NCBI RefSeq assembly: GCF_016899935.1
Contig: NZ_JACJJK010000010.1
Span: 1-64,000 of the forward strand
DNA length: 64,000 bases
DNA from: Olsenella uli
GTDB taxonomy: Bacteria > Actinomycetota > Coriobacteriia > Coriobacteriales > Atopobiaceae
Reading direction: 5' to 3'
In this document: one piece after another, positions 1-64,000 of the stretch
How positions within the stretch are numbered: the stretch's first letter is position 1
Layout of the letters: every line of letters begins with the position of its first letter
The notes under the pieces: model-generated
Seen by the model: only the letters and a program-made list of their open reading frames with translations
Database searches by the model: none
Told to the model about the DNA's origin: nothing
Program-made: the position numbers and the translations under genes

Positions 1-2
1 CC

Positions 3-284
3 GCCGACCCCCTGACGCTCGCCCCCCTCACCCGGATCCGCAACCTGCTCGCCGGCGTCAGCGCGGGCTCCCTGGCGCTCTGGGCCCTGCTGAACCTCAT
101 CTCCAACGTCGTCTTCAACGGTACCCGGACCGCCGAGTACGGCACGACGGCCTACTATGCGGCGTCCGACATGGCCGCGAACATCAACCTCCTGGCGGGC
201 GCGCTCAGCTACGTCGTCTCCGCCGCGCTCACCGCGCTGCTGGTCTCGATCGTGCTCATCGCGTATCGCAAGACGCTCAGGTAG
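3..284 (+). CDS. C-terminal end of a membrane protein (partial)
   Basis: An open frame runs from the left edge of the window to a TAG at 282-284, giving 93 residues with no start inside the window. It holds two hydrophobic stretches, one near the beginning (around LLAGVSAGSLALWALLNLIS) and one near the end (ALSYVVSAALTALLVSIVLIA), separated by a polar loop, and finishes with a short basic tail (YRKTLR). This is the pattern of the last two membrane helices of an integral membrane protein. Codon use and G+C match the neighbours. I do not recognise the family from this fragment. The gene is convergent with the minus-strand cytidylate-kinase-like gene that ends at 440. Confidence 0.75.
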   Translation, partial: ADPLTLAPLTRIRNLLAGVSAGSLALWALLNLISNVVFNGTRTAEYGTTAYYAASDMAANINLLAGALSYVVSAALTALLVSIVLIAYRKTLR

Positions 285-321
285 CGCACGGTTCTTCTCG
301 GCTACTCGCGCGCCATCGAAA

Positions 322-394
322 TAACGCGCTGAATCGTACAAGTACGTTATTCTCAACTGCGGATATAGATAGTTGTGCTTGATTCAGCACGTTA
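322..394. repeat. AT-rich inverted repeat between convergent genes
   Basis: A 14-bp arm at 322-335 (TAACGCGCTGAATC) is repeated inverted at 381-394 with one mismatch. Between them lies a shorter dyad (CGTAC-AA-GTACG) followed by CGTTATT, which is the inverse of AATAACG at the left edge. The stretch is clearly poorer in G+C than its surroundings. It lies between the 3' ends of two convergent genes, so it is not in a promoter position. There is no clear U-tract, so a simple intrinsic terminator is not evident. A binding site or the relic of an element are both possible. Confidence 0.5.
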
Positions 395-439
395 ATCGGC
401 GCCGCCTGCGCACACCGCCGCCGCGCGCGGCCGGCCCGC

Positions 440-1141
440 TCACTCCCCGCCCGGGGCCTCCGGCGCCCGGCGCTTCGCCAGTTCCTCGAGCTTGGCGCGG
501 TAGGCCGCCTCGATGACCTCGCAGCAGCCCTCCCGGCCAAAGGCCGCGCGGTCCACCACCAGGCTCTTGTGGTCGTGCAGCCGGCACCTGCCCGCCGAGT
601 AGCGCCGGTAGAACGCCTCGCGCTCGCGCTGCCGCTGGCGCACGAGCCGCTCGCCCCGGGCCCTGCTGAGCCCGCGCTTGGCGCGCACGATCTCCACGCG
701 CGCGGAGAACGGCGCCGTCACCAGCACGGAGACCACGTTGGGGTTGGCGCGCAGGATGTACTCGGAGAGGCGTCCCACGATGATGCACGGGCGGCTGCTG
801 CCCAGGTCCGTGATGACCCGGGCCACGGCGTCGAAGAGCTCGTCGCCACGGGTGCGGGCGTCCGCGCGGTCCGGGAGGAAGGCCCCGGAGGCAGCTGCGG
901 GGCGCTCGTCGAAGGCGGCCACGTCATCCACCGAGGCGCCGTTGCGCAGGGCGGCGCGAACGAGGATCTCGTTGTCGTAGAGCGGCAGGCCCAGCCGCAC
1001 GGAGAGCATCTTCCCTATCTCGTGGCCCTCCGCGCCGAAGTCGCGCGCGATGGTGATGACGACGGGCGCGTCCGCCACGTCGGCGAGCGCGGGGTCCGGC
1101 GGGGCCGCGGGTGCGACGGGCTTCTCGGGCATGGTCTGCAT
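440..1141 (-). CDS. Cytidylate kinase-like family protein
   Basis: 233 residues. After a Pro/Ala-rich start, the motif VVITIARDFGAEGHEIGKML marks the nucleotide-binding N-terminus of the cytidylate-kinase-like P-loop family (AAA_26 type). Further on are DNEILV, a SSRPCIIVGRLSEYIL strand-helix and a basic C-terminal half with RARGERLVRQRQREREAFYRRY, all typical of this family. Members are often annotated as cytidylate kinase-like, but their substrate is not established and the true cmk is a separate gene. The ATG at 1141 has the ribosome site GAGGGGAG seven bases upstream; a second ATG lies three codons in. A permease remnant lies just upstream in the same direction. Confidence 0.8.
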   Translation of the reverse strand: MQTMPEKPVAPAAPPDPALADVADAPVVITIARDFGAEGHEIGKMLSVRLGLPLYDNEILVRAALRNGASVDDVAAFDERPAAASGAFLPDRADARTRGDELFDAVARVITDLGSSRPCIIVGRLSEYILRANPNVVSVLVTAPFSARVEIVRAKRGLSRARGERLVRQRQREREAFYRRYSAGRCRLHDHKSLVVDRAAFGREGCCEVIEAAYRAKLEELAKRRAPEAPGGE

Positions 1142-1159
1142 GGCGGTTCTCCCCTCTCG

Positions 1160-1591
1160 CTAGGCCGCGACCAGCCGTCGCTGGTAGGCGCGCACCAGAA
1201 GCGATATGCCGAACTTCAGCGCGAAGTACATCAGGAACACGAGGCCATAGAGCAGCAGCACCTGGCTGAGGCTCGTGGTGTAGCCCATCACGACCTTGGC
1301 GGAGAACATGAGCTCGGCCACGTTGATGCCCGCAAGGTACGAGGAGTCCTTGATGACCGTGGTGCACTGGCTGAAGAGCGCCGGGACGATGGTGCGGAAC
1401 GTCTGCGGCAGGATGACGTGGCGCATCGTCGAGAAGAACCCGAAGCCCTGGCTCTGCGCGGCCTCGAACTGGCTTCGGGAGATCGAGTTGAACCCTCCGC
1501 GCACGATCTCCGCCACGACCGCGGAGGTGAAGATCGTGAACGCCAGCACCGAGACGAAGACGTCGGAGCCCTTGACCGTAAGGTAAATGAC
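1160..1591 (-). pseudogene. Truncated amino-acid ABC transporter permease
   Basis: The frame ending at 1160 encodes about 140 residues that match only the C-terminal half of a polar amino-acid (HisM/GlnP type) permease. The conserved EAA-loop region is visible as AEIVRGGFNSISRSQFEAAQ with SQGFGFFSTMRHVILPQ after it, followed by IKDSSYLAGINVAELMFSA and the last membrane helix. Homology stops near VKGSDVFVSVLAF. Upstream, the frame runs into a terminator and three tRNA genes with no plausible start codon or ribosome site. The first membrane helices are missing. I read this as a gene cut off at the tRNA locus. No partner ATP-binding or solute-binding gene is present in the window. Confidence 0.75.
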
Positions 1592-1627
1592 CGACGAAAC
1601 GTGAGGAGGAGGCGGCGCTCGGGCAAG

Positions 1628-1659
1628 AAAAAGGGCCGACACCCTGAGGCACCGACCCT
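1628..1659 (-). terminator. Rho-independent terminator of the tRNA operon
   Basis: On the minus strand, just after the last tRNA-Glu, a 12-bp stem (with several G-U pairs) closes a TCAG loop and is followed by a run of T residues (CCCTTTTTC). Stem arms are 1648-1659 and 1632-1643, and the T-run covers 1628-1632. Position and structure fit termination of the tRNA transcript before the permease remnant. Confidence 0.85.
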
Positions 1660-1666
1660 GAACGTT

Positions 1667-1743
1667 TGGTAGCCCGTACCAGATTCGAACTGGTGATCTC
1701 CGCCTTGAGAGGGCGGCGTCCTGAACCGCTAGACGAACGGGCC
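1667..1743 (-). tRNA. tRNA-Glu (CTC), downstream copy
   Basis: The minus strand folds as a complete cloverleaf: acceptor GGCCCGT/ACGGGCT, anticodon stem CCGCC/GGCGG around the loop CTCTCAA (anticodon CTC, Glu), T-arm ACCAG-TTCGAAT-CTGGT, and an encoded CCA. It is identical to the copy at 1747-1823; the two form a perfect 80-bp tandem duplication. Confidence 0.97.
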
Positions 1744-1746
1744 GTT

Positions 1747-1823
1747 TGGTAGCCCGTACCAGATTCGAACTGGTGATCTCCGCCTTGAGAGGGCGGCGTC
1801 CTGAACCGCTAGACGAACGGGCC
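1747..1823 (-). tRNA. tRNA-Glu (CTC), upstream copy
   Basis: Same sequence as the neighbouring tRNA-Glu, including the encoded CCA. It lies between tRNA-Gln and the second tRNA-Glu in one transcript. The exact identity of both gene and short spacer points to a recent tandem duplication or gene conversion. Confidence 0.97.
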
Positions 1824-1852
1824 ACATATGCGATTGTGAGGCAAGCGGCAAA

Positions 1853-1926
1853 TGGCTGGGACTGAGAGAGTCGAACTCCCGTTGACGGAACCAGAATCCG
1901 CTGTCCTACCACTAGACGAAGTCCCA
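1853..1926 (-). tRNA. tRNA-Gln (CTG)
   Basis: Minus-strand cloverleaf with acceptor TGGGACT/AGTCCCA, D-arm with GTCTAGTGGTAGGAC, anticodon loop TTCTGGT (anticodon CTG, Gln), T-loop TTCGACT and an encoded CCA. It is the first gene of the Gln-Glu-Glu operon, just downstream of a strong promoter. Confidence 0.96.
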
Positions 1927-1962
1927 ATCTGCCACTTCGTGCGCCTCTCAGCGCAAGGAAGT

Positions 1963-1991
1963 ACTATACGGGAACTCCCCCGGAAGCGCAA
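1963..1991 (-). promoter_or_regulatory. Promoter of the tRNA operon
   Basis: On the minus strand, -35 TTGCGC (1986-1991) and -10 TATAGT (1963-1968) are separated by exactly 17 bp. The predicted start lies about 30 bases before the mature 5' end of tRNA-Gln. This is one of the best sigma-70-type matches in the window. Confidence 0.85.
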
Positions 1992-2024
1992 CCGTCATTT
2001 TTTGGAGAAGTTGTGCGCTAAAAC

Positions 2025-2057
2025 TTGCCTAAAAGGGGTCTGACCCCTTTTAGGCAA
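2025..2057. repeat. 31-bp perfect palindrome (TGCCTAAAAGGGGTC family), copy 1
   Basis: Arms of 15 bp (TGCCTAAAAGGGGTC and its exact complement) flank a single central base; one further pair extends each end. The element sits directly after the stop codon of cca and is followed on that strand by AAGTTTTAG, so it could act as a terminator. The same palindrome occurs at 49860-49890 and 50951-50981. A related one with a different outer arm is at 30762-30792. Confidence 0.9.
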
Positions 2058-3452
2058 CTACCAGCGGAGCCAGGCGAGAAGGGCGGCGCGCTCGTTGGGG
2101 ACCTCGCCGTCCTTGACGGCCTCCAGAAGCTGCGCGAGGACCATGCCCACGCCGGGCCCGGGCTCGATCCCGCGCTCGCGGATCACGTCCGCACCGCCCA
2201 CGGCGAGGTCGCGCACGCGCCACACCCCTCCGGCCGCAAGCTCGCGGCGCAGCGCCGCGCTCATGGCGTCGAGCTCCACCGCGTAGCCCATGCACCGCGG
2301 CGCCTTGGCGACCGCGTCCGCGCGCTTGAGGTCGAGCAGGGCAAAGGCCAGCGGCCGCGCCTGCCCCGGCGCCGCCGCCTCCAGCTCCGCGAGCATCCGC
2401 CGCATGGAGGGCGCCGCCGCGCGGATCTCGAAGTCGTGCAGCAGCACGAGCGCCGCTGCCGCACGCGTCACCTCTCCCGGAACCGCCAGGCGCCCCATCA
2501 CGCGCCGCGCCACGCGCGCCCCCTCCTCCGGGTGTCCGAAGAAGTGCCCGCGCCCGGAGACGTCCTCGCTCCAGCAGGCCGGCTTGGCCACGTCGTGCAG
2601 GAGCGCCGCCCAGCGCAGCGCCGGCAGCGGCCGGCCGCCCGCGAACTCCTCCGCGCCCGCGCAGACGCGCGCCGTGTGCTCGAGCACGTCGTGGGCGTGA
2701 TAGGGGCTCCTCTGGTCAAAGCCCGCCATCGGCCCGAGCTCCGGCACCGCGGCCGCGAGCACGGAAAACTCGTGGCGCAGCGCCCACGCCGTGCGCCCCG
2801 TAGCGAGGATCCCGTCCAGCTCCTGGCCGATGCGCTCCGAGGCGATGTCCGCGAGCCCCGGCGCGCACGCCTCGAGCGCGGCCTGCGTGGCGGGCTCGAT
2901 CGCGGCGCCCAGACGGCAGGCGAAGCGCACCGCCCGCAGCACGCGCAGCGCGTCCTCCTCGAAGCGCCTCCGGGGCTCCCCCACCGCGCGGATGACGCGC
3001 GCCGCGAGGTCCTTCTCGCCGCCGAAGGGGTCGAGCAGGCCGCGCTCGGGGTGGAAGGCCATCGCGTTCACCGTGAAGTCGCGCCGCGCCAGGTCCTCGC
3101 GCACGTCCGTGACGAAGCGCACCTCGTCCGGGTGGCGCCGGTCCGAGTAGGTCCCCTCCACGCGGTAGGTCGTCGTCTCCACGGGGTGCCCGTCCACGAC
3201 GGCCGTGACTGTCCCGTGGTCGGTCCCCGTCTCGTGCACGGCCATGCCTGCGGCGCGCAGCACGCGCGCGGTCTCCCGCCACGGGGCCGAGGTCGTCACG
3301 TCCACGTCGTGGCCCGGCCGGCCGAGAAGGGCGTCGCGCACCCAGCCGCCCACGACCCAGGCCTCGAAGCCGGCCGCCTCGAGCGCGTCCAGCACCCGCC
3401 GCGCGTAGGCGGGCAGCTCGCGCGCCAGGCGCGCCTCGGTCACGGCGTCCAT
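2058..3452 (-). CDS. cca: CCA tRNA nucleotidyltransferase
   Basis: 464 residues. The N-terminal nucleotidyltransferase head carries the signature VVGGWVRDALLGRPGHDVDV with its aspartates, followed by RRDFTVNAMAF and a DPFGG motif typical of CCA-adding enzymes. The C-terminal part contains an HD domain (RWAALLHDVAKPACW), so this is the class II poly(A)-polymerase-like form with HD phosphohydrolase. It adds or repairs the 3' CCA of tRNAs in the cytoplasm. The ATG at 3452 is preceded by GGGGGAGGTG and is preferred to an extended frame that would overlap pepC. It sits next to three tRNA genes, which already encode CCA, so repair may be its main role for those. The palindrome at 2025-2057 follows the stop. 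Confidence 0.93.
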   Translation of the reverse strand: MDAVTEARLARELPAYARRVLDALEAAGFEAWVVGGWVRDALLGRPGHDVDVTTSAPWRETARVLRAAGMAVHETGTDHGTVTAVVDGHPVETTTYRVEGTYSDRRHPDEVRFVTDVREDLARRDFTVNAMAFHPERGLLDPFGGEKDLAARVIRAVGEPRRRFEEDALRVLRAVRFACRLGAAIEPATQAALEACAPGLADIASERIGQELDGILATGRTAWALRHEFSVLAAAVPELGPMAGFDQRSPYHAHDVLEHTARVCAGAEEFAGGRPLPALRWAALLHDVAKPACWSEDVSGRGHFFGHPEEGARVARRVMGRLAVPGEVTRAAAALVLLHDFEIRAAAPSMRRMLAELEAAAPGQARPLAFALLDLKRADAVAKAPRCMGYAVELDAMSAALRRELAAGGVWRVRDLAVGGADVIRERGIEPGPGVGMVLAQLLEAVKDGEVPNERAALLAWLRW

Positions 3453-3470
3453 GCGAGCACCTCCCCCGCG

Positions 3471-3496
3471 CTTCTCGGCCCCTCGTTCTTCTCGCC
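3471..3496 (+). repeat. Dispersed 12-mer GTYCTTCTCGSC, intergenic copies
   Basis: The spacer between cca and pepC holds a partial copy (CTTCTCGGCC, from 3471) and an exact copy (GTTCTTCTCGCC, 3485-3496) of a 12-base word repeated across the window. Other exact intergenic copies start at 291, 6645, 6896 (minus), 16758 (minus), 27518, 34464 (minus), 36800, 37763 (minus), 51025 and 55464 (minus). Coding copies start for example at 3009, 8399, 9694, 10092 (minus), 13474, 19847 (minus), 26174, 30057 (minus), 47471 and 62929. See the finding on this word. Confidence 0.8.
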
Positions 3497-3576
3497 TGAT
3501 TCTAGCAGGAACGACGCCGCGACCCGGCCCGCCCGTGCTATGCTCGCCTCGGACGCCCCCGTGAGAAAGGACCCAC

Positions 3577-4941
3577 ATGACCAGCCCCGCGATCAGCCCC
3601 ATTACCGCCGACGACCTCGCCGCCGCCCGCGACGCCTTTGCCGCCGAGCGCGCCAGCGTCGTCGCCAGAAACGCCGTCACCTCCTCCGGCATCCGCGCCG
3701 CCGCGCGCGTGCCCGAGGCCGTGGCCGCCAACGCCATGACCTTTGACGTGGAGGTCCGCCAGGGCGAGCGCTGCGACCAGCAGCGATCCGGCCGCTGCTG
3801 GATGTTCGCGAGCCTGAACACCATGCGCCACCGCGTCATCTCCCGCTACGACCTCAAGACCTTCGAGCTCAGCCAGGCCTACCCCCTCTTCTGGGACAAG
3901 CTCGAGAAGAGCAACTGGTTCCTCGGGAACGTCCTGGACACCCTGGACGAGCCGCTCGACGGGCGCCTCGTGAGCTACCTCCTCTCGGACCCGGTCTGCG
4001 ACGGCGGCCAGTGGGACATGTTCCGCAGCCTCGTCCGCAAGTACGGCGTGGTGCCCAAGGAGGCCATGCCCGAGACCGCGTGCTCGCGCAACACGCGCGA
4101 GCTGGACAAGTACCTGACGCGCTACCTGCGCGGGTGCGCGCGGCGCCTGCGCGAGAGCGCGGGGGCGGGCGTCGGCGGGGACGACCTGCGCGCCATGTGC
4201 GCCGAGATGATGGGCGACGTCCACCGTCTCCTGGTGACCTGCCTCGGCATGCCGCCCGAGCGCTTTGACGTGCGCCTGCGCGACAAGGACGACGAGCTCG
4301 TGCTCTCCGGCACCTTCACGCCGACCGAGTTCTTCGCCGAGGCCGTTGGCATGGAGCTCGACGACTACGTGAGCCTCATCTCCGCCCCCACCGCCGACAA
4401 GCCCTTCGGGCACGTCTACACCGTGAGCCGCCTGGGCAACGTCGTGGAGGACGGCGGCGTGCGCTACCTCAACCTGCCGGTCGAGCGCCTGAAGGAGGCG
4501 GCCGTGGCGCAGCTGAGGGACGGCCTGCCCGTCTGGTTTGGCTGCGACGTGGACCAGAGCTACGTGCGCGCGGAGGGCATCATGGACACGGCGGCGCTCG
4601 ACGTGGACGCGCTCTTCGGCTTCCCAGTGGAGGGCTGCCTGAACCGCGCGGAGCGCCTGGACTACGGAGAGTCCCTCATGACCCACGCGATGGTCCTCGA
4701 GGGCGTGAACCTGGACACCGACGGGCGTCCCACGCTCTGGAAGGTCGAGAACAGCTGGGGCAAGGAGCACGGTCGCGACGGCTTTGACACGCTCTCCGAC
4801 GCGTGGTTCGACGAGTACGTCTACCAGGTCGTGGTTGACCGGCGCTACCTCACGGAGGAGGAGCGCGCCGCCTACGAGACCGAGGAGGCCCGCGTGCTCG
4901 CGCCGTGGGACCCGATGGGCTCGCTCGCGCGCGTGCGGTAG
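3577..4941 (+). CDS. pepC: Aminopeptidase C (C1 family, bleomycin-hydrolase type)
   Basis: 454 residues, the normal length for bacterial PepC. The papain-like catalytic residues are visible: Cys74 in CDQQRSGRCWMFASLN, His370 in LMTHAMVLEGV and Asn392 in KVENSWG. No signal peptide is seen, in keeping with a cytoplasmic cysteine aminopeptidase that trims peptides from the N-terminus. The ATG at 3577 follows GAAAGGA at good spacing. The gene stands alone between divergent cca and the convergent YigZ-family gene. The first 40 residues are Ala-rich and less conserved. Confidence 0.93.
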   Translation: MTSPAISPITADDLAAARDAFAAERASVVARNAVTSSGIRAAARVPEAVAANAMTFDVEVRQGERCDQQRSGRCWMFASLNTMRHRVISRYDLKTFELSQAYPLFWDKLEKSNWFLGNVLDTLDEPLDGRLVSYLLSDPVCDGGQWDMFRSLVRKYGVVPKEAMPETACSRNTRELDKYLTRYLRGCARRLRESAGAGVGGDDLRAMCAEMMGDVHRLLVTCLGMPPERFDVRLRDKDDELVLSGTFTPTEFFAEAVGMELDDYVSLISAPTADKPFGHVYTVSRLGNVVEDGGVRYLNLPVERLKEAAVAQLRDGLPVWFGCDVDQSYVRAEGIMDTAALDVDALFGFPVEGCLNRAERLDYGESLMTHAMVLEGVNLDTDGRPTLWKVENSWGKEHGRDGFDTLSDAWFDEYVYQVVVDRRYLTEEERAAYETEEARVLAPWDPMGSLARVR

Positions 4942-4986
4942 CAAAGCTGACGGGGCGCGGCGCTCGGACGGCCGAACCGCGCCCCG

Positions 4987-5631
4987 CTAGAACTCCGCGA
5001 AGCGCGGCTCCCCCGCACGCGCCAGCTCCTCGCCGTTCGCGAGCTCGCGCACGGCCGAGCAGAACCGCTCCTCGTCGCCCGCGCGGAACACGCACGTGAG
5101 CTGCACGTCCTCGGCGAAGAGCTGCTCGGTCACGCGCCCGCCGGCCTCGGCGCACAGCCGCGCCACCCGGTCGTAGAGCGCGTAGGGCAGCTGGACCGTC
5201 ACCGGGCAGACGAGCGTCATCTCTGAGACCGCACCGTTCTTCTCGGCCGCCGCCACCGCCGCCTGCGCCGCAGCGGTGTAGGCGCGCACGAGGCCCCCCG
5301 GCCCGAGCAGCGTCCCGCCGAAGTAGCGCGTCACCACGCAGCACACGTCCGCGAGGCCCGCGCCGCGCAGGACCTCCAGCACCGGCATCCCGCTCGTGCG
5401 GCTGGGCTCGCCGTCGTCCGAGCAGCGCTCGCGGCCGTCCGCCAGGACCCATGCGGGCACGTTGTGGCGCGCGTCATGGTGGCGGGAGCGCACCTCGGCG
5501 AGAAACGCCTCGGCCTCGGCCTCGCTGCCCACGTGCCTGAGCTGTGCGATGAAGCGGCTGCGACGGTCCTCGACCTCGCCCGTCGCCTCGGTGCCCGCCC
5601 GCAGCGTCCGGTAGCCGCCCGCCGGGCTCAT
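4987..5631 (-). CDS. YigZ/IMPACT family protein
   Basis: About 214 residues. The N-terminal UPF0029 domain is recognisable from EDRRSRFIAQL, SRHHDARHNVPAW, DGEPSRTSGMPVLEVL and VTRYFGGTLLGPGGLVRAY; a C-terminal DUF1949-like part follows. Bacterial YigZ/YvyE proteins are small ribosome- or nucleotide-associated factors of uncertain role; eukaryotic IMPACT links to GCN2 signalling. The ATG at 5631 overlaps the TGA of the upstream EIIA gene by one base (TGATG), with GAGGTG ahead of it, which suggests translational coupling. A GTG at 5643 in the same frame is an alternative start. Confidence 0.87.
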   Translation of the reverse strand: MSPAGGYRTLRAGTEATGEVEDRRSRFIAQLRHVGSEAEAEAFLAEVRSRHHDARHNVPAWVLADGRERCSDDGEPSRTSGMPVLEVLRGAGLADVCCVVTRYFGGTLLGPGGLVRAYTAAAQAAVAAAEKNGAVSEMTLVCPVTVQLPYALYDRVARLCAEAGGRVTEQLFAEDVQLTCVFRAGDEERFCSAVRELANGEELARAGEPRFAEF

Positions 5632-6164
5632 CACGGGACGCACCTCATCACGGCGGCGCCGGCGGCGACGTCTTCCGCCGGGAGCACCTCGACGCGCGAG
5701 AAGTCGTCCGGGTTGGTGACGGTGACCACGACCGTGTCGTCGAGCCCGCGCGCCTCCATGAGGGAGCGGTCGAACCCCAGGACCGGCTCGCCCGCGCGGA
5801 CCGCGTCGCCCTTGCGCACGAGCTGCCTGAAGCCCGCCCCGCGCAGCGCCACGGAGTCGAGCCCCACGTGGAGCAGGACCTCGGCGCCGCTCTCGGCGCG
5901 TATGAGCAGGGCGTGCCTGGTCTTGACCTCGGCGGCGACGACGCCGGTGACCGGCGCGTACGCCACGTCGCCCGCCGGCGCGATCCCCAGCCCGACGCCG
6001 AGCATGCCCCCCGAGAACGCCGGGTCGCCTACGTCGCCGAGCGCAATCGCGCGCCCCGTCACCGGGGCGAGCACGGCCTGGGGGTCCTCGGGGGTGGGCA
6101 CAGGCTTGAGCGTCGGCTTGGCGCGGTCGGCGAGCGCCCGGCCCAGCTTGTCGAACAGACCCAC
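5631..6164 (-). CDS. PTS glucose-type EIIA component
   Basis: 177 residues with the EIIA-Glc fold: LAPVTGRAIALGDVGDPAFS, GVGLGIAPAGDVAYAPVTG, HALLIRAESGAEVLLHVGLD and a C-terminal PAEDV segment. The histidine in LLHVGLD is the expected phosphate acceptor, charged by HPr. As a free-standing EIIA it can serve one or several IIBC permeases encoded elsewhere and may have a regulatory role. The GTG start at 6164 (VGLFDKLG) has GGAAAGGCAGG upstream. The reading frame continues beyond this point into the RNase P RNA gene on the other strand, which is not a credible extension. It forms a two-gene unit with the YigZ-family gene. Confidence 0.88.
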   Translation of the reverse strand: MGLFDKLGRALADRAKPTLKPVPTPEDPQAVLAPVTGRAIALGDVGDPAFSGGMLGVGLGIAPAGDVAYAPVTGVVAAEVKTRHALLIRAESGAEVLLHVGLDSVALRGAGFRQLVRKGDAVRAGEPVLGFDRSLMEARGLDDTVVVTVTNPDDFSRVEVLPAEDVAAGAAVMRCVP

Positions 6165-6261
6165 GTACCTGCCTTTCCGCAGCATGCCGCCACGCGGGCG
6201 GCCCTTCACACGCAAGTATTGTAGAACAAGCGGAGGGAGCCGGCGCAAGGCGCGTTCATGG

Positions 6262-6267
6262 TAGAAT
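6262..6267 (+). promoter_or_regulatory. -10 element of the RNase P RNA gene
   Basis: TAGAAT lies seven bases before the predicted 5' end of the RNA (6275). No convincing -35 hexamer is present at the matching distance, so only the -10 is called. Confidence 0.5.
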
Positions 6268-6274
6268 CGACCAC

Positions 6275-6635
6275 GCGAGGTGGGCCAGGCGACCGCGGGA
6301 CGCGCTTGCGCGTCATGAGGAAAGTCCGGGCTCCCCAGGGCAGGATGCCGGCTAACGGCCGGGCGGGGTAACCCGACGGAAAGCGCCGCAGAAAAGAAGA
6401 CTCCAACTGGCCGGCCCTCGGGCCGCGCAAAGGGAAAAGCTGAAACGGTGGTGTAAGAGACCACCAGCGTCGTGGCAACACGGCGGCTTGGCAAGCCCCA
6501 TCCGGAGCAAACGCAAATAGGAGCGCCATGGTGTGGCCCGCACTGCGCTCGGGTTGCGCGCTAGAGGCGGTCGGTGACGACCGTCGTAGATAAATGGCCG
6601 CCCACGACAGAACCCGGCTTACAGGCCCACCTCGC
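6275..6635 (+). ncRNA. rnpB: RNase P RNA (type A)
   Basis: The conserved core is clear: GAGGAAAGTCCGGGCTCCCC followed by CAGGATGCCGGCTAACGGCC near the 5' end, AGAGACCACCAGC in the middle, then CGGCTTGGCAAGCCC, and AAATGGCCGCCC with ACAGAACCCGGCTTACAGG at the 3' end. Helix P1 is formed by GCGAGGTGGGCC at 6275-6286 and its complement at 6624-6635. The length of 361 nt fits a high-GC type A ribozyme. It processes tRNA 5' ends together with the protein RnpA, not encoded here. The gene stands alone and is followed by a repeat array. Confidence 0.96.
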
Positions 6636-6660
6636 ACCTTCGTCGTTCTTCTCGCCCGCT

Positions 6661-6893
6661 CCGAGAATCCGGGGCCGTGTTCCGGCGGCGTCCGGGAATT
6701 AGGGGGCTTGTCCCGGGCGCTTCCGCAAATCCGTGGGGTTGCGCGCCGGAGGGGCCGTGCGGGCGCGCACGGTCGGCGATTCCCGGAAGAATCCGGGTCA
6801 GGGTCGGCGATTCTCGGAACGCTCTGCGCACGGTCCCGAATTCTTGGACGTCCCCGCAACAACCCCGGGAATTTCAGGAAGAGCCCCGACAGG
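6661..6893. repeat. Mirrored 31-bp repeat array, locus A
   Basis: Between rnpB and the divIVA terminator lie several degenerate copies of the unit built from (G/C)CTTGTCCCGG and CGTCCGGGAAT(C/T), first in one direction and then, after a centre rich in GCGC around 6735-6775, in the inverse direction (GTCGGCGATTCCCGG, GTCGGCGATTCTCGG). The same unit forms arrays at 15948-16755, 34490-34762 and 55325-55560. Exact copies of the 12-mer GTYCTTCTCGSC bracket this locus at 6645 and 6896. No credible coding frame is present; the 31-bp period shifts frame. Confidence 0.75.
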
Positions 6894-6922
6894 CGGCCGA
6901 GAAGGACCGCGCGCCCGCCACG

Positions 6923-6957
6923 AAAAAACGACCCCGGGCCCTCACGGTCCGGGGTCG
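6923..6957 (-). terminator. Strong terminator at the end of the dcw cluster
   Basis: On the minus strand, 25 bases after the divIVA stop, a 9-bp GC stem (CGACCCCGG/CCGGGGTCG) with further inner pairing is followed by six T residues. It is placed to end the long division-gene transcript. Confidence 0.92.
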
Positions 6958-6981
6958 CGTGCGCTCGTTGCGCGCTGCGCG

Positions 6982-7659
6982 CTAGTCGAGGTCGCCGAAG
7001 TCGCCGGGGTTCACCGTCACGGCGGGGGCCGGCGTCGGGATGGGCGCAGCCACGGCGGCCGGGGCGCTCACGGGCGCGTCGGCGTGCGTGGTGCCGGCCG
7101 ATCCGCTCGGCGCGCCGGAGAGGCTGGCCTGCGTGGGGAACATGGCCTCGGCGTCGTCCATGAAGTGCTGCAGGAGCTTCTTGTACTCGCCGCGGAACTC
7201 CTCGCGGGAGGCCTTGAGGCGGTCGATCTCGTCGAGCTCGTTCTGCTTCTCGGCGAGGGCCTGGCGGATGACCTCGCGGGCCTTGGCGTCGGCCTCGTTG
7301 CGGATGCGGTCGGCGTTGTCGCGGGCCTCGGAGAGGAGCTTGTCGGCGGACTGCTGGGCGACGATCAGCACCTGCGAGATCTGGCGCTCGGAGGCGGAGA
7401 GGTCGGGCACGGGCGCGGCGGCCTGCGTGGGCGCCGGCGCGGGGGCGGGGCGCTCCTCGAGGCTCGCGATCTGCGCCTGGGCGGCGGAGAGCTGCTGCTC
7501 GGTGGAGGTCAGGCGGCCCTTGAGGTCCGCGATCTTCTGGAGCATCGCGTCGACCTCGGAGGAGAGCTGCTCGAGGAAGGCGTCGACCTCCTCGGTGTCG
7601 TAGCCGTGCTTGGAGGGGGAGAAGGTCTGCTGTTCGATGTCTGCGGGTGTGATTGCCAT
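6982..7659 (-). CDS. divIVA: DivIVA-domain cell division protein
   Basis: 225 residues. The N-terminal DivIVA domain reads MAITPADIEQQTFSPSKHGY then DTEEVDAFL, followed by a coiled coil, a Pro/Ala linker around residues 70-90, and a second long coiled coil. The C-terminus is a Pro/Ala-rich tail ending in GDFGDLD. Actinobacterial DivIVA/Wag31-like proteins recognise curved membrane and organise polar or septal wall growth. The ATG at 7659 with GAAAGGGAACAGG upstream is chosen over an in-frame GTG at 7716. It is the last gene of the dcw cluster, just before a strong terminator. Confidence 0.9.
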   Translation of the reverse strand: MAITPADIEQQTFSPSKHGYDTEEVDAFLEQLSSEVDAMLQKIADLKGRLTSTEQQLSAAQAQIASLEERPAPAPAPTQAAAPVPDLSASERQISQVLIVAQQSADKLLSEARDNADRIRNEADAKAREVIRQALAEKQNELDEIDRLKASREEFRGEYKKLLQHFMDDAEAMFPTQASLSGAPSGSAGTTHADAPVSAPAAVAAPIPTPAPAVTVNPGDFGDLD

Positions 7660-7719
7660 TCCTGTTCCCTTTCCTTCGACGGGGGCGGGCTCGGCCCGCG
7701 CCCCTGTGTACACCAAATC

Positions 7720-7989
7720 TTACAGGAGAATCGTGTAGACGAGCCGCTCGATGACGCCCAGGACCAATATCGCCACAACGGGCGACCAGTCCACGCCCAT
7801 AATCGGCGGGATGAAGCGGCGGAAGAGCCCGAGGTAGGGCTCCACCAGCATGCCCACCGCGCCGCGCAGGTCGTCGAAGAAGCCGCCGGGGCGCGCGGGC
7901 ACCCACGACATGAGGCACCACGCGACGATGAGCCACCCGTAGATGTCAAAGAGCCGTTGAACGATCGAGACGAGCTGATAGAGTCCCAT
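7720..7989 (-). CDS. YggT family membrane protein
   Basis: 89 residues with two hydrophobic segments (LFDIYGWLIVAWCLMSWV and VVAILVLGVIERLVYTILL) and the conserved EPYLGLFRRFIPP loop typical of YggT proteins. In actinobacteria and cyanobacteria the gene is regularly found between sepF/proC and divIVA and is linked to division or nucleoid organisation, but its biochemical role is not known. AGGAAAGG precedes the ATG. It lies 60 bp upstream of divIVA. Confidence 0.9.
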   Translation of the reverse strand: MGLYQLVSIVQRLFDIYGWLIVAWCLMSWVPARPGGFFDDLRGAVGMLVEPYLGLFRRFIPPIMGVDWSPVVAILVLGVIERLVYTILL

Positions 7990-8020
7990 GACTGCCTTTC
8001 CTGAGGGCGCCGCCCGCCGG

Positions 8021-8833
8021 CTATCCTTCGGCGAGCTCGCGCGTGCGGGCGAGGGCCGCGTCGATCGCCGCGTAGGTCCCCTTCGTGAGCGGGCCCTCGA
8101 GCTCGTAGAGGGCCGCCGCGGTGGTCCCGCCCGGCGACGTCACGCGCTCCATATATTCCCTCGGGTGGACGCCCTCAGTCAGGAGCTGCTCGGCGCAGCC
8201 GCGCATCGTGGAGGCGACCATCTCGCGCGCGCAGGCCGCCGGGAGCCCCGCGCGGACGCCGGCGCGCGTGAGAGCGTCGACAAAGAGCGAGAAGAACGCC
8301 GGCGCGCAGCCCGAGACGGCGCCCGCGACGTCGAGCTGGTCCTCGCGCATGACCGCGACCGCGCCCAGGGCCGAGAAGAGCGTGCGCACGAGCTCCACGT
8401 CCTTCTCGCCCGCGCGCGACCCGGCCGTGACGGCCGTGGCGCCCGAGCGCACCTGGACGGGCAGGTTGGGCATCACGCGAACCACGCGCGCGGACGGCAG
8501 CGCCGCCTCGATCGCGGACACGGGGACGCCCGCCGCGATCGAGACCACGAGCCGCTCCCCCACCAGCGGCGCGAGCTCGGCCATGACGCCGCCGAGCACC
8601 TGCGGCTTCACCGCGAGCACGAGGACGTCGGGGCCGTCGGCGAGAAGCGCGGCGCCGTCCGGGAACGTGCGCGCGCCGAGCGCGGAGAAGGGCCCGAGGC
8701 GCGCCGGGTCGCTGTCGGCGACGAGCAGGCGCGCGGCGTCCACCGTGCCGGCCTCGACGAGGCCGCGCGCGATCGAGCCGCCCATGGCGCCCGCGCCGAC
8801 GACGCCGACGCTCACCGAGAGCTGGTCTGCCAT
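8021..8833 (-). CDS. proC: Pyrroline-5-carboxylate reductase
   Basis: 270 residues. The N-terminal Rossmann motif VGAGAMGGSIARGLVEAG binds NAD(P)H; VLAVKPQVL and RVMPNLPVQVRSG are family signatures, and the C-terminal dimerisation segment has the TSPGGTTAAALYELE motif. It catalyses the last step of proline synthesis. The ATG follows a purine-rich stretch that starts with the end of sepF. proC between sepF and yggT is the usual arrangement in this phylum, so its place in a division cluster is not unusual. Confidence 0.94.
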   Translation of the reverse strand: MADQLSVSVGVVGAGAMGGSIARGLVEAGTVDAARLLVADSDPARLGPFSALGARTFPDGAALLADGPDVLVLAVKPQVLGGVMAELAPLVGERLVVSIAAGVPVSAIEAALPSARVVRVMPNLPVQVRSGATAVTAGSRAGEKDVELVRTLFSALGAVAVMREDQLDVAGAVSGCAPAFFSLFVDALTRAGVRAGLPAACAREMVASTMRGCAEQLLTEGVHPREYMERVTSPGGTTAAALYELEGPLTKGTYAAIDAALARTRELAEG

Positions 8834-8843
8834 CGCGCGCCCC

Positions 8844-9485
8844 CTAGCGGACGAGGTCGCCGTCGGCGACCAGCTTGTCGATGTCGGTGGCCGTGAGCGT
8901 CACGCCCTGCGGCAGCACGGCGAAGACGCGGTCGCCGAGCTCGGTGACCTCGCCGTTCACGCCGTAGGAGAAGCCGAAGCAGAAGTCGAGGATGCGCTTG
9001 GCGCACTCGATGTTGGTGTTGCGGAAGACGACCACCACGGGCTGGTTGGTGCGCACGCGGCGCACGACGGTCTGCACGTCGTCGTAGGAGACGGGGCGCA
9101 GCACGTAGGGCGGCAGCTGCCCGGAGCTCACGCGGGAGGCGCGCCCCGTGGAGAGGTCGGTGGTGGGCTGCGGCGCGACGTCGTAGCCGGACGGGCCGCC
9201 GGCGACGGGCATGACCGGGGTCGGGTCGGCGTAGGAGGGGCGCGCGGGGGCTCCCTGGTCGCGCCCGCCCACGGGCCGGCCGGAGCGCGTGTAGACCGAG
9301 ACGCTCTCCGCCTCGGGGCGCGGGGTCGTGCCGAGCAGGCGCCCGCTGCCGGAGGAGGTGTCGCGGCGCGAGCCGCCCTCGCGGCTGTAGCCGTCGTCCT
9401 CGTAGCCCTCGTCGTAGTAGTCGTCCTCGTAGTAGTCGTCGCCACCGCCGCGCAGGCGGTCCTTGATCGTGTCGAGGAAGCTCAT
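8844..9485 (-). CDS. sepF: Cell division protein SepF
   Basis: 213 residues. It starts with MSFLDTIKDRL, a short amphipathic helix expected to anchor to the membrane, followed by a long acidic, Tyr-rich and Gly-rich linker (YYEDDYYDEGYEDDGY) and the compact C-terminal SepF domain (PVSYDDVQTVVRRVRTNQPV, IECAKRILDFCFGFSYGVNG, DRVFAVLPQGV). In actinobacteria, which lack ftsA, SepF is the main membrane tether for FtsZ. It lies between yggS and proC, close to ftsZ. Confidence 0.94.
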   Translation of the reverse strand: MSFLDTIKDRLRGGGDDYYEDDYYDEGYEDDGYSREGGSRRDTSSGSGRLLGTTPRPEAESVSVYTRSGRPVGGRDQGAPARPSYADPTPVMPVAGGPSGYDVAPQPTTDLSTGRASRVSSGQLPPYVLRPVSYDDVQTVVRRVRTNQPVVVVFRNTNIECAKRILDFCFGFSYGVNGEVTELGDRVFAVLPQGVTLTATDIDKLVADGDLVR

Positions 9486-9524
9486 GTGCCCTCCTTCGCT
9501 CGTGCGCCTCGCGGCGCAGCACCG

Positions 9525-10253
9525 TTAGTCGAGGTTGTACCCCGGGTCGAACACGCACCTTCCGAGGCGGACGAGGGTCGAGCCCTCCTCCACCGCGATC
9601 TCAAAGTCGTCGCTCATGCCGCACGAGAGCGTCTCGAGCGCAAGCCCCGTCCGCGCGCGCAGCTCGTCCGCGAGCTCCCGCAGGCCCGAGAAGGTCCTTC
9701 TCGCCGCGGACGGGTCGCCGGCCGGGGCCATCGTCATGAGGCCGCGCACCGAGAGCCCCGGCAGGGCCACGACCTCCTCCGCACACGCGCGCAGCTCGTC
9801 CGGCGAGAAGCCCGACTTGGAGGCCTCGCCGGAGACGTTGGTCTCGAGCAGCACGTCCGCGACGATCCCGCGCGCCGCGCAGCGCGTGGAGACGGCCTCG
9901 GCGAGGTGCGCCGAGGAGATCGAGTGAATCAGCCGGACCCGGCCGATCACCTGGTTGATCTTGTTCTTCTGGAGGTTGCCGATCATGTCGAAGGTCGCCC
10001 CGGCGGCCTCGGGCGCGCCCTCGAGGGCGTCGAGCTTGCGCCCGAGCTCCTGCGGGCGGTTCTCGCCGAAGCGCGACCATCCCGCGCGCAGGGCGAGAAG
10101 GACCGCGTCGACGTCGACCGTCTTGGAGACCGCGATGGCCTCCGTCTCGCGCGGGTCCCTCCCCGCGCGGGCGGCCGCCGCCGCGACGCGCTCGACGATC
10201 TCCTCGCGCCGGCTCCTCAGGAACTCCTCGTATGACCTCGGGTCGCCCGTCAT
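9525..10253 (-). CDS. YggS-family PLP homeostasis protein
   Basis: 242 residues of the alanine-racemase N-terminal fold. AIAVSKTVDVDAV contains the PLP lysine; FGENRPQEL, FDMIGNLQKNKI, VLLETNVSGEASKSGF and GLMTMAP are family signatures. YggS/PipY proteins hold PLP and influence vitamin B6 and amino-acid balance without known catalysis. The ATG overlaps the TGA of the upstream gene (ATGA), showing coupling with pgeF. Confidence 0.93.
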   Translation of the reverse strand: MTGDPRSYEEFLRSRREEIVERVAAAAARAGRDPRETEAIAVSKTVDVDAVLLALRAGWSRFGENRPQELGRKLDALEGAPEAAGATFDMIGNLQKNKINQVIGRVRLIHSISSAHLAEAVSTRCAARGIVADVLLETNVSGEASKSGFSPDELRACAEEVVALPGLSVRGLMTMAPAGDPSAARRTFSGLRELADELRARTGLALETLSCGMSDDFEIAVEEGSTLVRLGRCVFDPGYNLD

Positions 10254-11065
10254 CCGAGCGTCGCCTCCCCTGTTCTCATGAGTGCGATCGCGCCGTGGCG
10301 GCCGGTCTCGCCGCCCTCGGCGCGGTACGAGTAGAAGCGCTCCGTCGCGCTCGCCGTCGAGACGTCGCAGACCGCCACGTTCTTCTCGGGCACGCCGGCC
10401 TCCGCGAGCGCGGCGACCACGGCGGCGCCGAGGTCGAGGTGGCGCGGCGTCGGCACGACCGAGGGGCCAAACTCAGTAGCGAAGCGGGCGGCAAGGTCCT
10501 CGGAGACCTCGTAGTCGGCGGCGCCGACGTGCGGGCCCACGTAGGCGAGAAGGTCGGCGGGCGCGCAGCCGGCCTCGGCGCAGAGGGAGCGCACGGCCGT
10601 GCCGCAGATGCGCGCGACCGTGCCGCGCCAGCCGGAGTGGACGACGGCGAACGCGCCCGGGGCCGCGAGGACCACGGGGACGCAGTCGGCGAAGCACAGG
10701 AGGACCGGCACGTCCGGGGCCGTGCAGACCACGGCGTCCGCGCCCGCCTCGGCCTCGGCGCGCGCGGCGTCGAGCGCGGCCGGGTCGGCCGAGCGCACGA
10801 CGACCACGTGGTCGCCGTGGACCTGGTGCGGCACCACGAGACGGTCGAGAAGGTCCTCGGCTCCGAGCGCCGCGAGCGCGCGACGGCGGTTCTCCGCGAC
10901 GCGCGCGGGGTCGTCGCCGCAGCGCGCGCCGAGGTTGAGCGAGGCGTAGGGCGCCTCGGAGACGCCGCCCGTCCGCTCGGTGAACGCGAGCGTGACCCCG
11001 CCCGGACGGGAATCGTCCGAGAGCAGGGTCACGCCGCACGAGGTCTGTCGCGTGAGCGCGGCCAT
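10250..11065 (-). CDS. pgeF: Laccase-domain protein (PgeF/YfiH family)
   Basis: 271 residues. Diagnostic motifs are VPHQVHGDHVVVV, VVCTAPDVPVLLCFADCVPV, FAVVHSGWRGTVARI and VGPHVGAADYEV, which carry the His/Cys ligands of this family. Members were called polyphenol oxidases; E. coli YfiH/PgeF edits wrongly built peptidoglycan precursors (removing UDP-MurNAc-L-Ser), which would suit a cell-wall cluster. The ATG at 11065 begins two bases after the ftsZ stop. Confidence 0.9.
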   Translation of the reverse strand: MAALTRQTSCGVTLLSDDSRPGGVTLAFTERTGGVSEAPYASLNLGARCGDDPARVAENRRRALAALGAEDLLDRLVVPHQVHGDHVVVVRSADPAALDAARAEAEAGADAVVCTAPDVPVLLCFADCVPVVLAAPGAFAVVHSGWRGTVARICGTAVRSLCAEAGCAPADLLAYVGPHVGAADYEVSEDLAARFATEFGPSVVPTPRHLDLGAAVVAALAEAGVPEKNVAVCDVSTASATERFYSYRAEGGETGRHGAIALMRTGEATLG

Positions 11066-11067
11066 CG

Positions 11068-12231
11068 CTAGAGGCGGCTGCGCTTGAGGAAGTCGGGGAT
11101 GTCGAACTCCTTGTCGTTGGACGAGGAGGCCGAGGCCGGGCGGCTCACGTTGATCGGCATGGAGGCCGGCTGCTGCGAGGCGGGCGTGGGCGCCGGGCGC
11201 ACGTCGCGCGCGGGGGCCTGGCGCTCGCGGCGCGGGGCCATGTTGAGCGACGGGAGCGGCTGCTGCACGTTGGCGTCGTTGAAGCCGGTGGCGATGACGG
11301 TCACGCGGACCTGGTCGCCGAGGGACTCGTCGACGACGGTGCCGAAGATGATGTTGGCTTCGGGGTCGACGTTCTTGGCCACGAGGTCGGCGGCGTCGTT
11401 GATCTCCTGGATGCCGAGGTCCTTGTTGCCGGCGATCGAGAGGAGGACGCGGGTGGCACCGTCGATCGAGCTCTCGAGCAGGCGGCTGGAGATGGCCTCC
11501 TCGGCGGCGTCGGTGGCGCGGTTGTCGCCGGAGGCGGTTCCGATGCCCATCATGGCCGTGCCCGCGCCCTTCATGATGGTGCAGACGTCGGCGAAGTCGA
11601 GGTTGATGAGGCCCGGGACCGTGATGAGGTCGGTGATGCCCTGGGTGCCCTGGCACAGCACGTCGTCGGCCATGCGGAAGGCCTCGAGCATCGTGGTCTT
11701 CTTCTCGGAGAGGTCGAGCAGGCGGTCGTTGGGGATCACGATGAGCGTGTCCACGTTCTCGGAGAGGTTGGCGATGCCCTGGGTGGCCGAGGCGTAGCGC
11801 TTGCGGCCCTCGAAGGTGAAGGGCTTGGTCACGACGCCCACGGTGAGGGCGCCCACGTCGTTCTTGGCGATGTCGGCCACCACGGGCGCGGCGCCGGTGC
11901 CGGTGCCGCCGCCCTCGCCGGCGGTGATGAAGACCATGTCGGAGCCGGCGAGCGCGGCCTTAATCTCGTCGCGAGAGTCCTCGGCTGCCTCCTTGCCGAC
12001 CTCGGGGTTGGCGCCGGCGCCGAGGCCCTTGGTGATGTCGGTGCCGATGTGGACCTTGATGTCGGCGTCGGAGATGGCGAGCGCCTGCGCGTCGGTGTTG
12101 ACGGCGACGAACTCGACGCCGCGGATGCCCTCCTCGATCATGCGGTTCACCGCGTTGGTGCCGCCGCCGCCCACGCCCACGACCTTGATCACGGCGAGAT
12201 AGTTGCTGAGGGTGTCGGTGTCCTTGATCAT
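11068..12231 (-). CDS. ftsZ: Cell division GTPase FtsZ
   Basis: 387 residues. The tubulin signature [13 protein letters not shown] is present, with [18 protein letters not shown] at the N-terminus and the catalytic T7 region [12 protein letters not shown] variable linker leads to the C-terminal peptide [13 protein letters not shown] that binds SepF and other partners. It polymerises into the Z-ring at mid-cell. AAAGGAGAGCACG precedes the ATG. A separate promoter is likely in the 200-bp gap upstream, so ftsZ and the genes after it can be expressed apart from the rest of the dcw cluster. Confidence 0.97.
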
Positions 12232-12356
12232 CGTGCTCTCCTTTTGCCTTTCGTGCCTCGTTGCGGAGCGTGCCTGAGGTCGTGCTTCTCGCTCGGTCCC
12301 GTGCGAGGCAAACCCTAAAGGTCAAGTTAACCCCGAAGCTTGGGATAAAGCGAAGC

Positions 12357-12386
12357 ATATTTGCACACTTGAGGCTTGCTCGTCAA
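12357..12386 (-). promoter_or_regulatory. Candidate ftsZ promoter with ACTTGA repeats
   Basis: On the minus strand TTGACG (12381-12386) and AAATAT (12357-12362) are 18 bp apart, about 125 bases ahead of the ftsZ ATG. Around it lie ACTTGAGG (from 12367), TCAAGT (from 12384) and TCAAGT again (from 12322), words also clustered upstream of ftsL. The promoter match is moderate. Confidence 0.5.
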
Positions 12387-12438
12387 GTCGTGTGACGAAT
12401 CTGTGGACGCCGCAGCTCGGAGGGGCTGCGAGCGGCCG

Positions 12439-13491
12439 TCACTCCCCCGAGGTCTGCGCCGCGCCCACGCCGTCGCCGGGCTGGACGTTGTCGGAGTCGA
12501 GCTCGCGGTAGGCGGGGCTCGAGGGAACGCGCACGTTGATGCGCACGACGTGACCGTCGCTCTGGGCGAGGTAGCCCTCGACGATGCGCTCCTTCTCGGA
12601 GATGTCGGTCGGCTCGCCGAGGGAGACCTCGACGCCGCTCTCCAGCACGCAGGAGACGTTCTCCGTCGAGGGGGCGCTGTAGCACGCGACCTGCGCGGCG
12701 AAGTCGTCCGAGAAGCCCTCCTGGAACTGGCGCACGGCGTCGAGCACGGCGTCGGTGGCCGCCGAGCCGGGAGCGGGGTCCACGGTGGAGGGGACGTCGG
12801 TGACGAGGAGGCAGCCGGCCTGCTGGGCGAGCGCGAGGGCGGCGTCGCTCACGGACTGCCCCTCCGCCGCCTCCACGCTGACGGGCTCGATCCAGGTGTT
12901 CTGCTCGCTCAGGTACCAGGCGACGGTCCCCGAGCTCATGAGCACGAGCATGGCGGGGCGCTGCTCCTCCACGCTGATCACGAGGGTGCCGGGGAAGGAG
13001 CGCGAGAAGCTCGCGGAGGCCACCCAGGGGTTCTTCCGGAGCGACTCCTCGATGGCGTCGGTGTCCACGTTGAGCAGGGTCGCCCCCTCGGGCACCTGGG
13101 CGAGGCTCTGGACGTCCTCGGCGCTCACGTGCTCGGTGGGCTCGAACTCGATCGAGGTGATCGCGAAGACCGGCGAGTTGCGCAGCGCGAAGAGCGCGAC
13201 CACGGCGACGAGGGCGAGGGCGAGCAGGCCCGCCGCGACGAGCGCCGCGACCCTGAGCATGCCGGCGCGCTGGTGCCGGACGCGGCGGTCGCGGGGGCGC
13301 TGGGGCTTCGCAGCGGCGCGGCCCGGCCCCGCGAGCTGCGGGCCCGAGCGGCGGGCGGTCACGGGCGCCTTCGCGCGGGCGCGCGGCGCGGGCGCCTGGG
13401 CCGTGCGCGGCGCCGGGGCGCGACGGGCGCGCCCGGCGGCCTTGGGCGCCCGTCCCCGGGGCGTGGGCCGCCTGTCCTTCTCGCCCGCCAT
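12439..13491 (-). CDS. ftsQ: FtsQ/DivIB-type cell division protein
   Basis: 350 residues. A basic, Ala/Pro/Arg-rich cytoplasmic tail of about 85 residues is followed by one membrane helix (VAALVAAGLLALALVAVVAL) and a POTRA domain (FAITSIEFEPTEHVSAEDVQ, LLNVDTDAIEESLRKNPWVA, FPGTLVISVEEQRP). This is the bitopic scaffold that links early and late divisome proteins with FtsL and FtsB. The ATG lies three bases after the murB-side gap, in line with co-transcription with murC and murB. The long basic tail is characteristic of actinobacterial forms. Confidence 0.9.
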   Translation of the reverse strand: MAGEKDRRPTPRGRAPKAAGRARRAPAPRTAQAPAPRARAKAPVTARRSGPQLAGPGRAAAKPQRPRDRRVRHQRAGMLRVAALVAAGLLALALVAVVALFALRNSPVFAITSIEFEPTEHVSAEDVQSLAQVPEGATLLNVDTDAIEESLRKNPWVASASFSRSFPGTLVISVEEQRPAMLVLMSSGTVAWYLSEQNTWIEPVSVEAAEGQSVSDAALALAQQAGCLLVTDVPSTVDPAPGSAATDAVLDAVRQFQEGFSDDFAAQVACYSAPSTENVSCVLESGVEVSLGEPTDISEKERIVEGYLAQSDGHVVRINVRVPSSPAYRELDSDNVQPGDGVGAAQTSGE

Positions 13492-13494
13492 GGG

Positions 13495-14412
13495 CTAGCC
13501 CCCGAATCCGAGGAACTTCACCTCGGGGGAGAGGTCGATGCCGTAGCGCCCCATGACGGCGTCGTGGGCGCGCGTGATGAGGGCGAGCACGTCCGCGGCG
13601 CGGGCGCCGCCCCGGTTGACGATGAAGTTGGCGTGCGTCGGCGAGATCTCGGCGCCGCCGCACGTGAGACCGGAGAGGCCGCACGACTCGATCAGCGCCC
13701 CCACCGAGCGGTCGGGCGGGTTGCGGAAGACCGAGCCGCAGCTCGGCAGCGACAGCGGCTGGCTCTGGCGGCGCCGGCGCAGACGGGCGTCCATGTCGGC
13801 GGCGATCGCGTCCTTCTCGGCGGGCATGAGCTGGAGCGTGGCCTCGAGGATGACCTCCGAGGTGGGCAGCGTCGTCGTGCGATAGCCCCACTCGACCTCC
13901 TCGCCGGCGTAGCGGTGCATCCCCTCCCCGGGCCGGTACACCACGAGGTCACGGACGCGCCGGCCGATCCACTCGCGCCGCGACCCGGCGTTCATGGAGA
14001 GCGCCCCGCCGAGCGTGCCGGGGATGCCCGCGCACGGCTCGAGCCCCGAGAGCGAGGCCCGCAGCGCCTCGTTGACCACGCGGGAGAGCGCGGCGCCGGC
14101 GCCGGCCGTGATCGTGCGGTCCTCGGCCGAGACGTTCACGCGCGTGAAGTCGCCGTCCAGGACGATGACGCAGCCGTCGTAGCCGGCGTCGTCGGCCAGG
14201 ACGTTGCTCCCCTTGCCGAGCACGACCCAGCGGACGTGCTCCTCGGCGAGCACCTCGACGGTGCGCACGAGGGCAGCGTAGTCGCGCACGCGCACGAACA
14301 GCGCCGCCGGCCCGCCGATGCGATAGCTCGTCCGGCGGGAGAGCGGCTCGTCGCGCGAGACGTCGGCGTCGACGGCCCCCGAGAGGCTCATGTAGGCGTT
14401 GAAGACGCTCAA
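13495..14412 (-). CDS. murB: UDP-N-acetylenolpyruvoylglucosamine reductase
   Basis: 305 residues. RRTSYRIGGPAALFVR, VLGKGSNVLADDAGYDG and AGIPGTLGGALSMNAGS bind FAD and substrate; the catalytic serine region is SCGSVFRNP and the C-terminal glutamate is in HANFIVN-type surroundings. It reduces UDP-GlcNAc-enolpyruvate to UDP-MurNAc. The most likely start is TTG at 14412, with AGGGGGC in front of it, directly after the murC stop; an in-frame ATG lies six codons further in. It is part of the murC-murB-ftsQ block. Confidence 0.93.
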   Translation of the reverse strand: MSVFNAYMSLSGAVDADVSRDEPLSRRTSYRIGGPAALFVRVRDYAALVRTVEVLAEEHVRWVVLGKGSNVLADDAGYDGCVIVLDGDFTRVNVSAEDRTITAGAGAALSRVVNEALRASLSGLEPCAGIPGTLGGALSMNAGSRREWIGRRVRDLVVYRPGEGMHRYAGEEVEWGYRTTTLPTSEVILEATLQLMPAEKDAIAADMDARLRRRRQSQPLSLPSCGSVFRNPPDRSVGALIESCGLSGLTCGGAEISPTHANFIVNRGGARAADVLALITRAHDAVMGRYGIDLSPEVKFLGFGG

Positions 14413-14421
14413 GCGTGCCCC

Positions 14422-15828
14422 CTAGCGGCCCGCGCGCTCGCGCATGGCCTCGATGAAGGCGGGGCCGATTGCGGTCACGTCGCCGGCGCCCTGCGTGATC
14501 AGCAGGTCACCGGGGCGGCAGGTGGCGCAGAGGTCGTCAATCAGGGCGTGGCGGTTCGGCACGTACGCGACGTCACCGACGTGCCCGCGGGCGCGCACGG
14601 CCGAGACGACGGTCTTGCCGGAGACGCCCGGGATGGGCATCTCGCCCGCGCTGAAGACGTCCATGACGCGCAGGACGTCGGCGTGGTCGAAGGCCGTGCC
14701 GAACTCGTCGGCGAGCGCCTGCGTGCGGCTGTAGCGGTGCGGCTGGAAGACGCACACGATCCGCTCGAAGGGCAGGTCGGCGGCCGCGCCGAGGGTCGCC
14801 GCGATCTCGGTCGGATGGTGGCCGTAGTCGTCCACGACCGTCACGCCCGCGACGTCGCCGACGTGCGTGAAGCGGCGGCGCGCGCCCTTGAACTGGGAGA
14901 GCGCGGCGGCCGCGTCCTCGGCGTCGAGGCCGAGCACGCCGGCCACGGCGATCGCGGCGGTGGCGTTGGCCATGTTGTGGCGGCCGGGGTTGGCAGCGAT
15001 GGTCACGTGGACGTTCTTCTCGCCGCCCGGCAGGCGCACCGAGAAGCTGCTCGCGAGCGCGTGGTTGGACGGCTCGGGGACGCACACGTAGTCGCAGGCG
15101 GGGTCGAAGCCGTAGGTCACGACGCGCCGGCCGGTGGAGCGGGCGAGCTCCACGTAGCGGGCCACGTCGCCGTTGACGATGACCGTGCCCTCGTCGCCGA
15201 CGAGGCCCATGAACGTGCAGAAGGTCTTCTCGATGTTCTCGAGCGTGCCGTAGTGGTCGAGGTGGTCGGCCTCGATGTTGGTCACCACCACGACGCGCGG
15301 GTTCAGGTAGAGGAAGGAGCCGTCGGACTCGTCCGCCTCGCAGACGAAGTGCTCGCCGGAGCCGTTGCGGCCGTTGGTGCCGTAGCCCTCCACCACGCCG
15401 CCAATCAGAAACGACGGGTCGAGGCCCATCTTGTCGAGCATCGTGGCCACCATCGAGGAGGTGGTCGTCTTGCCGTGCGTGCCGGCGACGGCCACCGTGG
15501 TGGAGGCGCCGGAGAGGTAGGAGAGCATCTTGGCGCGCGGCCAGATGGGGATGCCCAGCTCGCGGGCGCGCACGACCTCGGGGTTGGTCTCGGGGATCGC
15601 CGTGGAGGTGACCACGACCTGCGGCGCGACGACGTCGATCGTGGCCGCGTCGTGGCCCACGGTGACGTCGATGCCGGCCGCCTCGAGCTCGCGGACGTAG
15701 TGCGAGCTCTTGAGGTCCGAGCCCGTGACGCGGCATCCGCGCTCGTGGAGCACCAGGGCGATGCCGCTCATGCCGGCCCCGCCGATGCCGATGAAGTGCG
15801 CGCTGGTGACGTTCTGCATGTCGGACAT
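14422..15828 (-). CDS. murC: UDP-N-acetylmuramate-L-alanine ligase
   Basis: 468 residues. FIGIGGAGMSGIALVLHERG is the N-terminal UDP-binding motif, VAGTHGKTTTSSMVATML the ATP-binding P-loop and DYGHHPTEIAATL the C-terminal domain signature of MurC. It adds L-Ala to UDP-MurNAc. The ATG at 15828 (MSDMQNV) has GGAGGG eight bases upstream. Upstream of it comes a 940-bp repeat region that separates this block from murG, so murC probably starts a transcript of its own. Confidence 0.95.
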   Translation of the reverse strand: MSDMQNVTSAHFIGIGGAGMSGIALVLHERGCRVTGSDLKSSHYVRELEAAGIDVTVGHDAATIDVVAPQVVVTSTAIPETNPEVVRARELGIPIWPRAKMLSYLSGASTTVAVAGTHGKTTTSSMVATMLDKMGLDPSFLIGGVVEGYGTNGRNGSGEHFVCEADESDGSFLYLNPRVVVVTNIEADHLDHYGTLENIEKTFCTFMGLVGDEGTVIVNGDVARYVELARSTGRRVVTYGFDPACDYVCVPEPSNHALASSFSVRLPGGEKNVHVTIAANPGRHNMANATAAIAVAGVLGLDAEDAAAALSQFKGARRRFTHVGDVAGVTVVDDYGHHPTEIAATLGAAADLPFERIVCVFQPHRYSRTQALADEFGTAFDHADVLRVMDVFSAGEMPIPGVSGKTVVSAVRARGHVGDVAYVPNRHALIDDLCATCRPGDLLITQGAGDVTAIGPAFIEAMRERAGR

Positions 15829-15947
15829 TCTGCCGACCCTCCGTCCTTCTCGGTGCATATCGCATCTACTGTAGCCCAAACGGGCGCCGCCCACGCCGGC
15901 TTGCGCCCTCGTGCACAAATCCCGCTTGACGCGCTGCCCAAGAAACG

Positions 15948-16755
15948 GCGCCCTTGTCCCAAGGCGTTCCGTGAATCGGGGACGTTGGTGCAGGACGTTC
16001 CGGGAATCCGCGACGTTGTCATGGGGCGTTCTAGCAATCCGGGACGTTGTCACGGAATCTTCCGGGAATCGCGGGGGTTGCGCGCCCAGCGGGCCCGCAG
16101 GTGTAACAAGCCCAGCGTTTCCTGGGGCACCGCGCGACAAGGGCGGCGATTCTCGGAGCGCGCCGGGCCACGGCCAGGGATTCCCGGACGGGCGCGTGCC
16201 CACTCTAGAGAACGGCGACCTTGTCCCAGGGTCGTCCAAGAAACGGCGCCCTTGTCCCGGGGCGTTCTAGCAATCCACGCCCTTGTCCCGAGGTGCTCCA
16301 GGAATCCGGTCCCCTGTCGCAAAAACATCCAAGAATCCGAGAGGTTGCGCGGCCGACGCGATCCGCAGGCGTGTCAAGCCCGGCGTTTCCCGGACGGCGG
16401 CGCGACAAGGGCGGCGATTCTCGGGGCGCAGCGGGACGCGGTCGGGGATTCCCGGACGGACACGTGACCGCTCCAGAGAGCGGCGACCTTGTCCCGAAGC
16501 GTTCTAGCAATCCGCGCCGCTGTCCCAGGGCGTTCCGGGAATCCGCGACCTTGTTCCGGGACGTTCTAGCAATCCGCGGCGTTGTCACGGGACGTTCTAG
16601 CAATCCGGGAGGTTGGCGCGGAATCGTCCGGGAATCCGGGGGGTTGCGCGGCCGGCGGGCCCGCAGGCGTGTCAAGCCCGGCTTTTCCCAGACGGCACCG
16701 GGACAAACGCGGCGTTTCCTGGACGGCGCCGGGACAAGGCCCCCGATTCTCGGGC
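15948..16755. repeat. Mirrored 31-bp repeat array inside the dcw cluster, locus B
   Basis: Tandem units of exactly 31 bp follow one another with no spacers; each consists of TTGTCCCGGG followed by CGTTCTAGCAATCC or CGTTCCGGGAATCC and GCGNC. They run forward, meet a centre containing TTGCGCG, GCGGGCCCGC and GTCAAGCCC, and continue inverted (GACAAGGGCGGCGATTCTCGG). This composite occurs three times, with centres beginning near 16078, 16345 and 16644, so about 267 and 299 bp apart; the difference equals about one unit. No start codon, ribosome site or constant frame supports a gene. It fills the whole murC-murG gap. Confidence 0.9.
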
Positions 16756-16771
16756 GGGGCGAGAAGAACGC

Positions 16772-17902
16772 CTAGCGTAGGCCCGCTGCGGCCTCCACCT
16801 CGTCGGCCAGCGCGGCCGCCGCGCGCGACTGGCCGAGGCCCAGCGCCGCGGCGCGCATGGCCTCCCGGCGCGCCGGGTCGTCCACGAGGCCGAGCAGCGT
16901 CTCGGCGAACACGGGGTCGTCGATGCGGTCATCCGGCAGGAGCTCGGCGGCGCCGGCGTCCGTGAGGAAGCGGGCGTTGGTGGTCTGGTGGCCGGCCGTG
17001 GCGTGCGGGTAGGGCACGAGCAGGCTCGGCACGCCCACGGCGGCGATCTCCGCGATCGAGGAGGCGCCGGCGCGCGAGAGCACGAGGTCGGCGGCCGCGA
17101 GCGCCTCGCCCATGTTGGAGATGTAGGGCATCACGCGCCAGCGGAGCTGCTCCTCGGGCGTGAGCGCGAGCGCGGACACCGTCTCGTCGAAGCCGTCGGC
17201 GCCCGTGGAGTGCACCACCACGAGCCCCTCGCGGGAGAGGAGCTCGCGCTTGAGGCGGCAGACGCCCTCGTTGATGTGGGCCGCGCCGAGCGAGCCGCCA
17301 AAGACGAGCAGCACCGTCTGGTCCGCGCCCACGCCCAGCGCCGCGCGGCCCGCCTCCCGGCTCGCGTGCGTCACGCTGCGGCGGACCGGGTTGCCGGTGA
17401 GCACCACCGACGGCGCGCGGCGCCCCTCGCGCTCGAAGACCGCGCGGGCGGCCGGCACGGAGATGCACACGGCGGCCGCGTGCGGCGCGAGCGCCTTGTT
17501 CGCAAGGCCCGCCACGGAGTTCTGCTCGTGGAGCACGTAGGGCACGCCGAGGCGGTGGCAGCAGTTGAGCAGCGCCATCTCCACGTAGGCGCCGAAGCCC
17601 ACGGCCACGTCGGGCGCTCCCTCCTCCGAGAAGAGCCGCGCGATCTTGGCCTGCGCGCGCCGCATGCGCACGAGCGAGCTCACGAGCGTCCACGGCCGCT
17701 CCCGGTCGAAGCCGCTCACAACGACCGGCACCAGCTCGAAGCCCGCCTCCGGGACGAGGCGGCCCTCGAGCTTGGCCGTCTGCCCGAAGAACCGCACGCG
17801 GTGGCCGCGGTCGCGCAGCTCCTCGGCCAGCGCGAGCGCCGGGTTGATGTGGCCGGCCGTGCCGCCGGCCGCGATCGCGATCTGGAGGTTCTTCTCGCCC
17901 AT
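16772..17902 (-). CDS. murG: UDP-GlcNAc:lipid I N-acetylglucosaminyltransferase
   Basis: 376 residues. The N-terminal glycine-rich loop IAIAAGGTAGHINPALALAE, YVLHEQNSVAGLANK, VFGGSLGAAHINE and SRAGASSIAEIAAVGVPSLL are MurG signatures. It converts lipid I to lipid II at the inner face of the membrane. The ATG at 17902 immediately precedes the 12-mer GTTCTTCTCGCC (minus-strand reading MGEKN). It follows ftsW by eight bases and is the last gene of the ftsL-murG block. Confidence 0.95.
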   Translation of the reverse strand: MGEKNLQIAIAAGGTAGHINPALALAEELRDRGHRVRFFGQTAKLEGRLVPEAGFELVPVVVSGFDRERPWTLVSSLVRMRRAQAKIARLFSEEGAPDVAVGFGAYVEMALLNCCHRLGVPYVLHEQNSVAGLANKALAPHAAAVCISVPAARAVFEREGRRAPSVVLTGNPVRRSVTHASREAGRAALGVGADQTVLLVFGGSLGAAHINEGVCRLKRELLSREGLVVVHSTGADGFDETVSALALTPEEQLRWRVMPYISNMGEALAAADLVLSRAGASSIAEIAAVGVPSLLVPYPHATAGHQTTNARFLTDAGAAELLPDDRIDDPVFAETLLGLVDDPARREAMRAAALGLGQSRAAAALADEVEAAAGLR

Positions 17903-17910
17903 GCTCGCTC

Positions 17911-19392
17911 CTATCGTCTGGTCCTCGGGCCGGAGCCGCGCCCGCGCAGGCGCTCCGTGGCGCTCGGGCCGAGGTCGATCCTTCTCCTGCCGCCGCTCTC
18001 GCTCACGCGCCCGCGCGGGGCCCCCCGACCGCCGCGACCGGACGAGCCGCCCTCCACGACGCGCAGCCCCGAGCCCGACCGCGCGGAGGGGCCCGGCGCC
18101 GAGGTGCGCGCCGAGCGCGGCGTCGCCTCCCCGACCAGCGAGAGGCCACCCGAGTCGACCCGCTCGTCCACCTCGCGCCAGGAGCGGCGCGCGCTGTCGT
18201 GGGCGGTCTCGGGCAGGCGCGAGTGCACCGAGACTGAGACCACGAGCCCCACGAGCATGAGGCTCGCGAGGATCGAGGAGCCGCCGTAGCTCACGAACGG
18301 GATCGGCTTGCCCGAGAGCGGGAAGAGCCCCAGAACGCCGAACACGTTGAGGAAGAGCTGGATGACCACGATCGAGGTGCACCCCGCCGCGACGAGGCGC
18401 CCGGCGAGGTCCGGGGCGTGGCGGGCGATCTGCAGGCCCGCCCAGAGGAACACCATGAAGCCGGCGATCAGGCCGAGCGTGCCCACGAGCCCGCACTCCT
18501 CGCCGATCACGGCGAAGATGAAGTCGTTGTGCGCCATGGGGAGGTAGGCGTACTTCTGCCGCGAGAAGCCCACGCCCACGCCGAAAAGGCCGCCCGACCC
18601 GAAGGCGTAGAAGCCCTGGATGAGCTGCCAGCCGTTGCCGTAGGGGTCGGACCAGGGGTCGAGCATCGCGAGGAAGCGGGCGCGGGAGTAGTCGTCCTTC
18701 AGCGAGAGGAAGAGGAAGAGCGCGCCCGCGAGCACGAGGATGAATATCAGAAGGCGCTTGGGCAGGCCCGCGAGGTAGCCCATCACCACGAGCGTAAGGC
18801 CGCAGACCATGGTCGTGCCCTTGTCCGGCTGCATGATGATGAGCAGGAGCGGCAGGCACACGCCCACGCCCAGGAGCATGAGAAAGTGGGACCAGTCGAG
18901 CGAGCCCCGCTCGAAGTAGGCCTCCGCGAGGTTGGCGGCGGTGAAGATCACCGTGATCTTTGCGAACTCCGACGGCTGGAGGTCAAAGAAGCCGAGGTCG
19001 ATCCAACGCGTGGCGCCCATGCCGTTGTCGGTGCCGAGCACGATGACGGCGAGCAGCAGAGCGAGCGTGACGACCCAGACGGGCATGAGGGCGCCGCGGA
19101 CCCAGACGTGGTAGTCCACCTTGGCGAGCGCGACGGCGATCGCGGTGCCCAGCGCGACGAAGGCGAGCTGACGCTTGAGGTAGTAGGCGGCGTCCCCGGT
19201 GGCATTGAGCGCGGTGACCGAGGAGGCCGAGAAGACCATCAGCGCGCCGAAGGCGACGAGCACGGCCACGACCGCGAGCAGCACGAGACGCGGGCGCATG
19301 AACCGCTCGGGGACGCCGAACAGGCTCCGCTCCCCCCGCTCCCGGGCGCCCCCGCGCGGCGCACGCCCGGCGACGGCCCCCCGCGCCGTCAC
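17911..19392 (-). CDS. ftsW: SEDS glycosyltransferase FtsW
   Basis: 493 residues with about ten membrane helices. Hallmarks are FSASSVTALN near the first helix, NGMGATRWIDLGFFDLQPSE, DKGTTMVCGLT, GFSRQKYAYLPMAHNDFIFA, GEECGLVG and PIPFVSYGGSSILA. With FtsI it forms the septal peptidoglycan polymerase. A Ser/Arg/Gly-rich cytoplasmic tail of about 110 residues ends in RGSGPRTRR, longer than usual. The start is a GTG whose last bases overlap the murD TGA (GTGA), which implies coupling; ORF extensions beyond it are not credible. Confidence 0.93.
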   Translation of the reverse strand: MTARGAVAGRAPRGGARERGERSLFGVPERFMRPRLVLLAVVAVLVAFGALMVFSASSVTALNATGDAAYYLKRQLAFVALGTAIAVALAKVDYHVWVRGALMPVWVVTLALLLAVIVLGTDNGMGATRWIDLGFFDLQPSEFAKITVIFTAANLAEAYFERGSLDWSHFLMLLGVGVCLPLLLIIMQPDKGTTMVCGLTLVVMGYLAGLPKRLLIFILVLAGALFLFLSLKDDYSRARFLAMLDPWSDPYGNGWQLIQGFYAFGSGGLFGVGVGFSRQKYAYLPMAHNDFIFAVIGEECGLVGTLGLIAGFMVFLWAGLQIARHAPDLAGRLVAAGCTSIVVIQLFLNVFGVLGLFPLSGKPIPFVSYGGSSILASLMLVGLVVSVSVHSRLPETAHDSARRSWREVDERVDSGGLSLVGEATPRSARTSAPGPSARSGSGLRVVEGGSSGRGGRGAPRGRVSESGGRRRIDLGPSATERLRGRGSGPRTRR

Positions 19393-20795
19393 GCGCCCGC
19401 CCCCTCGGCGAGCTCGCGGACCAGCCGCTTGAAGAGGAGGCCGCGCTCGGCCATGTCGGAGAACTCGTCGAAGGACGAGCACGCGGGCGAGAGGAGCACC
19501 GTCTCGCCGGGCCGCGCCGCAGACGCGGCGGCGGCGAAGGCCTCGCGCAGGTGCGGCGCGCGCAGGACGCAGAGGCCGGGCGCCTCCCCCTCGAGGGCGC
19601 GGGCGATCCGCTCCCCCGCCTCGCCGAAGCAGACGGCGACGCGGCAGCGCTCGCGCACCGCCCGGACGAGCGGACCGAGCTCGGTGCCCTTGTCGTGGCC
19701 GCCGAGCAGAACGACGACCGTCCCCGGCTCGAAGGACGCGAGCGCCTTGACCACGGAGTCCACGTTGGTGGCCTTGGAGTCGTTGACAAAGCGGACGCCG
19801 CCGACCTCGCCGGCGGGCTCGATACGGTGCTCGATGGGCGAGAAGGACCTGAGGCCGTCACGGACGTCGTCCGCGCCGACGCCGAGCTCGAGCGCGACCG
19901 CCGCGGCGGCGAGGGCGTTCTCGGCGTTGTGGCGGCCGAAGATCCTGAGCTCGGAGGCGTCCACGAGCGCGAGCTCGACGCCCCGGCGGCGCACGACGAG
20001 GGCGTCGTCGCGCAGGAAGGCCGCATCGGGCGCGTCCGGCTCGCCCTCGACGCTCAGGCGGCAGACGGCGAGGCCGCGCGCCTCGGCGCGCCCCGCGACC
20101 GCGCGGCACCACGCGTCGTCGACCGAGACGACGGCGAGGTCGCCCGGCGCGAGGTTGGCGAGGGCGCGCTCCTTGGCCGCAGCGTAGGCCTCCATCGTGT
20201 GGTGCCACTCGAGGTGGTCGGGGGTCACGTTGAGCAGCACCGCGACACGCGGGTGGAAGAGGCGCGTCGTGGCGAGCTGGAAGCTCGAGAGCTCGGCCAC
20301 GAACCAGGTGCGCTCCCCGCGCGCGGCGAGCGCCTCGGTCGGCGTGGTGCCGATGTTGCCGACCGACGCGGCGTCGAGCCCGCCCCGGCGCAGCAGGTGC
20401 GTGACGAGCGAGGTGGTCGTGGTCTTGCCGTTGGTGCCGGTGACGGCGACCCAGCGCTCGGGGCTCTCGCGCCAGGCGAGCTCGGGCTCGCCGATCACCT
20501 CGGCCGCGTGGGCGGCGGCGGAGCGGAAGAACGCGGAGGAGTCCGGGATGCCCGGCGAGGCGACCGCCAGGTCGAAGCGGCCCTCGACCTCCTCGGTGCC
20601 GCAGACGACGGTGACGCCGAGCGCCTCGAGCGCACGGGTCTTCTCGCCCGGCGCGGACGAGGCGCCCCCGAAGAGGGTGACCGAGGAGACGCGGGACGGG
20701 ACGAGCCCCTGCAGGTAGCGCGCGACCGCCTCGCCGGTGCGGCCGAGGCCCAGGACGGCGATGTCGCCGAGGAACCGCTGAGAGCTGACGGCCAT
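19389..20795 (-). CDS. murD: UDP-N-acetylmuramoylalanine-D-glutamate ligase
   Basis: 468 residues. IAVLGLGRTGEAVARYL binds the UDP moiety, VAVTGTNGKTTTTSLVTHLL is the P-loop, and HNAENALAAAAVALELG, VNDSKATNVDSVVKAL and LLGGHDKGTEL are MurD signatures. It adds D-Glu to UDP-MurNAc-L-Ala. The ATG at 20795 (MAVSSQR) has AGGGGGG upstream; the longer frame is ignored. It sits between mraY and ftsW with very short gaps. Confidence 0.95.
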   Translation of the reverse strand: MAVSSQRFLGDIAVLGLGRTGEAVARYLQGLVPSRVSSVTLFGGASSAPGEKTRALEALGVTVVCGTEEVEGRFDLAVASPGIPDSSAFFRSAAAHAAEVIGEPELAWRESPERWVAVTGTNGKTTTTSLVTHLLRRGGLDAASVGNIGTTPTEALAARGERTWFVAELSSFQLATTRLFHPRVAVLLNVTPDHLEWHHTMEAYAAAKERALANLAPGDLAVVSVDDAWCRAVAGRAEARGLAVCRLSVEGEPDAPDAAFLRDDALVVRRRGVELALVDASELRIFGRHNAENALAAAAVALELGVGADDVRDGLRSFSPIEHRIEPAGEVGGVRFVNDSKATNVDSVVKALASFEPGTVVVLLGGHDKGTELGPLVRAVRERCRVAVCFGEAGERIARALEGEAPGLCVLRAPHLREAFAAAASAARPGETVLLSPACSSFDEFSDMAERGLLFKRLVRELAEGAGA

Positions 20796-20808
20796 GGTGC
20801 TCGCCCCC

Positions 20809-21840
20809 CTACCCGAGCTGGAAGTAGAGGGCGAAGCCGAGCGCGGCAAAGGCGGCGGAGACGATCCAGAACCGCACGACGACCTTGTTCTCCTTCCAGC
20901 CCATCTTCTCGAAGTGGTGATGGATCGGCGCCATCAGGAAGACGCGCTTCCCGGTGAGCTTGAAGCTTATGACCTGGATCATGACCGAGAGGGCCTCGCA
21001 GATGAACAGGCCGCCCATGATGAGCGAGGTGACCTCGGTCTTGGTGAGCACGGCGAGCGAGGCGAAGGCGGCGCCGAGCGCGAGCGAGCCGGTGTCGCCC
21101 ATGAAGATCGAGGCGGGGTAGCAGTTGTGCCAGAGGAAGCCCACGCAGGCGCCGGCGATCGACGCGGCGAGGATCGCGAGGTCGAGCTCGTTGTAGCGGA
21201 ACGCGACCATGGCCATGAACAGCATCACGACCATCGTGCAGCCGCCCGCCAGACCGTCCAGGCCGTCGGTGAGGTTGACGGCGTTGGAGAGGCCGGCCAT
21301 GAGCAGGAACACGAAGGCGAGGTAGACCCAGGGGACCATGACGCTCGCGCCGCCCACGACGAAGGTGGTGGAGAGGGCGCCCAGGTCGATGACGAGGCCG
21401 CCGGGGAAGCTGATCGTGGGCTCGATGCCGCAGACGTTGACGGCGACGAGGCAGAAGGTGACGGAGATGAGGATCAGGCCCGCCATCTTCTGGGAGGGGG
21501 TGAGCCCGAGCGAGCGGCCGTGCGCCACGCTCTCGATGTCGTCGAGCAGGCCCAGCGAGCCGGTGACGAGCGTCGCCCCGACGGCGAGCACGAGGCCCGG
21601 CGTCCACTCGGCGACGAGCGCGCACGTGACGACCACGCCCACGAGGATGACCACGCCGCCCATCGTCGGCGTGCCCTGCTTGACGAGGTGGCGCTGCGGG
21701 CCGTCGGCGCGGATCTGCTGGCCCACGCCCTCATGGCGCATGAGACGGATGAAGGGCGGCATCAGAAGGCCGGTCACGAGCGCGGCGATGCCGACGGCGA
21801 GAAACACCTGGTAGGTGGGATAGGCGGGATTTCCGATCAT
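20809..21840 (-). CDS. mraY: Phospho-N-acetylmuramoyl-pentapeptide transferase
   Basis: 343 residues and about ten membrane helices. GTPTMGGVVILVG, NLTDGLDGLAGG, FMGDTGSLALGAAFA and APIHHHFEKMGWKENKVV are the polyprenyl-phosphate transferase motifs with the catalytic Asp and His residues. It makes lipid I. The ATG overlaps the murF TGA (ATGA). Part of the ftsL-murG block. Confidence 0.96.
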   Translation of the reverse strand: MIGNPAYPTYQVFLAVGIAALVTGLLMPPFIRLMRHEGVGQQIRADGPQRHLVKQGTPTMGGVVILVGVVVTCALVAEWTPGLVLAVGATLVTGSLGLLDDIESVAHGRSLGLTPSQKMAGLILISVTFCLVAVNVCGIEPTISFPGGLVIDLGALSTTFVVGGASVMVPWVYLAFVFLLMAGLSNAVNLTDGLDGLAGGCTMVVMLFMAMVAFRYNELDLAILAASIAGACVGFLWHNCYPASIFMGDTGSLALGAAFASLAVLTKTEVTSLIMGGLFICEALSVMIQVISFKLTGKRVFLMAPIHHHFEKMGWKENKVVVRFWIVSAAFAALGFALYFQLG

Positions 21841-23276
21841 TGGGCGAGCACTCCCCTCACAAAGCGGTCGAGACCGGCGGCGCGCGAGGCCTTGGCCAGG
21901 ACGAGGTCCCCGTCGGCGAGGACGGGGCCGATCACGGAGACGGCCTCCTCGACCGTGGCGAGGCGGCAGATGGCGTCCTCGGAGAGCCCCATCGTGCGGG
22001 CCGCCTCCGCCATCTCGTCGGCGAGCGCGCCGCCGACGATCACGAGCAGGTCGACCCCCGTGGCGGCCGCGTAGGCGCCCACGTAGCCGTGGAGGCGCGC
22101 GGCCTCGTCGCCGAGCTCGCCCATCTCGCCGAGCACCGCGATGCGGCGGCCCGTGCAGGCCATGCTCGCGAGCACGCCGAGCGAGGCGGCCATCGAGGCG
22201 GGCGCGGCGTTGTAGGAGTCGTCGATCACGCGGGCGCCCGAGGGGGCGACGCGGACGTCGAGGCGCATCCTCGTGGACGGCATGGCCGCGATCGCGGCGA
22301 GCGCGGCGTCGCGGTCGAGCCCCGCGCGCCAGACGAGGGCGAGCGCGAGCAGCAGGTCGTCGACGGGCGCGCGGCCGGGCATGGGCAGGCGCAGCGAGCC
22401 GGACCAGCCGTCCGAGCACGCGAGCGTGACGCGCGCGCGGCCCTCCTCGTCGAGCTCGAGCGCCGTGCGGCGCACCGCGTCGGCCGCGCCGCGCCCGACG
22501 AGCATGACGTCGACGCCTGCGGGGCGCGCGAAGCCGTCGGCGATGAGGGGGGTGAAGTCACCCGAGGAGCCGAGCGCGAGGGTCGCGGGGACGTCGGAGC
22601 GGCCGACCATGCCCGAGACGATCTCCGCCTTGGCCCGGGCGATGTTCTCGCGGCTGCCGAGAAGCCCGATGTGGCTCGTGCCCACGTTGGTGACGCAGGC
22701 AAGCGTCGGGCGGCAGGCGGCGCTCAGGCGCGCGATCTCCCCGGCGTGGTTCATGCCGAGCTCGCAGACAAGCACCTCGGCGTCGTCGGGGGCCGAGAGC
22801 ACCGTGAGCGGCAGGCCGATCAGGTTGTTGAGGTTGCCGCGGGTCGCGTGGGTGCGCCGCTGCGCGCCGAGGGCGGCGGCGAGCATCTCCTTGGTCGTGG
22901 TCTTGCCGACCGACCCCGTGACGCCCACGACGAGCCACTCCGGGTGCGCGTCGCGCACGCGGCGGGCGAGGCGCAGGAGGAACTCCTCGCAGTCGTCGCC
23001 GGCGGCGCGCAGGACGGCGCAGCCGAGCGAGGCGAGCTCGTCGAGGTCGGCCGGGGGCACGTCGCGCGAGGCGACGACGGCCGCCGCGCCCAGCCGGGCG
23101 GCAGGGACGAGGTAGGCGTTGCCGTCGACCCGCTCGCCGGCGAACGCCACGAAGACGCGGCCCTCGCTGGCCTCGCGGGAGTCGATGACCGCCTCCCCGC
23201 AGACCTCGCGCGAGCCGGGAGAGAGCACGGTGGCCCCCGTCGCGGCCGCTATGTCGGATACGCTCAGTCGAATCAT
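21837..23276 (-). CDS. murF: UDP-MurNAc-tripeptide-D-Ala-D-Ala ligase
   Basis: 479 residues. VGVTGSVGKTTTKEMLAAAL is the P-loop, THATRGNLNNLIGLPLT and CELGMNHAGEIARLS the central domain, DDSYNAAPASMAASL and VLGEMGELGDEAARLH the C-terminal domain of MurF. The ATG at 23276 has GGAG seven bases upstream and is preferred to a GTG two codons before. It follows ftsI by 13 bases. In most clusters murE would stand between ftsI and murF; here it does not. Confidence 0.95.
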   Translation of the reverse strand: MIRLSVSDIAAATGATVLSPGSREVCGEAVIDSREASEGRVFVAFAGERVDGNAYLVPAARLGAAAVVASRDVPPADLDELASLGCAVLRAAGDDCEEFLLRLARRVRDAHPEWLVVGVTGSVGKTTTKEMLAAALGAQRRTHATRGNLNNLIGLPLTVLSAPDDAEVLVCELGMNHAGEIARLSAACRPTLACVTNVGTSHIGLLGSRENIARAKAEIVSGMVGRSDVPATLALGSSGDFTPLIADGFARPAGVDVMLVGRGAADAVRRTALELDEEGRARVTLACSDGWSGSLRLPMPGRAPVDDLLLALALVWRAGLDRDAALAAIAAMPSTRMRLDVRVAPSGARVIDDSYNAAPASMAASLGVLASMACTGRRIAVLGEMGELGDEAARLHGYVGAYAAATGVDLLVIVGGALADEMAEAARTMGLSEDAICRLATVEEAVSVIGPVLADGDLVLAKASRAAGLDRFVRGVLAQ

Positions 23277-23289
23277 GATCACACTCCGA

Positions 23290-25074
23290 TCAGGACGCCG
23301 GGTTGACGCCCAGGATGCCCATCGCCTGCTGCGCGATCTCGCGGAAGGCGACGCCTGCGGAATCGGACGAGAGGTAGGGCGTGTTGTTGAGGCCCACGTA
23401 GAGGAGCACCTGCGGGTCGTCCGCGTTCGCGAAGGCGCACAGGGACGAGACGTAGGACCCCTCCCGGTAGCCCCCGTCCTCCGAGGCCTGCTCGCCCGTT
23501 CCCGTCTTGCCGGCGAAGTCGTAGCCCTCGACCTGCCCGGTCGTGCCCGACCCCTCCGTCATGACGCCGCGCATCATGTCGATCTCCTGGGCCACCGTGT
23601 CCTCCGAGATGACGCGCTCCCCCGTCGGCCACTCCACCTGTTCCTCACCACGATACACGAGGAAGTGGGGCGTCGTTGGGACGCCGCCGTTGGCGACCGC
23701 GGAGAAGGCGCGCACGATCTGGACCATCGGGATCGCGAGGCCCTGCCCGAACGCCATCGACCCCGCCGTGGCGCCGTCGTACTCGTCCAGCGAGCGGACG
23801 ATGCCCGCGACCTCGCCGGGGAAGTCGATCCCCGTGGCCTGGCCGATCCCGAAGCGCTCGACGCCCTCGGCGAAGCGCTCCGACCCGATGACCTCCTGGA
23901 CGAGCTGCGCCATGGCGGTGTTGGAGGAGCGCACGAGCATCTCGCGCACGCTCATGTCCATCGTGTAGTCGCGCCCGTCGACGTCGGTGACCTGGTCGCT
24001 GCCGACCGTCACCGCGGCGGGCACGGTGTAGACGGTGTCCTCGGTGAAGAGCCCCGCCTCGATGCCGATCGAGGTCGTGAGCACCTTGAAGACCGAGCCC
24101 GGCTCGAAGGCGCTCGAGACGAGCTTGAGGTTGAGCGACGAGGCGTCCTCGAGGTCGGAGAAGTCGGGCAGGGGCGTCGAGCAGGCGGCGAGGACCTCGC
24201 CGGTCGTGGGGTCGGTGACCATGACCGAGCCGGACTCGGCCGAGTAGGTCTCCACGGCCCCGTCTATGACGCCCTCGCACACGCCCTGGAGGTCCACGTC
24301 GATCGAGACGACCAGGTCGGTCCCGTCGACGGCCTCGGTCACCTCCGAGGCGCCGCCGGCGATCGGGGTCCCGTCCAGGCCCGTCTCCATGAGCATCTCG
24401 CCGTCGGTGCCGGTGAGGACGTCGTCGTAGTAGAGCTCGAGGCCCGAGAGCCCCGTGCCCTCGGTGCCCACGTAGCCGATCACCTGGGCGGCGGTCGTCC
24501 CGTAGGGGTAGACGCGCTTGGTGTCCGAGGCGAAGTAGACGCCGCCGAGCTCCCGTTCCGCGAGGCGGTCGGAGAGCCGCTCGGCGACCTCCTGGTCGAC
24601 CTGGCGGGCCACGTAGACGAAGGTCGTGTCCTGCGTGAGGAGCTCCATGTAGTCGGGCTTCTCGCCACCGAGCGCCTCGACGAGCAGGTCGGAAACGCCG
24701 GAGGGGTCCGAGACCGCCTTGGGGTTGGCGTAGACCGTCTGGCACTCGACGCTCATGGCGAGCGCGTTGCCGTTGCGGTCGTAGATCGTCCCGCGCCGGG
24801 CGTGGAGGGTCATCTTGTTGCTGCGCTGCGCCCGGGCGGCGGCGGAGAAGTCCCCGTGCTTGACGATCTGGAGGTAGGCGAGGCGCAGGGCCGCGACCGC
24901 CGAGAACCCGAGGAAGGTCGCCCGGGTCACCGCGAGGCCGTGGTCGGAGCCGCCGGACCCGGAGCCGCCCGGCCGCGCCGCCCTCGCGCGGTACCGCGCA
25001 CGAGAGGCCTCGTCGTACGAGGCCTCCGGCTGCGTGCGCCGGCCGTGCCGGCTCTGTCTGTTCCTGCTGCTCAC
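23290..25074 (-). CDS. ftsI: Septal penicillin-binding protein (FtsI/PBP3 type)
   Basis: 594 residues. A basic cytoplasmic start and one membrane helix (VTRATFLGFSAVAALRLAYL) are followed by the PBP dimerisation domain (RGTIYDRNGNALAMSV) and a transpeptidase domain with all three active-site motifs: Ser-x-x-Lys in FEPGSVFKVLT, Ser-x-Asn in RSSNTAMAQ and KTGTGEQ. It cross-links septal peptidoglycan with FtsW. The start is a GTG with a poor ribosome site twelve bases after the ftsL stop, so translation probably depends on coupling to ftsL. Confidence 0.94.
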   Translation of the reverse strand: MSSRNRQSRHGRRTQPEASYDEASRARYRARAARPGGSGSGGSDHGLAVTRATFLGFSAVAALRLAYLQIVKHGDFSAAARAQRSNKMTLHARRGTIYDRNGNALAMSVECQTVYANPKAVSDPSGVSDLLVEALGGEKPDYMELLTQDTTFVYVARQVDQEVAERLSDRLAERELGGVYFASDTKRVYPYGTTAAQVIGYVGTEGTGLSGLELYYDDVLTGTDGEMLMETGLDGTPIAGGASEVTEAVDGTDLVVSIDVDLQGVCEGVIDGAVETYSAESGSVMVTDPTTGEVLAACSTPLPDFSDLEDASSLNLKLVSSAFEPGSVFKVLTTSIGIEAGLFTEDTVYTVPAAVTVGSDQVTDVDGRDYTMDMSVREMLVRSSNTAMAQLVQEVIGSERFAEGVERFGIGQATGIDFPGEVAGIVRSLDEYDGATAGSMAFGQGLAIPMVQIVRAFSAVANGGVPTTPHFLVYRGEEQVEWPTGERVISEDTVAQEIDMMRGVMTEGSGTTGQVEGYDFAGKTGTGEQASEDGGYREGSYVSSLCAFANADDPQVLLYVGLNNTPYLSSDSAGVAFREIAQQAMGILGVNPAS

Positions 25075-25085
25075 GGAAAAGAAGT

Positions 25086-25568
25086 CTACGACACGTCCGC
25101 CTGGGTCGGCGCGGCGTCCGGCGTCTGCGCAGCATCCCCATCAGGGGCGTCCGCGTCCGAGCCGAGCTCGATCGTCACCGCGTCGCCGGTGAGGACCATG
25201 CCGTAGTTCTGCGTGGCGATGCGCGAGATGCGCGCGTTGCTCGAGAGGACCGAGCGCTGGACCCTCAGCTGGTCGTTGAGGCTCGTCGACTCCTCGATCT
25301 GGGCGGAGAGGTCGGCGTTGGAGCTCAGGAGCGAGACCGTGGCGGCGGAGATGCCGACGCGGACCATGCCGAGGGCCACGAGGGCCGCCGCGACCACGAG
25401 CACCGCGCGCAGACGGGCCACGAAGGTCGGCGACACGCCGGCGCGGGCGCGGGCGTCGAGCCCGCCGCCGGTGACGACCTCGAAGGAGGGGGCGGCCCGG
25501 CGCTCGAGGCGCTCGCGCCTCTGCTCCGCCGCCTCCATGTTGTATGCCTCGGACCCCTGGTACCTCAT
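25086..25568 (-). CDS. ftsL: FtsL-like cell division protein
   Basis: 160 residues. A charged N-terminus of about 55 residues, one membrane helix (RLRAVLVVAAALVALGMVRV) and a short extracellular coiled coil (LLSSNADLSAQIEESTSLND) followed by IATQNYGMVL give the FtsL/DivIC-type topology; the tail is acidic and Pro/Ala-rich. Assignment rests mainly on this topology and on the position just upstream of ftsI. AGGAAG precedes the ATG. The 253-bp gap in front of it likely holds a promoter. Confidence 0.85.
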   Translation of the reverse strand: MRYQGSEAYNMEAAEQRRERLERRAAPSFEVVTGGGLDARARAGVSPTFVARLRAVLVVAAALVALGMVRVGISAATVSLLSSNADLSAQIEESTSLNDQLRVQRSVLSSNARISRIATQNYGMVLTGDAVTIELGSDADAPDGDAAQTPDAAPTQADVS

Positions 25569-25630
25569 AGCAACTTCCTCGTATCACTCGGCGCGCGCCG
25601 ATGCTGATCATCTAGGCAGGTACGCTGGGA

Positions 25631-25674
25631 ACTTGAGGGTTACTTGATGCATAATCCTCAAGGTGTACTTGAGC
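25631..25674 (-). promoter_or_regulatory. Cluster of ACTTGA boxes upstream of ftsL
   Basis: Three direct copies of ACTTGA (25631, 25642, 25667) and one inverse copy (CCTCAAGG, 25656-25663) lie 60-100 bases ahead of ftsL in a stretch far poorer in G+C than its surroundings. The rest of the 25569-25821 gap contains no gene I can support; a 30-codon minus-strand frame at 25691-25783 has no ribosome site. No clear -35/-10 pair was found. Confidence 0.45.
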
Positions 25675-25821
25675 GACCTTAAGAGTTCATTCAGAGATGG
25701 TTGACAGTTCGTTTAGTGTTCGGTGGTGGTGCGGTTATGGTTCGTGCTGCTGCGTTGATGCTTCGTTTCTCTCGCTCTCTCATAGACGGCTCGCGCCGGC
25801 CATGACACCTTGGGTCCCCCT

Positions 25822-26790
25822 TCAGGCGACGTCGAGCTTGACCGCCACCCGCATGAGGGCGCTGCGCGACCTCGGGTTGGCCGCGACCTCCTCGCCGGAG
25901 GCGACGAGGGGCCTTCTCGTCCTGACGCTCACGATCGGCACGTGACCGCACACGCACACCGGAAGGTCCGGCGGGCAGGTGCACCCCTGGGAGAGCTCCG
26001 AGAAGACGTGCTTGACGATCCGGTCCTCGAGGGAGTGGTAGGAGATCACGCAGATCCTCCCGCCGGGGTTGGCCCAGCGGACGGCCGCGCGCAGCCCCCG
26101 GTCGAGCACGTCGAGCTCATGGTTGACCTCGATGCGCAGGGCCTGGAACGTCCGGCGGGCGGGATGTCCGCCGGTTCTTCTCGCCGCCGCGGGGATCGCC
26201 GCCTTGATGACGTCCACGAGCTGGAGCGTCGTCTCGATCGGCGCCTTGGCGCGCCGCTCGACGATCCGTCGGGCGATGCGGGCGGCAAAGCGCTCGTCCC
26301 CGTAGACGCGAAGGATTCGGGTGAGGTCTGCTTCGTTGTAGGTGTTCACGACCTCGGCTGCGGTAAGGGTGTGGTTCCCCGAATTCATGCGCATGTCGAG
26401 CGGGGCGTCCTCGTGGTACGAGAAGCCGCGCTCCGGGATGTCGAGCTGGGGCGAGGAGACGCCGAGGTCGAAGAGAAAGCAGTCGACCCCGGGCACCTCC
26501 GCCTCGACGAGAAGCTCGTCGAGGTCGCCGAAGTTGCCCTTGAGGAGGGACGTCGCCGCCTGCGGGACCTCGCGCTCGAGGCGCTCGGTCGCCGCCGCGA
26601 GCGCCATGTCGTCCTGGTCGATGCCGATCGACAGGCCGTCCGGCGCCACGCGCCTCGCCAGCTCCACGGTGTGCCCCGCGCCCCCGAGGGTGCAGTCGCA
26701 CACCACCTCCCCCGGCTGGGGGTCGAGCTCGGCGAGGACCTCGGCGAGCATCACGGGTACGTGCCGATATTCTGCTGTCAGGACCCTCAC
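25822..26790 (-). CDS. rsmH: 16S rRNA (cytosine-1402-N4) methyltransferase
   Basis: 322 residues. HVPVMLAEVLAEL, CDCTLGGAGHTVELA, IDQDDMALAAATERL, FDLGVSSPQLDIPERGFSY and ISYHSLEDRIVKHVF are RsmH/MraW motifs, including the SAM-binding loop. It methylates N4 of C1402 in the ribosomal P site. The GTG at 26790 is chosen because the conserved HVPV segment must be included and murZ-side overlap is not possible; AGGGG is unusually close to it, so the exact start is uncertain. The stop of mraZ lies four bases upstream. Confidence 0.93.
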   Translation of the reverse strand: MRVLTAEYRHVPVMLAEVLAELDPQPGEVVCDCTLGGAGHTVELARRVAPDGLSIGIDQDDMALAAATERLEREVPQAATSLLKGNFGDLDELLVEAEVPGVDCFLFDLGVSSPQLDIPERGFSYHEDAPLDMRMNSGNHTLTAAEVVNTYNEADLTRILRVYGDERFAARIARRIVERRAKAPIETTLQLVDVIKAAIPAAARRTGGHPARRTFQALRIEVNHELDVLDRGLRAAVRWANPGGRICVISYHSLEDRIVKHVFSELSQGCTCPPDLPVCVCGHVPIVSVRTRRPLVASGEEVAANPRSRSALMRVAVKLDVA

Positions 26791-26793
26791 CCC

Positions 26794-27252
26794 CTAGTCG
26801 TGGAAGAGAAGCGCGTCAAGGTCGTCCTCGAGGCTCTCCTGCGTCGCGTTCCACTTCTCGGCGTTCCAGACCTCGAAGTGGTCCCCGGCGCCCACCACCG
26901 TGACGGCGTCGGTGAGGCCGAGCTTCTCGCGCGTGCCGGGCTTGGCCACGTCGAGCTTGCCGAGGGCCACGCGACCGGCGGAGTCGATGTCGACCTCCAC
27001 GGCGCGCGCCCACAGCCCCGTCCTCAGGCGAACGTCATCGCGGCTGCGAGGGTCGAAGTGGTGGTCGCCGTACTCGAAGAGCCCGTCGACGTACGCCTCG
27101 AACCCCTCGGGGGTGAAGCCGTTCACGCAACCGTTGAGCGGGACGAGGTATATCGTCTTCTTGTCGCCGTCCACGAGCTGCTTGCGGAAGACGGCCGGCA
27201 GGGTGACGCGCGCCTTGGCATCCACGGACATCGGATACGACCCGGCAAGCAT
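26794..27252 (-). CDS. mraZ: Transcriptional regulator MraZ
   Basis: 152 residues with two SpoVT/AbrB-like halves: MLAGSYPMSVDAKARVTLPA with FRKQL, and VEVDIDSAGRVALGKLDVA. MraZ binds direct repeats in front of its own gene and regulates the division cluster. The ATG at 27252 is preceded by GGAGGGAGGGTGAC. The matching operator with four boxes is found about 65-100 bases upstream. Confidence 0.95.
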   Translation of the reverse strand: MLAGSYPMSVDAKARVTLPAVFRKQLVDGDKKTIYLVPLNGCVNGFTPEGFEAYVDGLFEYGDHHFDPRSRDDVRLRTGLWARAVEVDIDSAGRVALGKLDVAKPGTREKLGLTDAVTVVGAGDHFEVWNAEKWNATQESLEDDLDALLFHD

Positions 27253-27302
27253 GTCACCCTCCCTCCGAGACGAGAACCCTGCCCCGAACGGAGCGTGAGA
27301 AC

Positions 27303-27353
27303 ACTATACGCGAATCGCCACACTTTTTGACACGAGACCACACCTTCCCACAC
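27303..27353 (-). promoter_or_regulatory. mraZ promoter with four MraZ boxes
   Basis: Read on the minus strand, GTGTGG occurs at 27348-27353, 27338-27343 and 27318-27323, with a weaker GTGTCA at 27328-27333; the period is exactly 10 bp. A -10 hexamer TATAGT lies at 27303-27308, so the boxes cover the -35 region. Regularly spaced GTGG-type repeats are the known MraZ target, which points to autorepression. Confidence 0.85.
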
Positions 27354-27360
27354 CCCGTGG

Positions 27361-27714
27361 TTGAAATCTGGGCGTGAGCGGTCTTTGGCGGCGCGCCGCG
27401 ACCCAAGATGTGGGGTCCTCAGACGCGCGCGGCCACAAGCGGGGCGCCCGTCTGTTCGCCTTTCCGGGAACAGATTGTGTGGGTGCGATGAATCCGCAGC
27501 TCACGACGGCTTTTTCTGTTCTTCTCGGCCTTTTCCCAGCTCAGGGGGCCAGCGGGGGACATCCGATCCGGTGGGGCGCCGTCCCACGCTCGCGCGCCCC
27601 GCCCTCCCCCGCTCGCGGAAGCCCTGCAGGGCGGGCGGCGCGGCGCCCTATACTTGCGCCAGGAACCGCTCAGAAGGCGCGGCCGCACGGCGCGCTCCGA
27701 GAGATTGGCCGCCC
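27361..27714. other. Intergenic region without a supported gene
   Basis: This 354-bp divergent spacer between mraZ and the lipoprotein gene holds a short hairpin (TCTGTTC/GAACAGA), one copy of the 12-mer (GTTCTTCTCGGC at 27518) and a -10-like TATACT at 27649-27654 that could serve the lipoprotein gene, without a good -35. The lower-GC half next to mraZ contains the MraZ operator. I see no coding sequence or known RNA. Confidence 0.5.
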
Positions 27715-28341
27715 ATGCTCACCCGTCGTGCCCTTCTCGCCCTGTCCGCAGGGCTGCTCGCCGCGCTTCCCGGATGCGCCGCGGGCGGCCCCGACCCCGC
27801 GCCGGAGCCGGACGGCGGCGCGCGGACGCAGCCGGTGCAGATGCGCCTCACCGTCCCGGCCTCCTACCTCGCGTTCACCGGGAACACGGCCGAGGGGACG
27901 GCGGAGGGCTACGAGAGCTACTCAGACGGGGAAATCGACACGAGCGTCCTCGAGGACGGCTCGCTCGAGCTCTACCTCACCGACCACTGGTACGGGCAGC
28001 TGCGCGCCCAGTGGGAGGACGAGCTCGCTGACGGGACGGACGCGCTACGCGGGCGGGACGACGTCACCAGCGTCGAGGTGACGGAGGGCCGCGACGACGT
28101 GAGCGTCACGGCGCGCGCCACCTTTGCCGAGCGCGCCGACGCCGACCTCTACCGGGTCGTCGCCGCCTGCGGCTTCCTGCAGCTCCTCGACCCGGAATCC
28201 GACGGGCAGGGGGACTGGGCGGTCGAGGTCAGCCTCGTGGACGCCGAGACGGGCACGGAGGTCGTGCGGGGCACGGTGCCGGCCGACGAGCTCTCCTACA
28301 GTCGCGAGAGCTGGGACGCGGCCGTCTCTGCGGGGCCCTAG
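27715..28341 (+). CDS. Predicted lipoprotein of unknown function
   Basis: 208 residues. The N-terminus is a lipoprotein signal: MLTRRALLALSAGLLAALPG then Cys21 (lipobox LPGC), so the mature protein should be lipid-anchored outside the membrane. After a Pro/Gly-rich linker comes a soluble acidic domain with alternating strands (QMRLTVPASYLAF, SVEVTEGRDDVSVTARATF, WAVEVSLVDAETGTEVV). I do not recognise the family. The ATG has only a weak purine stretch upstream. Its stop codon overlaps the stop codon of the convergent TPR gene within a single CTAG. Confidence 0.8.
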   Translation: MLTRRALLALSAGLLAALPGCAAGGPDPAPEPDGGARTQPVQMRLTVPASYLAFTGNTAEGTAEGYESYSDGEIDTSVLEDGSLELYLTDHWYGQLRAQWEDELADGTDALRGRDDVTSVEVTEGRDDVSVTARATFAERADADLYRVVAACGFLQLLDPESDGQGDWAVEVSLVDAETGTEVVRGTVPADELSYSRESWDAAVSAGP

Positions 28342-30725
28342 GCGCCGAGCGAGGCGAGCACGTCGGCGAGTGCGTCGTCGCGCCGGTCGGCCGCCTGCAG
28401 GTACGCCCGGAGCAGCGGCTGGGCCGCCGAGAAGAGCCCGGCCTCCGTGCAGGCGACGGCCGCCGCACGGAGGCGCTCGGAGAGCCGCCCCGTGTCTCCC
28501 GTGGGCAGGCCCGCCCTCTCCAGCACGCGGGCGAGGCGCTCCCCCGTGAGCGCGGCCGGGTCGAGGCGACTCGCGGCCAGGGCCTCGCGCTCGCGCTCCG
28601 CGAGCAGGCCGAGCTCGCGGCGGGCGGGCCCCGCCTGGGCGCGGCCCAGCTCGACGCAGCGCCGGTAGCAGGCGACGGCGGCCTCCACCATGCCGAGGTC
28701 GTAGGTCAGCGCGGCAAGACGGTAGAGGCAGAGGGAGAGGCCGTCGACGGTCGGGCAGCGCGTCGCGGCCTCGCTCACCGCGCGCACCGCCTCGTCGGTC
28801 CGTCCCAGATCGCGCAGGCAGTCCGCGCGGGTGATCGTCGCCTCGACCGTGCACGGGGCGAGCGCCACGGCGCGCTCCGCATGGGCGAGCGCGCGGTCGA
28901 GGTCGCCGGGAAGGCCGCGCCGGCGCTCGAGGACCGCCGCGTACTGGTGCGCGAGGAAGTACGCGTCCGGGACGAGCCGCACGGCGCGGCCGTCGGCGCA
29001 GTCGAGGTTGTAGGCCACGCGCTCGGGGATCGAGCGGAAGTAGCGATGGGCCGTCCGCTCGTCGTCGCGATAGGCGCCGGCTGCCTCGATGGGCGCGAGG
29101 GCGTCCTCGAGCAGGTTCGCGACCCTCGAGAGCTCCTCCTGGTCCTGCTCGTCCGTCGCAGGGACGAGGGGCCCCGCCTGGCGCACGGCGCGCTCGAGCG
29201 CCGAGCCGCCGACAAAGCACTCGATGAGGCCGTTGGTGTCCTCTACGTCGAGCTCGCCGGCGACCAGGGCGCACGTCGTGCGCTCGCAGGCCTCGACGAC
29301 CGAGGCGTCCGTGGCGGACGCGCGCAGCTCGGAGAGGGCCGCCACCGCGTCCTCCGTCGTGTCGCCGAGCCCGCCGAAGTCGTCCGCGACGCGCTCCCAC
29401 GCGTCAAGGCGCACCACGCTCTCCGCGATGCCGAGCTCGGAGCGCCGGTGCGCCCCGCAGGCGCGCACGACCGCCTCGGGGCAGGGCTCGTCGGAGAGCT
29501 CCACCGGGCGATAGCGCTCGGCCGGGCGCAGCTGGGCGTCGACGAACGACAGCAGCGGCGCGACGGGAGCGAGCCAGCCGTCCGCAGCGGGGCGATAGCG
29601 CAGCTCGGCGGAGGGCTCGGGCAGGCCGCCCTCGCGCGAGGCGGCCACCATGCGCTCGAGCGAGGAGCGCGTGATCTCTGCGGAGAGGACGCAGTCCACG
29701 CTCCCGTCCTCGTGGCAGCTGACGACCACGCGGCGAATCGCCGGCGAGGCGGCGAGCGCCGTACGGGCGACGAGCAGCGCCAGGTCATACGCGTAGGCCC
29801 GGGCGAGCGCGACGCGCTCCGCCCCCGGCGCGAAGGAGAAGGCCGCCGGCCGGGGCACGGCCACCCGCACCCCGAGCAGCCCCTCGGAGACGTTGAGCCG
29901 GAAGTCCGCGACCATGCGGAAGGGCACCGGCAGGTTCTCCAGGGCGTCGGCGAAGGCCGCGCGCACGGCCCACTCTCCCCCGGGGGCGGCGCCCTCGGTG
30001 ACGGAGGCGAGAAAGCGGCTGCCCGGATGGCGCACGGGCTCCAGGCGGGAGACGCCGGCGAGAAGGACGCGCAGCCGCTCGTCCAGCGTGGCGGGCGACC
30101 GGGCCATCTTGGCCGCGTCCTGCCCGAGGTTGAGGGCCGCCTCGACGGCCCAGACGCGGTCCACGTCCTCCCGGGACGGCCACGCGTCCTCGGGCACGAG
30201 CCACCAGCGGCCGCTGCGCGCGAGCCTGCGGGCGCGGCAGCGCGGCTCGCCCGTCCAGTCCGCAATCCCCGTGCGCCGCACGAGCTCGCGCTGGTCGGCG
30301 GGCAGCTGGTCGGGGGCGTCCGCGACGAAGTAGCGCAGCGTCGCGAGCGCGTCGTCCGAGCGCGGGAGCACCTGGTCGAGCGGCGCGATGCCGCCGTCCG
30401 CACGCGCGGGCGCGGGCCTCGGCGCAGGTGTGGGCGCGGGCGCCGCGTCCTTCTCGGCCTCCCGGGGCGCCGGGGCCGCCCGCAGGCGGTCGCGCAGCCG
30501 CAGCGCCACGACCAGAATCCCCAGCACGACGAGCGTGACCCCCAGGAGCATCCCCCGGGCGACGTCGCGCATCTCGGAGGCGTCGCGCCAGCCGGTCCCG
30601 GTGTAGGACGGGTCGTTGCCGATGGAGGCGTACTGAGAGAAGGCGTAGACGAGGACGAGCGCCCCCGCCACGACCATGCCCGCGCCGAACCACGCGGGAA
30701 TCGGACGATCTCCGGACCGACTCAT
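28338..30725 (-). CDS. Membrane-anchored TPR protein of unknown function
   Basis: 795 residues. Two membrane helices lie near the N-terminus (about residues 12-30 and 57-77), followed by a Pro/Ala linker and a large soluble region. The C-terminal third has helical repeats of the TPR type (DLDRALAHAERAVALAPCTV, TITRADCLRDLGRTDEAVRA, MVEAAVACYRRCVELGRAQA). The central part (about 150-450) shows no family I recognise. ATG at 30725 with GAGGGG in front is preferred to a GTG two codons upstream. It may act as a scaffold; no function can be assigned. Confidence 0.78.
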   Translation of the reverse strand: MSRSGDRPIPAWFGAGMVVAGALVLVYAFSQYASIGNDPSYTGTGWRDASEMRDVARGMLLGVTLVVLGILVVALRLRDRLRAAPAPREAEKDAAPAPTPAPRPAPARADGGIAPLDQVLPRSDDALATLRYFVADAPDQLPADQRELVRRTGIADWTGEPRCRARRLARSGRWWLVPEDAWPSREDVDRVWAVEAALNLGQDAAKMARSPATLDERLRVLLAGVSRLEPVRHPGSRFLASVTEGAAPGGEWAVRAAFADALENLPVPFRMVADFRLNVSEGLLGVRVAVPRPAAFSFAPGAERVALARAYAYDLALLVARTALAASPAIRRVVVSCHEDGSVDCVLSAEITRSSLERMVAASREGGLPEPSAELRYRPAADGWLAPVAPLLSFVDAQLRPAERYRPVELSDEPCPEAVVRACGAHRRSELGIAESVVRLDAWERVADDFGGLGDTTEDAVAALSELRASATDASVVEACERTTCALVAGELDVEDTNGLIECFVGGSALERAVRQAGPLVPATDEQDQEELSRVANLLEDALAPIEAAGAYRDDERTAHRYFRSIPERVAYNLDCADGRAVRLVPDAYFLAHQYAAVLERRRGLPGDLDRALAHAERAVALAPCTVEATITRADCLRDLGRTDEAVRAVSEAATRCPTVDGLSLCLYRLAALTYDLGMVEAAVACYRRCVELGRAQAGPARRELGLLAEREREALAASRLDPAALTGERLARVLERAGLPTGDTGRLSERLRAAAVACTEAGLFSAAQPLLRAYLQAADRRDDALADVLASLGA

Positions 30726-30761
30726 GGGCACCCCTCACGTCGAAGAATCCGCCCCCAGTAT

Positions 30762-30792
30762 ACGTGGAAAAGGGACAGTCCCTTTTCCACGT
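30762..30792. repeat. 31-bp perfect palindrome (ACGTGGAAAAGGGAC family)
   Basis: Two 15-bp arms (ACGTGGAAAAGGGAC and its exact complement) flank one central base. The architecture and the AAAAGGG core match the TGCCTAAAAGGGGTC palindromes. The right end overlaps the stop codon of the Xer-type gene, so it may act as its transcript end. A close relative lies inside alaS at 61832-61862. Confidence 0.9.
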
Positions 30793-31688
30793 CAGCTGCG
30801 GGCGCGCGGGTGGGCGGAGAGGTACACGCGGCGGATGTGGGTGCGGTCGAGGTGCGTGTAGAGCTGGGTCGTGGCCACGTTGGCGTGCCCGAGCAGCTCC
30901 TGGACCACGCGCAGGTCCGCCCCGCCCTCCAGGAGGTGCGTGGCGAAACTGTGGCGCAGCGTGTGCGGGTGCAGGCCGGAGATCCCCACGACGCGGCCGT
31001 ACTTCTCGACGATCGCATGGACGGACTGCCGAGAAAGACGTCCGCCCCGGGCGTTGAGGAACACGGCGGGGCAGGGCACCCGCCCCGCGAGCGCGCCGCG
31101 CCCCTCGTCGAGGTAGCGGCCGAGCGCGTCGGCCGCCGCGCCCAGGACGGGCACCACGCGCTCCTTGGAGCCCTTGCCCAGGACGCGCAGGAGCCCCTCG
31201 TCCAGGAGCACCGCGCGCTCGTCGAGCCCCACGAGCTCGCTCGCGCGCAGGCCGCAGCCGTAGAGCACCTCCAGCACGGCATGGTCGCGCAGGCCCGCGG
31301 GCGTGCGCGGGAACGGCTGGTCGAGCAGGCGCGCCGCGTCCTCGCGCGAGATGACGTCGGGCAGGCGGCGGGGCTTGGCCGGCAGGGGCAGGTCGGCGGT
31401 CGGCAGCGTGCGCGCGATCTCGTCGGTCAGCATGAAGCGGTGGAAGCCCTTGACGGCCGAGGCGGCGCGCTCCACCGACGAGGCGGCCAGGCCGGCCTCC
31501 GTGAGCGCGGCGACGTGCGCCTCCACGAGCTCGAGCGTCACCTCGTCGGGCCGCGTGACCCCGCGCTCGGCGAGCCACGCCACGTAGCGCGCGAGGTCGC
31601 GCCCGTACGAGGCGACGGTGTTCTCCGAGCAGCCCCGCTCGACGGCGAGGTAGCTCAGATACTCCTCCCGGGCTCGCGCGAGGTCCAC
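30792..31688 (-). CDS. Xer-type tyrosine recombinase
   Basis: 298 residues. The N-terminal SAM-like domain ([20 protein letters not shown]) precedes a catalytic domain with [14 protein letters not shown] (first Arg), [15 protein letters not shown] (Lys), [20 protein letters not shown] (His-x-x-Arg) and [20 protein letters not shown] (His and nucleophilic Tyr). Length and lack of accessory genes fit a housekeeping XerC/XerD rather than a phage integrase; XerD is more likely but cannot be fixed from sequence alone. GTG at 31688 is preceded by GGGAG and lies directly after pyrG. Confidence 0.88.
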
Positions 31689-31696
31689 GGCGCTCC

Positions 31697-33346
<1,650 letters not shown>

Positions 33347-33499
33347 GGGGACCTCCCGCAGAATCCGGTTTCGTTTCCACGGGTCTCCATGGTAGCGCGC
33401 GCCGGGGCCGGCGGCGGGTCCGTTCGCCGATTCCGTCGCACGCGCGAAACATTGCGACACGCGCCGGACACGCGGGACCGGCGGACGCCGGGCGGGACG

Positions 33500-34411
33500 C
33501 TACAGGTACCGGCGCCAGTCGTCGTCCTCGTCGTCGGCGGCGGAGGCGCTCGCGGCGGCCTCGGCGGCGGCCCGCTCGGCACGGCTCACGTACGGCGCGG
33601 CGTTTGCCTCCGGGAACGTGGCGAGCGCGTGCTCGAAGACCTCGAGATGCTCGTCCGCGCGCCCGCGCGGCACGGCGAAGGTCACCTCGCGCGCGGCGTG
33701 GGTGCCGCCCGCGAGCTCCGCGCGGAACGTCTCGGCGACCACGGCCGCGTCCCAACCAAAGACGCCGCAGCCAAAGGCCCCGAGCACGAGCTTCTCGTGG
33801 CCGAGCTCGTCGGCGAGCGCCATGAACAGCCGCACGCGGTCGCGCAGGGCGGCGAGCAGCGCGTCCTCCCCCACGTGGTAGTCCGCGCGGGCGCGGCGCG
33901 CGTCGGGGGCGGCGGCCACGATCACGTCGGCATAGGAGTGGTAGCCGTCCCGCTCGAAGCGCACGCGCGGCACCACGAGCGCGCGGTTGCGGTAGAGGTG
34001 GCAGTTGACGTAGCGCCGGCGGTTCTCGGCGTACCAGGGGCCCTTCTCGCGCAGGACGTTGTAGAGGAAGCTCGCCGAGCAGAGCGCCTGCTCCTGACCC
34101 CACGAGCCGCGCTCGTAGCCGCCGCCGGGGTACAGGAACGAGGCGAAGTCGAGCACGGCCAGGTCGCACGCCGAGGCAAGCCCGCGCCCGCGCGCGAGCA
34201 CTGCGGAGACCGTGTCCTCGTCCACGACGGTGACGGTCGGCACGCACGGCTCCGCCACCGGGACGGCCGGGGCGCCGTCGTAGGTGCGCACGTCCCTGAC
34301 GCAGGAGGCGATCTCGCCCGGGAAGCGGCGCGCCATCTCCTCGACGTGACGCCGCGCCTGCTCCGCCCGACCGGGCCCGCGCCCCTCGCGTCGCGCGTTC
34401 TTCTCAGCCAT
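33500..34411 (-). CDS. PARG-like macrodomain protein (TIGR02452 family)
   Basis: 303 residues. The fold signature is VLDFASFLYPGGGYERGSWG followed by QEQALCSASFLYNVL, then DVIVAAAPD and LVLGAFGCGVFGWDAAVVAE; these are typical of microbial-type poly(ADP-ribose) glycohydrolases. The catalytic loop normally reads GGG-x(6-8)-QEE. Here the GGG is at 96-98 and the triplet at 106-108 is QEQ, so the second glutamate is a glutamine. It may bind ADP-ribose without cleaving it efficiently. The acidic tail ends in DDEDDDWRRYL. ATG at 34411 with GGAAGGGGG upstream. It is divergent from an XRE regulator across a repeat array. Confidence 0.85.
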   Translation of the reverse strand: MAEKNARREGRGPGRAEQARRHVEEMARRFPGEIASCVRDVRTYDGAPAVPVAEPCVPTVTVVDEDTVSAVLARGRGLASACDLAVLDFASFLYPGGGYERGSWGQEQALCSASFLYNVLREKGPWYAENRRRYVNCHLYRNRALVVPRVRFERDGYHSYADVIVAAAPDARRARADYHVGEDALLAALRDRVRLFMALADELGHEKLVLGAFGCGVFGWDAAVVAETFRAELAGGTHAAREVTFAVPRGRADEHLEVFEHALATFPEANAAPYVSRAERAAAEAAASASAADDEDDDWRRYL

Positions 34412-34489
34412 GCGTGCCCCCTTCCTCGTGGTTGGTGCCATTCTCGCACAGCGGCAGAACGCGGGCGAGAAGAACCTCGACGCGCGGCG

Positions 34490-34762
34490 ATCCGAGAATC
34501 ACCGGGGTTGTCCCAGCGCCGTCCGGGAATTGGCGCCCTTGTCCCAAGCGATTCCGAGAATTGCCGCCCTTGTCGCAAATCGATCCGTTTTTCCGGGCCA
34601 GTGCGCAGATCGGGCGCGCGCATCCTGGGGTTTTGTGACCGGGGGTGCGACAAGAACGGCGATTTCCGGACGCACACGTGACAAGGGCGCCAATTCCCGG
34701 AACCCGCCAGGCCAAGGGCCGCGATTCCGGGAACCCACCGGGACAAGGGCACCGTTTCTCGG
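34490..34762. repeat. Mirrored 31-bp repeat array, locus C
   Basis: Forward units (TTGTCCCAGCGCCGTCCGGG..., TTGTCCCAAGCGATTCCGAG...) each measure exactly 31 bp. After a centre of about 75 bp with CGGGCGCGCGCATCC, inverted units follow (starting GACAAGAACGG, GACAAGGGCGCC, GCCAAGGGCCGC, GACAAGGGCACC), again 31 bp apart. The array fills the divergent gap of 431 bp between the PARG-like gene and the XRE regulator, so promoters of both must lie in or beside it. Confidence 0.88.
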
Positions 34763-34842
34763 AAGCCCACCGCCGCCCGCGGCTTTGGGATTGCAACACA
34801 CGTATGGTGGCCCAGCCCACCGCTTGGTCCGATATTCGTCCT

Positions 34843-35145
34843 ATGGAACTCAGATCGGACAACGTCCCCGACTTCAGGGACCATGCGACGCGCCTCGGCT
34901 ACCGCCTTCGCGACCTGCGCCGCGAGCGGGGCCTGAGCCAGGAGACCGTCGCCCATCGGGCCGGCCTCGCCCTCTACACCTATCAGAAGTTCGAGAAGGG
35001 CGAGTCCAAGCCCGGCACGCCGATGAACCCCACCTATCACACGCTGCTCTCACTCGCCTGGGTCTTTGACCTGGACGTCAGCGAGCTCCTCGACCTGGAC
35101 GGGTCGGGCCGGCGGACCCCGGGGCGCCCGGGCCCGCAGGGCTAG
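34843..35145 (+). CDS. XRE-family helix-turn-helix regulator
   Basis: 100 residues. The HTH is clear: LGYRLRDLRRERGLSQETVA then HRAGLALYTYQKFEKGESKP, followed by MNPTYHTLLSLAWVFDLDVS, the usual five-helix XRE/Cro layout; the C-terminus is short and Pro/Gly-rich. Start is uncertain: ATG at 34843 is preferred because the domain begins soon after, but neither it nor the in-frame ATG at 34804 has a good ribosome site, so a leaderless message is possible. The stop overlaps that of recN in one CTAG. Confidence 0.8.
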   Translation: MELRSDNVPDFRDHATRLGYRLRDLRRERGLSQETVAHRAGLALYTYQKFEKGESKPGTPMNPTYHTLLSLAWVFDLDVSELLDLDGSGRRTPGRPGPQG

Positions 35146-36785
35146 CGGGCCGTCTCGGCACGGGCGGCGAGCATCTCGCGCGCGAGGTCGCGGCTCGCCT
35201 CGCCCGTGTCGCCGGAGAGCATGCGCGCGACCTCGGCGACCCGGCGCTCCCCGGAGATCTGGGTGAGCGTGGTCTCGGGCACGCCGGCGTCGCCCGCGCG
35301 CTTCTCGACGAGATAGTGTCGCTCCGCCGCGACCGCCACCTGGGCGAGGTGCGTGACCACGATCACCTGGTGCGTGGCCGCGAGCCGTGCGAGCACGCTC
35401 GCGAGCGCGACCGCCGTCGCGCCGCCCACGCCGGCGTCCACCTCGTCGAAGACCAGCGTCTCGCAGGCGTCCGCCTCGCCGAGCACCACCTTGAGCGCCA
35501 GCATCACGCGGCTGACCTCGCCGCCCGAGGCGATCTTGCGCAGCGGGCGCGCCGTGAGGCCGGCCCCCGGCCGGTAGAGGAACTCCACGCGCGAGGGGCC
35601 GCGCCGCGTCCACTCCGCGCGCGGGAGCCGCTCGAGCTCGACCTCGAGGCCGGCGGTGCCCATCTCGAGAAACGCCATCTGCTCGGAGACGGCGGCGGAG
35701 AGGCGCGGGGCGGCCTCGGAGCGCGCGGCGTCGAGGGCGTCGGCGGCCCCCGCCAGCGCGGCCTCGCGCCGCTCGAGCTCCTGCGCCGCACGCCGCTCGA
35801 GCTCGCCGCCGTCGCTCGCGGCCGCGACGACCTCGCGCGCCTCGTCGCGGCGGCGGAGCACGTCGGACATGGCCGGCCCGTAGGCGCGGCGCAGCCCCTC
35901 GAGCGCGGCCAGGCGCGTCTGGAGCCGGTCGAGCTCCTCGGGGTCGAAGTCCACCTCGTCCGCGTAGTCGCGCAGCTCGGAGGAGACGTCCTCTATGTCG
36001 ATCAGCGCGCTCTCGAGCGCGGAGGCCCACCCGGAGAGCCGCTCGTCGTAGCGCGCGGCCTCCTCGAGCGCCCGCACGGCGTCGCCGAGCGCGTCGCAGG
36101 CGCCGTCGTCGCCGGAGAGCCGCTCGCGCGCGCCGGCGGCCGCAGACATGAGCGCCTCGCCGTGCTCGACGCGCGGCAGCTGGGCCTCGAGCTCCTCGAG
36201 CTCCCCCTCGCGCGGGTCCACCTCGTCGATGCGCCGCAGCACGAAGGCCGCCTCGTCGAGCCGCTCGCCGGTCGCGCGGCCCATCTCCCGCACGCGCTCG
36301 AGCTCGGCCGCCGCCTCCTCGGCCGCCGCGAGCGCGACGCGGTACGCCTCGAGCGCGTCGGCCGCCGGCGCGCCGGCCCACGCGTCGAGCAGGTCGACGT
36401 GGACCGCCGTGGAGAGCAGGCGCTGGTGCTCGTGCTGCCCGCAGAGGTCCACGGTCGCGCCCACGCGCGCCGCGAGCTCGCGGACGCTCGCCATGTGGCC
36501 GTCCAGCTCCACGCGGCCGCGGCCGTCGGCGCCCACGCGGCGGCGCACCACGGTGCCGTCCTCGTCGTCGCCGGGCAGGAAGAGGCGCCCTTCGACCTCG
36601 AGCGACGGCGCGCCCTCGCGGACCATCCCGGCGTCGGCGCGCTCCCCCACCAGGAGCTTGATCGAGGAGAGCAGGGCCGTCTTGCCGGCGCCCGTCTCGC
36701 CCGTCAGCACCGTGAGCCCGGGCGCGGGCTCGATCGTGGCGTCGCGGATGAGCGCGACGTCGCGCACGTGCAGCTCGTCGATCAT
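35142..36785 (-). CDS. recN: DNA repair protein RecN
   Basis: 547 residues. SMC-like ATPase: Walker A PGLTVLTGETGAGKTALLSS at the N-terminus, a long central coiled coil (about 150-340), and the C-terminal head with KIASGGEVSRVMLALKVVL (signature) and ETLVFDEVDAGVGGATA (Walker B). It acts in recombinational repair of double-strand breaks. It lies 34 bp downstream of nadK, a common pairing (tlyA-nadK-recN) in Gram-positive bacteria. Confidence 0.95.
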   Translation of the reverse strand: MIDELHVRDVALIRDATIEPAPGLTVLTGETGAGKTALLSSIKLLVGERADAGMVREGAPSLEVEGRLFLPGDDEDGTVVRRRVGADGRGRVELDGHMASVRELAARVGATVDLCGQHEHQRLLSTAVHVDLLDAWAGAPAADALEAYRVALAAAEEAAAELERVREMGRATGERLDEAAFVLRRIDEVDPREGELEELEAQLPRVEHGEALMSAAAGARERLSGDDGACDALGDAVRALEEAARYDERLSGWASALESALIDIEDVSSELRDYADEVDFDPEELDRLQTRLAALEGLRRAYGPAMSDVLRRRDEAREVVAAASDGGELERRAAQELERREAALAGAADALDAARSEAAPRLSAAVSEQMAFLEMGTAGLEVELERLPRAEWTRRGPSRVEFLYRPGAGLTARPLRKIASGGEVSRVMLALKVVLGEADACETLVFDEVDAGVGGATAVALASVLARLAATHQVIVVTHLAQVAVAAERHYLVEKRAGDAGVPETTLTQISGERRVAEVARMLSGDTGEASRDLAREMLAARAETAR

Positions 36786-36819
36786 CGCGCACCCCGCCCG
36801 TTCTTCTCGCCCGACGCGA

Positions 36820-37674
36820 TCACTTGCCCACCTGCCCGTAGAAGACGCGGGACACGGAGTCGTAGAAGCTCTGCGAGCTGCGGTCCAGAAGCACGAGATC
36901 GCCGGGGCCGCGCCGCACGACGGCGCGCACGCCCGTGCCGCCCTCGTGGCGCACCGGCTGGCCGTCGGCGAAGAAGTGGCGCATGGCCGGGCGCTCGGGG
37001 CTCATCTCGATCTCCACGACGTCCGCCGGCGAGGTGAGGAAGGCGCGCGCCATGATCGTGTGCGGCGCGATGGGCACGCAGACCATGCCCGTGAACTCGG
37101 GCGTCACGATGGGGCCGCCCGCGGCGAGCGCGTAGCCGGTGGAGCCGGTGGCCGTGGAGACCACGAAGCCGTCGCCACGCAGGCGGTCGATGTGCTTGCC
37201 GGAGACCGAGACGTCGAACTCCACCATGTCGCCGGCGCCGCCGCGCGAGAGCGCGAAGTCGTTGAGAGCAAAGCTGTGCGTGACGTGGCTCGTACCGTCC
37301 TCGGCAGCGAACTCGCACTCGATGTCGAGCGTGGCGCGCCGGGAGACGTGCAGCTCGCCGGCCAGCGCGTCGCGCACGGTCTCGAGCAGGTCGTCGGGGC
37401 CGGCGGCGGTGAGAAAGCCCAGGTGGCCGTAGGAGATGCCGAGCACGGGCGTGCCCGAGTACCCCACGATGCGCGCCGCGCGCAGCAGCGTCCCGTCGCC
37501 GCCGAGCGAGACCACGAGGTCGCAGTCGTCCGCCGAAGCGACGACGTCGGGCATAAGGCGCTTGTCGTGGGCCCACGCGACGTCGACGCCCTCGTCGTCG
37601 AGCCACCGCTCGAGTCGACGGGCGCTCTCGACGGCGTCCTCGCGCACGTAGTTGGGGACGATCAGCACCTTCAC
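36820..37674 (-). CDS. nadK: NAD kinase
   Basis: 284 residues. LVVSLGGDGTLLRAARIVGY has the GGDG ATP motif and FALNDFALSRGGAGDMVEFD and TATGSTGYALAAGGPIVTPE are the NAD-binding signatures. It makes NADP from NAD. The start is GTG at 37674 (MKVLIVPNYV) with AAAGG nine bases ahead. It is placed between tlyA and recN. Confidence 0.94.
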   Translation of the reverse strand: MKVLIVPNYVREDAVESARRLERWLDDEGVDVAWAHDKRLMPDVVASADDCDLVVSLGGDGTLLRAARIVGYSGTPVLGISYGHLGFLTAAGPDDLLETVRDALAGELHVSRRATLDIECEFAAEDGTSHVTHSFALNDFALSRGGAGDMVEFDVSVSGKHIDRLRGDGFVVSTATGSTGYALAAGGPIVTPEFTGMVCVPIAPHTIMARAFLTSPADVVEIEMSPERPAMRHFFADGQPVRHEGGTGVRAVVRRGPGDLVLLDRSSQSFYDSVSRVFYGQVGK

Positions 37675-37709
37675 GGTCGCAGGCCTTTCTCTCGCTGCTC
37701 ACTTGGGTC

Positions 37710-37715
37710 AGTATA
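37710..37715 (-). promoter_or_regulatory. -10 element upstream of nadK
   Basis: TATACT on the minus strand, about 35 bases ahead of the nadK GTG, in the 105-bp gap after tlyA. No good -35 is visible. The gap also holds one exact 12-mer copy (37763-37774). Confidence 0.45.
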
Positions 37716-37779
37716 CCCCGCCGCACCCGGACGGGACGCGCCGGAGGGGCGCGGGGGGACGGGGCGAGAAGGACGGGCG

Positions 37780-38517
37780 CTAGGCGGGCAGGTCGCCGCA
37801 GAGCAGGTACTCGACATTGCCCTTGTGGCCGGTGATCGGGCTCTCGCAGCTGCCGCGCACCGCAAGGCCGGCCTCCTCGAAGGCGGTCCGCACGCGCTCC
37901 AGCGCCGCCACGCGCACGGACGCGTCGCGCACCACGCCGCCCGCGCCCACGTCCTCGCGCGGGGCCTCGAACTGCGGCTTCACCAGCGTGAGGAAGGTCC
38001 CGCCCGGCCGCAGCAGCGCGAGCACCGCCGGCAGCACCGCGGTCACCGACGTGAACGAGACGTCGCACACCGCGAGGTCGACGACGCCCGGGCCCAGAAG
38101 CGCCGGCACGTCCACGACGTTGGTGCGCTCGAGCAGGCGGACGCGCGGGTCGCCGCGCAGCTCCCAGGAGAACTGCGCGTAGCCCACGTCCACGGCCACC
38201 ACGGAGGCGGCGCCGCGCTTGAGCAGGCAGTCGGTGAAGCCGCCGGTGGAGCAGCCCACGTCCAGGCAGGCGAGCCCGGCCGGGTCCACGCCAAAGGCGT
38301 CCAGGCCGCGCTCCAGCTTGAGGCCGCCGCGGCTCACGTAGGCCGCGCGGCCACGCACGCGCAGGGGGATGCCGGGGCGCACCTGCTCCCCGGGGGCGGT
38401 GAGGCGACGGTCGGTCGTGGAGACGTCACCGGCCATGACGGCGCGCAGGGCCTCGTCAACGGACGAGAAGAACCCCTGCTCGACGAGCTCCGCGTCGAGC
38501 CGGCGGCGGCGCGGCAC
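37780..38517 (-). CDS. tlyA: TlyA-type rRNA 2'-O-methyltransferase
   Basis: 245 residues. An S4 RNA-binding domain (RRRRLDAELVEQGFFSSVDE) is followed by an FtsJ-like methyltransferase with YVSRGGLKLERGLDAFGVD and CLDVGCSTGGFTDCLLKRGA (SAM motif) and LVKPQFEA. TlyA methylates 16S and/or 23S rRNA; some homologues are haemolysins. Start GTG at 38517 lies four bases beyond the xseB stop. The spacing between AGGG and the GTG is short, so a start slightly downstream is possible. Confidence 0.92.
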   Translation of the reverse strand: MPRRRRLDAELVEQGFFSSVDEALRAVMAGDVSTTDRRLTAPGEQVRPGIPLRVRGRAAYVSRGGLKLERGLDAFGVDPAGLACLDVGCSTGGFTDCLLKRGAASVVAVDVGYAQFSWELRGDPRVRLLERTNVVDVPALLGPGVVDLAVCDVSFTSVTAVLPAVLALLRPGGTFLTLVKPQFEAPREDVGAGGVVRDASVRVAALERVRTAFEEAGLAVRGSCESPITGHKGNVEYLLCGDLPA

Positions 38518-38521
38518 GGCC

Positions 38522-38809
38522 CTACTGCCCGTCGGGGGCGCCCGCGTCGCCGGCGGCGTCCGCGGCGGCGCCGTCCTTCTCGCCTGCGGGCTGCGCGTCC
38601 GCGTCGGCGAGGCGGGACTCCTCCTCGGGCGAGAAGTCCGTGGCGTCCACGAGGCTCACGGCCTTGGAGCCGAGCGCGATCGCCTCGTCGAAGAGGTCGA
38701 GCGAGCGCTCGAGGGAGACGTCCTTGTCGCGGACCTGGCCGACGAGCTCGTCCAGGCGCTCGTTGATCTGGCCGAAGGTCTGGTAACGGGAGACGTCGAC
38801 GCGCGCCAT
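38522..38809 (-). CDS. xseB: Exodeoxyribonuclease VII small subunit
   Basis: 95 residues. The helical XseB core is seen in FGQINERLDELVGQVRDKDV then SLERSLDLFDEAIALGSKAV, followed by an Ala/Asp-rich tail ending APDGQ that is longer than usual. The large subunit gene xseA, which usually lies next to it, is not in this window. The ATG overlaps the nusB TGA by one base (TGATG). A 12-mer copy codes for the GEKD in its tail. Confidence 0.82.
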   Translation of the reverse strand: MARVDVSRYQTFGQINERLDELVGQVRDKDVSLERSLDLFDEAIALGSKAVSLVDATDFSPEEESRLADADAQPAGEKDGAAADAAGDAGAPDGQ

Positions 38810-39336
38810 CAGGCGTCCTCCCCCGCAGCGGGATCGGGGTCGGCCTCGGCCTGCGCCGCGGCCTCGGCGGCGTCGGCGGCCTTCTCCGCAGCGCGCTCGC
38901 GTGCCGCCGCGACCACGTCGACGCCGGCCTCGAGGTCGTCCGTCACGCGGCCGAGGATGCCGTTCACGAAGCGCGAGGACTCGTCGGTGCCGTAGGCCTT
39001 GGCGAGCTCGACGCACTCGTCAATCGTCACGGCGAGGTCGACCTCGTCCACGTAGAGCATCTCGTAGAGCGCGAGGCGCAGGAGGTTGCGGTCCACGGCG
39101 TTCATGCGCGAGAGCGACCAGCCGGTGGAGCGCGCCGCAATCACGGCGTCGAGGTCCGGCCGACGCTCGTCGGCGCCGAGCGCGAGGCGGCGGGCGTAGT
39201 CCTCGAGCGGGCCCTGCGAGAGGGCGTACTCGCCGTCGAGGACGTCGATCACGGCACGGGAGTTGGCCTCCGCCTGGAACAGCAGCTGGAGGGCCTGGCT
39301 GCGGGCGAGGGTGCGCCCGCCGAAGTGAGTGCTCAA
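38809..39336 (-). CDS. nusB: Transcription antitermination factor NusB
   Basis: 175 residues. RTLARSQALQLLFQAEANSR, LSRMNAVDRNLLRLALYEML and VTIDECVELAKAYGTDESSR with FVNGILGRV are NusB hallmarks; an Ala-rich tail is appended. It joins NusE (S10) on boxA RNA during rRNA transcription. The start is TTG at 39336, supported by a strong AAGGAG ten bases upstream and by the absence of an ATG nearby. Confidence 0.93.
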   Translation of the reverse strand: MSTHFGGRTLARSQALQLLFQAEANSRAVIDVLDGEYALSQGPLEDYARRLALGADERRPDLDAVIAARSTGWSLSRMNAVDRNLLRLALYEMLYVDEVDLAVTIDECVELAKAYGTDESSRFVNGILGRVTDDLEAGVDVVAAARERAAEKAADAAEAAAQAEADPDPAAGEDA

Positions 39337-39343
39337 GGTGCGG

Positions 39344-39706
39344 TTACTCCTTGGGGAAGACGAGGCTGTCGATGCAGACGTCCACGGCGGAGACGGCGAC
39401 GCCGATCTGCTCGGTCACGGCGCGGGCGACCTCGGCGCGGACGTCGTCGGCGAGCCGGGTGAACGGGTAGCCGTAGAAGACGGCGAGGTGGACCGTCACG
39501 TGCAGGGCGTCGTTCTCGACGAACGACTCGACGGCCCGCTCCGGCGCGACGCTGCGGCTCGTGAAGACGCTGATCAGGCTGGACGCGATGTCGTTGCCCC
39601 CGACGGAGGCCACGCCCTCGACGCGGCGGGCCGCGATGGAGACGATCGTGGAGACGACACCCTTGGAGATGCCGATGCCAGAGACGAAGAGCTCGCTATC
39701 TGCCAT
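39344..39706 (-). CDS. Asp23/Gls24 family envelope stress protein
   Basis: 120 residues with the Asp23 fold: GISKGVVSTIVSIAARRVEG then VASVGGN, VHLAVFYGYPFTRLADDVRA and VAVSAVDVCIDSLVFP. These proteins are small, abundant and membrane-associated, linked to envelope stress and, in many actinobacteria, placed just before nusB as here. GGGGGTCC lies upstream of the ATG, and a TATACT -10 at 39745-39750. Confidence 0.9.
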   Translation of the reverse strand: MADSELFVSGIGISKGVVSTIVSIAARRVEGVASVGGNDIASSLISVFTSRSVAPERAVESFVENDALHVTVHLAVFYGYPFTRLADDVRAEVARAVTEQIGVAVSAVDVCIDSLVFPKE

Positions 39707-39744
39707 GAAGGACCCCCTTGCTCGGTTCGTGCGGTCATTCTGAC

Positions 39745-39750
39745 AGTATA
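39745..39750 (-). promoter_or_regulatory. -10 element of the asp23-nusB-xseB-tlyA unit
   Basis: TATACT on the minus strand, about 40 bases before the ATG of the Asp23 gene, in the divergent gap with the conjugation operon. A -35 match is not evident at 16-18 bp. Confidence 0.5.
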
Positions 39751-39803
39751 GCCGTTGTCCGCCCGCGCTGCGCCCGCGCCCTCCCGCCCGCGCGGCGACG
39801 CGT

Positions 39804-39840
39804 CTCTCGTAACAATCGGGCCCGCTCTCGTAACATCCGG
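39804..39840 (+). promoter_or_regulatory. Two 21-bp-spaced direct repeats upstream of the E2/JAB/E1 operon
   Basis: CTCTCGTAACAATCGGG (39804-39820) is followed by CTCTCGTAACATCCGG (39825-39840). The period is 21 bp, two helical turns, about 100 bases before the first gene of the operon. This geometry suggests binding of a regulator dimer pair. No clear promoter hexamers could be fixed between the repeats and the gene. Confidence 0.5.
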
Positions 39841-39942
39841 CACCCGCCCGCTGAAATCATGAAGGGGTTCGGGGGCAGACGCCGCCCGGACGCCAGAACG
39901 GCATCGACTCCCGTCATGTGTCATGCGAGAAAGGGGACGGAC

Positions 39943-40179
39943 ATGATCACAATCCCTCAGGGCCCGCTCGCGGCGCCCGCCACCGACGACGACGCGGCGG
40001 CCGCCCGCCGGCGCAGGATCGCCGAGATGCTCCGCGACGGGGACGACGTGATGGTCACCCCGAGCGGCACCCTGCACGAGCCCGGCCAGGCCGCGCCCGA
40101 CGGCTCCGCCGCACCCGCCGCCTCGGGGGCCGAGGCCCCCGTCGAGCTCGTCGTGCCCACCGGCAAGCTGGCGGCCTGA
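39943..40179 (+). CDS. Small acidic protein opening the conjugation operon
   Basis: 78 residues, starting MITIPQGPLAAPATDDD, with a basic helix (AAAARRRRIAEMLRDGD), then VMVTPSGTLHEPGQ, an Ala/Pro stretch and the end VELVVPTGKLAA. The ATG has GAAAGGGGACGG upstream. The SGTLHEP segment resembles the DGTIHV motif of three proteins at the other end of the operon. In BilABCD-type systems the gene before the E2 encodes the ubiquitin-like protein, but I see no clear beta-grasp fold and no terminal Gly-Gly; a Gly four residues from the end (PTG-KLAA) could be exposed by processing. Function unknown. Confidence 0.72.
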   Translation: MITIPQGPLAAPATDDDAAAARRRRIAEMLRDGDDVMVTPSGTLHEPGQAAPDGSAAPAASGAEAPVELVVPTGKLAA

Positions 40180-40180
40180 C

Positions 40181-40654
40181 ATGGCGTCCTTCTACTGGTA
40201 CGAGCGCAACCCGCAGCTGCTGGAGGCCGAGAAGGGCGCGATGGCCCAGTTCTTCCCCGGCTTCCGCCTCGAGAAGCTCGACGACGGCCGGCTCTACTGG
40301 GTCGGCAACGTGAACCCGCGCGGCAAGGCGGGCGGCACCTGGACGCTCATGGCCATCTACGAGCACGACCATCCCAACAACCACGCCCGCTACGGGTCGT
40401 CCGTGCGCGTCTACACCGTCAAGCCCGACCTCAACGAGCTCTGCCGCGCCGCCGGGACCCTCCCCCACGTCCTGCGCGACGGCCGGGGCGACCTCTACCT
40501 CTGCACCGCCCGCCAGCAGGACGTAGACAGCGGCGAGCGCGACGTCACCTCCGCCGCCAAGTCGCTCGGCTGGGCCGTCAAGTGGATCTTCCTCGTCGAG
40601 AGCTGGCTCGCCGGAGAGATCTCGGACGAGGTGTTCAACCATGGCACCTATTAG
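40181..40654 (+). CDS. E2-like (ubiquitin-conjugating-enzyme-like) protein
   Basis: 157 residues. The order of elements matches an E2 fold: an N-terminal helix, strands with DGRLYWVGNVNP and GGTWTLMAIY, then His64-Pro65-Asn66 (the HPN motif that marks E2 enzymes), and after PHVLRDGRGDLYL the candidate catalytic Cys108 (LYLCTARQQD), ending in Trp-rich helices (WAVKWIFLVESWLAGE). E2 proteins carry a modifier as a thioester and pass it to a target. It lies between the small first gene and the JAMM peptidase, the order of bacterial E2-JAB-E1 operons. Assignment rests on motif and context. Confidence 0.8.
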   Translation: MASFYWYERNPQLLEAEKGAMAQFFPGFRLEKLDDGRLYWVGNVNPRGKAGGTWTLMAIYEHDHPNNHARYGSSVRVYTVKPDLNELCRAAGTLPHVLRDGRGDLYLCTARQQDVDSGERDVTSAAKSLGWAVKWIFLVESWLAGEISDEVFNHGTY

Positions 40655-41759
40655 CCTGCGGGCCCTCCTGCGCCGCCTGGGGCTCGGCGGCCGGCAGGCC
40701 CCGCCGCCACGCCCCGGGGCGGGCGTCCGCGCGCCCCGGCCCGTGCCCCACGCCGCCGAAGACGCGGCGCGGCGCTCGCCGGCGGCCGCGACGGGCCACG
40801 CCGGGCCCTTCTCGCCCGCGGGCCTGCGCGTCCGCTTCACGCGGCGCGCCTGGGCCTCCGTCCTCTCGGAGACCCTCACCGAGGTCGGGACCGAGACCGG
40901 CGGCATCCTGCTGGGATACCGCGACGGGAGCGACTGGCTGGTGGTCGAGTCCATCGACCCGGGCCCCAACTCGGTCTTCCAGATGGCGTACTTCGAGTAC
41001 GACCAGCCCTACGTCACGCACCTCGCCAACCGCATCTCGCGCCTCTACGAGCGGCAGCTCGACGTCGTGGGCCTGTGGCACCGCCACCCCGGCTCCTTCG
41101 ACCGCTTCTCGGGCACCGACGACGGCACCAACGCCACCTACGCGCAGCTGAACCCCCGGGGCGCGCTCAGCGGCCTCATCAACGTGGACCCGGAGCCGCG
41201 CCTCACGCTCTTCCACGTGGCGGCGCCGCTCTCCTACACGCGCGTGCCCTTCGAGGTGCTCGACTGGCGGGAGAGCCTCGACGCGGCGCCGCTGCGCGAC
41301 CCCCGCGAGCTCGCCGCGACCGTCGCCCGCGAGAACGCCCGGGCGCTCTCCGGCGAGGAGACGGCCACAGGGACGATCGAGGTCGCCGCGCCCGAGCTCT
41401 CCCTCGAGACGCTCGCCGCGCGCTGGGCCGCGCTCGTGGCCTCCGATGCCGTGCCCGCCGCCCCCGGGCTCGTCCGCGACCTCGCGGTCTGGACCGACGA
41501 CGAGCTCGCCGCCGCGAGCGACGAGCTGCAGGGGGACGCGGCCTTCCTCGCCGAGCGAGGCGTCTCCCTGAGCATGCGCGCCGGCGCGGACGACTCCGTC
41601 GCGCTCTCGGCCACCCGCGGGGGCGAGCGGCTGGGCCTCGGCGCGCTCGCGCTCGACCGCGCCTCGGGGCGCCTCCTCCTGCTCGTCCCCGACGACGCCT
41701 CCCGCGCGCTGCCCTACTCGTCCGGCCGCATCGAGCGGGCGCTGCGGGAGCGCCCGTAG
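40641..41759 (+). CDS. JAMM/JAB metallopeptidase (deubiquitinase-like)
   Basis: 372 residues. After a Pro/Arg-rich start, the MPN+ domain (about 62-210) has all JAMM ligands: Glu85 in TETGGILLG, His147 and His149 in LWHRHPGSFDRFSGTD, Ser157 and Asp160. Such peptidases cut isopeptide bonds or mature ubiquitin-like proteins. The C-terminal half (about 230-372) is a separate alpha/beta domain that I do not recognise, ending LPYSSGRIERALRERP. The ATG overlaps the E2 gene by 14 bases, preceded by GACGAGGTG. Together with the E2 and E1 neighbours it makes a complete conjugation and removal set. Confidence 0.88.
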   Translation: MAPISLRALLRRLGLGGRQAPPPRPGAGVRAPRPVPHAAEDAARRSPAAATGHAGPFSPAGLRVRFTRRAWASVLSETLTEVGTETGGILLGYRDGSDWLVVESIDPGPNSVFQMAYFEYDQPYVTHLANRISRLYERQLDVVGLWHRHPGSFDRFSGTDDGTNATYAQLNPRGALSGLINVDPEPRLTLFHVAAPLSYTRVPFEVLDWRESLDAAPLRDPRELAATVARENARALSGEETATGTIEVAAPELSLETLAARWAALVASDAVPAAPGLVRDLAVWTDDELAAASDELQGDAAFLAERGVSLSMRAGADDSVALSATRGGERLGLGALALDRASGRLLLLVPDDASRALPYSSGRIERALRERP

Positions 41760-41781
41760 GCCGTCCCCGGAAGGAGAGCCC

Positions 41782-43074
41782 ATGCAGACGGCAACCCAGA
41801 GAAGACACCTCCGCGCGCTCGTACCGGGCACCCTTCTGGACGCGCGCGCGACCGGCCCCGTGCGCGGCGTCTACCACGCCGACTCGGGCGTGCTCAACCT
41901 CTTTGCCCCGGACACCCCGCAGTGGGAGGCCGCCGGGGAGGTCGGGGCCATCCTCGGGAGCCGCGACGAGCTCCCCGCCTGGGCGCGCGCCGTGGCGGAC
42001 CGGGAGCTCCGCGCGCCCCTCGCCAAGGCGGACCTGCTCGCCCTCATACGCGGCGAGCAGGACGCGGCCGCCGAGAAGGACCGCGCGCCCGAGGAGAACG
42101 CGCCCGAGGGCGCGGCCTTCTACCTCTTCTGGGAGGCGGAGGACGGCACCGAGCCGGCCCTGCGCTGCGTGGGCCCCGAGGGCGCCCACGAGGTCGAGCG
42201 CTACGACCTGCACCGCGAGCTCTTCTCGCGCAACACCGGCATCCTGGAGACGAGCCTCATGGCGCGCAAGCGCGTCGTCATCCTGGGCTGCGGCTCGGTG
42301 GGCAGCCTCGTGGCGCTCGAGCTCGCCCGCGCCGGAGTGGGGGGCTTCCTGCTCGTGGACACCGACGTCCTCGAGTACCACAACCTCTGCCGCCACCAGT
42401 GCGGCGTCTCGGACGTGGGCCGCTACAAGGTCGACGCCGTGCGCGACCGCATCCTGGACATAAACCCCGCTGCCCGCGTGCGCGCCGAGCGCGGCCGCGC
42501 GGAGGACCTGCCGCGCGAGGTCTGGGAGCGGTGGGCGGTCCCGGGCGAGACGCTCGTCGTCGGCTGCGCGGACAACCGCGAGGCGGACGTCTACGCCAAC
42601 GGGCTCGCCGTGCTCTACGGGGTCCCCTTCCTCTCCGTCGGCTTCTGGGAGCGCGCCTTCGCCGGCGAGCTCTTCTACTGGCTGCCGGGGCGCGACCAGC
42701 CCTGCTACCGCTGCGCGCTCGGCGAGGGCGGCGGCCTCTCGCAGCGCGTGAGCGCCAACCACCACATCTACACCAACCAGAGCGACCTCGCGGCCGTGAG
42801 CTTTGAGCCCGGCATCTCGGCGGACATCGACTTCGTCACGGTCGTGGGCGTCAAGCTCGCGCTCGACATCCTGAACGAGGGCGAGGGCGGCTTCACGCAG
42901 CGGCTGCTGCCCACGCTCAGCCAGTACACGCTCGTCTGCAACACCAACGACCCCGCCGTCGGCGGCCCGATGGCGGAGATCTTCAGCTACCCGCTCCAGG
43001 TGACGACCTCGCTCAAGGTGGGCTTCCGCGACGGCTGCCCGCCGTGCCGCTGCGTCGGAGAGGGCGAGCGGTGA
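41782..43074 (+). CDS. ThiF/E1-like adenylating enzyme
   Basis: 430 residues. An N-terminal region of about 155 residues (partly low-complexity) precedes the E1 Rossmann domain: VVILGCGSVGSLVALELARA (nucleotide loop 169-175), LLVDTDVLEYHNLCRHQ, GRYKVDAVRDRILDINPAA, and VVGCADNREADVYANG. Two cysteine pairs, CYRC and the C-terminal CPPCRC, look like the structural zinc site of this family. E1 enzymes activate the C-terminus of a ubiquitin-like protein with ATP. A ribosome site (GGAAGGAG) precedes the ATG. The stop overlaps the GTG of the next gene (GTGA). Confidence 0.9.
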   Translation: MQTATQRRHLRALVPGTLLDARATGPVRGVYHADSGVLNLFAPDTPQWEAAGEVGAILGSRDELPAWARAVADRELRAPLAKADLLALIRGEQDAAAEKDRAPEENAPEGAAFYLFWEAEDGTEPALRCVGPEGAHEVERYDLHRELFSRNTGILETSLMARKRVVILGCGSVGSLVALELARAGVGGFLLVDTDVLEYHNLCRHQCGVSDVGRYKVDAVRDRILDINPAARVRAERGRAEDLPREVWERWAVPGETLVVGCADNREADVYANGLAVLYGVPFLSVGFWERAFAGELFYWLPGRDQPCYRCALGEGGGLSQRVSANHHIYTNQSDLAAVSFEPGISADIDFVTVVGVKLALDILNEGEGGFTQRLLPTLSQYTLVCNTNDPAVGGPMAEIFSYPLQVTTSLKVGFRDGCPPCRCVGEGER

Positions 43075-43349
43075 GCGACGACACCCGAATCGAGGCGGAG
43101 CTGCAGAGCAGCATGCGCGCGCTGGGCGAGACGAGCTCGACCTTCGGCCGCAGCTGGGGCGCCTTCAAGAGCGACCTCGCCGGGGACCCGCACGTCCCCG
43201 AGCTCGAGGGCGCCTACGTGGCCCCGATGCTGCGCTCCCAGACCGAGCTCGTGGAGGCGCTCGACGCCCTCAGGCGGGCGGCGCGGCGCTTCGAGGAGAC
43301 GAGCGAGGCGGCCGAGAAGGACGCCCGCGCGCACGACGGGAGGAGATGA
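43071..43349 (+). CDS. Small helical, WXG100-like protein
   Basis: 92 residues, predicted almost fully helical, with a hinge near TFGRSWGAFKSDLAGDP and a second helix SQTELVEALDALRRAARRFEE. Size, helical hairpin shape and a central Trp-Gly resemble WXG100-type secretion substrates, but the Trp is earlier (about residue 29) than usual. GTG at 43071 overlaps the E1 stop. It lies directly before the FtsK-like ATPase, the classical position of such proteins in type VII loci. The assignment is tentative. Confidence 0.6.
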   Translation: MSDDTRIEAELQSSMRALGETSSTFGRSWGAFKSDLAGDPHVPELEGAYVAPMLRSQTELVEALDALRRAARRFEETSEAAEKDARAHDGRR

Positions 43350-43353
43350 ACCC

Positions 43354-46300
43354 GTGGCCATCCCCCACCTGCAACGAGTCGACGCGGTCCTCCACGACCT
43401 GGCCGGCTACGCGCTCGACAGCGCCAAGGAGGTCCTGCACGTCGGGGCCGACGTCGCCGAGACCGTGGTCGAGCTCGAGGAGGAGGACCTCCACGCCATA
43501 GAGGCCGCGACCACCCAGTTCAGCGAGCGCCTGGGCGCCGAGTGGGACGCGACCGTGGTGCCCCTGTTCGGCCGGATGGACGACGCCGCCATCCGAGTCG
43601 ACGCCGCGGACGCCTACGCGCGCTCCGTCTCGCCGACCTACGCGCAGGCCCGCGCCGGCGCGCCCGGCCTCGGCGAGGCGCGCGCGAGCGGCGAGCGGCG
43701 CGGGACCGACGCCCCGCTCGAGGATCTGGTGAGCCAGATGGAGGCACTCGCTGCGCAGGCGGAGCGCCTGCGCGACCAGGTGACGCAGAACGCGCGCCTG
43801 CCGCGCCTGCTCCAGGACCGTTCGCTCGCGACGGCGCTCGCGGACGTCGTGGAGCAGGCGAAGGACTGCTACCTCTGCACCGGCGACGACCTCATCCGCC
43901 GGGAGCGCGAGCGCCTCGTCGCGCGGCTGGAGCGCGCGTGCGCACCTCGCTCCAACGCGCAGGAGGTCGAGCGCATCCAGGCCGCCGGCGCGCGCAAGCA
44001 GCACCGCATCGCCGACGGCGCACGCGAGGGCTTCGCGCGCATCCTCTCCCCGCGCGACGTGGACCTGCTCGACGAGCTCGCCAACCTCTCGGTCGAGGGC
44101 GTGGCCGACCCCGGCGCGCGCACGAGCGACTTCCTGCTGCTCGGCTGGCTCGTCCACGAGCTGCCGGAGGGGCCGTTCACCCCCGAGTTCACCGACGTCA
44201 CGCCCGTCCTTCTCGACATCCCGCGCGCCTTCCGCGCCTGCTACGGGGACCGTCTGGACGACGGCCGCCTGATCGTCCCCCAGCTCGTCGACCGCAGCGA
44301 CAACTGCTCGGTCGCCGTGGCGGGCAACCGCGCGGACGCCCTCCCCGCCATCTCCGCCCTGGCCGCCCTCGAGCTCGCCGGGACGCGGGCGGGGTGCCAG
44401 CGCTTCGTCGTCATCGACTGCTCGCCCGGGCACCTCGGCCTCGCGCAGTGGCTGCCCTTCGTCGAGTCCTGTCCCCAGCTGCTCGACGAGCCGCTGCTCT
44501 CCTCGCTCGACGAGGCGGCGCCCGTCCTGCAGCGTCTCGCCGAGCGGGCCGTGAGCGCCACCTACGACTCGGCGCTCGACCTGGCGGAGCGGACCGCCGC
44601 AGAGGACGGCTCCCACGCCCCGCTCACCACCGTCATCGCGATCAACGTGCCGTGCCTTCTGGACGAGGCCCACATCGCGCCGCTCGTGAACATCGCCCAG
44701 CATGGCATGCACGCCGGCGTGAACCTGATCGTGAGCACGCTGCCGGCCGACGACCGGGACCGCCGTCGCGGCCTCTACGACCTCCTGCAGAGCATGCCCG
44801 AGGAGAGCCTCGTCATAGACTGCCCCGATGGGGACAGCTACGCCGTCTGGGGCAACCGCCTCGTGCTCGAGCCCACGGACTGGTCCGTCCTCGGCCGCGT
44901 GCGGGAGGGCCTCGAGCGGGCCGAGCGGGCGGCCGAGCTGCGCTACCGGGGCATCGCGGGGCTCGTCCCCGCCGGGGAGGTCGGGCGCGGCGACGCCTCG
45001 GAGGCGCTCCGCGTGCCCTTCGGCCTCGCGCCGGACGGCTCGGCCGTGGCGCTCGAGCTCGGCGACGCCGTCGCCGCCGGCCTCTCCCACTTCGCGCTCG
45101 CCACGGGCACCACCGGCACCGGCAAGTCCTCGCTGCTGCACACGCTCATCCTCTCCGCCCTCTCCCGCTACGCGCCGAGCGAGCTCGAGCTCTACCTGCT
45201 CGACTTCAAGCAGGGCGTGGAGTTCGAGGTCTACCGCAGCTACCGCCTGCCGCAGGTCCGCGTGGTCGCGCTTGACGCCGACCAGGCCTTCGGCGTGAGC
45301 GTGCTCGAGGCGCTCGACGCCGAGCTTCGCCGGCGCGCCCAGCTCTACCAGGACCTCGGCGTCACGAGCTACGCCGCCGCGCGCCGCGCGACCGCAGAGC
45401 CCCTCCCCCGCGTCCTCGTGATCCTGGACGAGTTCCAGGTCCTGCTGAACGAGGCCACCGACCGGCGCGCGGCCAACCGCGCCGCCCAGATCATGCGCAC
45501 CTTCTTCCAGACGGCGCGCGCCTTTGGCATGCACTTCGTCATGGCGACCCAGGCGCTCTCGTCGCTTGGCGCCGGCTGCAGCATGGGGCTCTCCGACCTC
45601 TCGCAGGTGAACGTCCGCATCGGCCTCAACAACTCCGAGGCGGAGCACGCGCGCCTGTTCGGCGAGCGGGCGGCGCGGGACGCGCGCCGGCTCATCGGGG
45701 ACGCCAAGGGCTCGGGCGCCTACCTCGTGGACAAGGACGCCGCCGAGCCCGACGTGCGCGCCTTCCGCGTCTGCTACTGCGACGACGCCGAGAAGGACCG
45801 CGTGCTCTCCGAGGTCCAGGCGCGCTGCGCGGATGTGACGGCCGAGCCGACCTTCGTCTATCGCGGCACGGACATCCCGCGTCTGAGCGCCTCGCCCGCC
45901 TTCTCCGCGCCCGGCGGCGCGCCGGCGGAGCGCGGGCGGGCACGCCTGATCCACCTCGGCGAGTCGGCGCGCATGGGACGGCAGGCCGCCCTGGAGCTCT
46001 CGCGCATGCGCCGCTCCACCCTGTTCGCGCTGACCTCGGACGTCGAGACGTGCGACCGGCTCGCGGCGACCTACGTCGCCGGCGCCGCCTGGGACGCGCC
46101 CGCAGCGGACGCCCCGAGCGTCTACGTGCTCGACGCCCACGTCATCGGGGGCGACGGCGCCGCGCCGGCCGTCGAGGCCGTCTGCCGTTGGGCGGGCGGT
46201 CGCGCGTGGGTGGCGCGGAGCGCCGCCGAGGCGGTGGCGCTCCTCGACGAGCTGGCCGGCCTCCTCGAGGGACGCGGGCAGGACGGCGCGGGCGAGGGCC

Positions 46301-46869
46301 GCACGGCCCACCTCGTCCTCGTGGACCACCAGCTCTCGGAGCCCCTTGCCGCCCTCGTGGAGGGCCGCGAGCTCTCCCCCTGGCGCGCCGACGACGAGCC
46401 GGCGCCCGCAGGCGCGCCCGCGCCCGAGCCGGCGCGGCCCGCTGCAGGCGCGGTCCCCGGTGTCGAGGGCCTCGACGCCCTTCTCGCCCGCCTGGACGCC
46501 CTCTCCGCCGGCGCCGACGCCCCGGCCGAGCCGGCCGCCCCCGCAGCCGCGCAGGACGCCCCCGCGCGCCCGCGCGCCGGCCGCGACCTGCTGGCGCGCC
46601 TGCTCGACGCCGGCCACGCGCGCGGCGTCAACGTGGCGCTCTTCTCGTCCGACTACCTCGTCGTGCGGGACCTGCGCTACGAGGTGCTGCCCAAGATGGC
46701 GTGGCGCGTGGTGAGCGGCCTCTCGGACGACCAGTGCCACGCGGTCGTCCCCGACGTGAACCCCGCCGCGCTGCGGTCCAACACCGCCGTGCTCTGGGAC
46801 GGGGCGCACCCGGCCCTCGCCTTCAAGCCCTATCGGATCGACGCGGAGAGCCTGCCCGCGCTCCCCTAG
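43354..46869 (+). CDS. FtsK/SpoIIIE-type (EssC/EccC-like) ATPase
   Basis: 1171 residues. About 270 N-terminal residues form coiled coil. A degenerate ATPase-like domain follows (FVVIDCSPGHLGLAQWLPF; PLTTVIAINVPCLLDEAHIA), then a canonical FtsK domain with Walker A GTTGTGKSSLLHTLIL (Lys591) and Walker B VLVILDEFQVLL (Asp692-Glu693), plus ARAFGMHFVMATQALSSLG. A third, degenerate domain and an Ala/Pro linker complete the protein. No membrane helix is obvious, unlike EccC or EssC. Three ATPase-like domains with one catalytic fit a type VII-like motor. GTG start with GGGAGGAG upstream. Confidence 0.85.
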   Translation: MAIPHLQRVDAVLHDLAGYALDSAKEVLHVGADVAETVVELEEEDLHAIEAATTQFSERLGAEWDATVVPLFGRMDDAAIRVDAADAYARSVSPTYAQARAGAPGLGEARASGERRGTDAPLEDLVSQMEALAAQAERLRDQVTQNARLPRLLQDRSLATALADVVEQAKDCYLCTGDDLIRRERERLVARLERACAPRSNAQEVERIQAAGARKQHRIADGAREGFARILSPRDVDLLDELANLSVEGVADPGARTSDFLLLGWLVHELPEGPFTPEFTDVTPVLLDIPRAFRACYGDRLDDGRLIVPQLVDRSDNCSVAVAGNRADALPAISALAALELAGTRAGCQRFVVIDCSPGHLGLAQWLPFVESCPQLLDEPLLSSLDEAAPVLQRLAERAVSATYDSALDLAERTAAEDGSHAPLTTVIAINVPCLLDEAHIAPLVNIAQHGMHAGVNLIVSTLPADDRDRRRGLYDLLQSMPEESLVIDCPDGDSYAVWGNRLVLEPTDWSVLGRVREGLERAERAAELRYRGIAGLVPAGEVGRGDASEALRVPFGLAPDGSAVALELGDAVAAGLSHFALATGTTGTGKSSLLHTLILSALSRYAPSELELYLLDFKQGVEFEVYRSYRLPQVRVVALDADQAFGVSVLEALDAELRRRAQLYQDLGVTSYAAARRATAEPLPRVLVILDEFQVLLNEATDRRAANRAAQIMRTFFQTARAFGMHFVMATQALSSLGAGCSMGLSDLSQVNVRIGLNNSEAEHARLFGERAARDARRLIGDAKGSGAYLVDKDAAEPDVRAFRVCYCDDAEKDRVLSEVQARCADVTAEPTFVYRGTDIPRLSASPAFSAPGGAPAERGRARLIHLGESARMGRQAALELSRMRRSTLFALTSDVETCDRLAATYVAGAAWDAPAADAPSVYVLDAHVIGGDGAAPAVEAVCRWAGGRAWVARSAAEAVALLDELAGLLEGRGQDGAGEGRTAHLVLVDHQLSEPLAALVEGRELSPWRADDEPAPAGAPAPEPARPAAGAVPGVEGLDALLARLDALSAGADAPAEPAAPAAAQDAPARPRAGRDLLARLLDAGHARGVNVALFSSDYLVVRDLRYEVLPKMAWRVVSGLSDDQCHAVVPDVNPAALRSNTAVLWDGAHPALAFKPYRIDAESLPALP

Positions 46870-46896
46870 CGCGGGCGTCGCAGAAAGGAGCGCCGC

Positions 46897-47178
46897 ATGG
46901 CACGCGGACAGCAGGCCGTCGAGGCGATGAACGACATGGTCAAAAGCCTCACCCGGACCCTCGAGCAGCAGAACGAGCTCTGCGAGGGGCTCGTGAGCAA
47001 CTACGAGGTGGTGCTCGGCCAGTGGAACGACGAGAAGTGCGAGGAGCTCGGCAACGTCATCCGCGACATCGTCGTGAAGATGCGCGCCCCCTACGCCGAC
47101 ATCCACGAGTGCGTCACGCGCATCCAGCTCCTGCGCGGCGCCCTCGAGGACTATCTGAACACCCACGTGTCCGCCTAG
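46897..47178 (+). CDS. WXG100-like helical hairpin protein
   Basis: 93 residues of two helices around a turn with Trp43 in NYEVVLGQWNDEKCEELG. Trp at position 43 is where WXG100 proteins have their WXG turn, though here it reads WND. No signal peptide. A good ribosome site (AAAGGAG) precedes the ATG. It follows the FtsK-like ATPase, as secreted partners do in type VII loci. Two cysteines at 29 and 48 and one at 71 are unusual for this group. Confidence 0.65.
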   Translation: MARGQQAVEAMNDMVKSLTRTLEQQNELCEGLVSNYEVVLGQWNDEKCEELGNVIRDIVVKMRAPYADIHECVTRIQLLRGALEDYLNTHVSA

Positions 47179-47198
47179 CGACCGGGGGCGGAGGCAGC

Positions 47199-47714
47199 AT
47201 GAGCTACGACCTGGAGAGACTCGCGGCGTTCCGCGAGAGCGCCCGACGCCTCGACGAGGTGACGCGCGAGCAGGACCGCACCGTCGAGCGCATCATCGAC
47301 GACGCCGAGCGCGCGATCGACGAGCGCGTGCGCGCGCAGCGGGAGCGCCGCGAGGAGGCCGAGCGCACCGCGCGAACCGCCCGCGACGAGCTCTGGCGCA
47401 TCGACCGCGACGAGCGCTACGCGCGCTCGGACGACGAGAAGCTCGAGTACGTGGAGCGGACGCGGCGTCAGTCCGTCCTTCTCGCCGAGGCGGAGGCGGA
47501 GGCGACCGAGCGCGCCCGCCGCGCCGCCGCGTGGGAGGACGAGCTCGACGACTGCCGGCGCGAGTTCGAGGAGGCGGCCTTCCGCGTGCGCCAGCTCCTG
47601 AACGGTCCGGGCAACCGCTACGCAGAGTCGCTCGGGATGGCCGTCATGCGCCTCGAGGAGGCGCTCCAGGCCTACTACGACACCGACGTGCACGTCAGCG
47701 GCATGCAGCGATAG
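47199..47714 (+). CDS. Coiled-coil protein of unknown function
   Basis: 171 residues, highly charged and predicted to be one long coiled coil: SYDLERLAAFRESARRLDEV, ERRDEEAE-type Arg/Glu heptads, and a less charged C-terminal segment (FRVRQLLNGPGNRYAESLGM). ATG with GGGGGCGGAGG upstream. It may bind the helical neighbours or the ATPase. I do not recognise a family. Confidence 0.68.
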   Translation: MSYDLERLAAFRESARRLDEVTREQDRTVERIIDDAERAIDERVRAQRERREEAERTARTARDELWRIDRDERYARSDDEKLEYVERTRRQSVLLAEAEAEATERARRAAAWEDELDDCRREFEEAAFRVRQLLNGPGNRYAESLGMAVMRLEEALQAYYDTDVHVSGMQR

Positions 47715-47728
47715 AGAAGAGGATGACG

Positions 47729-48508
47729 ATGATCAAGCTTCCCAACGCCCCCGACGAGCGCCTCCAGACCGGCACGACCGTGCCCCTGCCCGCGCTCAAG
47801 ACCGCGCTCGAGCGCGTGATTGGCCAGACCGGCTTTCCCGCGACGGTCGAGCTCACCCAGGCCAAGCCGGCGGGCTTTCTCAAGGACCCGATCGAGTGCC
47901 TCGTGATCGCGCACGCCACGGACCGCAAGAACTACCAGCAGGTGGTCCTCACGCAGGCGCAGGCCGCCGTGTCGGCCCGACTCATGGTCTACTACGTGGG
48001 CAACAACAAGTACACGCGGGCCATGCGCGCCGGAGAGATGGTGCAGCACCCCTCGCTCACGACCGACCTGATCTCCGGCGTGACCCGCATGCTCAACGCC
48101 GACAAGGCCCAGCAGCAGGAGATGTACTTCGAGGACCTGGGGGGCGTGGTCGTGCAGGCCATCGAGCTCGTACGCAGCGGCGAGGTGCGCGCCGAGGCCC
48201 CGCGCCCCGCGGCCGCGCCGGCACCGGCCCCACGTCCCGCTCCGGCCCCGCAGCCCGCACCCGCGCGGCCTGCCCCGCAGCCCGCCGCCGCGTCGCGGCC
48301 CGAGCCACGGCCGGCGCCCGCGCCCCAGCCTACCTACCGGACCGTCCCCATGGACCAGGTCGCCGGCGAGAAGGTCCGCGCCACGTGCGCGTGCCCCGAC
48401 TGCGGAGCCGCGCTCACCGTGACGGTCCCCAACGCAAACTGCCTCGTCAACATCACCTGCACCGAGTGCGGGCGCACGTTCCCCATGGAGGTCCGTCGCC
48501 ACAGCTAG
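47729..48508 (+). CDS. Two-domain protein with C-terminal zinc ribbon
   Basis: 259 residues. The first 150 form a compact domain (LPALKTALERVIGQTGFPAT, LKDPIECLVIAHATDRKNYQ, QAAVSARLMVYYVGNNKYTR) of unknown family. A Pro/Ala-rich linker (about 155-205) leads to a zinc ribbon, CACPDCGAALTVTVPN, then CTECGRTFPMEV. The start at 47729 has AGAGG at good spacing; an ATG two codons upstream is too close to it. The zinc ribbon resembles those of the next two proteins. Confidence 0.72.
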   Translation: MIKLPNAPDERLQTGTTVPLPALKTALERVIGQTGFPATVELTQAKPAGFLKDPIECLVIAHATDRKNYQQVVLTQAQAAVSARLMVYYVGNNKYTRAMRAGEMVQHPSLTTDLISGVTRMLNADKAQQQEMYFEDLGGVVVQAIELVRSGEVRAEAPRPAAAPAPAPRPAPAPQPAPARPAPQPAAASRPEPRPAPAPQPTYRTVPMDQVAGEKVRATCACPDCGAALTVTVPNANCLVNITCTECGRTFPMEVRRHS

Positions 48509-48536
48509 CGACGGGCCGCACGCACGAAGGAGTCAC

Positions 48537-49049
48537 ATGGTCGACCACAGCCACCCCCGCATCCGGATCGGTTCCGACGGGACCATCCGGATGGACGACA
48601 AGGACAAGAAGAAGACGAACGTCCAGGTGCGCGCCGACGGCACCATCCACGTCGGTGACGCACATGGCCCGCAGACGGCGACGTCACAGGGCGTCACCCA
48701 GGGCGACTTCCGCGTCCTCACCTGCCCCAACTGCGGCGAGCGCCTCCGCGCGATCGAGCCCAACCGCGACGTCACCGTGGAGATCGACTGTCCAAGGTGC
48801 CACAAGACATCCTTCTTCCACCTCACGGCCGTCCCGGGCGCCGCGCCGACACCGGCGCCGGCACCGGAGAAGAAGCAGGTCGAGAAGGGCAACGGCTGCC
48901 TCGTGAGCCTCCTTGGTGCCGCCTTTCTGGGCGTCTTCTGGGGCTTCGTCTGCGGCGTGCTCGGCATCCCCCTGCCCCCTGACATCGTCGGCTGGGTCGT
49001 GGCCATCATCTCGTTCTTCTACCTCTGGCTCGCGGCCGACCCGCTCTAA
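48537..49049 (+). CDS. DGTI-motif protein with zinc ribbon and membrane helices
   Basis: 170 residues. The N-terminus carries two copies of a short motif: PRIRIGSDGTIRMDD and VQVRADGTIHVGD. A zinc ribbon follows (CPNCGERLRAIEP, CPRCHKTSFF), then a Pro-rich linker and a C-terminal hydrophobic hairpin (GCLVSLLGAAFLGVFWGFVC and IVGWVVAIISFFYLWLA). Expected to be a membrane protein with a cytoplasmic ribbon. AAGGAGTC precedes the ATG. It is a paralogue of the next gene. Confidence 0.72.
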   Translation: MVDHSHPRIRIGSDGTIRMDDKDKKKTNVQVRADGTIHVGDAHGPQTATSQGVTQGDFRVLTCPNCGERLRAIEPNRDVTVEIDCPRCHKTSFFHLTAVPGAAPTPAPAPEKKQVEKGNGCLVSLLGAAFLGVFWGFVCGVLGIPLPPDIVGWVVAIISFFYLWLAADPL

Positions 49050-49073
49050 CCTCGACACGCCCTCAGGAGACCC

Positions 49074-49592
49074 ATGACACGTCACGACCACCCACGTATC
49101 CGCATAGACGCCGATGGCACCATCCACCGAGACGACGAGCCGACCGAGCCCAACACGAGCGCCGACGCCCCTGTCCGCGACGCCGCGCAGGTCGCCGCCG
49201 AGCGCGTTGCCTGCGCCACGGCCCAGTCCCAGCGCACGGCCCCAGACGACGTTGGCTATCTCCTCCTCACCTGCCCGAGCTGTGGGACAAAGATCCGCAT
49301 CGCCCGGCCCGCCGACGCGCACACCACCATCCGGCTCACCTGCCCGAAGTGCCGCCGGGAGCACGTCTTCCGCCTCGGCGACGACCCAAAGCCCGCCTCC
49401 GCGCAGAAGAGCCCGTCCTCCCTCAGCCTCAAGGGCTGTCTCCTGGCATTTCTCGCCTTTGAGGGTTCCGCCGTCGCCCTCGTGGCCCTCCTCATGGGCC
49501 TCGGACACCTCGGCATCTTTCTTGCCATGGTGATCGGAGCATTCATCGCCCTTCTCGTCTACTCCGCCTACGTCAAAAGGAAGTCATCGTGA
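49074..49592 (+). CDS. DGTI-motif protein with zinc ribbon and membrane helices, paralogue
   Basis: 172 residues with the same layout as the gene before it: HPRIRIDADGTIHRDDE, a polar stretch, a zinc ribbon (CPSCGTKIRIARP, CPKCRREHVFRL), and two hydrophobic segments (GCLLAFLAFEGSAVALVALL, LGIFLAMVIGAFIALLVYSA). The stop overlaps the GTG of the following gene (GTGA). It probably arose by tandem duplication, though the linker differs. Confidence 0.72.
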   Translation: MTRHDHPRIRIDADGTIHRDDEPTEPNTSADAPVRDAAQVAAERVACATAQSQRTAPDDVGYLLLTCPSCGTKIRIARPADAHTTIRLTCPKCRREHVFRLGDDPKPASAQKSPSSLSLKGCLLAFLAFEGSAVALVALLMGLGHLGIFLAMVIGAFIALLVYSAYVKRKSS

Positions 49593-49834
49593 GCGACACC
49601 AAGCCCAAGACCGCAGCCCCCAAGACCGCCGGACGCAAGGTCTCCGTGGGCTCCGACGGCACCATCCACGTGAAGAACGCCCCCAAGACCGCAGCCTCTT
49701 CCCAGCAAACGCCGCAGCCCCAGCCCGCCCAGGAGGACAACGGCGGATGCGCCGGCTGCCTCGGTCAGCTCCTCGGCCTGTTCCTCTGGGCCATGATCAT
49801 CATGTTCGTGCTCCACCTGCTCGGGCTCGCGTAG
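49589..49834 (+). CDS. Short DGTI-motif membrane protein
   Basis: 81 residues. A Lys/Ala/Pro-rich start leads to KVSVGSDGTIHVKNAPK, a second polar linker and one C-terminal hydrophobic segment (GQLLGLFLWAMIIMFVLHLL) preceded by GGCAGC. It is the last gene of the operon, translated from a GTG overlapping the gene before. It lacks the zinc ribbon. A 31-bp palindrome follows 26 bases after the stop. Confidence 0.68.
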   Translation: MSDTKPKTAAPKTAGRKVSVGSDGTIHVKNAPKTAASSQQTPQPQPAQEDNGGCAGCLGQLLGLFLWAMIIMFVLHLLGLA

Positions 49835-49859
49835 GAGCATCGTGCCGTGCGCCCGAACT

Positions 49860-49890
49860 TGCCTAAAAGGGGTCTGACCCCTTTTAGGCA
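49860..49890. repeat. 31-bp perfect palindrome (TGCCTAAAAGGGGTC family), copy 2
   Basis: Arms 49860-49874 and 49876-49890 around one central T; identical to the copies at 2026-2056 and 50951-50981. It closes the conjugation operon on its left and forms the left border of the low-GC toxin-antitoxin segment on its right. No T-run follows on the plus strand. Confidence 0.9.
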
Positions 49891-50156
49891 TCTCGTCGTC
49901 GCCGTCTTTGGATGACAGTCACTTCGAGACACCACGCACGACCAACTGAAGACGCCTTCGTACCAGAGAAAACTCACCTCATCCCAAGATTGTGCACTCG
50001 CAGGTCAGACACTCCCGTTCGCCGATGCGTTTTCAAATCTCTTTTCCATCACGAGCAATTGACCTGCCCCGTCAGGTTCGCGCCAGCTCCCTGGCAGACA
50101 GGGATTTCTCCAAACGTATAGGCTCTCCCCACAGCTTGAGAGCCAGGGGGGCAAAC
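49891..50156. other. Low-GC intergenic stretch before the toxin-antitoxin genes
   Basis: About 52 % G+C by count over two lines, against about 70 % elsewhere. It holds a hairpin (GGCTCTC/GAGAGCC, 50121-50144) and a -10-like TATAGG near 50117. No supported gene. The composition suggests the segment up to about 50940 was acquired from another source. Confidence 0.5.
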
Positions 50157-50198
50157 ATGAGCCAAAGGCAGCGGCAGCTTCGGCGAAGGTTGCGATAT

Positions 50199-50228
50199 CC
50201 TTCTGGTAAGGAATTCCTTACCAGAAGG
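50199..50228 (+). promoter_or_regulatory. 30-bp perfect palindrome over the antitoxin ribosome site
   Basis: CCTTCTGGTAAGGAA and its exact complement abut each other. The right arm ends in CAGAAGG, which is part of the AGAAGGAG ribosome site of the GTG at 50238. It could be the operator where the AbrB-type antitoxin represses its own operon, or an RNA hairpin that hides the ribosome site. Confidence 0.7.
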
Positions 50229-50237
50229 AGCGGAGCC

Positions 50238-50522
50238 GTGGCAGATGTGATTGACGTTGTAAAGATAACCTCCAAGGGGCAGATAACACTGCCCGCCAGC
50301 GTGAGGTCGGTCCTTTCCGTCGGGGAGGGGGATCGGGTCATCTTCATCCGAGCCAACGACGGAAGCATCCTGTTGCGAAACAGCAATCTCGAGGCGCTCC
50401 TCGAGGCGCGGGACGCGTTCGAGGGCGCTGCGGAGGAGGCCGGACTCTCCACAATGGAGGATGTAACCCAACTCGTCAAATCCGTGCGCTCGACACGTCG
50501 AGATGATGCGTCATGCGGGTGA
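50238..50522 (+). CDS. AbrB/MazE-type antitoxin
   Basis: 94 residues from GTG at 50238, which has AGAAGGAG at ideal distance. The swapped-hairpin AbrB domain is VVKITSKGQITLPASVRSVL then SVGEGDRVIFI at the N-terminus; the C-terminal part (ALLEARDAFEGAAEEAGLST) should bind the toxin. An upstream ATG at 50157, also with a good ribosome site, would add 27 residues and place the palindrome inside the gene. The end overlaps the toxin start by about ten bases, the usual arrangement of such pairs. Confidence 0.85.
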   Translation: MADVIDVVKITSKGQITLPASVRSVLSVGEGDRVIFIRANDGSILLRNSNLEALLEARDAFEGAAEEAGLSTMEDVTQLVKSVRSTRRDDASCG

Positions 50523-50923
50523 TGCTTGACACGAACGTCCTCATCTCCGCCATCATCTTTCGTTCACCCACACTGTCCGGCGTTGTCGAAATCGCCTCAA
50601 GACCGGGAAACCGTCTGCTGCTGCCCACGTTCGTCCTCGACGAGTCACGGGAGGTCGTCAGCAGGAAGTGGCCAGGGCGACGTGCGGCATTCGAGAGGTT
50701 CGTCTCAGCCCTCTCGTTTGATGTCGTGACCACCCCGCAGGGCAGCTCCGAGGACCTCCCCTACATCCAGGACCCAGATGACTACCCCGTCCTTCTCTCG
50801 GCACTCACAGGATGTGCCAATGTGCTCGTTACCGGCGACAAGGACTTCGGGGGCGTGGAGGTCCCCGATCTGGCAATCATGACGCCAGCCGAGTTCGTCA
50901 AGCGCTTTGGATGCGACAGCTAA
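50513..50923 (+). CDS. PIN-domain toxin (VapC-like ribonuclease)
   Basis: 136 residues. The PIN fold and its acidic residues are visible: MLDTNVLISAIIF (first Asp), LPTFVLDESREVV (Glu), and LVTGDKDFGGVEVPD (Asp pair) near the C-terminus. This subfamily (PIN_3, putative toxin COG1569 type) pairs with AbrB-like antitoxins. It would cleave RNA when free of antitoxin. The start may be ATG at 50513 or at 50522; both lack strong ribosome sites, in line with coupling. Confidence 0.85.
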   Translation: MRVMLDTNVLISAIIFRSPTLSGVVEIASRPGNRLLLPTFVLDESREVVSRKWPGRRAAFERFVSALSFDVVTTPQGSSEDLPYIQDPDDYPVLLSALTGCANVLVTGDKDFGGVEVPDLAIMTPAEFVKRFGCDS

Positions 50924-50949
50924 GCGGTACGCAAGATGAGCTGCTGAAC

Positions 50950-50982
50950 TTGCCTAAAAGGGGTCTGACCCCTTTTAGGCAA
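50950..50982. repeat. 31-bp perfect palindrome (TGCCTAAAAGGGGTC family), copy 3
   Basis: Arms 50951-50965 and 50967-50981, with one more pair on each side. It lies between the convergent toxin gene and efp, and together with copy 2 brackets the toxin-antitoxin module; both are preceded by GAACT in the same direction. Confidence 0.9.
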
Positions 50983-51041
50983 AAAGGGGCCGCCCCGGTC
51001 TTTCGGAGCGGCTCGAAGTCGCGCGTTCTTCTCGCCCGGCG

Positions 51042-51608
51042 CTAGACGCGGCCGACGAACTTGCCGCCGTCGCGGGTGTCGACCTTGATCTTCTCGCCCA
51101 CGTTGAGGTAGAGCGGGACCTGGATCACGGCACCAGTCTCCACCGTGGCCGGCTTGGTGCCGCCCTGGACGGTGTCGCCCTTGAAGCCGGGGTCGGTCTC
51201 GGTAATCTCGACCTCGATGAACATCGGGGGCTGCACGCCCAGGAGCTCGGTGTCGGCGTAGAGGAGCTGGGCGTTGTCGTTCTCCTTGAACCACTTGGCG
51301 TTGTCGCCGATGAAGTCCGCGGAGAGCTCGACCTGCTCGTAGGTCTCGTTGTCCATGAAGTAGTAGGTGGCGCCGTCGTTGTAGAGGTACTGCATCTCCT
51401 TGGTGATGAGCTGCACGTTCTCGAACTTGGTGCCGGCGTTGCAGGTCTGGTCGATCACGCGACCGGTCTTGAGATCGCGGATCTTGTAACGGACGAAGGC
51501 ACCGCCCTTGCCGGGCTTGACGTGCTGGAACTCGACGATCGTGTAGTACTTGTCGTTGATCTTGAGGCCCATGCCGTTCTTGAAGTCTGCGGTGCTGATG
51601 GTTGCCAT
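51042..51608 (-). CDS. efp: Translation elongation factor P
   Basis: 188 residues, normal length. The N-terminal KOW-like domain has VEFQHVKPGKGGAFVRYKIR with the loop lysine that reaches the peptidyl transferase centre; the C-terminal OB domains contain ETDPGFKGDTVQGGTKPATV and GAVIQVPLYLNVGEKIKVDT. It relieves stalling at polyproline, which fits the many Pro-rich linkers in this window. GGAAAGG lies ahead of the ATG and a TAGAAT -10 at 51644-51649. Confidence 0.96.
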   Translation of the reverse strand: MATISTADFKNGMGLKINDKYYTIVEFQHVKPGKGGAFVRYKIRDLKTGRVIDQTCNAGTKFENVQLITKEMQYLYNDGATYYFMDNETYEQVELSADFIGDNAKWFKENDNAQLLYADTELLGVQPPMFIEVEITETDPGFKGDTVQGGTKPATVETGAVIQVPLYLNVGEKIKVDTRDGGKFVGRV

Positions 51609-51693
51609 GTTGCGCCTTTCCGTCGTGCTCACATACGTGCGATATTCTAGCACCCCGGGCGCCCTGCGCGCAGATTCCATGATGGCGGCGTTA

Positions 51694-51819
51694 CCAGAAA
51701 TCCCGAGTTACGCACACTCGTCGCAGCGAAGGAGCGCGCGCTACTCGGGATTATTGTCCGAATTGCCATGAATCCCGAGTTACGCATGACGAGAAGCGCG
51801 CGCAACTCGGGATTTCTGG
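51694..51819. repeat. Paired AATCCCGAGT hairpins, locus 1
   Basis: The outer arms CCAGAAATCCCGAGTT (51694-51709) and AACTCGGGATTTCTGG (51804-51819) are perfect complements. Inside, ACTCGGGATT (51743-51752) and AATCCCGAGT (51771-51780) give a second, nested pair, so two hairpins or one long one can form. A related arrangement lies at 63504-63635. It sits in the gap between the starts or ends of efp and the DUF956 gene. Confidence 0.85.
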
Positions 51820-51850
51820 AAACGCCGGCCAGGCAAGAAGAGCGCGGCGC

Positions 51851-52237
51851 CTACCCGCGCCGGAAGAGGCGGCGGAACAGCCCCGCAAACCCCGCGCGCA
51901 TGACGCCGAAGAAGGTGGCCGAGCGCACGATCTTCTCGCCGCCGATGTGGTCGCGCACGGCGCGCAGCAGCCGGTGGTTGTTGCGCCCGGAGAACGAGAA
52001 GTGCCCGTTCTCCCTGGTGAAGACCGCAAAGCGCGGGATCACGCGGCCGCCGAACATCACCGAGGCGTCGATGTGGTCGATCTGGTCCCAGGGGATCTGG
52101 ATGTAGTCCTCGACGTTGCGCTCGTTGTAGAACTCGAGCGCCTTGTCCCCCACCATCATGGAGCCGGTGACGGAGAGGCCCGTGAACATGGTCGCAGGCA
52201 TGGTGAGGTCAACCTTGGTGTTCTGAGACTGGGCCAT
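51851..52237 (-). CDS. DUF956 family protein of the mannose PTS
   Basis: 128 residues. LTMPATMFTGLSVTGSMMVG, EDYIQIPWDQIDHIDASVMF and RNNHRLLRAVRDHIGGEKIV match the DUF956 family, which accompanies mannose-type PTS genes (ManO-like) and is thought to be regulatory. GGGAGGAGGG precedes the ATG. It is the last gene of the PTS operon, after a 117-bp gap. Confidence 0.87.
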   Translation of the reverse strand: MAQSQNTKVDLTMPATMFTGLSVTGSMMVGDKALEFYNERNVEDYIQIPWDQIDHIDASVMFGGRVIPRFAVFTRENGHFSFSGRNNHRLLRAVRDHIGGEKIVRSATFFGVMRAGFAGLFRRLFRRG

Positions 52238-52354
52238 GGGCCCTCCTCCCTGGGAAGAGCGATCGAGCGAGAAACGCGAGGGGCCGCGCCCCGCACGACG
52301 TCATTGTGACACGTCTTGCGAGGGCGCGGCCGCCTGGGACGAGCCGGTCGGGCC

Positions 52355-53299
52355 TTAGAGCAGGCCGACGAGATGACCCACGATGCCCACGGCGAACATG
52401 CCGATGATGATGACGATCGGGGAGACCTTCTTCTTGAGCAGCCAGCAGCACAGCAGCGTCACGCACACGGCGGCAAGACCCGGGATGAGGCTGTCGAGGT
52501 TCTGCTGGAGCGTGGTGACTTTGACCTGCTCGAGACCAGTAGAGCCGAGGGAGGCGTACTGCGAGAGCGCGCTGTGAATCGCGTCCGCGACGCCCTGGCC
52601 ACCCTGGCCGGCGGTGTCGGCGATGGCGGTCCAGTCAATGAAGGCGCCGTCGGACTGCTCGACGCGGGAGACCACCGGCGCGAAGGAGATGGACACCCAG
52701 CGCTGGACCAGGCCACCGATGACGAACATGCCGAGGATGGAGGCGCCCTCGGTGATCTTGCCCATCAGGCCACCGGAGAGGTCCTTGGTGATGGAGGTGC
52801 CGAGCTTGTAGCCAAACTCCTGCGTGTACCAGATGAACGCCATGCGGATGAGGTTCCAGAGCACGAAGAACAGGATCGGGCCGACGATGTTGCCCTCCAT
52901 GGCGAGCGACGCGCCGAGCGCGCCGAGCAGCGGGCGGAGGGTGAACCAGAACGCCGGGTCACCGACGCCGGCGAGCGGGCCCATCATGCCGACCTTGACG
53001 CCCTGGATGGCGGCGTCGTCGACGGGCGCGCCGTTGGCGCGGTCCTCCTCGAGGGCGAGCGTGACGCCCATGACGGGGGCCGAGACGTACGGGTGCGTGT
53101 TGTAGAACTCCATGTGACGCTTGAGCGCCGCGATCTGGTCATCCTTGTTGGGGTAGAGCTTCTTGATGGCCGGGATGATGGAGTAGCACCAGCCGCCGTT
53201 CTGCATGCGCTCGTAGTTCCAGGAGCCCTGGAGGAACTGGTGGCGCCAGGCGACGGACATGCGGTCCTTCTTGGACAGGGTTACCTTGTTCTCTGCCAT
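52355..53299 (-). CDS. PTS mannose/fructose/sorbose family IID component
   Basis: 314 residues. LSKKDRMSVAWRHQFLQGSW, YERMQNGGWCYSIIPAIKKL, FYNTHPYVSAPVMGVTLALE and GVKVGMMGPLAGVGDPAFW are IID signatures; membrane helices lie at the C-terminus. With IIC it forms the sugar channel. An insert of acidic/hydrophobic character precedes the last helices (about 220-280). It lies 18 bp after the IIC gene. Confidence 0.94.
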   Translation of the reverse strand: MAENKVTLSKKDRMSVAWRHQFLQGSWNYERMQNGGWCYSIIPAIKKLYPNKDDQIAALKRHMEFYNTHPYVSAPVMGVTLALEEDRANGAPVDDAAIQGVKVGMMGPLAGVGDPAFWFTLRPLLGALGASLAMEGNIVGPILFFVLWNLIRMAFIWYTQEFGYKLGTSITKDLSGGLMGKITEGASILGMFVIGGLVQRWVSISFAPVVSRVEQSDGAFIDWTAIADTAGQGGQGVADAIHSALSQYASLGSTGLEQVKVTTLQQNLDSLIPGLAAVCVTLLCCWLLKKKVSPIVIIIGMFAVGIVGHLVGLL

Positions 53300-53317
53300 G
53301 TGTTCTCTCCTCCCTTC

Positions 53318-54130
53318 CTACTCGTAGTCGTCCAGGATGTCGCCGAGCGGGTCGCCCGAGCCGGCGGCGCCGGCACCGGCCTTGGCGGCCTCCTTGAGGC
53401 CCAGGTAGATGAGGGCCAGGGAGATGCCGATGACGCCGAGGGCGATGAGGGTCAGCTCGGAGATGGCGGCAACGCAGAAGCCGAGCGCGAAGAACGGCCA
53501 GACCTCGTTGGTGGCCATCATGTTGATGACCATGGCGTAGCCGACGGCCGCGACCATGCCGCCGCCAATCGTCATGCCCTCGTTGAGCCACGCGGGCATC
53601 ATGTTGAGGGCGCCCATGACGGCCTCGTCGGGGATGAAGCAGAGCGCGGCGGCCGGGATGGCGATGCGGATGCCCTGCATGCAGATGGCCGCGATCTGCC
53701 AGGCCTCGATGGCCGCGAAGTTGCCCTTGGCCGCAGCGGCGTCCTGGGCGTGGACCACGGGGATGGCGAGCGTGCGGACGATCATCGTCAGGAAGAGGCC
53801 CGCCACGGACAGCGGCACGGCGACGGCGATGGCCGTGGTGATGGCCTCGCCCTGGTCGGCCCCACCGTTGAGGGCGATGACCATGAGGATGGCCGAGGCC
53901 ACCGAGGCGAGCGCCGCGTCGGGCGCGACGGCGGCGCCGATGTTGGCCCAGCCGAGGGCCATCATCTGGAGCGTGCCGCCGAGGATGATGCCCGCCTCGA
54001 GGTGACCGGTCACCAGACCGATCAGCGTGCAGGCCACCAGCGGCTGGTGGAACTGGAACTCGTCAAGGATGCCCTCCATGCCGGCAAAGAAGGCGACAAT
54101 GACGATAAGGACGATTGCGAAAACCGACAT
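53318..54130 (-). CDS. PTS mannose/fructose/sorbose family IIC component
   Basis: 270 residues and about seven membrane helices. FAGMEGILDEFQFHQPLVAC, LVTGHLEAGIILGGTLQMMA and LGWANIGAAVAPDAALASV are diagnostic of the mannose-family IIC. A short acidic tail (DPLGDILDDYE) follows a Gly/Ala linker. It lies between IIAB and IID in the standard order. Confidence 0.95.
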   Translation of the reverse strand: MSVFAIVLIVIVAFFAGMEGILDEFQFHQPLVACTLIGLVTGHLEAGIILGGTLQMMALGWANIGAAVAPDAALASVASAILMVIALNGGADQGEAITTAIAVAVPLSVAGLFLTMIVRTLAIPVVHAQDAAAAKGNFAAIEAWQIAAICMQGIRIAIPAAALCFIPDEAVMGALNMMPAWLNEGMTIGGGMVAAVGYAMVINMMATNEVWPFFALGFCVAAISELTLIALGVIGISLALIYLGLKEAAKAGAGAAGSGDPLGDILDDYE

Positions 54131-54143
54131 GCTTCCCTCCTTC

Positions 54144-55154
54144 TTATGCCTGTGCGGCCTGTGCGGCGAGCTCGGACTTGGCCTTGCTCATCATGGCCTC
54201 AAAGTTCTCGGGCGAGTCGGCCGGAACCTTGCGGATGTCAAACGTGACGCCCTTGGCCTGGAGCGCCTCGAGGCACTCGACGTCGGCCTGGTCCATGGCG
54301 ATCGCGTTGGTGACGACGACCTTGCCCACGGAGTGGGCCATGGAGCCGATGTTCACGTTCTTGATGTCGACGCCGCCCTCGATCGCCTTCAGGACGTCCT
54401 GCGGGGTCTCGAAGAGCAGGAAGGCCTTGGTGGCGCCGAAGCGCGGGTCCTTGGAGACCTCGATCATCTTGGAGATGGGGATGACGTGGGCCTTGACTCC
54501 CGGGGGCGCGGCCTGGACGATCATCGTCTTGCGGAGCTCGTCGTGAGCCACGCCGTCGGAGACGACGATGATGCGGTCGGGGTTGATGGCCTTGGTCCAG
54601 GCCGTGGCCACCTGGCCGTGCAGCAGGCGCGTGTCGACGCGGCAGTGCGCGATCTTGATGTGGCCGTCGCCGAGGACGGTTCCCGGCGGGATGGCGCCGA
54701 CCGGGGCGGCAGCGGGGGCCGCCGGAGCCGCGGGCGCGGCCTCGGCCGGGGCGAGCTCCTCCGGCTTGATGCAGACGCCGGCCTTGGCCTCGGGGTAGAT
54801 GGCCTTGGCGACCTCGGCCGCGGTCTCGGCGCCCATGCGCTCGCCGTACGCGGAGACGAGCATCGGCAGGTTGAGACCGCCGACGGCGACCCAGTTCTCG
54901 TGGCCCTCCTCCCCGAGCAGCAGCGACACCTGGTTCCAGGGGGTGCCCCCCTGGAGGTCGACGAGGAACAGGACCTGGTCCTGGTCCTCGAAGCCGGCGA
55001 CGGCCTCGAGCAGCTTGGCGCGAAGGTCGTCCGGCCCCATCTCGGGCATGAGCGTCACGGCAGCGACGTTCTCCTGCGGGCCAAAGATCATCTGGCCGGA
55101 CATCTTTATGCCCTCGGCGAACGTGCCATGACTGGCTAGGACAATGCTAACCAC
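54144..55154 (-). CDS. PTS mannose/fructose/sorbose family IIAB component
   Basis: 336 residues. The IIA domain starts VVSIVLASHGTFAEGIKMSG with the phosphorylated His9 and has FLVDLQGGTPWNQ; an Ala/Pro linker (about 132-155) leads to the IIB domain, IKIAHCRVDTRLLHGQVATA with its His, and NPDRIIVVSDGVAHDELRKT. It is a fused ManL-like protein. GTG start at 55154 with GGAGG upstream. It is the first gene of the operon. Confidence 0.95.
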   Translation of the reverse strand: MVSIVLASHGTFAEGIKMSGQMIFGPQENVAAVTLMPEMGPDDLRAKLLEAVAGFEDQDQVLFLVDLQGGTPWNQVSLLLGEEGHENWVAVGGLNLPMLVSAYGERMGAETAAEVAKAIYPEAKAGVCIKPEELAPAEAAPAAPAAPAAAPVGAIPPGTVLGDGHIKIAHCRVDTRLLHGQVATAWTKAINPDRIIVVSDGVAHDELRKTMIVQAAPPGVKAHVIPISKMIEVSKDPRFGATKAFLLFETPQDVLKAIEGGVDIKNVNIGSMAHSVGKVVVTNAIAMDQADVECLEALQAKGVTFDIRKVPADSPENFEAMMSKAKSELAAQAAQA

Positions 55155-55216
55155 CGCTTACCTCCTTCTCTGTTTCGCGGACCCTTACCTTTGCTATGCC
55201 TGCGCGGCGCGACGGG

Positions 55217-55262
55217 CCTTCACAGTTTCTCCCCCGCCGCTCCATGCGCCCTTCACATTCTA
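55217..55262 (-). promoter_or_regulatory. Candidate promoter/operator of the mannose PTS operon
   Basis: On the minus strand TAGAAT (55257-55262) could be a -10, and TGTGAAGG occurs twice, 33 bp apart (55250-55257 and 55217-55224), near three helical turns. The repeats sit between the putative start site and the gene. No clear -35. Confidence 0.4.
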
Positions 55263-55324
55263 GCTCAGCGGGGCCCTCGCGGCATCTGAGAACGGGGTCG
55301 GGCCGTCGTTTTTCTCGCCAGCCG

Positions 55325-55560
55325 GTGGGTCCGGGAATCCGGGGGCTTGTCACGGGGACGTCTAGAAAACGGCTCCCGTGCGCGGTCCGGAGCGGGTCCG
55401 AGTGCGCACGGGAGCCTCTTTCTGGAATCTGGCGTGTCAAGGGCGGCGTTTCTCGGAAGAACGGGCGAGAAGAACGCCGATTCGCGGCCACACGCGGGAC
55501 AAGCCCGCGCATTCACGGACGCCGCCGGAACAGGGTCGGCGATTCCCGGAGCCGCCGCGC
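55325..55560. repeat. Mirrored 31-bp repeat array, locus D
   Basis: Degenerate forward units (CCGGGAATCCGGGGGCTTGT) and inverted units (TGTCAAGGGCGGCGTTTCTC; GGCGATTCCCGG) flank a strong 13-bp stem at 55371-55416. A 12-mer copy (55464-55475) lies within. This fills the gap between the PTS operon and the Xaa-Pro peptidase gene; no coding frame is supported. Confidence 0.72.
55371..55416 (-). terminator. Likely terminator of the peptidase transcript
   Basis: Perfect 13-bp arms GGCTCCCGTGCGC (55371-55383) and GCGCACGGGAGCC (55404-55416). Read on the minus strand the stem is followed by GTTTTCTAGA, a short T-run. On the plus strand TCTTTCT follows, so it may work both ways. Confidence 0.65.
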
Positions 55561-55565
55561 GCCCG

Positions 55566-56690
55566 CTACCTCCCTACGACGACGAGGTCATGCGTGGAGC
55601 GGGTGAACGGCTCGAAGCCGCCCTCGGTCACGAGGCCGAAGTCCTCCAGGCGGATGCCGAAGCGCCCGGGCAGGTAGATGCCCGGCTCGATGGTCACGAC
55701 CGAGCCCTCGGGCACCGGGCGGTCCCAGCGGCGGTTGAAGTTGGGGTTCTCGTGGATCTGGATGCCCACGCCGTGGCCCAGGCCGTGGCCGAAGTAGTCG
55801 CCGTAGCCCGCCTCCGAGATCACGTCGACCGCGATCTGGTGGATGTCGCGCCCGATCACGCCGGCGTGGACGGCCTCGGCGCAGGCCTCGTGGGCGCGGC
55901 GAACCACGTCGTAGACCGCACGCTGCTCGGCGCCCGGCTCGCCCACGGCCACGGTGCGGGTCATGTCCGCGTGGTAGTCGTGGTAGCCCGCACCGTAGTC
56001 CATGACGATGAGGTCGCCCTCCTGGACCCGGCGCTCGCCGGGCTGGGCGTGGGGGTTCGCGCCGTTGGGGCCCGAGGCGATGATCGTGCCGAAGGAGAGC
56101 GCGTCGGCGCCGTGGGAGAGCATGTAGTTCTCCAGCTCGACGCGAATCTCCTGCTCGCTCACGCCGGGGCGAATGAACTCGCAGATGTGCGCGAAGGCCT
56201 CGTCGGTCACCTCCTGGGCGCGCCGCATGAGCGCGACCTCCTCGGCGTCCTTGACCATGCGCAGGTCGCAGATGTCGCCGTGCAGGCGCGGCGTGAGGCA
56301 GGCCACGCCGGCGCGGGAGAGCTCCACGAGCAGCTCGTCGTAGAACGCGAGGTCGCAGGTGTCCTCCACGGCCGCCACGCGCACGCGCTCGGCGGCGAGC
56401 CGGCGCGCCGCCCACGCGGCGGGGTCGACGACGTCCATGTCCAGGGCCCAGGCGGTGTCGGCGCCCAGGCGCTCGACGAAGGTGTTGTAGTAGCGGGAGT
56501 CCGTGTGGAGCCACTGGCCCGTGGCCGTGATCACGGCCGTGTGGGCCACCTCGTCGTCGAAGGTGCGCTCCGCGCCGGTGAGCCAGCGCAGGTCGGGGTT
56601 GTTGCGCAGGATCACGGCGTCGTAGCCGCGCTCCGCCATGAGCTCGCGCAGGCGCTCCACGCGCCCGGCGCATGCCTGTGCATCTGCCAT
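55566..56690 (-). CDS. M24 family Xaa-Pro peptidase
   Basis: 374 residues. An N-terminal creatinase-like domain (LRELMAERGYDAVILRNNPD, LRWLTGAERTF) precedes the pita-bread catalytic domain with the five metal ligands: two Asp in IVMDYGAGYHDYHADMTRT, His in YFGHGLGHGVGI, and two Glu in VVTIEPGIYLPG and IRLEDFGLVTEGG. It removes residues before proline. ATG at 56690 has AGGAGAAAGGA upstream. It lies just after the aroK/aroB-like pair. Confidence 0.92.
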   Translation of the reverse strand: MADAQACAGRVERLRELMAERGYDAVILRNNPDLRWLTGAERTFDDEVAHTAVITATGQWLHTDSRYYNTFVERLGADTAWALDMDVVDPAAWAARRLAAERVRVAAVEDTCDLAFYDELLVELSRAGVACLTPRLHGDICDLRMVKDAEEVALMRRAQEVTDEAFAHICEFIRPGVSEQEIRVELENYMLSHGADALSFGTIIASGPNGANPHAQPGERRVQEGDLIVMDYGAGYHDYHADMTRTVAVGEPGAEQRAVYDVVRRAHEACAEAVHAGVIGRDIHQIAVDVISEAGYGDYFGHGLGHGVGIQIHENPNFNRRWDRPVPEGSVVTIEPGIYLPGRFGIRLEDFGLVTEGGFEPFTRSTHDLVVVGR

Positions 56691-56746
56691 TTCGTGTCCT
56701 TTCTCCTGAGAGGGTCTGTTGGTCGGGTCGGGCCGGTCGCCGCGCG

Positions 56747-57904
56747 TCACGCGGGGCGCGAGGCGCACCAGGCGGCCGCGTGCTCGGCGAGCAGCTCGTC
56801 GGTCATGACCGCGAGGCGCACGCGCCCGAGGCCGCGCGGCACGGCGAGCATGAAGCGGTTGGTCCGCAGGAAGCGCTCGTCCCGGATGCGCCCGACGAGC
56901 GCCTCCGGGTCCACGTGCGCCCGGGACGTGGGGACGCCCAGGCGCTCGAGCACCTCGTCCACCGCGAGCATGTCGTCGATCGAGAAGGTCCCCTGCGCCA
57001 CGCCGAGGCGCGAGGCGAAGCGCATGCCGTCGGCGAGCGCGGTCGCGGGGCTCGTCTCGCCCGGCGCGAGCGAGCGGAGCGCCTCGGCGAAGGTGGTCCC
57101 GAACTCGAGGGACTGCCGCAGCGCCGCCGAGGTCGCCGAGGAGACCTTGCCGCGGCTCTTGAGGGTGTCCTGCAGCTGGGTGACCAGCGCGTCGCGGTCG
57201 TCGGCGGCGAGGGCGTCGGCGGCGTCCCAGAGGCGCCCGAACGAGCGGTCGGACTCGCACATCGCCGTCTGCACCATGAGCGAGAAGGCGAGAAGGGCCG
57301 GCTCGCTCGTCGGGTCCTCGCCGACGAGGTCGAGGTCGACGCACGTGAAGCGCGCGGTCGCGTCCTGCGCGAGCATGCGCGGGCTGCCCGCCGCGTCGAG
57401 GGCGCGCGGCGTGGTCGCCGCCGCGACGGCGCACGGCAGGTCGAGCGGGACCTCGGCGAGCTGCACGCCGCCGCACCAGCCCGCGCAGACATAGGACGCC
57501 ACGGAGAGCGTCTCGTAGCCGCCCACGACGAGCACCAGGTCGTCGGCCGTGACGCGCGCCTCGGCGAGCAGCTCGCAGAGGCGGCTCGCGGCGGCGAGGT
57601 CGCAGGCGCCGCGCGCTATCTGGCCGGAGCGGACCTCAAAGCCCTGGGCGCGGAGGTTGTCGCGCAGGGTGCGGACCACGTCCTCGCTCACGCCCTCCTC
57701 GACGAGCAGCGCGCAGAGGTGCGGGCGGCCCGCCGCCGAGCGCAGCACGTCCGGGAACTCGGGCAGGATGCCCGCGCCCGCGCGCAGGTCCATGGAGGCC
57801 CCGCGCATGACCACCCACTGGCGCGCGGCGCGCGGCGCGGGCGGCGCCGCGGGGGCGTCCTTCTCGTCCCGGTCCTTCTCGTCCTGGTCAAGCGCTTCGC
57901 TCAC
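56747..57904 (-). CDS. Degenerate 3-dehydroquinate-synthase-like protein
   Basis: 385 residues. The overall order of an AroB protein can be followed: an NAD-binding half with DDLVLVVGGYETLSVASYVC and VQLAEVPLDLPCAVAAATTP, and a helical half with LEFGTTFAEALRSLAPGETS. However, the expected GGGVxxD loop, the GGKTG lysine motif, the AExIKYG glutamate, and the histidines of GHTxGHAIE and HGEA are all changed or missing. It should not be able to bind the catalytic zinc. The GTG start overlaps the aroK TGA (GTGA). It may be a regulator or partner of AroK; a true aroB would have to be elsewhere. Confidence 0.72.
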   Translation of the reverse strand: MSEALDQDEKDRDEKDAPAAPPAPRAARQWVVMRGASMDLRAGAGILPEFPDVLRSAAGRPHLCALLVEEGVSEDVVRTLRDNLRAQGFEVRSGQIARGACDLAAASRLCELLAEARVTADDLVLVVGGYETLSVASYVCAGWCGGVQLAEVPLDLPCAVAAATTPRALDAAGSPRMLAQDATARFTCVDLDLVGEDPTSEPALLAFSLMVQTAMCESDRSFGRLWDAADALAADDRDALVTQLQDTLKSRGKVSSATSAALRQSLEFGTTFAEALRSLAPGETSPATALADGMRFASRLGVAQGTFSIDDMLAVDEVLERLGVPTSRAHVDPEALVGRIRDERFLRTNRFMLAVPRGLGRVRLAVMTDELLAEHAAAWCASRPA

Positions 57905-58446
57905 AGGAGCCCCCTCTCCCAGAGCAGCTCCCCCGACTCGGAGGCGACCTGCTCGAACGTCTTGTTGCGGATGTCGATCGTGATGTCGGCGGCGCGCTCG
58001 TAGAGCGGCCGGCGCCGGCGGTAGACCTCGGCGGCGTGCTCGTCCGAGCCGAGGTCGGGCCTGAGCTCGGGGCGCTGAATCTGCCGCAGCGAGTCGGCGA
58101 GGTCGCCGTCGAGGTAGACGACGACGCCCATCTCGTGCATGAGCTCGAGGTTCTCGGGGCGCTCGACGATGCCCCCGCCGCAGCTCACGAGCAGCGACTT
58201 GCGGGCGGCGAGCTTTCTCAGCTGCGCGGTCTCGGCGTCGCGGAAGCGGGCCTCCCCCGCCGTGGCAAAGATCTGCGCCACCGAGGCCCCGAGCGCGCGC
58301 TCGACGAGCCGGTCGGTGTCCACGTGCGGGCGGTGGAAGAGCCCGCCGAGGTTGCGCGCGAGCGTGGACTTGCCGGCGCCGAGAAAGCCCACGAAGAAGA
58401 GGTGGTCGCACCCCTCGTGAACGACGTATCTCGGATCCTGCGGCAC
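57901..58446 (-). CDS. aroK: Shikimate kinase
   Basis: 181 residues. P-loop FFVGFLGAGKSTLARNLGGL, HVDTDRLVE (shikimate-binding Asp), GEARFRDAETAQLRKLA and SCGGGIVERPENL, plus RRPLYERAADITID near the end. It phosphorylates shikimate. GTG start at 58446 with GGGGGAG ahead. It is the first gene of a unit with the aroB-like gene. Confidence 0.93.
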   Translation of the reverse strand: MPQDPRYVVHEGCDHLFFVGFLGAGKSTLARNLGGLFHRPHVDTDRLVERALGASVAQIFATAGEARFRDAETAQLRKLAARKSLLVSCGGGIVERPENLELMHEMGVVVYLDGDLADSLRQIQRPELRPDLGSDEHAAEVYRRRRPLYERAADITIDIRNKTFEQVASESGELLWERGLL

Positions 58447-58548
58447 GGCACTCCCCCTTCGCGTATACCGAGAAGAGATTCTACTCGATAACCCTCGGGG
58501 GCGCGGCGCGCGTCGTCAACAGGGCCGCCCGGCGGGTACGTAGCTAGG

Positions 58549-59049
58549 CTACTCCCCCTCGAACTCGACGCCGCGCAGGGCGAGGCGCTCGAAGACGCGG
58601 AAGACGTGGGTGTACCAGAGGTCGCGGCGCGACTGCGGGCGCACGAGGACCGTGCGCACGCCGGCGAGGTTGCCGGCCGCGACGTCGGTGAAGACCTGGT
58701 CGCCGATCATGACGGTCTCCCCGGGGACGGCGCCCATGAGCCGCATCGCCCGCACGAGCGCGAACGGCAGCGGCTTCATCGCGTGGTCCACCACGTCCAT
58801 GCCCATCCGCTCGGCGCTGCCGCGCACCTGCGCGGAGTGGAAGTTGTTGGACACGAGGCAGAGCCCGAGGCCCGCCTCGCGGGCGCGGGCGAGCCACGCC
58901 ATGACCTCGGCGGGAGGCTCGGCGGCGTCGCGCGGGACGCAGGTGTTGTCACGGTCGAGAAGGACCAGGCGCACGCCGTCCGCCACCAGGTCCTCGACGC
59001 TCACCTTCGGCAGGCTCGCCACGTAGCGTGTGGCACGGAACAGTCCCAT
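58549..59049 (-). CDS. YqeG family HAD-type phosphatase
   Basis: 166 residues. RLVLLDRDNTCVPRDAAEPP is the HAD motif I with its two Asp; CLVSNNFHSAQVRGSAE (motif II), MKPLPFALVRAMRLMG (motif III Lys) and VMIGDQVFTDVAAGN (motif IV) follow. YqeG-like enzymes hydrolyse phosphate esters; the substrate is not certain. It lies ten bases downstream of mltG and often accompanies aro and mltG genes in Gram-positive genomes. Confidence 0.9.
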   Translation of the reverse strand: MGLFRATRYVASLPKVSVEDLVADGVRLVLLDRDNTCVPRDAAEPPAEVMAWLARAREAGLGLCLVSNNFHSAQVRGSAERMGMDVVDHAMKPLPFALVRAMRLMGAVPGETVMIGDQVFTDVAAGNLAGVRTVLVRPQSRRDLWYTHVFRVFERLALRGVEFEGE

Positions 59050-59059
59050 CCGAGGCCCC

Positions 59060-60319
59060 CTACGAGTACGCCTGCATGTGCTCGTCGTAGGACTCGGAGA
59101 ACTGCTCGGTGTCCTGCGTGATGTAGAAGTAGTAGTAGTTGGTGTCCGCAGGCTCGCAGGCGGCCTCGATCGAGGCCAGGCTCGGCGAGCAGACCGGCGT
59201 GGGCGTGAGGCCCTCGTGCAGGTTGGTGTTGTAGGGGTCGTCGAGGGAGTTGATCTCCTCGGCGGTGGCGGCGCGGCCGAGCGAGTAGGTGAGCGTGGCG
59301 TCGCTCTGCAGGCGCATGCCGTCGGCGAGGCGGTTGTAGAAGACCGAGGCCACCTTCGGGCGCTGCTCGTCGGTCACGGCCTCGCGCTCCACGATCGACG
59401 CCATCGTGAGGACGTCGTTCTCGTCCAGCTCGAGCCCGTAGCGCTCGGAGAGCGCCTGCGCGGCGCCGGCGAGGTCGAGCGAGCCGACCTCGGCCTGGTA
59501 CTGGTCGAGCATCGCGCGGATCACGGTGTCGGCGGTGACGCTCTCCTCGCCGGAGAAGTCGTAGGTCTTGGGGAAGAGGTAGCCCTCGAGGGAGTCCTCG
59601 TGGGCGTCCGCGAGAAACGCGTAGTCGGCCGCGTAGTTGGACGCCTTGGCCTGGGCGAGGAAGTCGTCGGCGGAGATGCCGAGCGACTCCTGGGCCGCGT
59701 CGGCGATCTGGCTCACGGTGAAGCCCTCCGGGACCACGAGCTGGGCCGTCGAGGCGTTGGGGCCGGTGGTGAGCAGCTCGATGATCGTGGTGGCGTCGCT
59801 GCCGGCGACGATCCGGTACGAGCCGCTCTTGATCGCGGACTCCGCCTCGGTGCGGCGGACCTCGGAGAGGAACTCACTCTGGTCCGCGATGAGGCCGTTG
59901 TCGTAGAGGACCTGCGCGACGGCCGCCGCGCCCGAGCCGTCGGGGATGGTGATCGTGACCTCGGTGCCCTCGGGGGCGAGCTGGGCGTCGTCGGCCCCGC
60001 CGCCGGACATGAGGGACGGGACGAGCACGAAGGCCGCCACGGCTGCCACGACGATCGCGCCGACCACGGCGAGCGCGGCGAGCGGGATGCGGCGACGGCG
60101 CGGACCGCCCTTCGGGCTGCGGGGGTTGCGCGCGCCAGCGCGCCGGGTGGCGGCGGCGGTGCGGCTGGAGACGCCGGTGCTGCCGAGCACGGAGCGCGGG
60201 GCGCTCGCACCGGTCGCGGGGGCGGACGGTCGGGAGGCGCGGGTCGCGGAGGGGCGCGTGCCGCCGCCGGCCGAGAAGTGCGAGCCCCCGCGGCGCGGGG
60301 ACCTGTTGGATGCTGCCAT
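59060..60319 (-). CDS. mltG: Endolytic transglycosylase MltG
   Basis: 419 residues. A basic, disordered N-terminus of about 85 residues, one membrane helix (IPLAALAVVGAIVVAAVAAF) and a YceG domain: VTITIPDGSGAAAVAQVLYD (LysM-like), EGYLFPKTYDFSGEESVTAD, and LTMASIVEREAVTDEQRPKV with the catalytic Glu, then VFYNRLADGMRLQSDATLTY. It cuts nascent glycan strands and so sets their length. Followed upstream by ruvX and alaS in a conserved order (alaS-ruvX-mltG). Confidence 0.94.
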   Translation of the reverse strand: MAASNRSPRRGGSHFSAGGGTRPSATRASRPSAPATGASAPRSVLGSTGVSSRTAAATRRAGARNPRSPKGGPRRRRIPLAALAVVGAIVVAAVAAFVLVPSLMSGGGADDAQLAPEGTEVTITIPDGSGAAAVAQVLYDNGLIADQSEFLSEVRRTEAESAIKSGSYRIVAGSDATTIIELLTTGPNASTAQLVVPEGFTVSQIADAAQESLGISADDFLAQAKASNYAADYAFLADAHEDSLEGYLFPKTYDFSGEESVTADTVIRAMLDQYQAEVGSLDLAGAAQALSERYGLELDENDVLTMASIVEREAVTDEQRPKVASVFYNRLADGMRLQSDATLTYSLGRAATAEEINSLDDPYNTNLHEGLTPTPVCSPSLASIEAACEPADTNYYYFYITQDTEQFSESYDEHMQAYS

Positions 60320-60328
60320 CGTGCCCTT

Positions 60329-60742
60329 TCAGGTCTGCCTGGCGTCCAGCCAGGACTGGAGAAACAGCCCTGCCGCCACCGAGTCGACCTTGCCACGCAT
60401 GGCGCGCTCGGAGAGGCCCTGTTCTTTCAGGATACGCTTCGCCTCGGCCGACGACAGGCGCTCGTCGGCAAACTCCAAGGGAAGTCCGCAGGCCTCGGCG
60501 ATCTTCTCGGCCTGGGCGCGGATGCGCGCGGCCTGCGGGCCCTCCTCCCCCGCCATCGTGCGGGGCAGGCCGCAGACGAGCAGCTCCGGCTCCCAGTCCT
60601 CCAGCACGCGGCGGAAGGTCCGCGCGTGCGCGAGCACCTCGGCGGCAGGCAGCACGCAGACCGGCGAGGCCACGCGCCCGCTCGGGTCGCTCACGGCCAC
60701 GCCGACGCGGACCTCGCCGATATCGAGCGCGAGGACGCGCAC
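60329..60742 (-). CDS. ruvX: RuvX/YqgF family Holliday junction resolvase-like
   Basis: 137 residues. VRVLALDIGEVRVGVAVSDP is the RNase H-like start with its Asp; LLVCGLPRTMAGEEGPQA, FADERLSSAEAKRIL and KVDSVAAGLFLQSWLD complete the fold. YqgF proteins process rRNA ends and may act on junctions. GTG at 60742 just after the alaS stop; the longer frame is a shadow of alaS. Confidence 0.92.
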   Translation of the reverse strand: MRVLALDIGEVRVGVAVSDPSGRVASPVCVLPAAEVLAHARTFRRVLEDWEPELLVCGLPRTMAGEEGPQAARIRAQAEKIAEACGLPLEFADERLSSAEAKRILKEQGLSERAMRGKVDSVAAGLFLQSWLDARQT

Positions 60743-60747
60743 GGCCG

Positions 60748-63408
<2,661 letters not shown>

Positions 63409-63503
63409 GTGTCTCCCTCAGTCGGGCGGTTCTTCTCGCGTAATCAACCGTCCCAGTATAGCGCGGCGCGCCCGTCAGGCCCCGCCACATAATTCCTGCC
63501 GAC

Positions 63504-63635
63504 AATCCCGAGTTGCGCGCGCCGCACACCACGGGGCAGATCGCGCAAGGCGGGATTGCTGTCCCCTGCGGACGGAAATCCCGACCTGCGCACGATGCGC
63601 CACGGTCTGCGGCGCGCGCGAGTCGGGATTTCTGG
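63504..63635. repeat. Paired AATCCCGA hairpins, locus 2
   Basis: AATCCCGAGTTGCGCGCG (from 63504) pairs with CGCAAGGCGGGATT (to 63557), and AAATCCCGAC (63576-63585) pairs with GTCGGGATTT (63622-63631), the latter followed by CTGG as at locus 1. It lies in the 250-bp gap between alaS and the AI-2E-type gene. Confidence 0.8.
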
Positions 63636-63658
63636 TCGGATCGCGCGGAGGTCGCCCG

Positions 63659-64000
63659 TCACGCGGACGGCGCGTCGTCCCTCTCGGCCGTGCCGTCCTT
63701 CTCCGCCGGTGCCGGGGCCGGGGCGTCCGGCGCGGCCTCGCGGGAGGCGTGCAGGCGCGAGAGGCCCGCGAGCAGGCGGGAGCGCTCGATGAAGGTGTCG
63801 TCGTCGAGGGCGTCGAAGGTGGGGCGGGGCCGGCCCTGCTCGTCGCTGAACGGGGTGCTGCCGAAGAGCGCCCCCTCGGCCGAGACCAGCTGGCGGCCGG
63901 TGCGCGTCTCGAAGTAGTAGACGAAGAGGCCGCGGATCGCCGCCGTGAGGGGCACGGCGAGCACCATGCCGACCGCGCCGCCCAGGCACCCGCCGATGAT
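63659..64000 (-). CDS. C-terminal end of an AI-2E family transporter (partial)
   Basis: The frame runs off the right edge; 113 codons with the stop are seen. IIGGCLGGAVGMVLAVPLTA then AIRGLFVYYFETRTGRQLVS is the conserved last membrane segment of the AI-2E/PerM family, whose members have about eight helices and export small molecules or ions. A long cytoplasmic, Ala/Pro/Asp-rich tail ends AERDDAPSA. The gene is the next one upstream of alaS on the same strand. Confidence 0.82.
   Translation of the reverse strand: MIGGCLGGAVGMVLAVPLTAAIRGLFVYYFETRTGRQLVSAEGALFGSTPFSDEQGRPRPTFDALDDDTFIERSRLLAGLSRLHASREAAPDAPAPAPAEKDGTAERDDAPSA

Follow-up and report, generated by a model that had tools for sequence, protein, structure and literature searches.

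An E1-E2-JAB operon of Olsenella uli with a candidate protein modifier and an EccC-like FtsK ATPase

The window analyzed here, a 64,000-nucleotide stretch of Olsenella uli DNA, contains a run of 12 co-directional plus-strand genes spanning positions 39943-49834. The host is related to Collinsella, a gut bacterium. The 11 intergenic gaps in this run lie between -14 and +28 bp and include three overlaps (-14, -4, and -4), and the GTG codons that open the genes at 43071 and 49589 each overlap the preceding stop by 4 bp, in agreement with the tight operon described in the original prediction. Our analyses confirmed that the operon encodes E2, JAB, and E1 enzymes together with a soluble, EccC-like ATPase of the FtsK type and several small helical and membrane proteins. 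The genes are as follows.

39943..40179, +, p1, candidate modifier of 78 aa, directly before E2 in nine loci
40181..40654, +, E2-like conjugating enzyme, Cys108 (PADLOC CBASS E2 profile, 6.8e-12)
40641..41759, +, JAB/JAMM isopeptidase with additional regions at both termini (Prok-JAB, 5.4e-9)
41782..43074, +, E1-like adenylating enzyme, ThiF fold (ThiF, 1.2e-28; PADLOC CBASS E1-E2, 1.4e-29)
43071..43349, +, sm1, small protein, Trp then DP in the four homologues compared
43354..46869, +, EccC-like FtsK/SpoIIIE ATPase (TIGR03924 EccCa, 2.5e-32, residues 548-791)
46897..47178, +, sm2, small protein, Trp43 (W-N-D or W-D-D), C-terminal LExYL motif
47199..47714, +, p8, Glu/Arg-rich, probably coiled-coil, LExY-type motif near the end as in sm2
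47729..48508, +, p9, domain of ~150 aa, Pro-rich linker, C-terminal CxxC pairs, no TM-like segment
48537..49049, +, membrane protein with TM-like segment, CxxC pairs, and two DGTI motifs
49074..49592, +, membrane protein with TM-like segment, CxxC pairs, and one DGTI motif
49589..49834, +, single-TM protein (TM-like segment) with GSDGTIHV motif, no zinc-ribbon match
49992..50923, +, MazE-type antitoxin and PIN-domain toxin, neighbors in the same insertion, outside the claimed system

The operon lies within an 11-kb insertion at a housekeeping-gene site, with efp on one side and asp23 on the other; these two genes are adjacent without the insertion in all 11 relatives inspected. We propose that the island carrying the E1/E2/JAB cassette and FtsK was horizontally acquired.

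Both the CBASS profiles and structure prediction support the presence of a CBASS-type E1-E2-JAB set. The AF2 model of E2 (pLDDT 76.8, pTM 0.75) found as its best VIA match the CBASS E2 8yjy_B (CdnG-E2; Z 9.6, 133 aligned, rmsd 3.9), followed by UEV, UFC1, and Cap2, which supports the expected E2 fold. Foldseek alone returned no match to the model at E<=0.001 (best 0.09, Ubc13), and the profile of the E2 alignment (A4) matched no PDB sequence. The candidate catalytic Cys108 is invariant in all eight aligned proteins, and its catalytic role is predicted from this conservation. Of the previously described HPN motif at residues 64-66, HP is kept but the third position is not (HPH in locus L009, HPQ in L010); in the model it comes after the third strand, and the invariant P95-H96, which precedes Cys108, would correspond better to the catalytic HPN. 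A survey of 296 genomes of the class detected E2 in seven at E<=0.01, one of which was dropped (G323; 0.007, inside a 13016-aa frame), while the phylum survey detected it in four of 396, with G357 dropped (0.007, about 46 positions). No match to E2 was found on plasmids or phages at E<=1e-3.

The JAMM motif of the JAB protein is complete as predicted, with E85, H147, H149, S157, and D160 invariant in the seven aligned proteins, an alignment in which the L005 and L021 rows begin too early. The same protein matches the JAB part of a PADLOC TIR-effector model (1.7e-6). In E1, G169, G171-S175, D193, D195, N201, R204, Q206, K216, C308, and C311 are invariant in 7/7 proteins; within the GCGSVGS loop only the Cys varies, being Val in L010. 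Among PDB sequences, E1 is nearest to ThiF, MccB (the best profile match, 1.5e-16), and UBA5, with Cap2 lower in the list. At E<=1e-20, E1 has just two plasmid matches, both in Bradyrhizobium records. Inspection of one of them showed a CBASS-like operon that includes a cyclase gene; the ORF beside its E1 (L145:5042-5509) matched neither the E2 profile nor PADLOC at 0.001. Viral contigs scanned with E1 returned only the contig found previously. The E1 superfamily is reportedly the subject of work by Burroughs and colleagues (2009).

Comparison with known systems placed the operon closest to type II CBASS, whose E1, E2, and JAB profiles it matches. It differs from type II CBASS in having separate E1 and E2 genes, p1 in the place of the substrate, and an added EccC-like FtsK; no cyclase (CD-NTase) match was obtained by PADLOC at E<=0.5 among 10 of the 12 operon proteins, that is, all except the last two short membrane proteins. 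Type II CBASS enzymes conjugate a protein via a C-terminal Gly or Ala, and the cGAS substrates of Cap2 end in Gly or Ala and lack the ubiquitin fold (PMC10097602). The 6A-MBL anti-phage system (NCBIfam NF058523, cap2_3) is the best NCBIfam match of JAB (3.4e-14) and also matches E1 strongly (1.1e-19), but both scores are far under the 320-bit cut-off, and the operon has no MBL-fold match. An E1, E2, and JAB cassette is likewise shared with the Bub system (PMC13373217), and one PDB match is BubCD (1.5e-5). In FtsH-ternary systems, the Ubl is fused to E2, from which JAB is expected to liberate it (PMC7159879); these systems share the cassette, and their modifier-E2 fusion parallels a p1-E2 fusion in L010. 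Compared with Bil, Bub, and FtsH-ternary systems, the operon has no recognized beta-grasp Ubl and no RING E3 or MoxR/vWA matches. The E1, E2, and JAB enzymes also recall the general description of Bil. The Bil system consists of the Ubl BilA and other Bil proteins. A ubiquitin-fold modifier was sought within the operon, and none was recognized.

The FtsK protein carries an FtsK domain (PF01580, 1.1e-23, residues 555-736) nearest to EccCa, which it matches with 112 bits, the cut-off being 509. The Walker A and B motifs reported at 591 and 692 were upheld, K591, D692, and E693 being invariant in 6/6 proteins. PADLOC matched this ATPase to the defense ATPases SspH (1.1e-17) and mads_8 (5e-16), and hydropathy detected no TM-like segment in any of the four FtsK proteins scanned. 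The class survey found FtsK in nine of 296 genomes at E<=1e-45, four of these matches spanning only part of the profile. No Pfam match was obtained for sm1, whose homologues are placed between E1 and FtsK in L004, L005, L009, L021, and L078. For sm2, seven of the 296 genomes gave matches, with G012 and G023 dropped (0.003 and 0.004). Its proposed likeness to WXG100 proteins holds in that Trp43 is invariant in the five proteins compared, but the window sequence is W-N-D rather than W-x-G, and neither sm1 nor sm2 matched a WXG100 profile at E<=1 (Pfam) or 0.5 (NCBIfam). The p8 protein has weak profile matches to SMC (0.17) and DndD (0.001). An ATPase nearest EccCa and small partners with a conserved Trp resemble the EccC/EssC and WXG100 proteins of type VII secretion, as first suggested. 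This reading is not supported: the ATPase has no membrane anchor, no WXG100 match was found, and no other core membrane component of that system was matched among the operon proteins.

Downstream, p9 was modeled by AF2 with a pLDDT of 71 and gave no confident fold match, the best being AMPK/KA1-like at Z 7.0, where the stated background of the tool is 7 to 8; stand-alone homologues occur in L009, L021, and L081. The description of this region as zinc-ribbon membrane proteins fits the genes at 48537-49049 and 49074-49592, which have both CxxC pairs and a TM-like segment, but not p9, which has no TM-like segment, or the last protein, which has no zinc-ribbon match; the zinc-ribbon assignment itself consists of CxxC pairs and profile matches below cut-off. 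When 232 genomes of the class were scanned for DGTIH[VMI], all three genomes with three or more matches proved to bear E2. Among other E2-bearing genomes, the strict pattern is absent from G029, which has DGSI, occurs once in G167, outside the operon, and occurs twice in G000, no more than in G186 and G298, which are not among the E2 genomes.

The gene order recurs in relatives: the cassette and the FtsK block are found together, in the same order and on the same strand, in six loci, which span three families and include one phage-like contig. The genes upstream in L078 include those for a terminase, a portal protein, and a resolvase. Since this order is kept although FtsK identity falls to 29-30%, the link is real. 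However, the cassette also occurs without this FtsK in L002 (G291), L003 (G309), and L010 (G134), where the FtsK matches were partial and confined to the ATPase region, and L034 (G133) has the FtsK block but no cassette. Independent occurrence of the two blocks in related genomes, which the original prediction named as grounds for its refutation, was thus found in part. The earlier view of one system is therefore borne out as to recurrent linkage but not as to obligate union, and the two are better regarded as linked modules. That they are instead independent neighbors in one mobile island, a conjugation cassette beside an FtsK/WXG-like machine, is suggested by these separate occurrences but runs counter to the six conserved loci and to the presence of DGTI membrane proteins after the cassette whether FtsK is there (window, L004, L005) or not (L002); we regard it as distinctly unlikely.

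The first gene, p1, fell within the operon as originally delimited but was left uninterpreted; we find it to be the most informative of the 12. The p1 proteins are 63-78 aa long and of low complexity, with an Ala-rich stretch (AAAAxRRxIAExLR), a [IV]x[IV]xxxGT[IVL]-like stretch, and a conserved C-terminus, P-x-G-x-L-A(A). The P-x-G-x-L-A C-terminus, among the best-conserved parts of the protein, is kept in 9/9 p1 proteins, all of which end in Ala instead of Gly. Judged by composition, p1 is probably largely unstructured rather than a beta-grasp protein, and no Ubl match was found in Pfam, PADLOC, PHROGs, or PDB sequences. Its gene is immediately 5' of E2 in all nine loci that have a separate p1, and in a tenth, L010, three p1-like units are joined to the N-terminus of E2, the fusion matching the p1 HMM at 3.4e-7 and the next ORF of that locus at 0.34. 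In the class survey, 42 of the 296 genomes had p1 matches at E<=0.05; 36 of these (1.5e-4 to 0.05) were partial and were set aside as a group, and the six kept (6.4e-26 or better) are exactly the six E2-bearing genomes. Wherever the locus extends far enough, E2 and JAB adjoin p1. The strand motif of p1 resembles the DGTI motif of the operon membrane proteins.

From these sequence features, we propose that p1 is the conjugated modifier. Several p1 proteins have a similar stretch at the N-terminus as well, VPAGRMA being one example, and the motif may therefore serve in binding instead of forming a conjugation end. Together with the fusion to E2 in L010 and the resemblance to DGTI, this would suit a regulatory or binding partner of E2, the conjugated protein then being sm2, p8, one of the DGTI membrane proteins, or a protein of ThiS/MoaD type from another part of the genome. 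The well-conserved p1 C-terminus argues against such a role, as do sm2 and p8, which show no conserved small final residue among the proteins compared (the last two residues of sm2 are SA, RV, RV, SL, and RF in five), and we consider it unlikely. In a further scheme of the RiPP type, E1 would act on a p1 peptide in the manner of MccB, a radical SAM enzyme would mature p1, and the FtsK machine would export it. MccB is indeed the top PDB match of E1, and radical SAM genes, 56.7% identical to each other, adjoin the operon in L009 and L021. However, such a gene is absent from the window operon and was not seen by eye among the L005 ORFs viewed or two L002 ORFs, L081 combines radical SAM with FtsK yet gave no p1 match at E<=1e-3, E2 and JAB accompany p1 as described, and window p1 has no Cys, making this scheme very improbable.

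Our preferred reading, which we hold at slightly less than even, is that the operon is a horizontally acquired protein-tagging circuit with p1 as the tag, coupled to the FtsK motor. E1 would adenylate the C-terminal Ala of p1 and p1 would be handed to Cys108 of E2, which would attach it to target proteins, from which the JAB enzyme would remove it. The cassette would be coupled to the soluble EccC-like FtsK with its WXG-like partners (sm1, sm2, and p8), to p9, and to the DGTI membrane proteins, and tagging would most likely act as a switch that turns either the motor or the membrane proteins associated with it on or off. The likeliest role of such a circuit would be in conflict or anti-phage defense. 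The operon would be a variant of CBASS-type conjugation with a possible new modifier.

If right, this would add a new type of protein-modifier circuit to those of bacteria. Pup is a tag without a ubiquitin fold. If conjugated, p1 would be a further such tag, beside Pup and the CBASS cyclases, and one that is small and easily tested. The original prediction could match the conjugation set, the FtsK block, and the zinc-ribbon membrane proteins to no described system, and we found no combination of E1/E2/JAB, EccC/FtsK, and p1 in the literature searched, which covered few subscription papers; to our knowledge, no earlier E1-E2-JAB cassette has been tied to an EccC-like motor. A broader and rather doubtful extension is that p1 founds a new modifier class, a non-beta-grasp P-x-G-x-L-A tag of 63-78 aa that is E1-activated, E2-carried, JAMM-removed, and sometimes present as tandem "poly-p1" on E2, and that marks DGTI membrane proteins and thereby controls an EccC-like motor, so that phosphorylation, chaperone, and tagging modules would be exchanged by bacteria on one motor core. 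Other modules do lie beside related FtsK genes: a kinase/VWA/PP2C set in L034 and Hsp70 in L081 and L083, and the tagging cassette would occupy their place. These three loci share FtsK and small proteins with the operon (by sequence, sm2 in L034, and p9 and radical SAM in L081) but have no E1/E2/JAB or p1 match in the stretches read, and the apparent swap of kinase, Hsp70, and tagging modules would offer a way to probe the function of this uncharacterized FtsK family.

The window opens contig C10 in a genome of 2.1 Mb, and its operon consists of 12 genes, all on the plus strand (39943-49834), with intergenic gaps of -14 to +28 bp. Among the operon proteins, JAB, ThiF, and FtsK domains scored above the Pfam cut-off; the putative conjugating enzyme E2, the Glu/Arg-rich protein p8, and sm1, one of the two small proteins flanking FtsK (the other being sm2), had no Pfam match. 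The enzyme motifs named in the original prediction are present in the operon sequence, subject to corrections, and, judged from residues alone, the enzymes of the cassette (E2, the JAMM isopeptidase JAB, and the adenylating enzyme E1) would be catalytically competent.

The original prediction had also set an E2 fold for 40181-40654 as a test, and structure modeling bears out this assignment. The PADLOC CBASS E2 profile matched residues 13-144 at 6.8e-12, and the AlphaFold model, built with eight sequences, had a pLDDT of 76.8. Foldseek alone returned nothing at E ≤ 0.001 for this model, its top rows being mostly E2 enzymes, all above E 0.001. In a second comparison, by VIA, the CdnG-E2 of CBASS ranked first (Z 9.6 and 9.2), followed by UEV and UFC1 and, after these, Cap2. 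Searched against PDB sequences, the E2 profile gave no match.

The first operon gene, passed over in the original prediction, encodes a candidate modifier:

39943-40179, plus strand: p1, a small, Ala-rich protein

Profile and sequence searches matched p1 to no known family of note. It immediately precedes E2 at nine loci (the window, L002, L003, L004, L005, L009, L021, L078, and L079), and at L010, a locus of genome G134, three p1-like units are continuous with E2 in one protein. With an HMM built from the nine separate p1 sequences, this fusion protein was found at 3.4e-7, and the next ORF of L010 at only 0.34. Columns M1, P5, A18-A21, R23, I26-E28, L30, R31, G42, P72, G74, L76, and A77 are invariant in seven aligned p1 proteins, and the C-terminal ends of the L078 and L079 proteins are the same as in these seven. 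According to PMC10097602, Cap2 conjugates cGAS, which has no ubiquitin fold, via a C-terminal Gly or Ala, a parallel for p1. The L010 fusion likewise parallels the Ubl fused to E2 in FtsH-ternary systems, as described in PMC7159879. Because of its position, fusion, and C-terminus, we infer that p1 may be the modifier.

The cassette and FtsK occur together at six loci (the window, L004, L005, L009, L021, and L078), of which L004 and L005 are close relatives of each other; the L079 stretch stops at E2. The genomes carrying these linked loci span three families by handle (f1, f2, and f3). Between the window and L021, which is from another family, identity was 71% for E2, 49% for E1, 47% for p1, 42% for JAB, 37% for sm2, and 30% for FtsK, so that E2 is the slowest-changing of the proteins compared. 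L009 and L021 additionally contain a membrane protein with DGSI or DGTI, repeat proteins of Sel1 type (judged by eye), and p9 (the operon protein with C-terminal CxxC pairs) in stand-alone form. In L009 a radical SAM gene precedes the operon, and in L021 one follows it:

L009:5720-7141 and L021:4275-5687: radical SAM genes adjoining the operon, 56.7% identical to each other

Separately, a JAB protein at L010:7673-9106 (minus strand) carries, by eye, a second E2-like region (FPHP...YIC) at its N-terminus.

E2 was found in 3 of 140 family genomes, the window's own included, in 6 of 296 class genomes (one weak row left out), and in 3 of 396 phylum genomes (one row left out), all three already known. 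Strong p1 matches in a class survey of equal size fell in exactly the six E2 genomes. Full-profile FtsK matches were present in 5/296 class genomes, four of them E2-bearing, and the same five had strong sm2 matches. Among eight chosen genomes searched, the cassette-bearing G134, G291, and G309 had no more than partial FtsK matches, located in the ATPase region. In G133, FtsK, sm2, and a p8-like protein (p8 by eye) adjoin protein kinase, VWA, and PP2C genes, with no E1, E2, or JAB match within the 19.9 kb examined. Four further FtsK loci (L080-L083) were also inspected: L081 and L083 encode Hsp70 by profile, L082 and L083 have DnaJ-type starts by eye, and at L080 neither Hsp70 nor DnaJ was apparent by eye. 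L081 additionally encodes a TPR protein with a DnaJ match under the cut-off, and its p9 homologue and radical SAM gene matched at 8e-38 and 1e-33, respectively.

L034:3794-13190: kinase/VWA/PP2C genes adjoining an FtsK/sm2 block without E1/E2/JAB (G133)
L081:287-9572 and L083:2769-9567: Hsp70-FtsK-small protein clusters, both genomes in the window's genus

The account best supported is a reversible tagging circuit joined to an EccC-like motor core, which elsewhere is adjoined by other regulators. The cassette enzymes would transfer p1; the tagging of targets, the sense of regulation, and a role in defence are likewise presumptive. The motor is like EccC in its ATPase domain but has neither a TM-like segment nor WXG100 partners, and its PADLOC matches are the defence ATPases SspH and mads_8. 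Secretion across a membrane by the motor is possible. This combination was not found in the literature searched, including PMC1779556, PMC10097602, PMC13373217, PMC8195603, and PMC7159879; within that literature it appears undescribed.

The last three operon proteins carry [IV]x[IV]xxDGTI near their N-termini, and p1 carries a looser relative of this motif. Matches to a DNA pattern encoding DGTIH with V, I, or M as the next residue were present in 51 of 232 class genomes. At least three occurred only in G277, G291, and G309 (five each), all E2-bearing; two occurred in the E2-bearing G000 and in G186 and G298, which are not among the E2 genomes. The E2-bearing G029 had none, and G167, also E2-bearing, had one, not within the operon. 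Four of the five matches in both G291 and G309 lie on contigs other than the operon's; the motif is present in all three readable proteins from these contigs and stands behind CxxC pairs in two. In the cassette-free relatives G112 (two ORFs) and G097 (one ORF, with one further match unreadable as an ORF), the pattern-bearing ORFs all look metabolic. This hints at a partnership between the DGTI proteins and the cassette.

An asp23 orthologue was found in 19 of 20 genus relatives searched (E 1.4e-57 or better; absent from G093), and efp and asp23 were adjacent in all 11 relatives' loci inspected, with gaps of 128-285 bp (nine measured). In the window, 11.3 kb separates the two genes, including a toxin-antitoxin pair:

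window:49992-50923: MazE-type antitoxin and PIN toxin, part of this insertion and flanked by the operon and efp

In L078 the operon is preceded by terminase, portal, C5-methylase, and resolvase genes; L079 encodes large serine recombinases (one by profile, two by eye). Such islands suggest a possible conflict function. The operon's E1 had two plasmid matches at E ≤ 1e-20, one within L145. This Bradyrhizobium plasmid locus holds a CBASS-like operon (L145:4005-10375) encoding JAB, a ThiF E1, a cyclase, an endonuclease effector, and a TIR protein.
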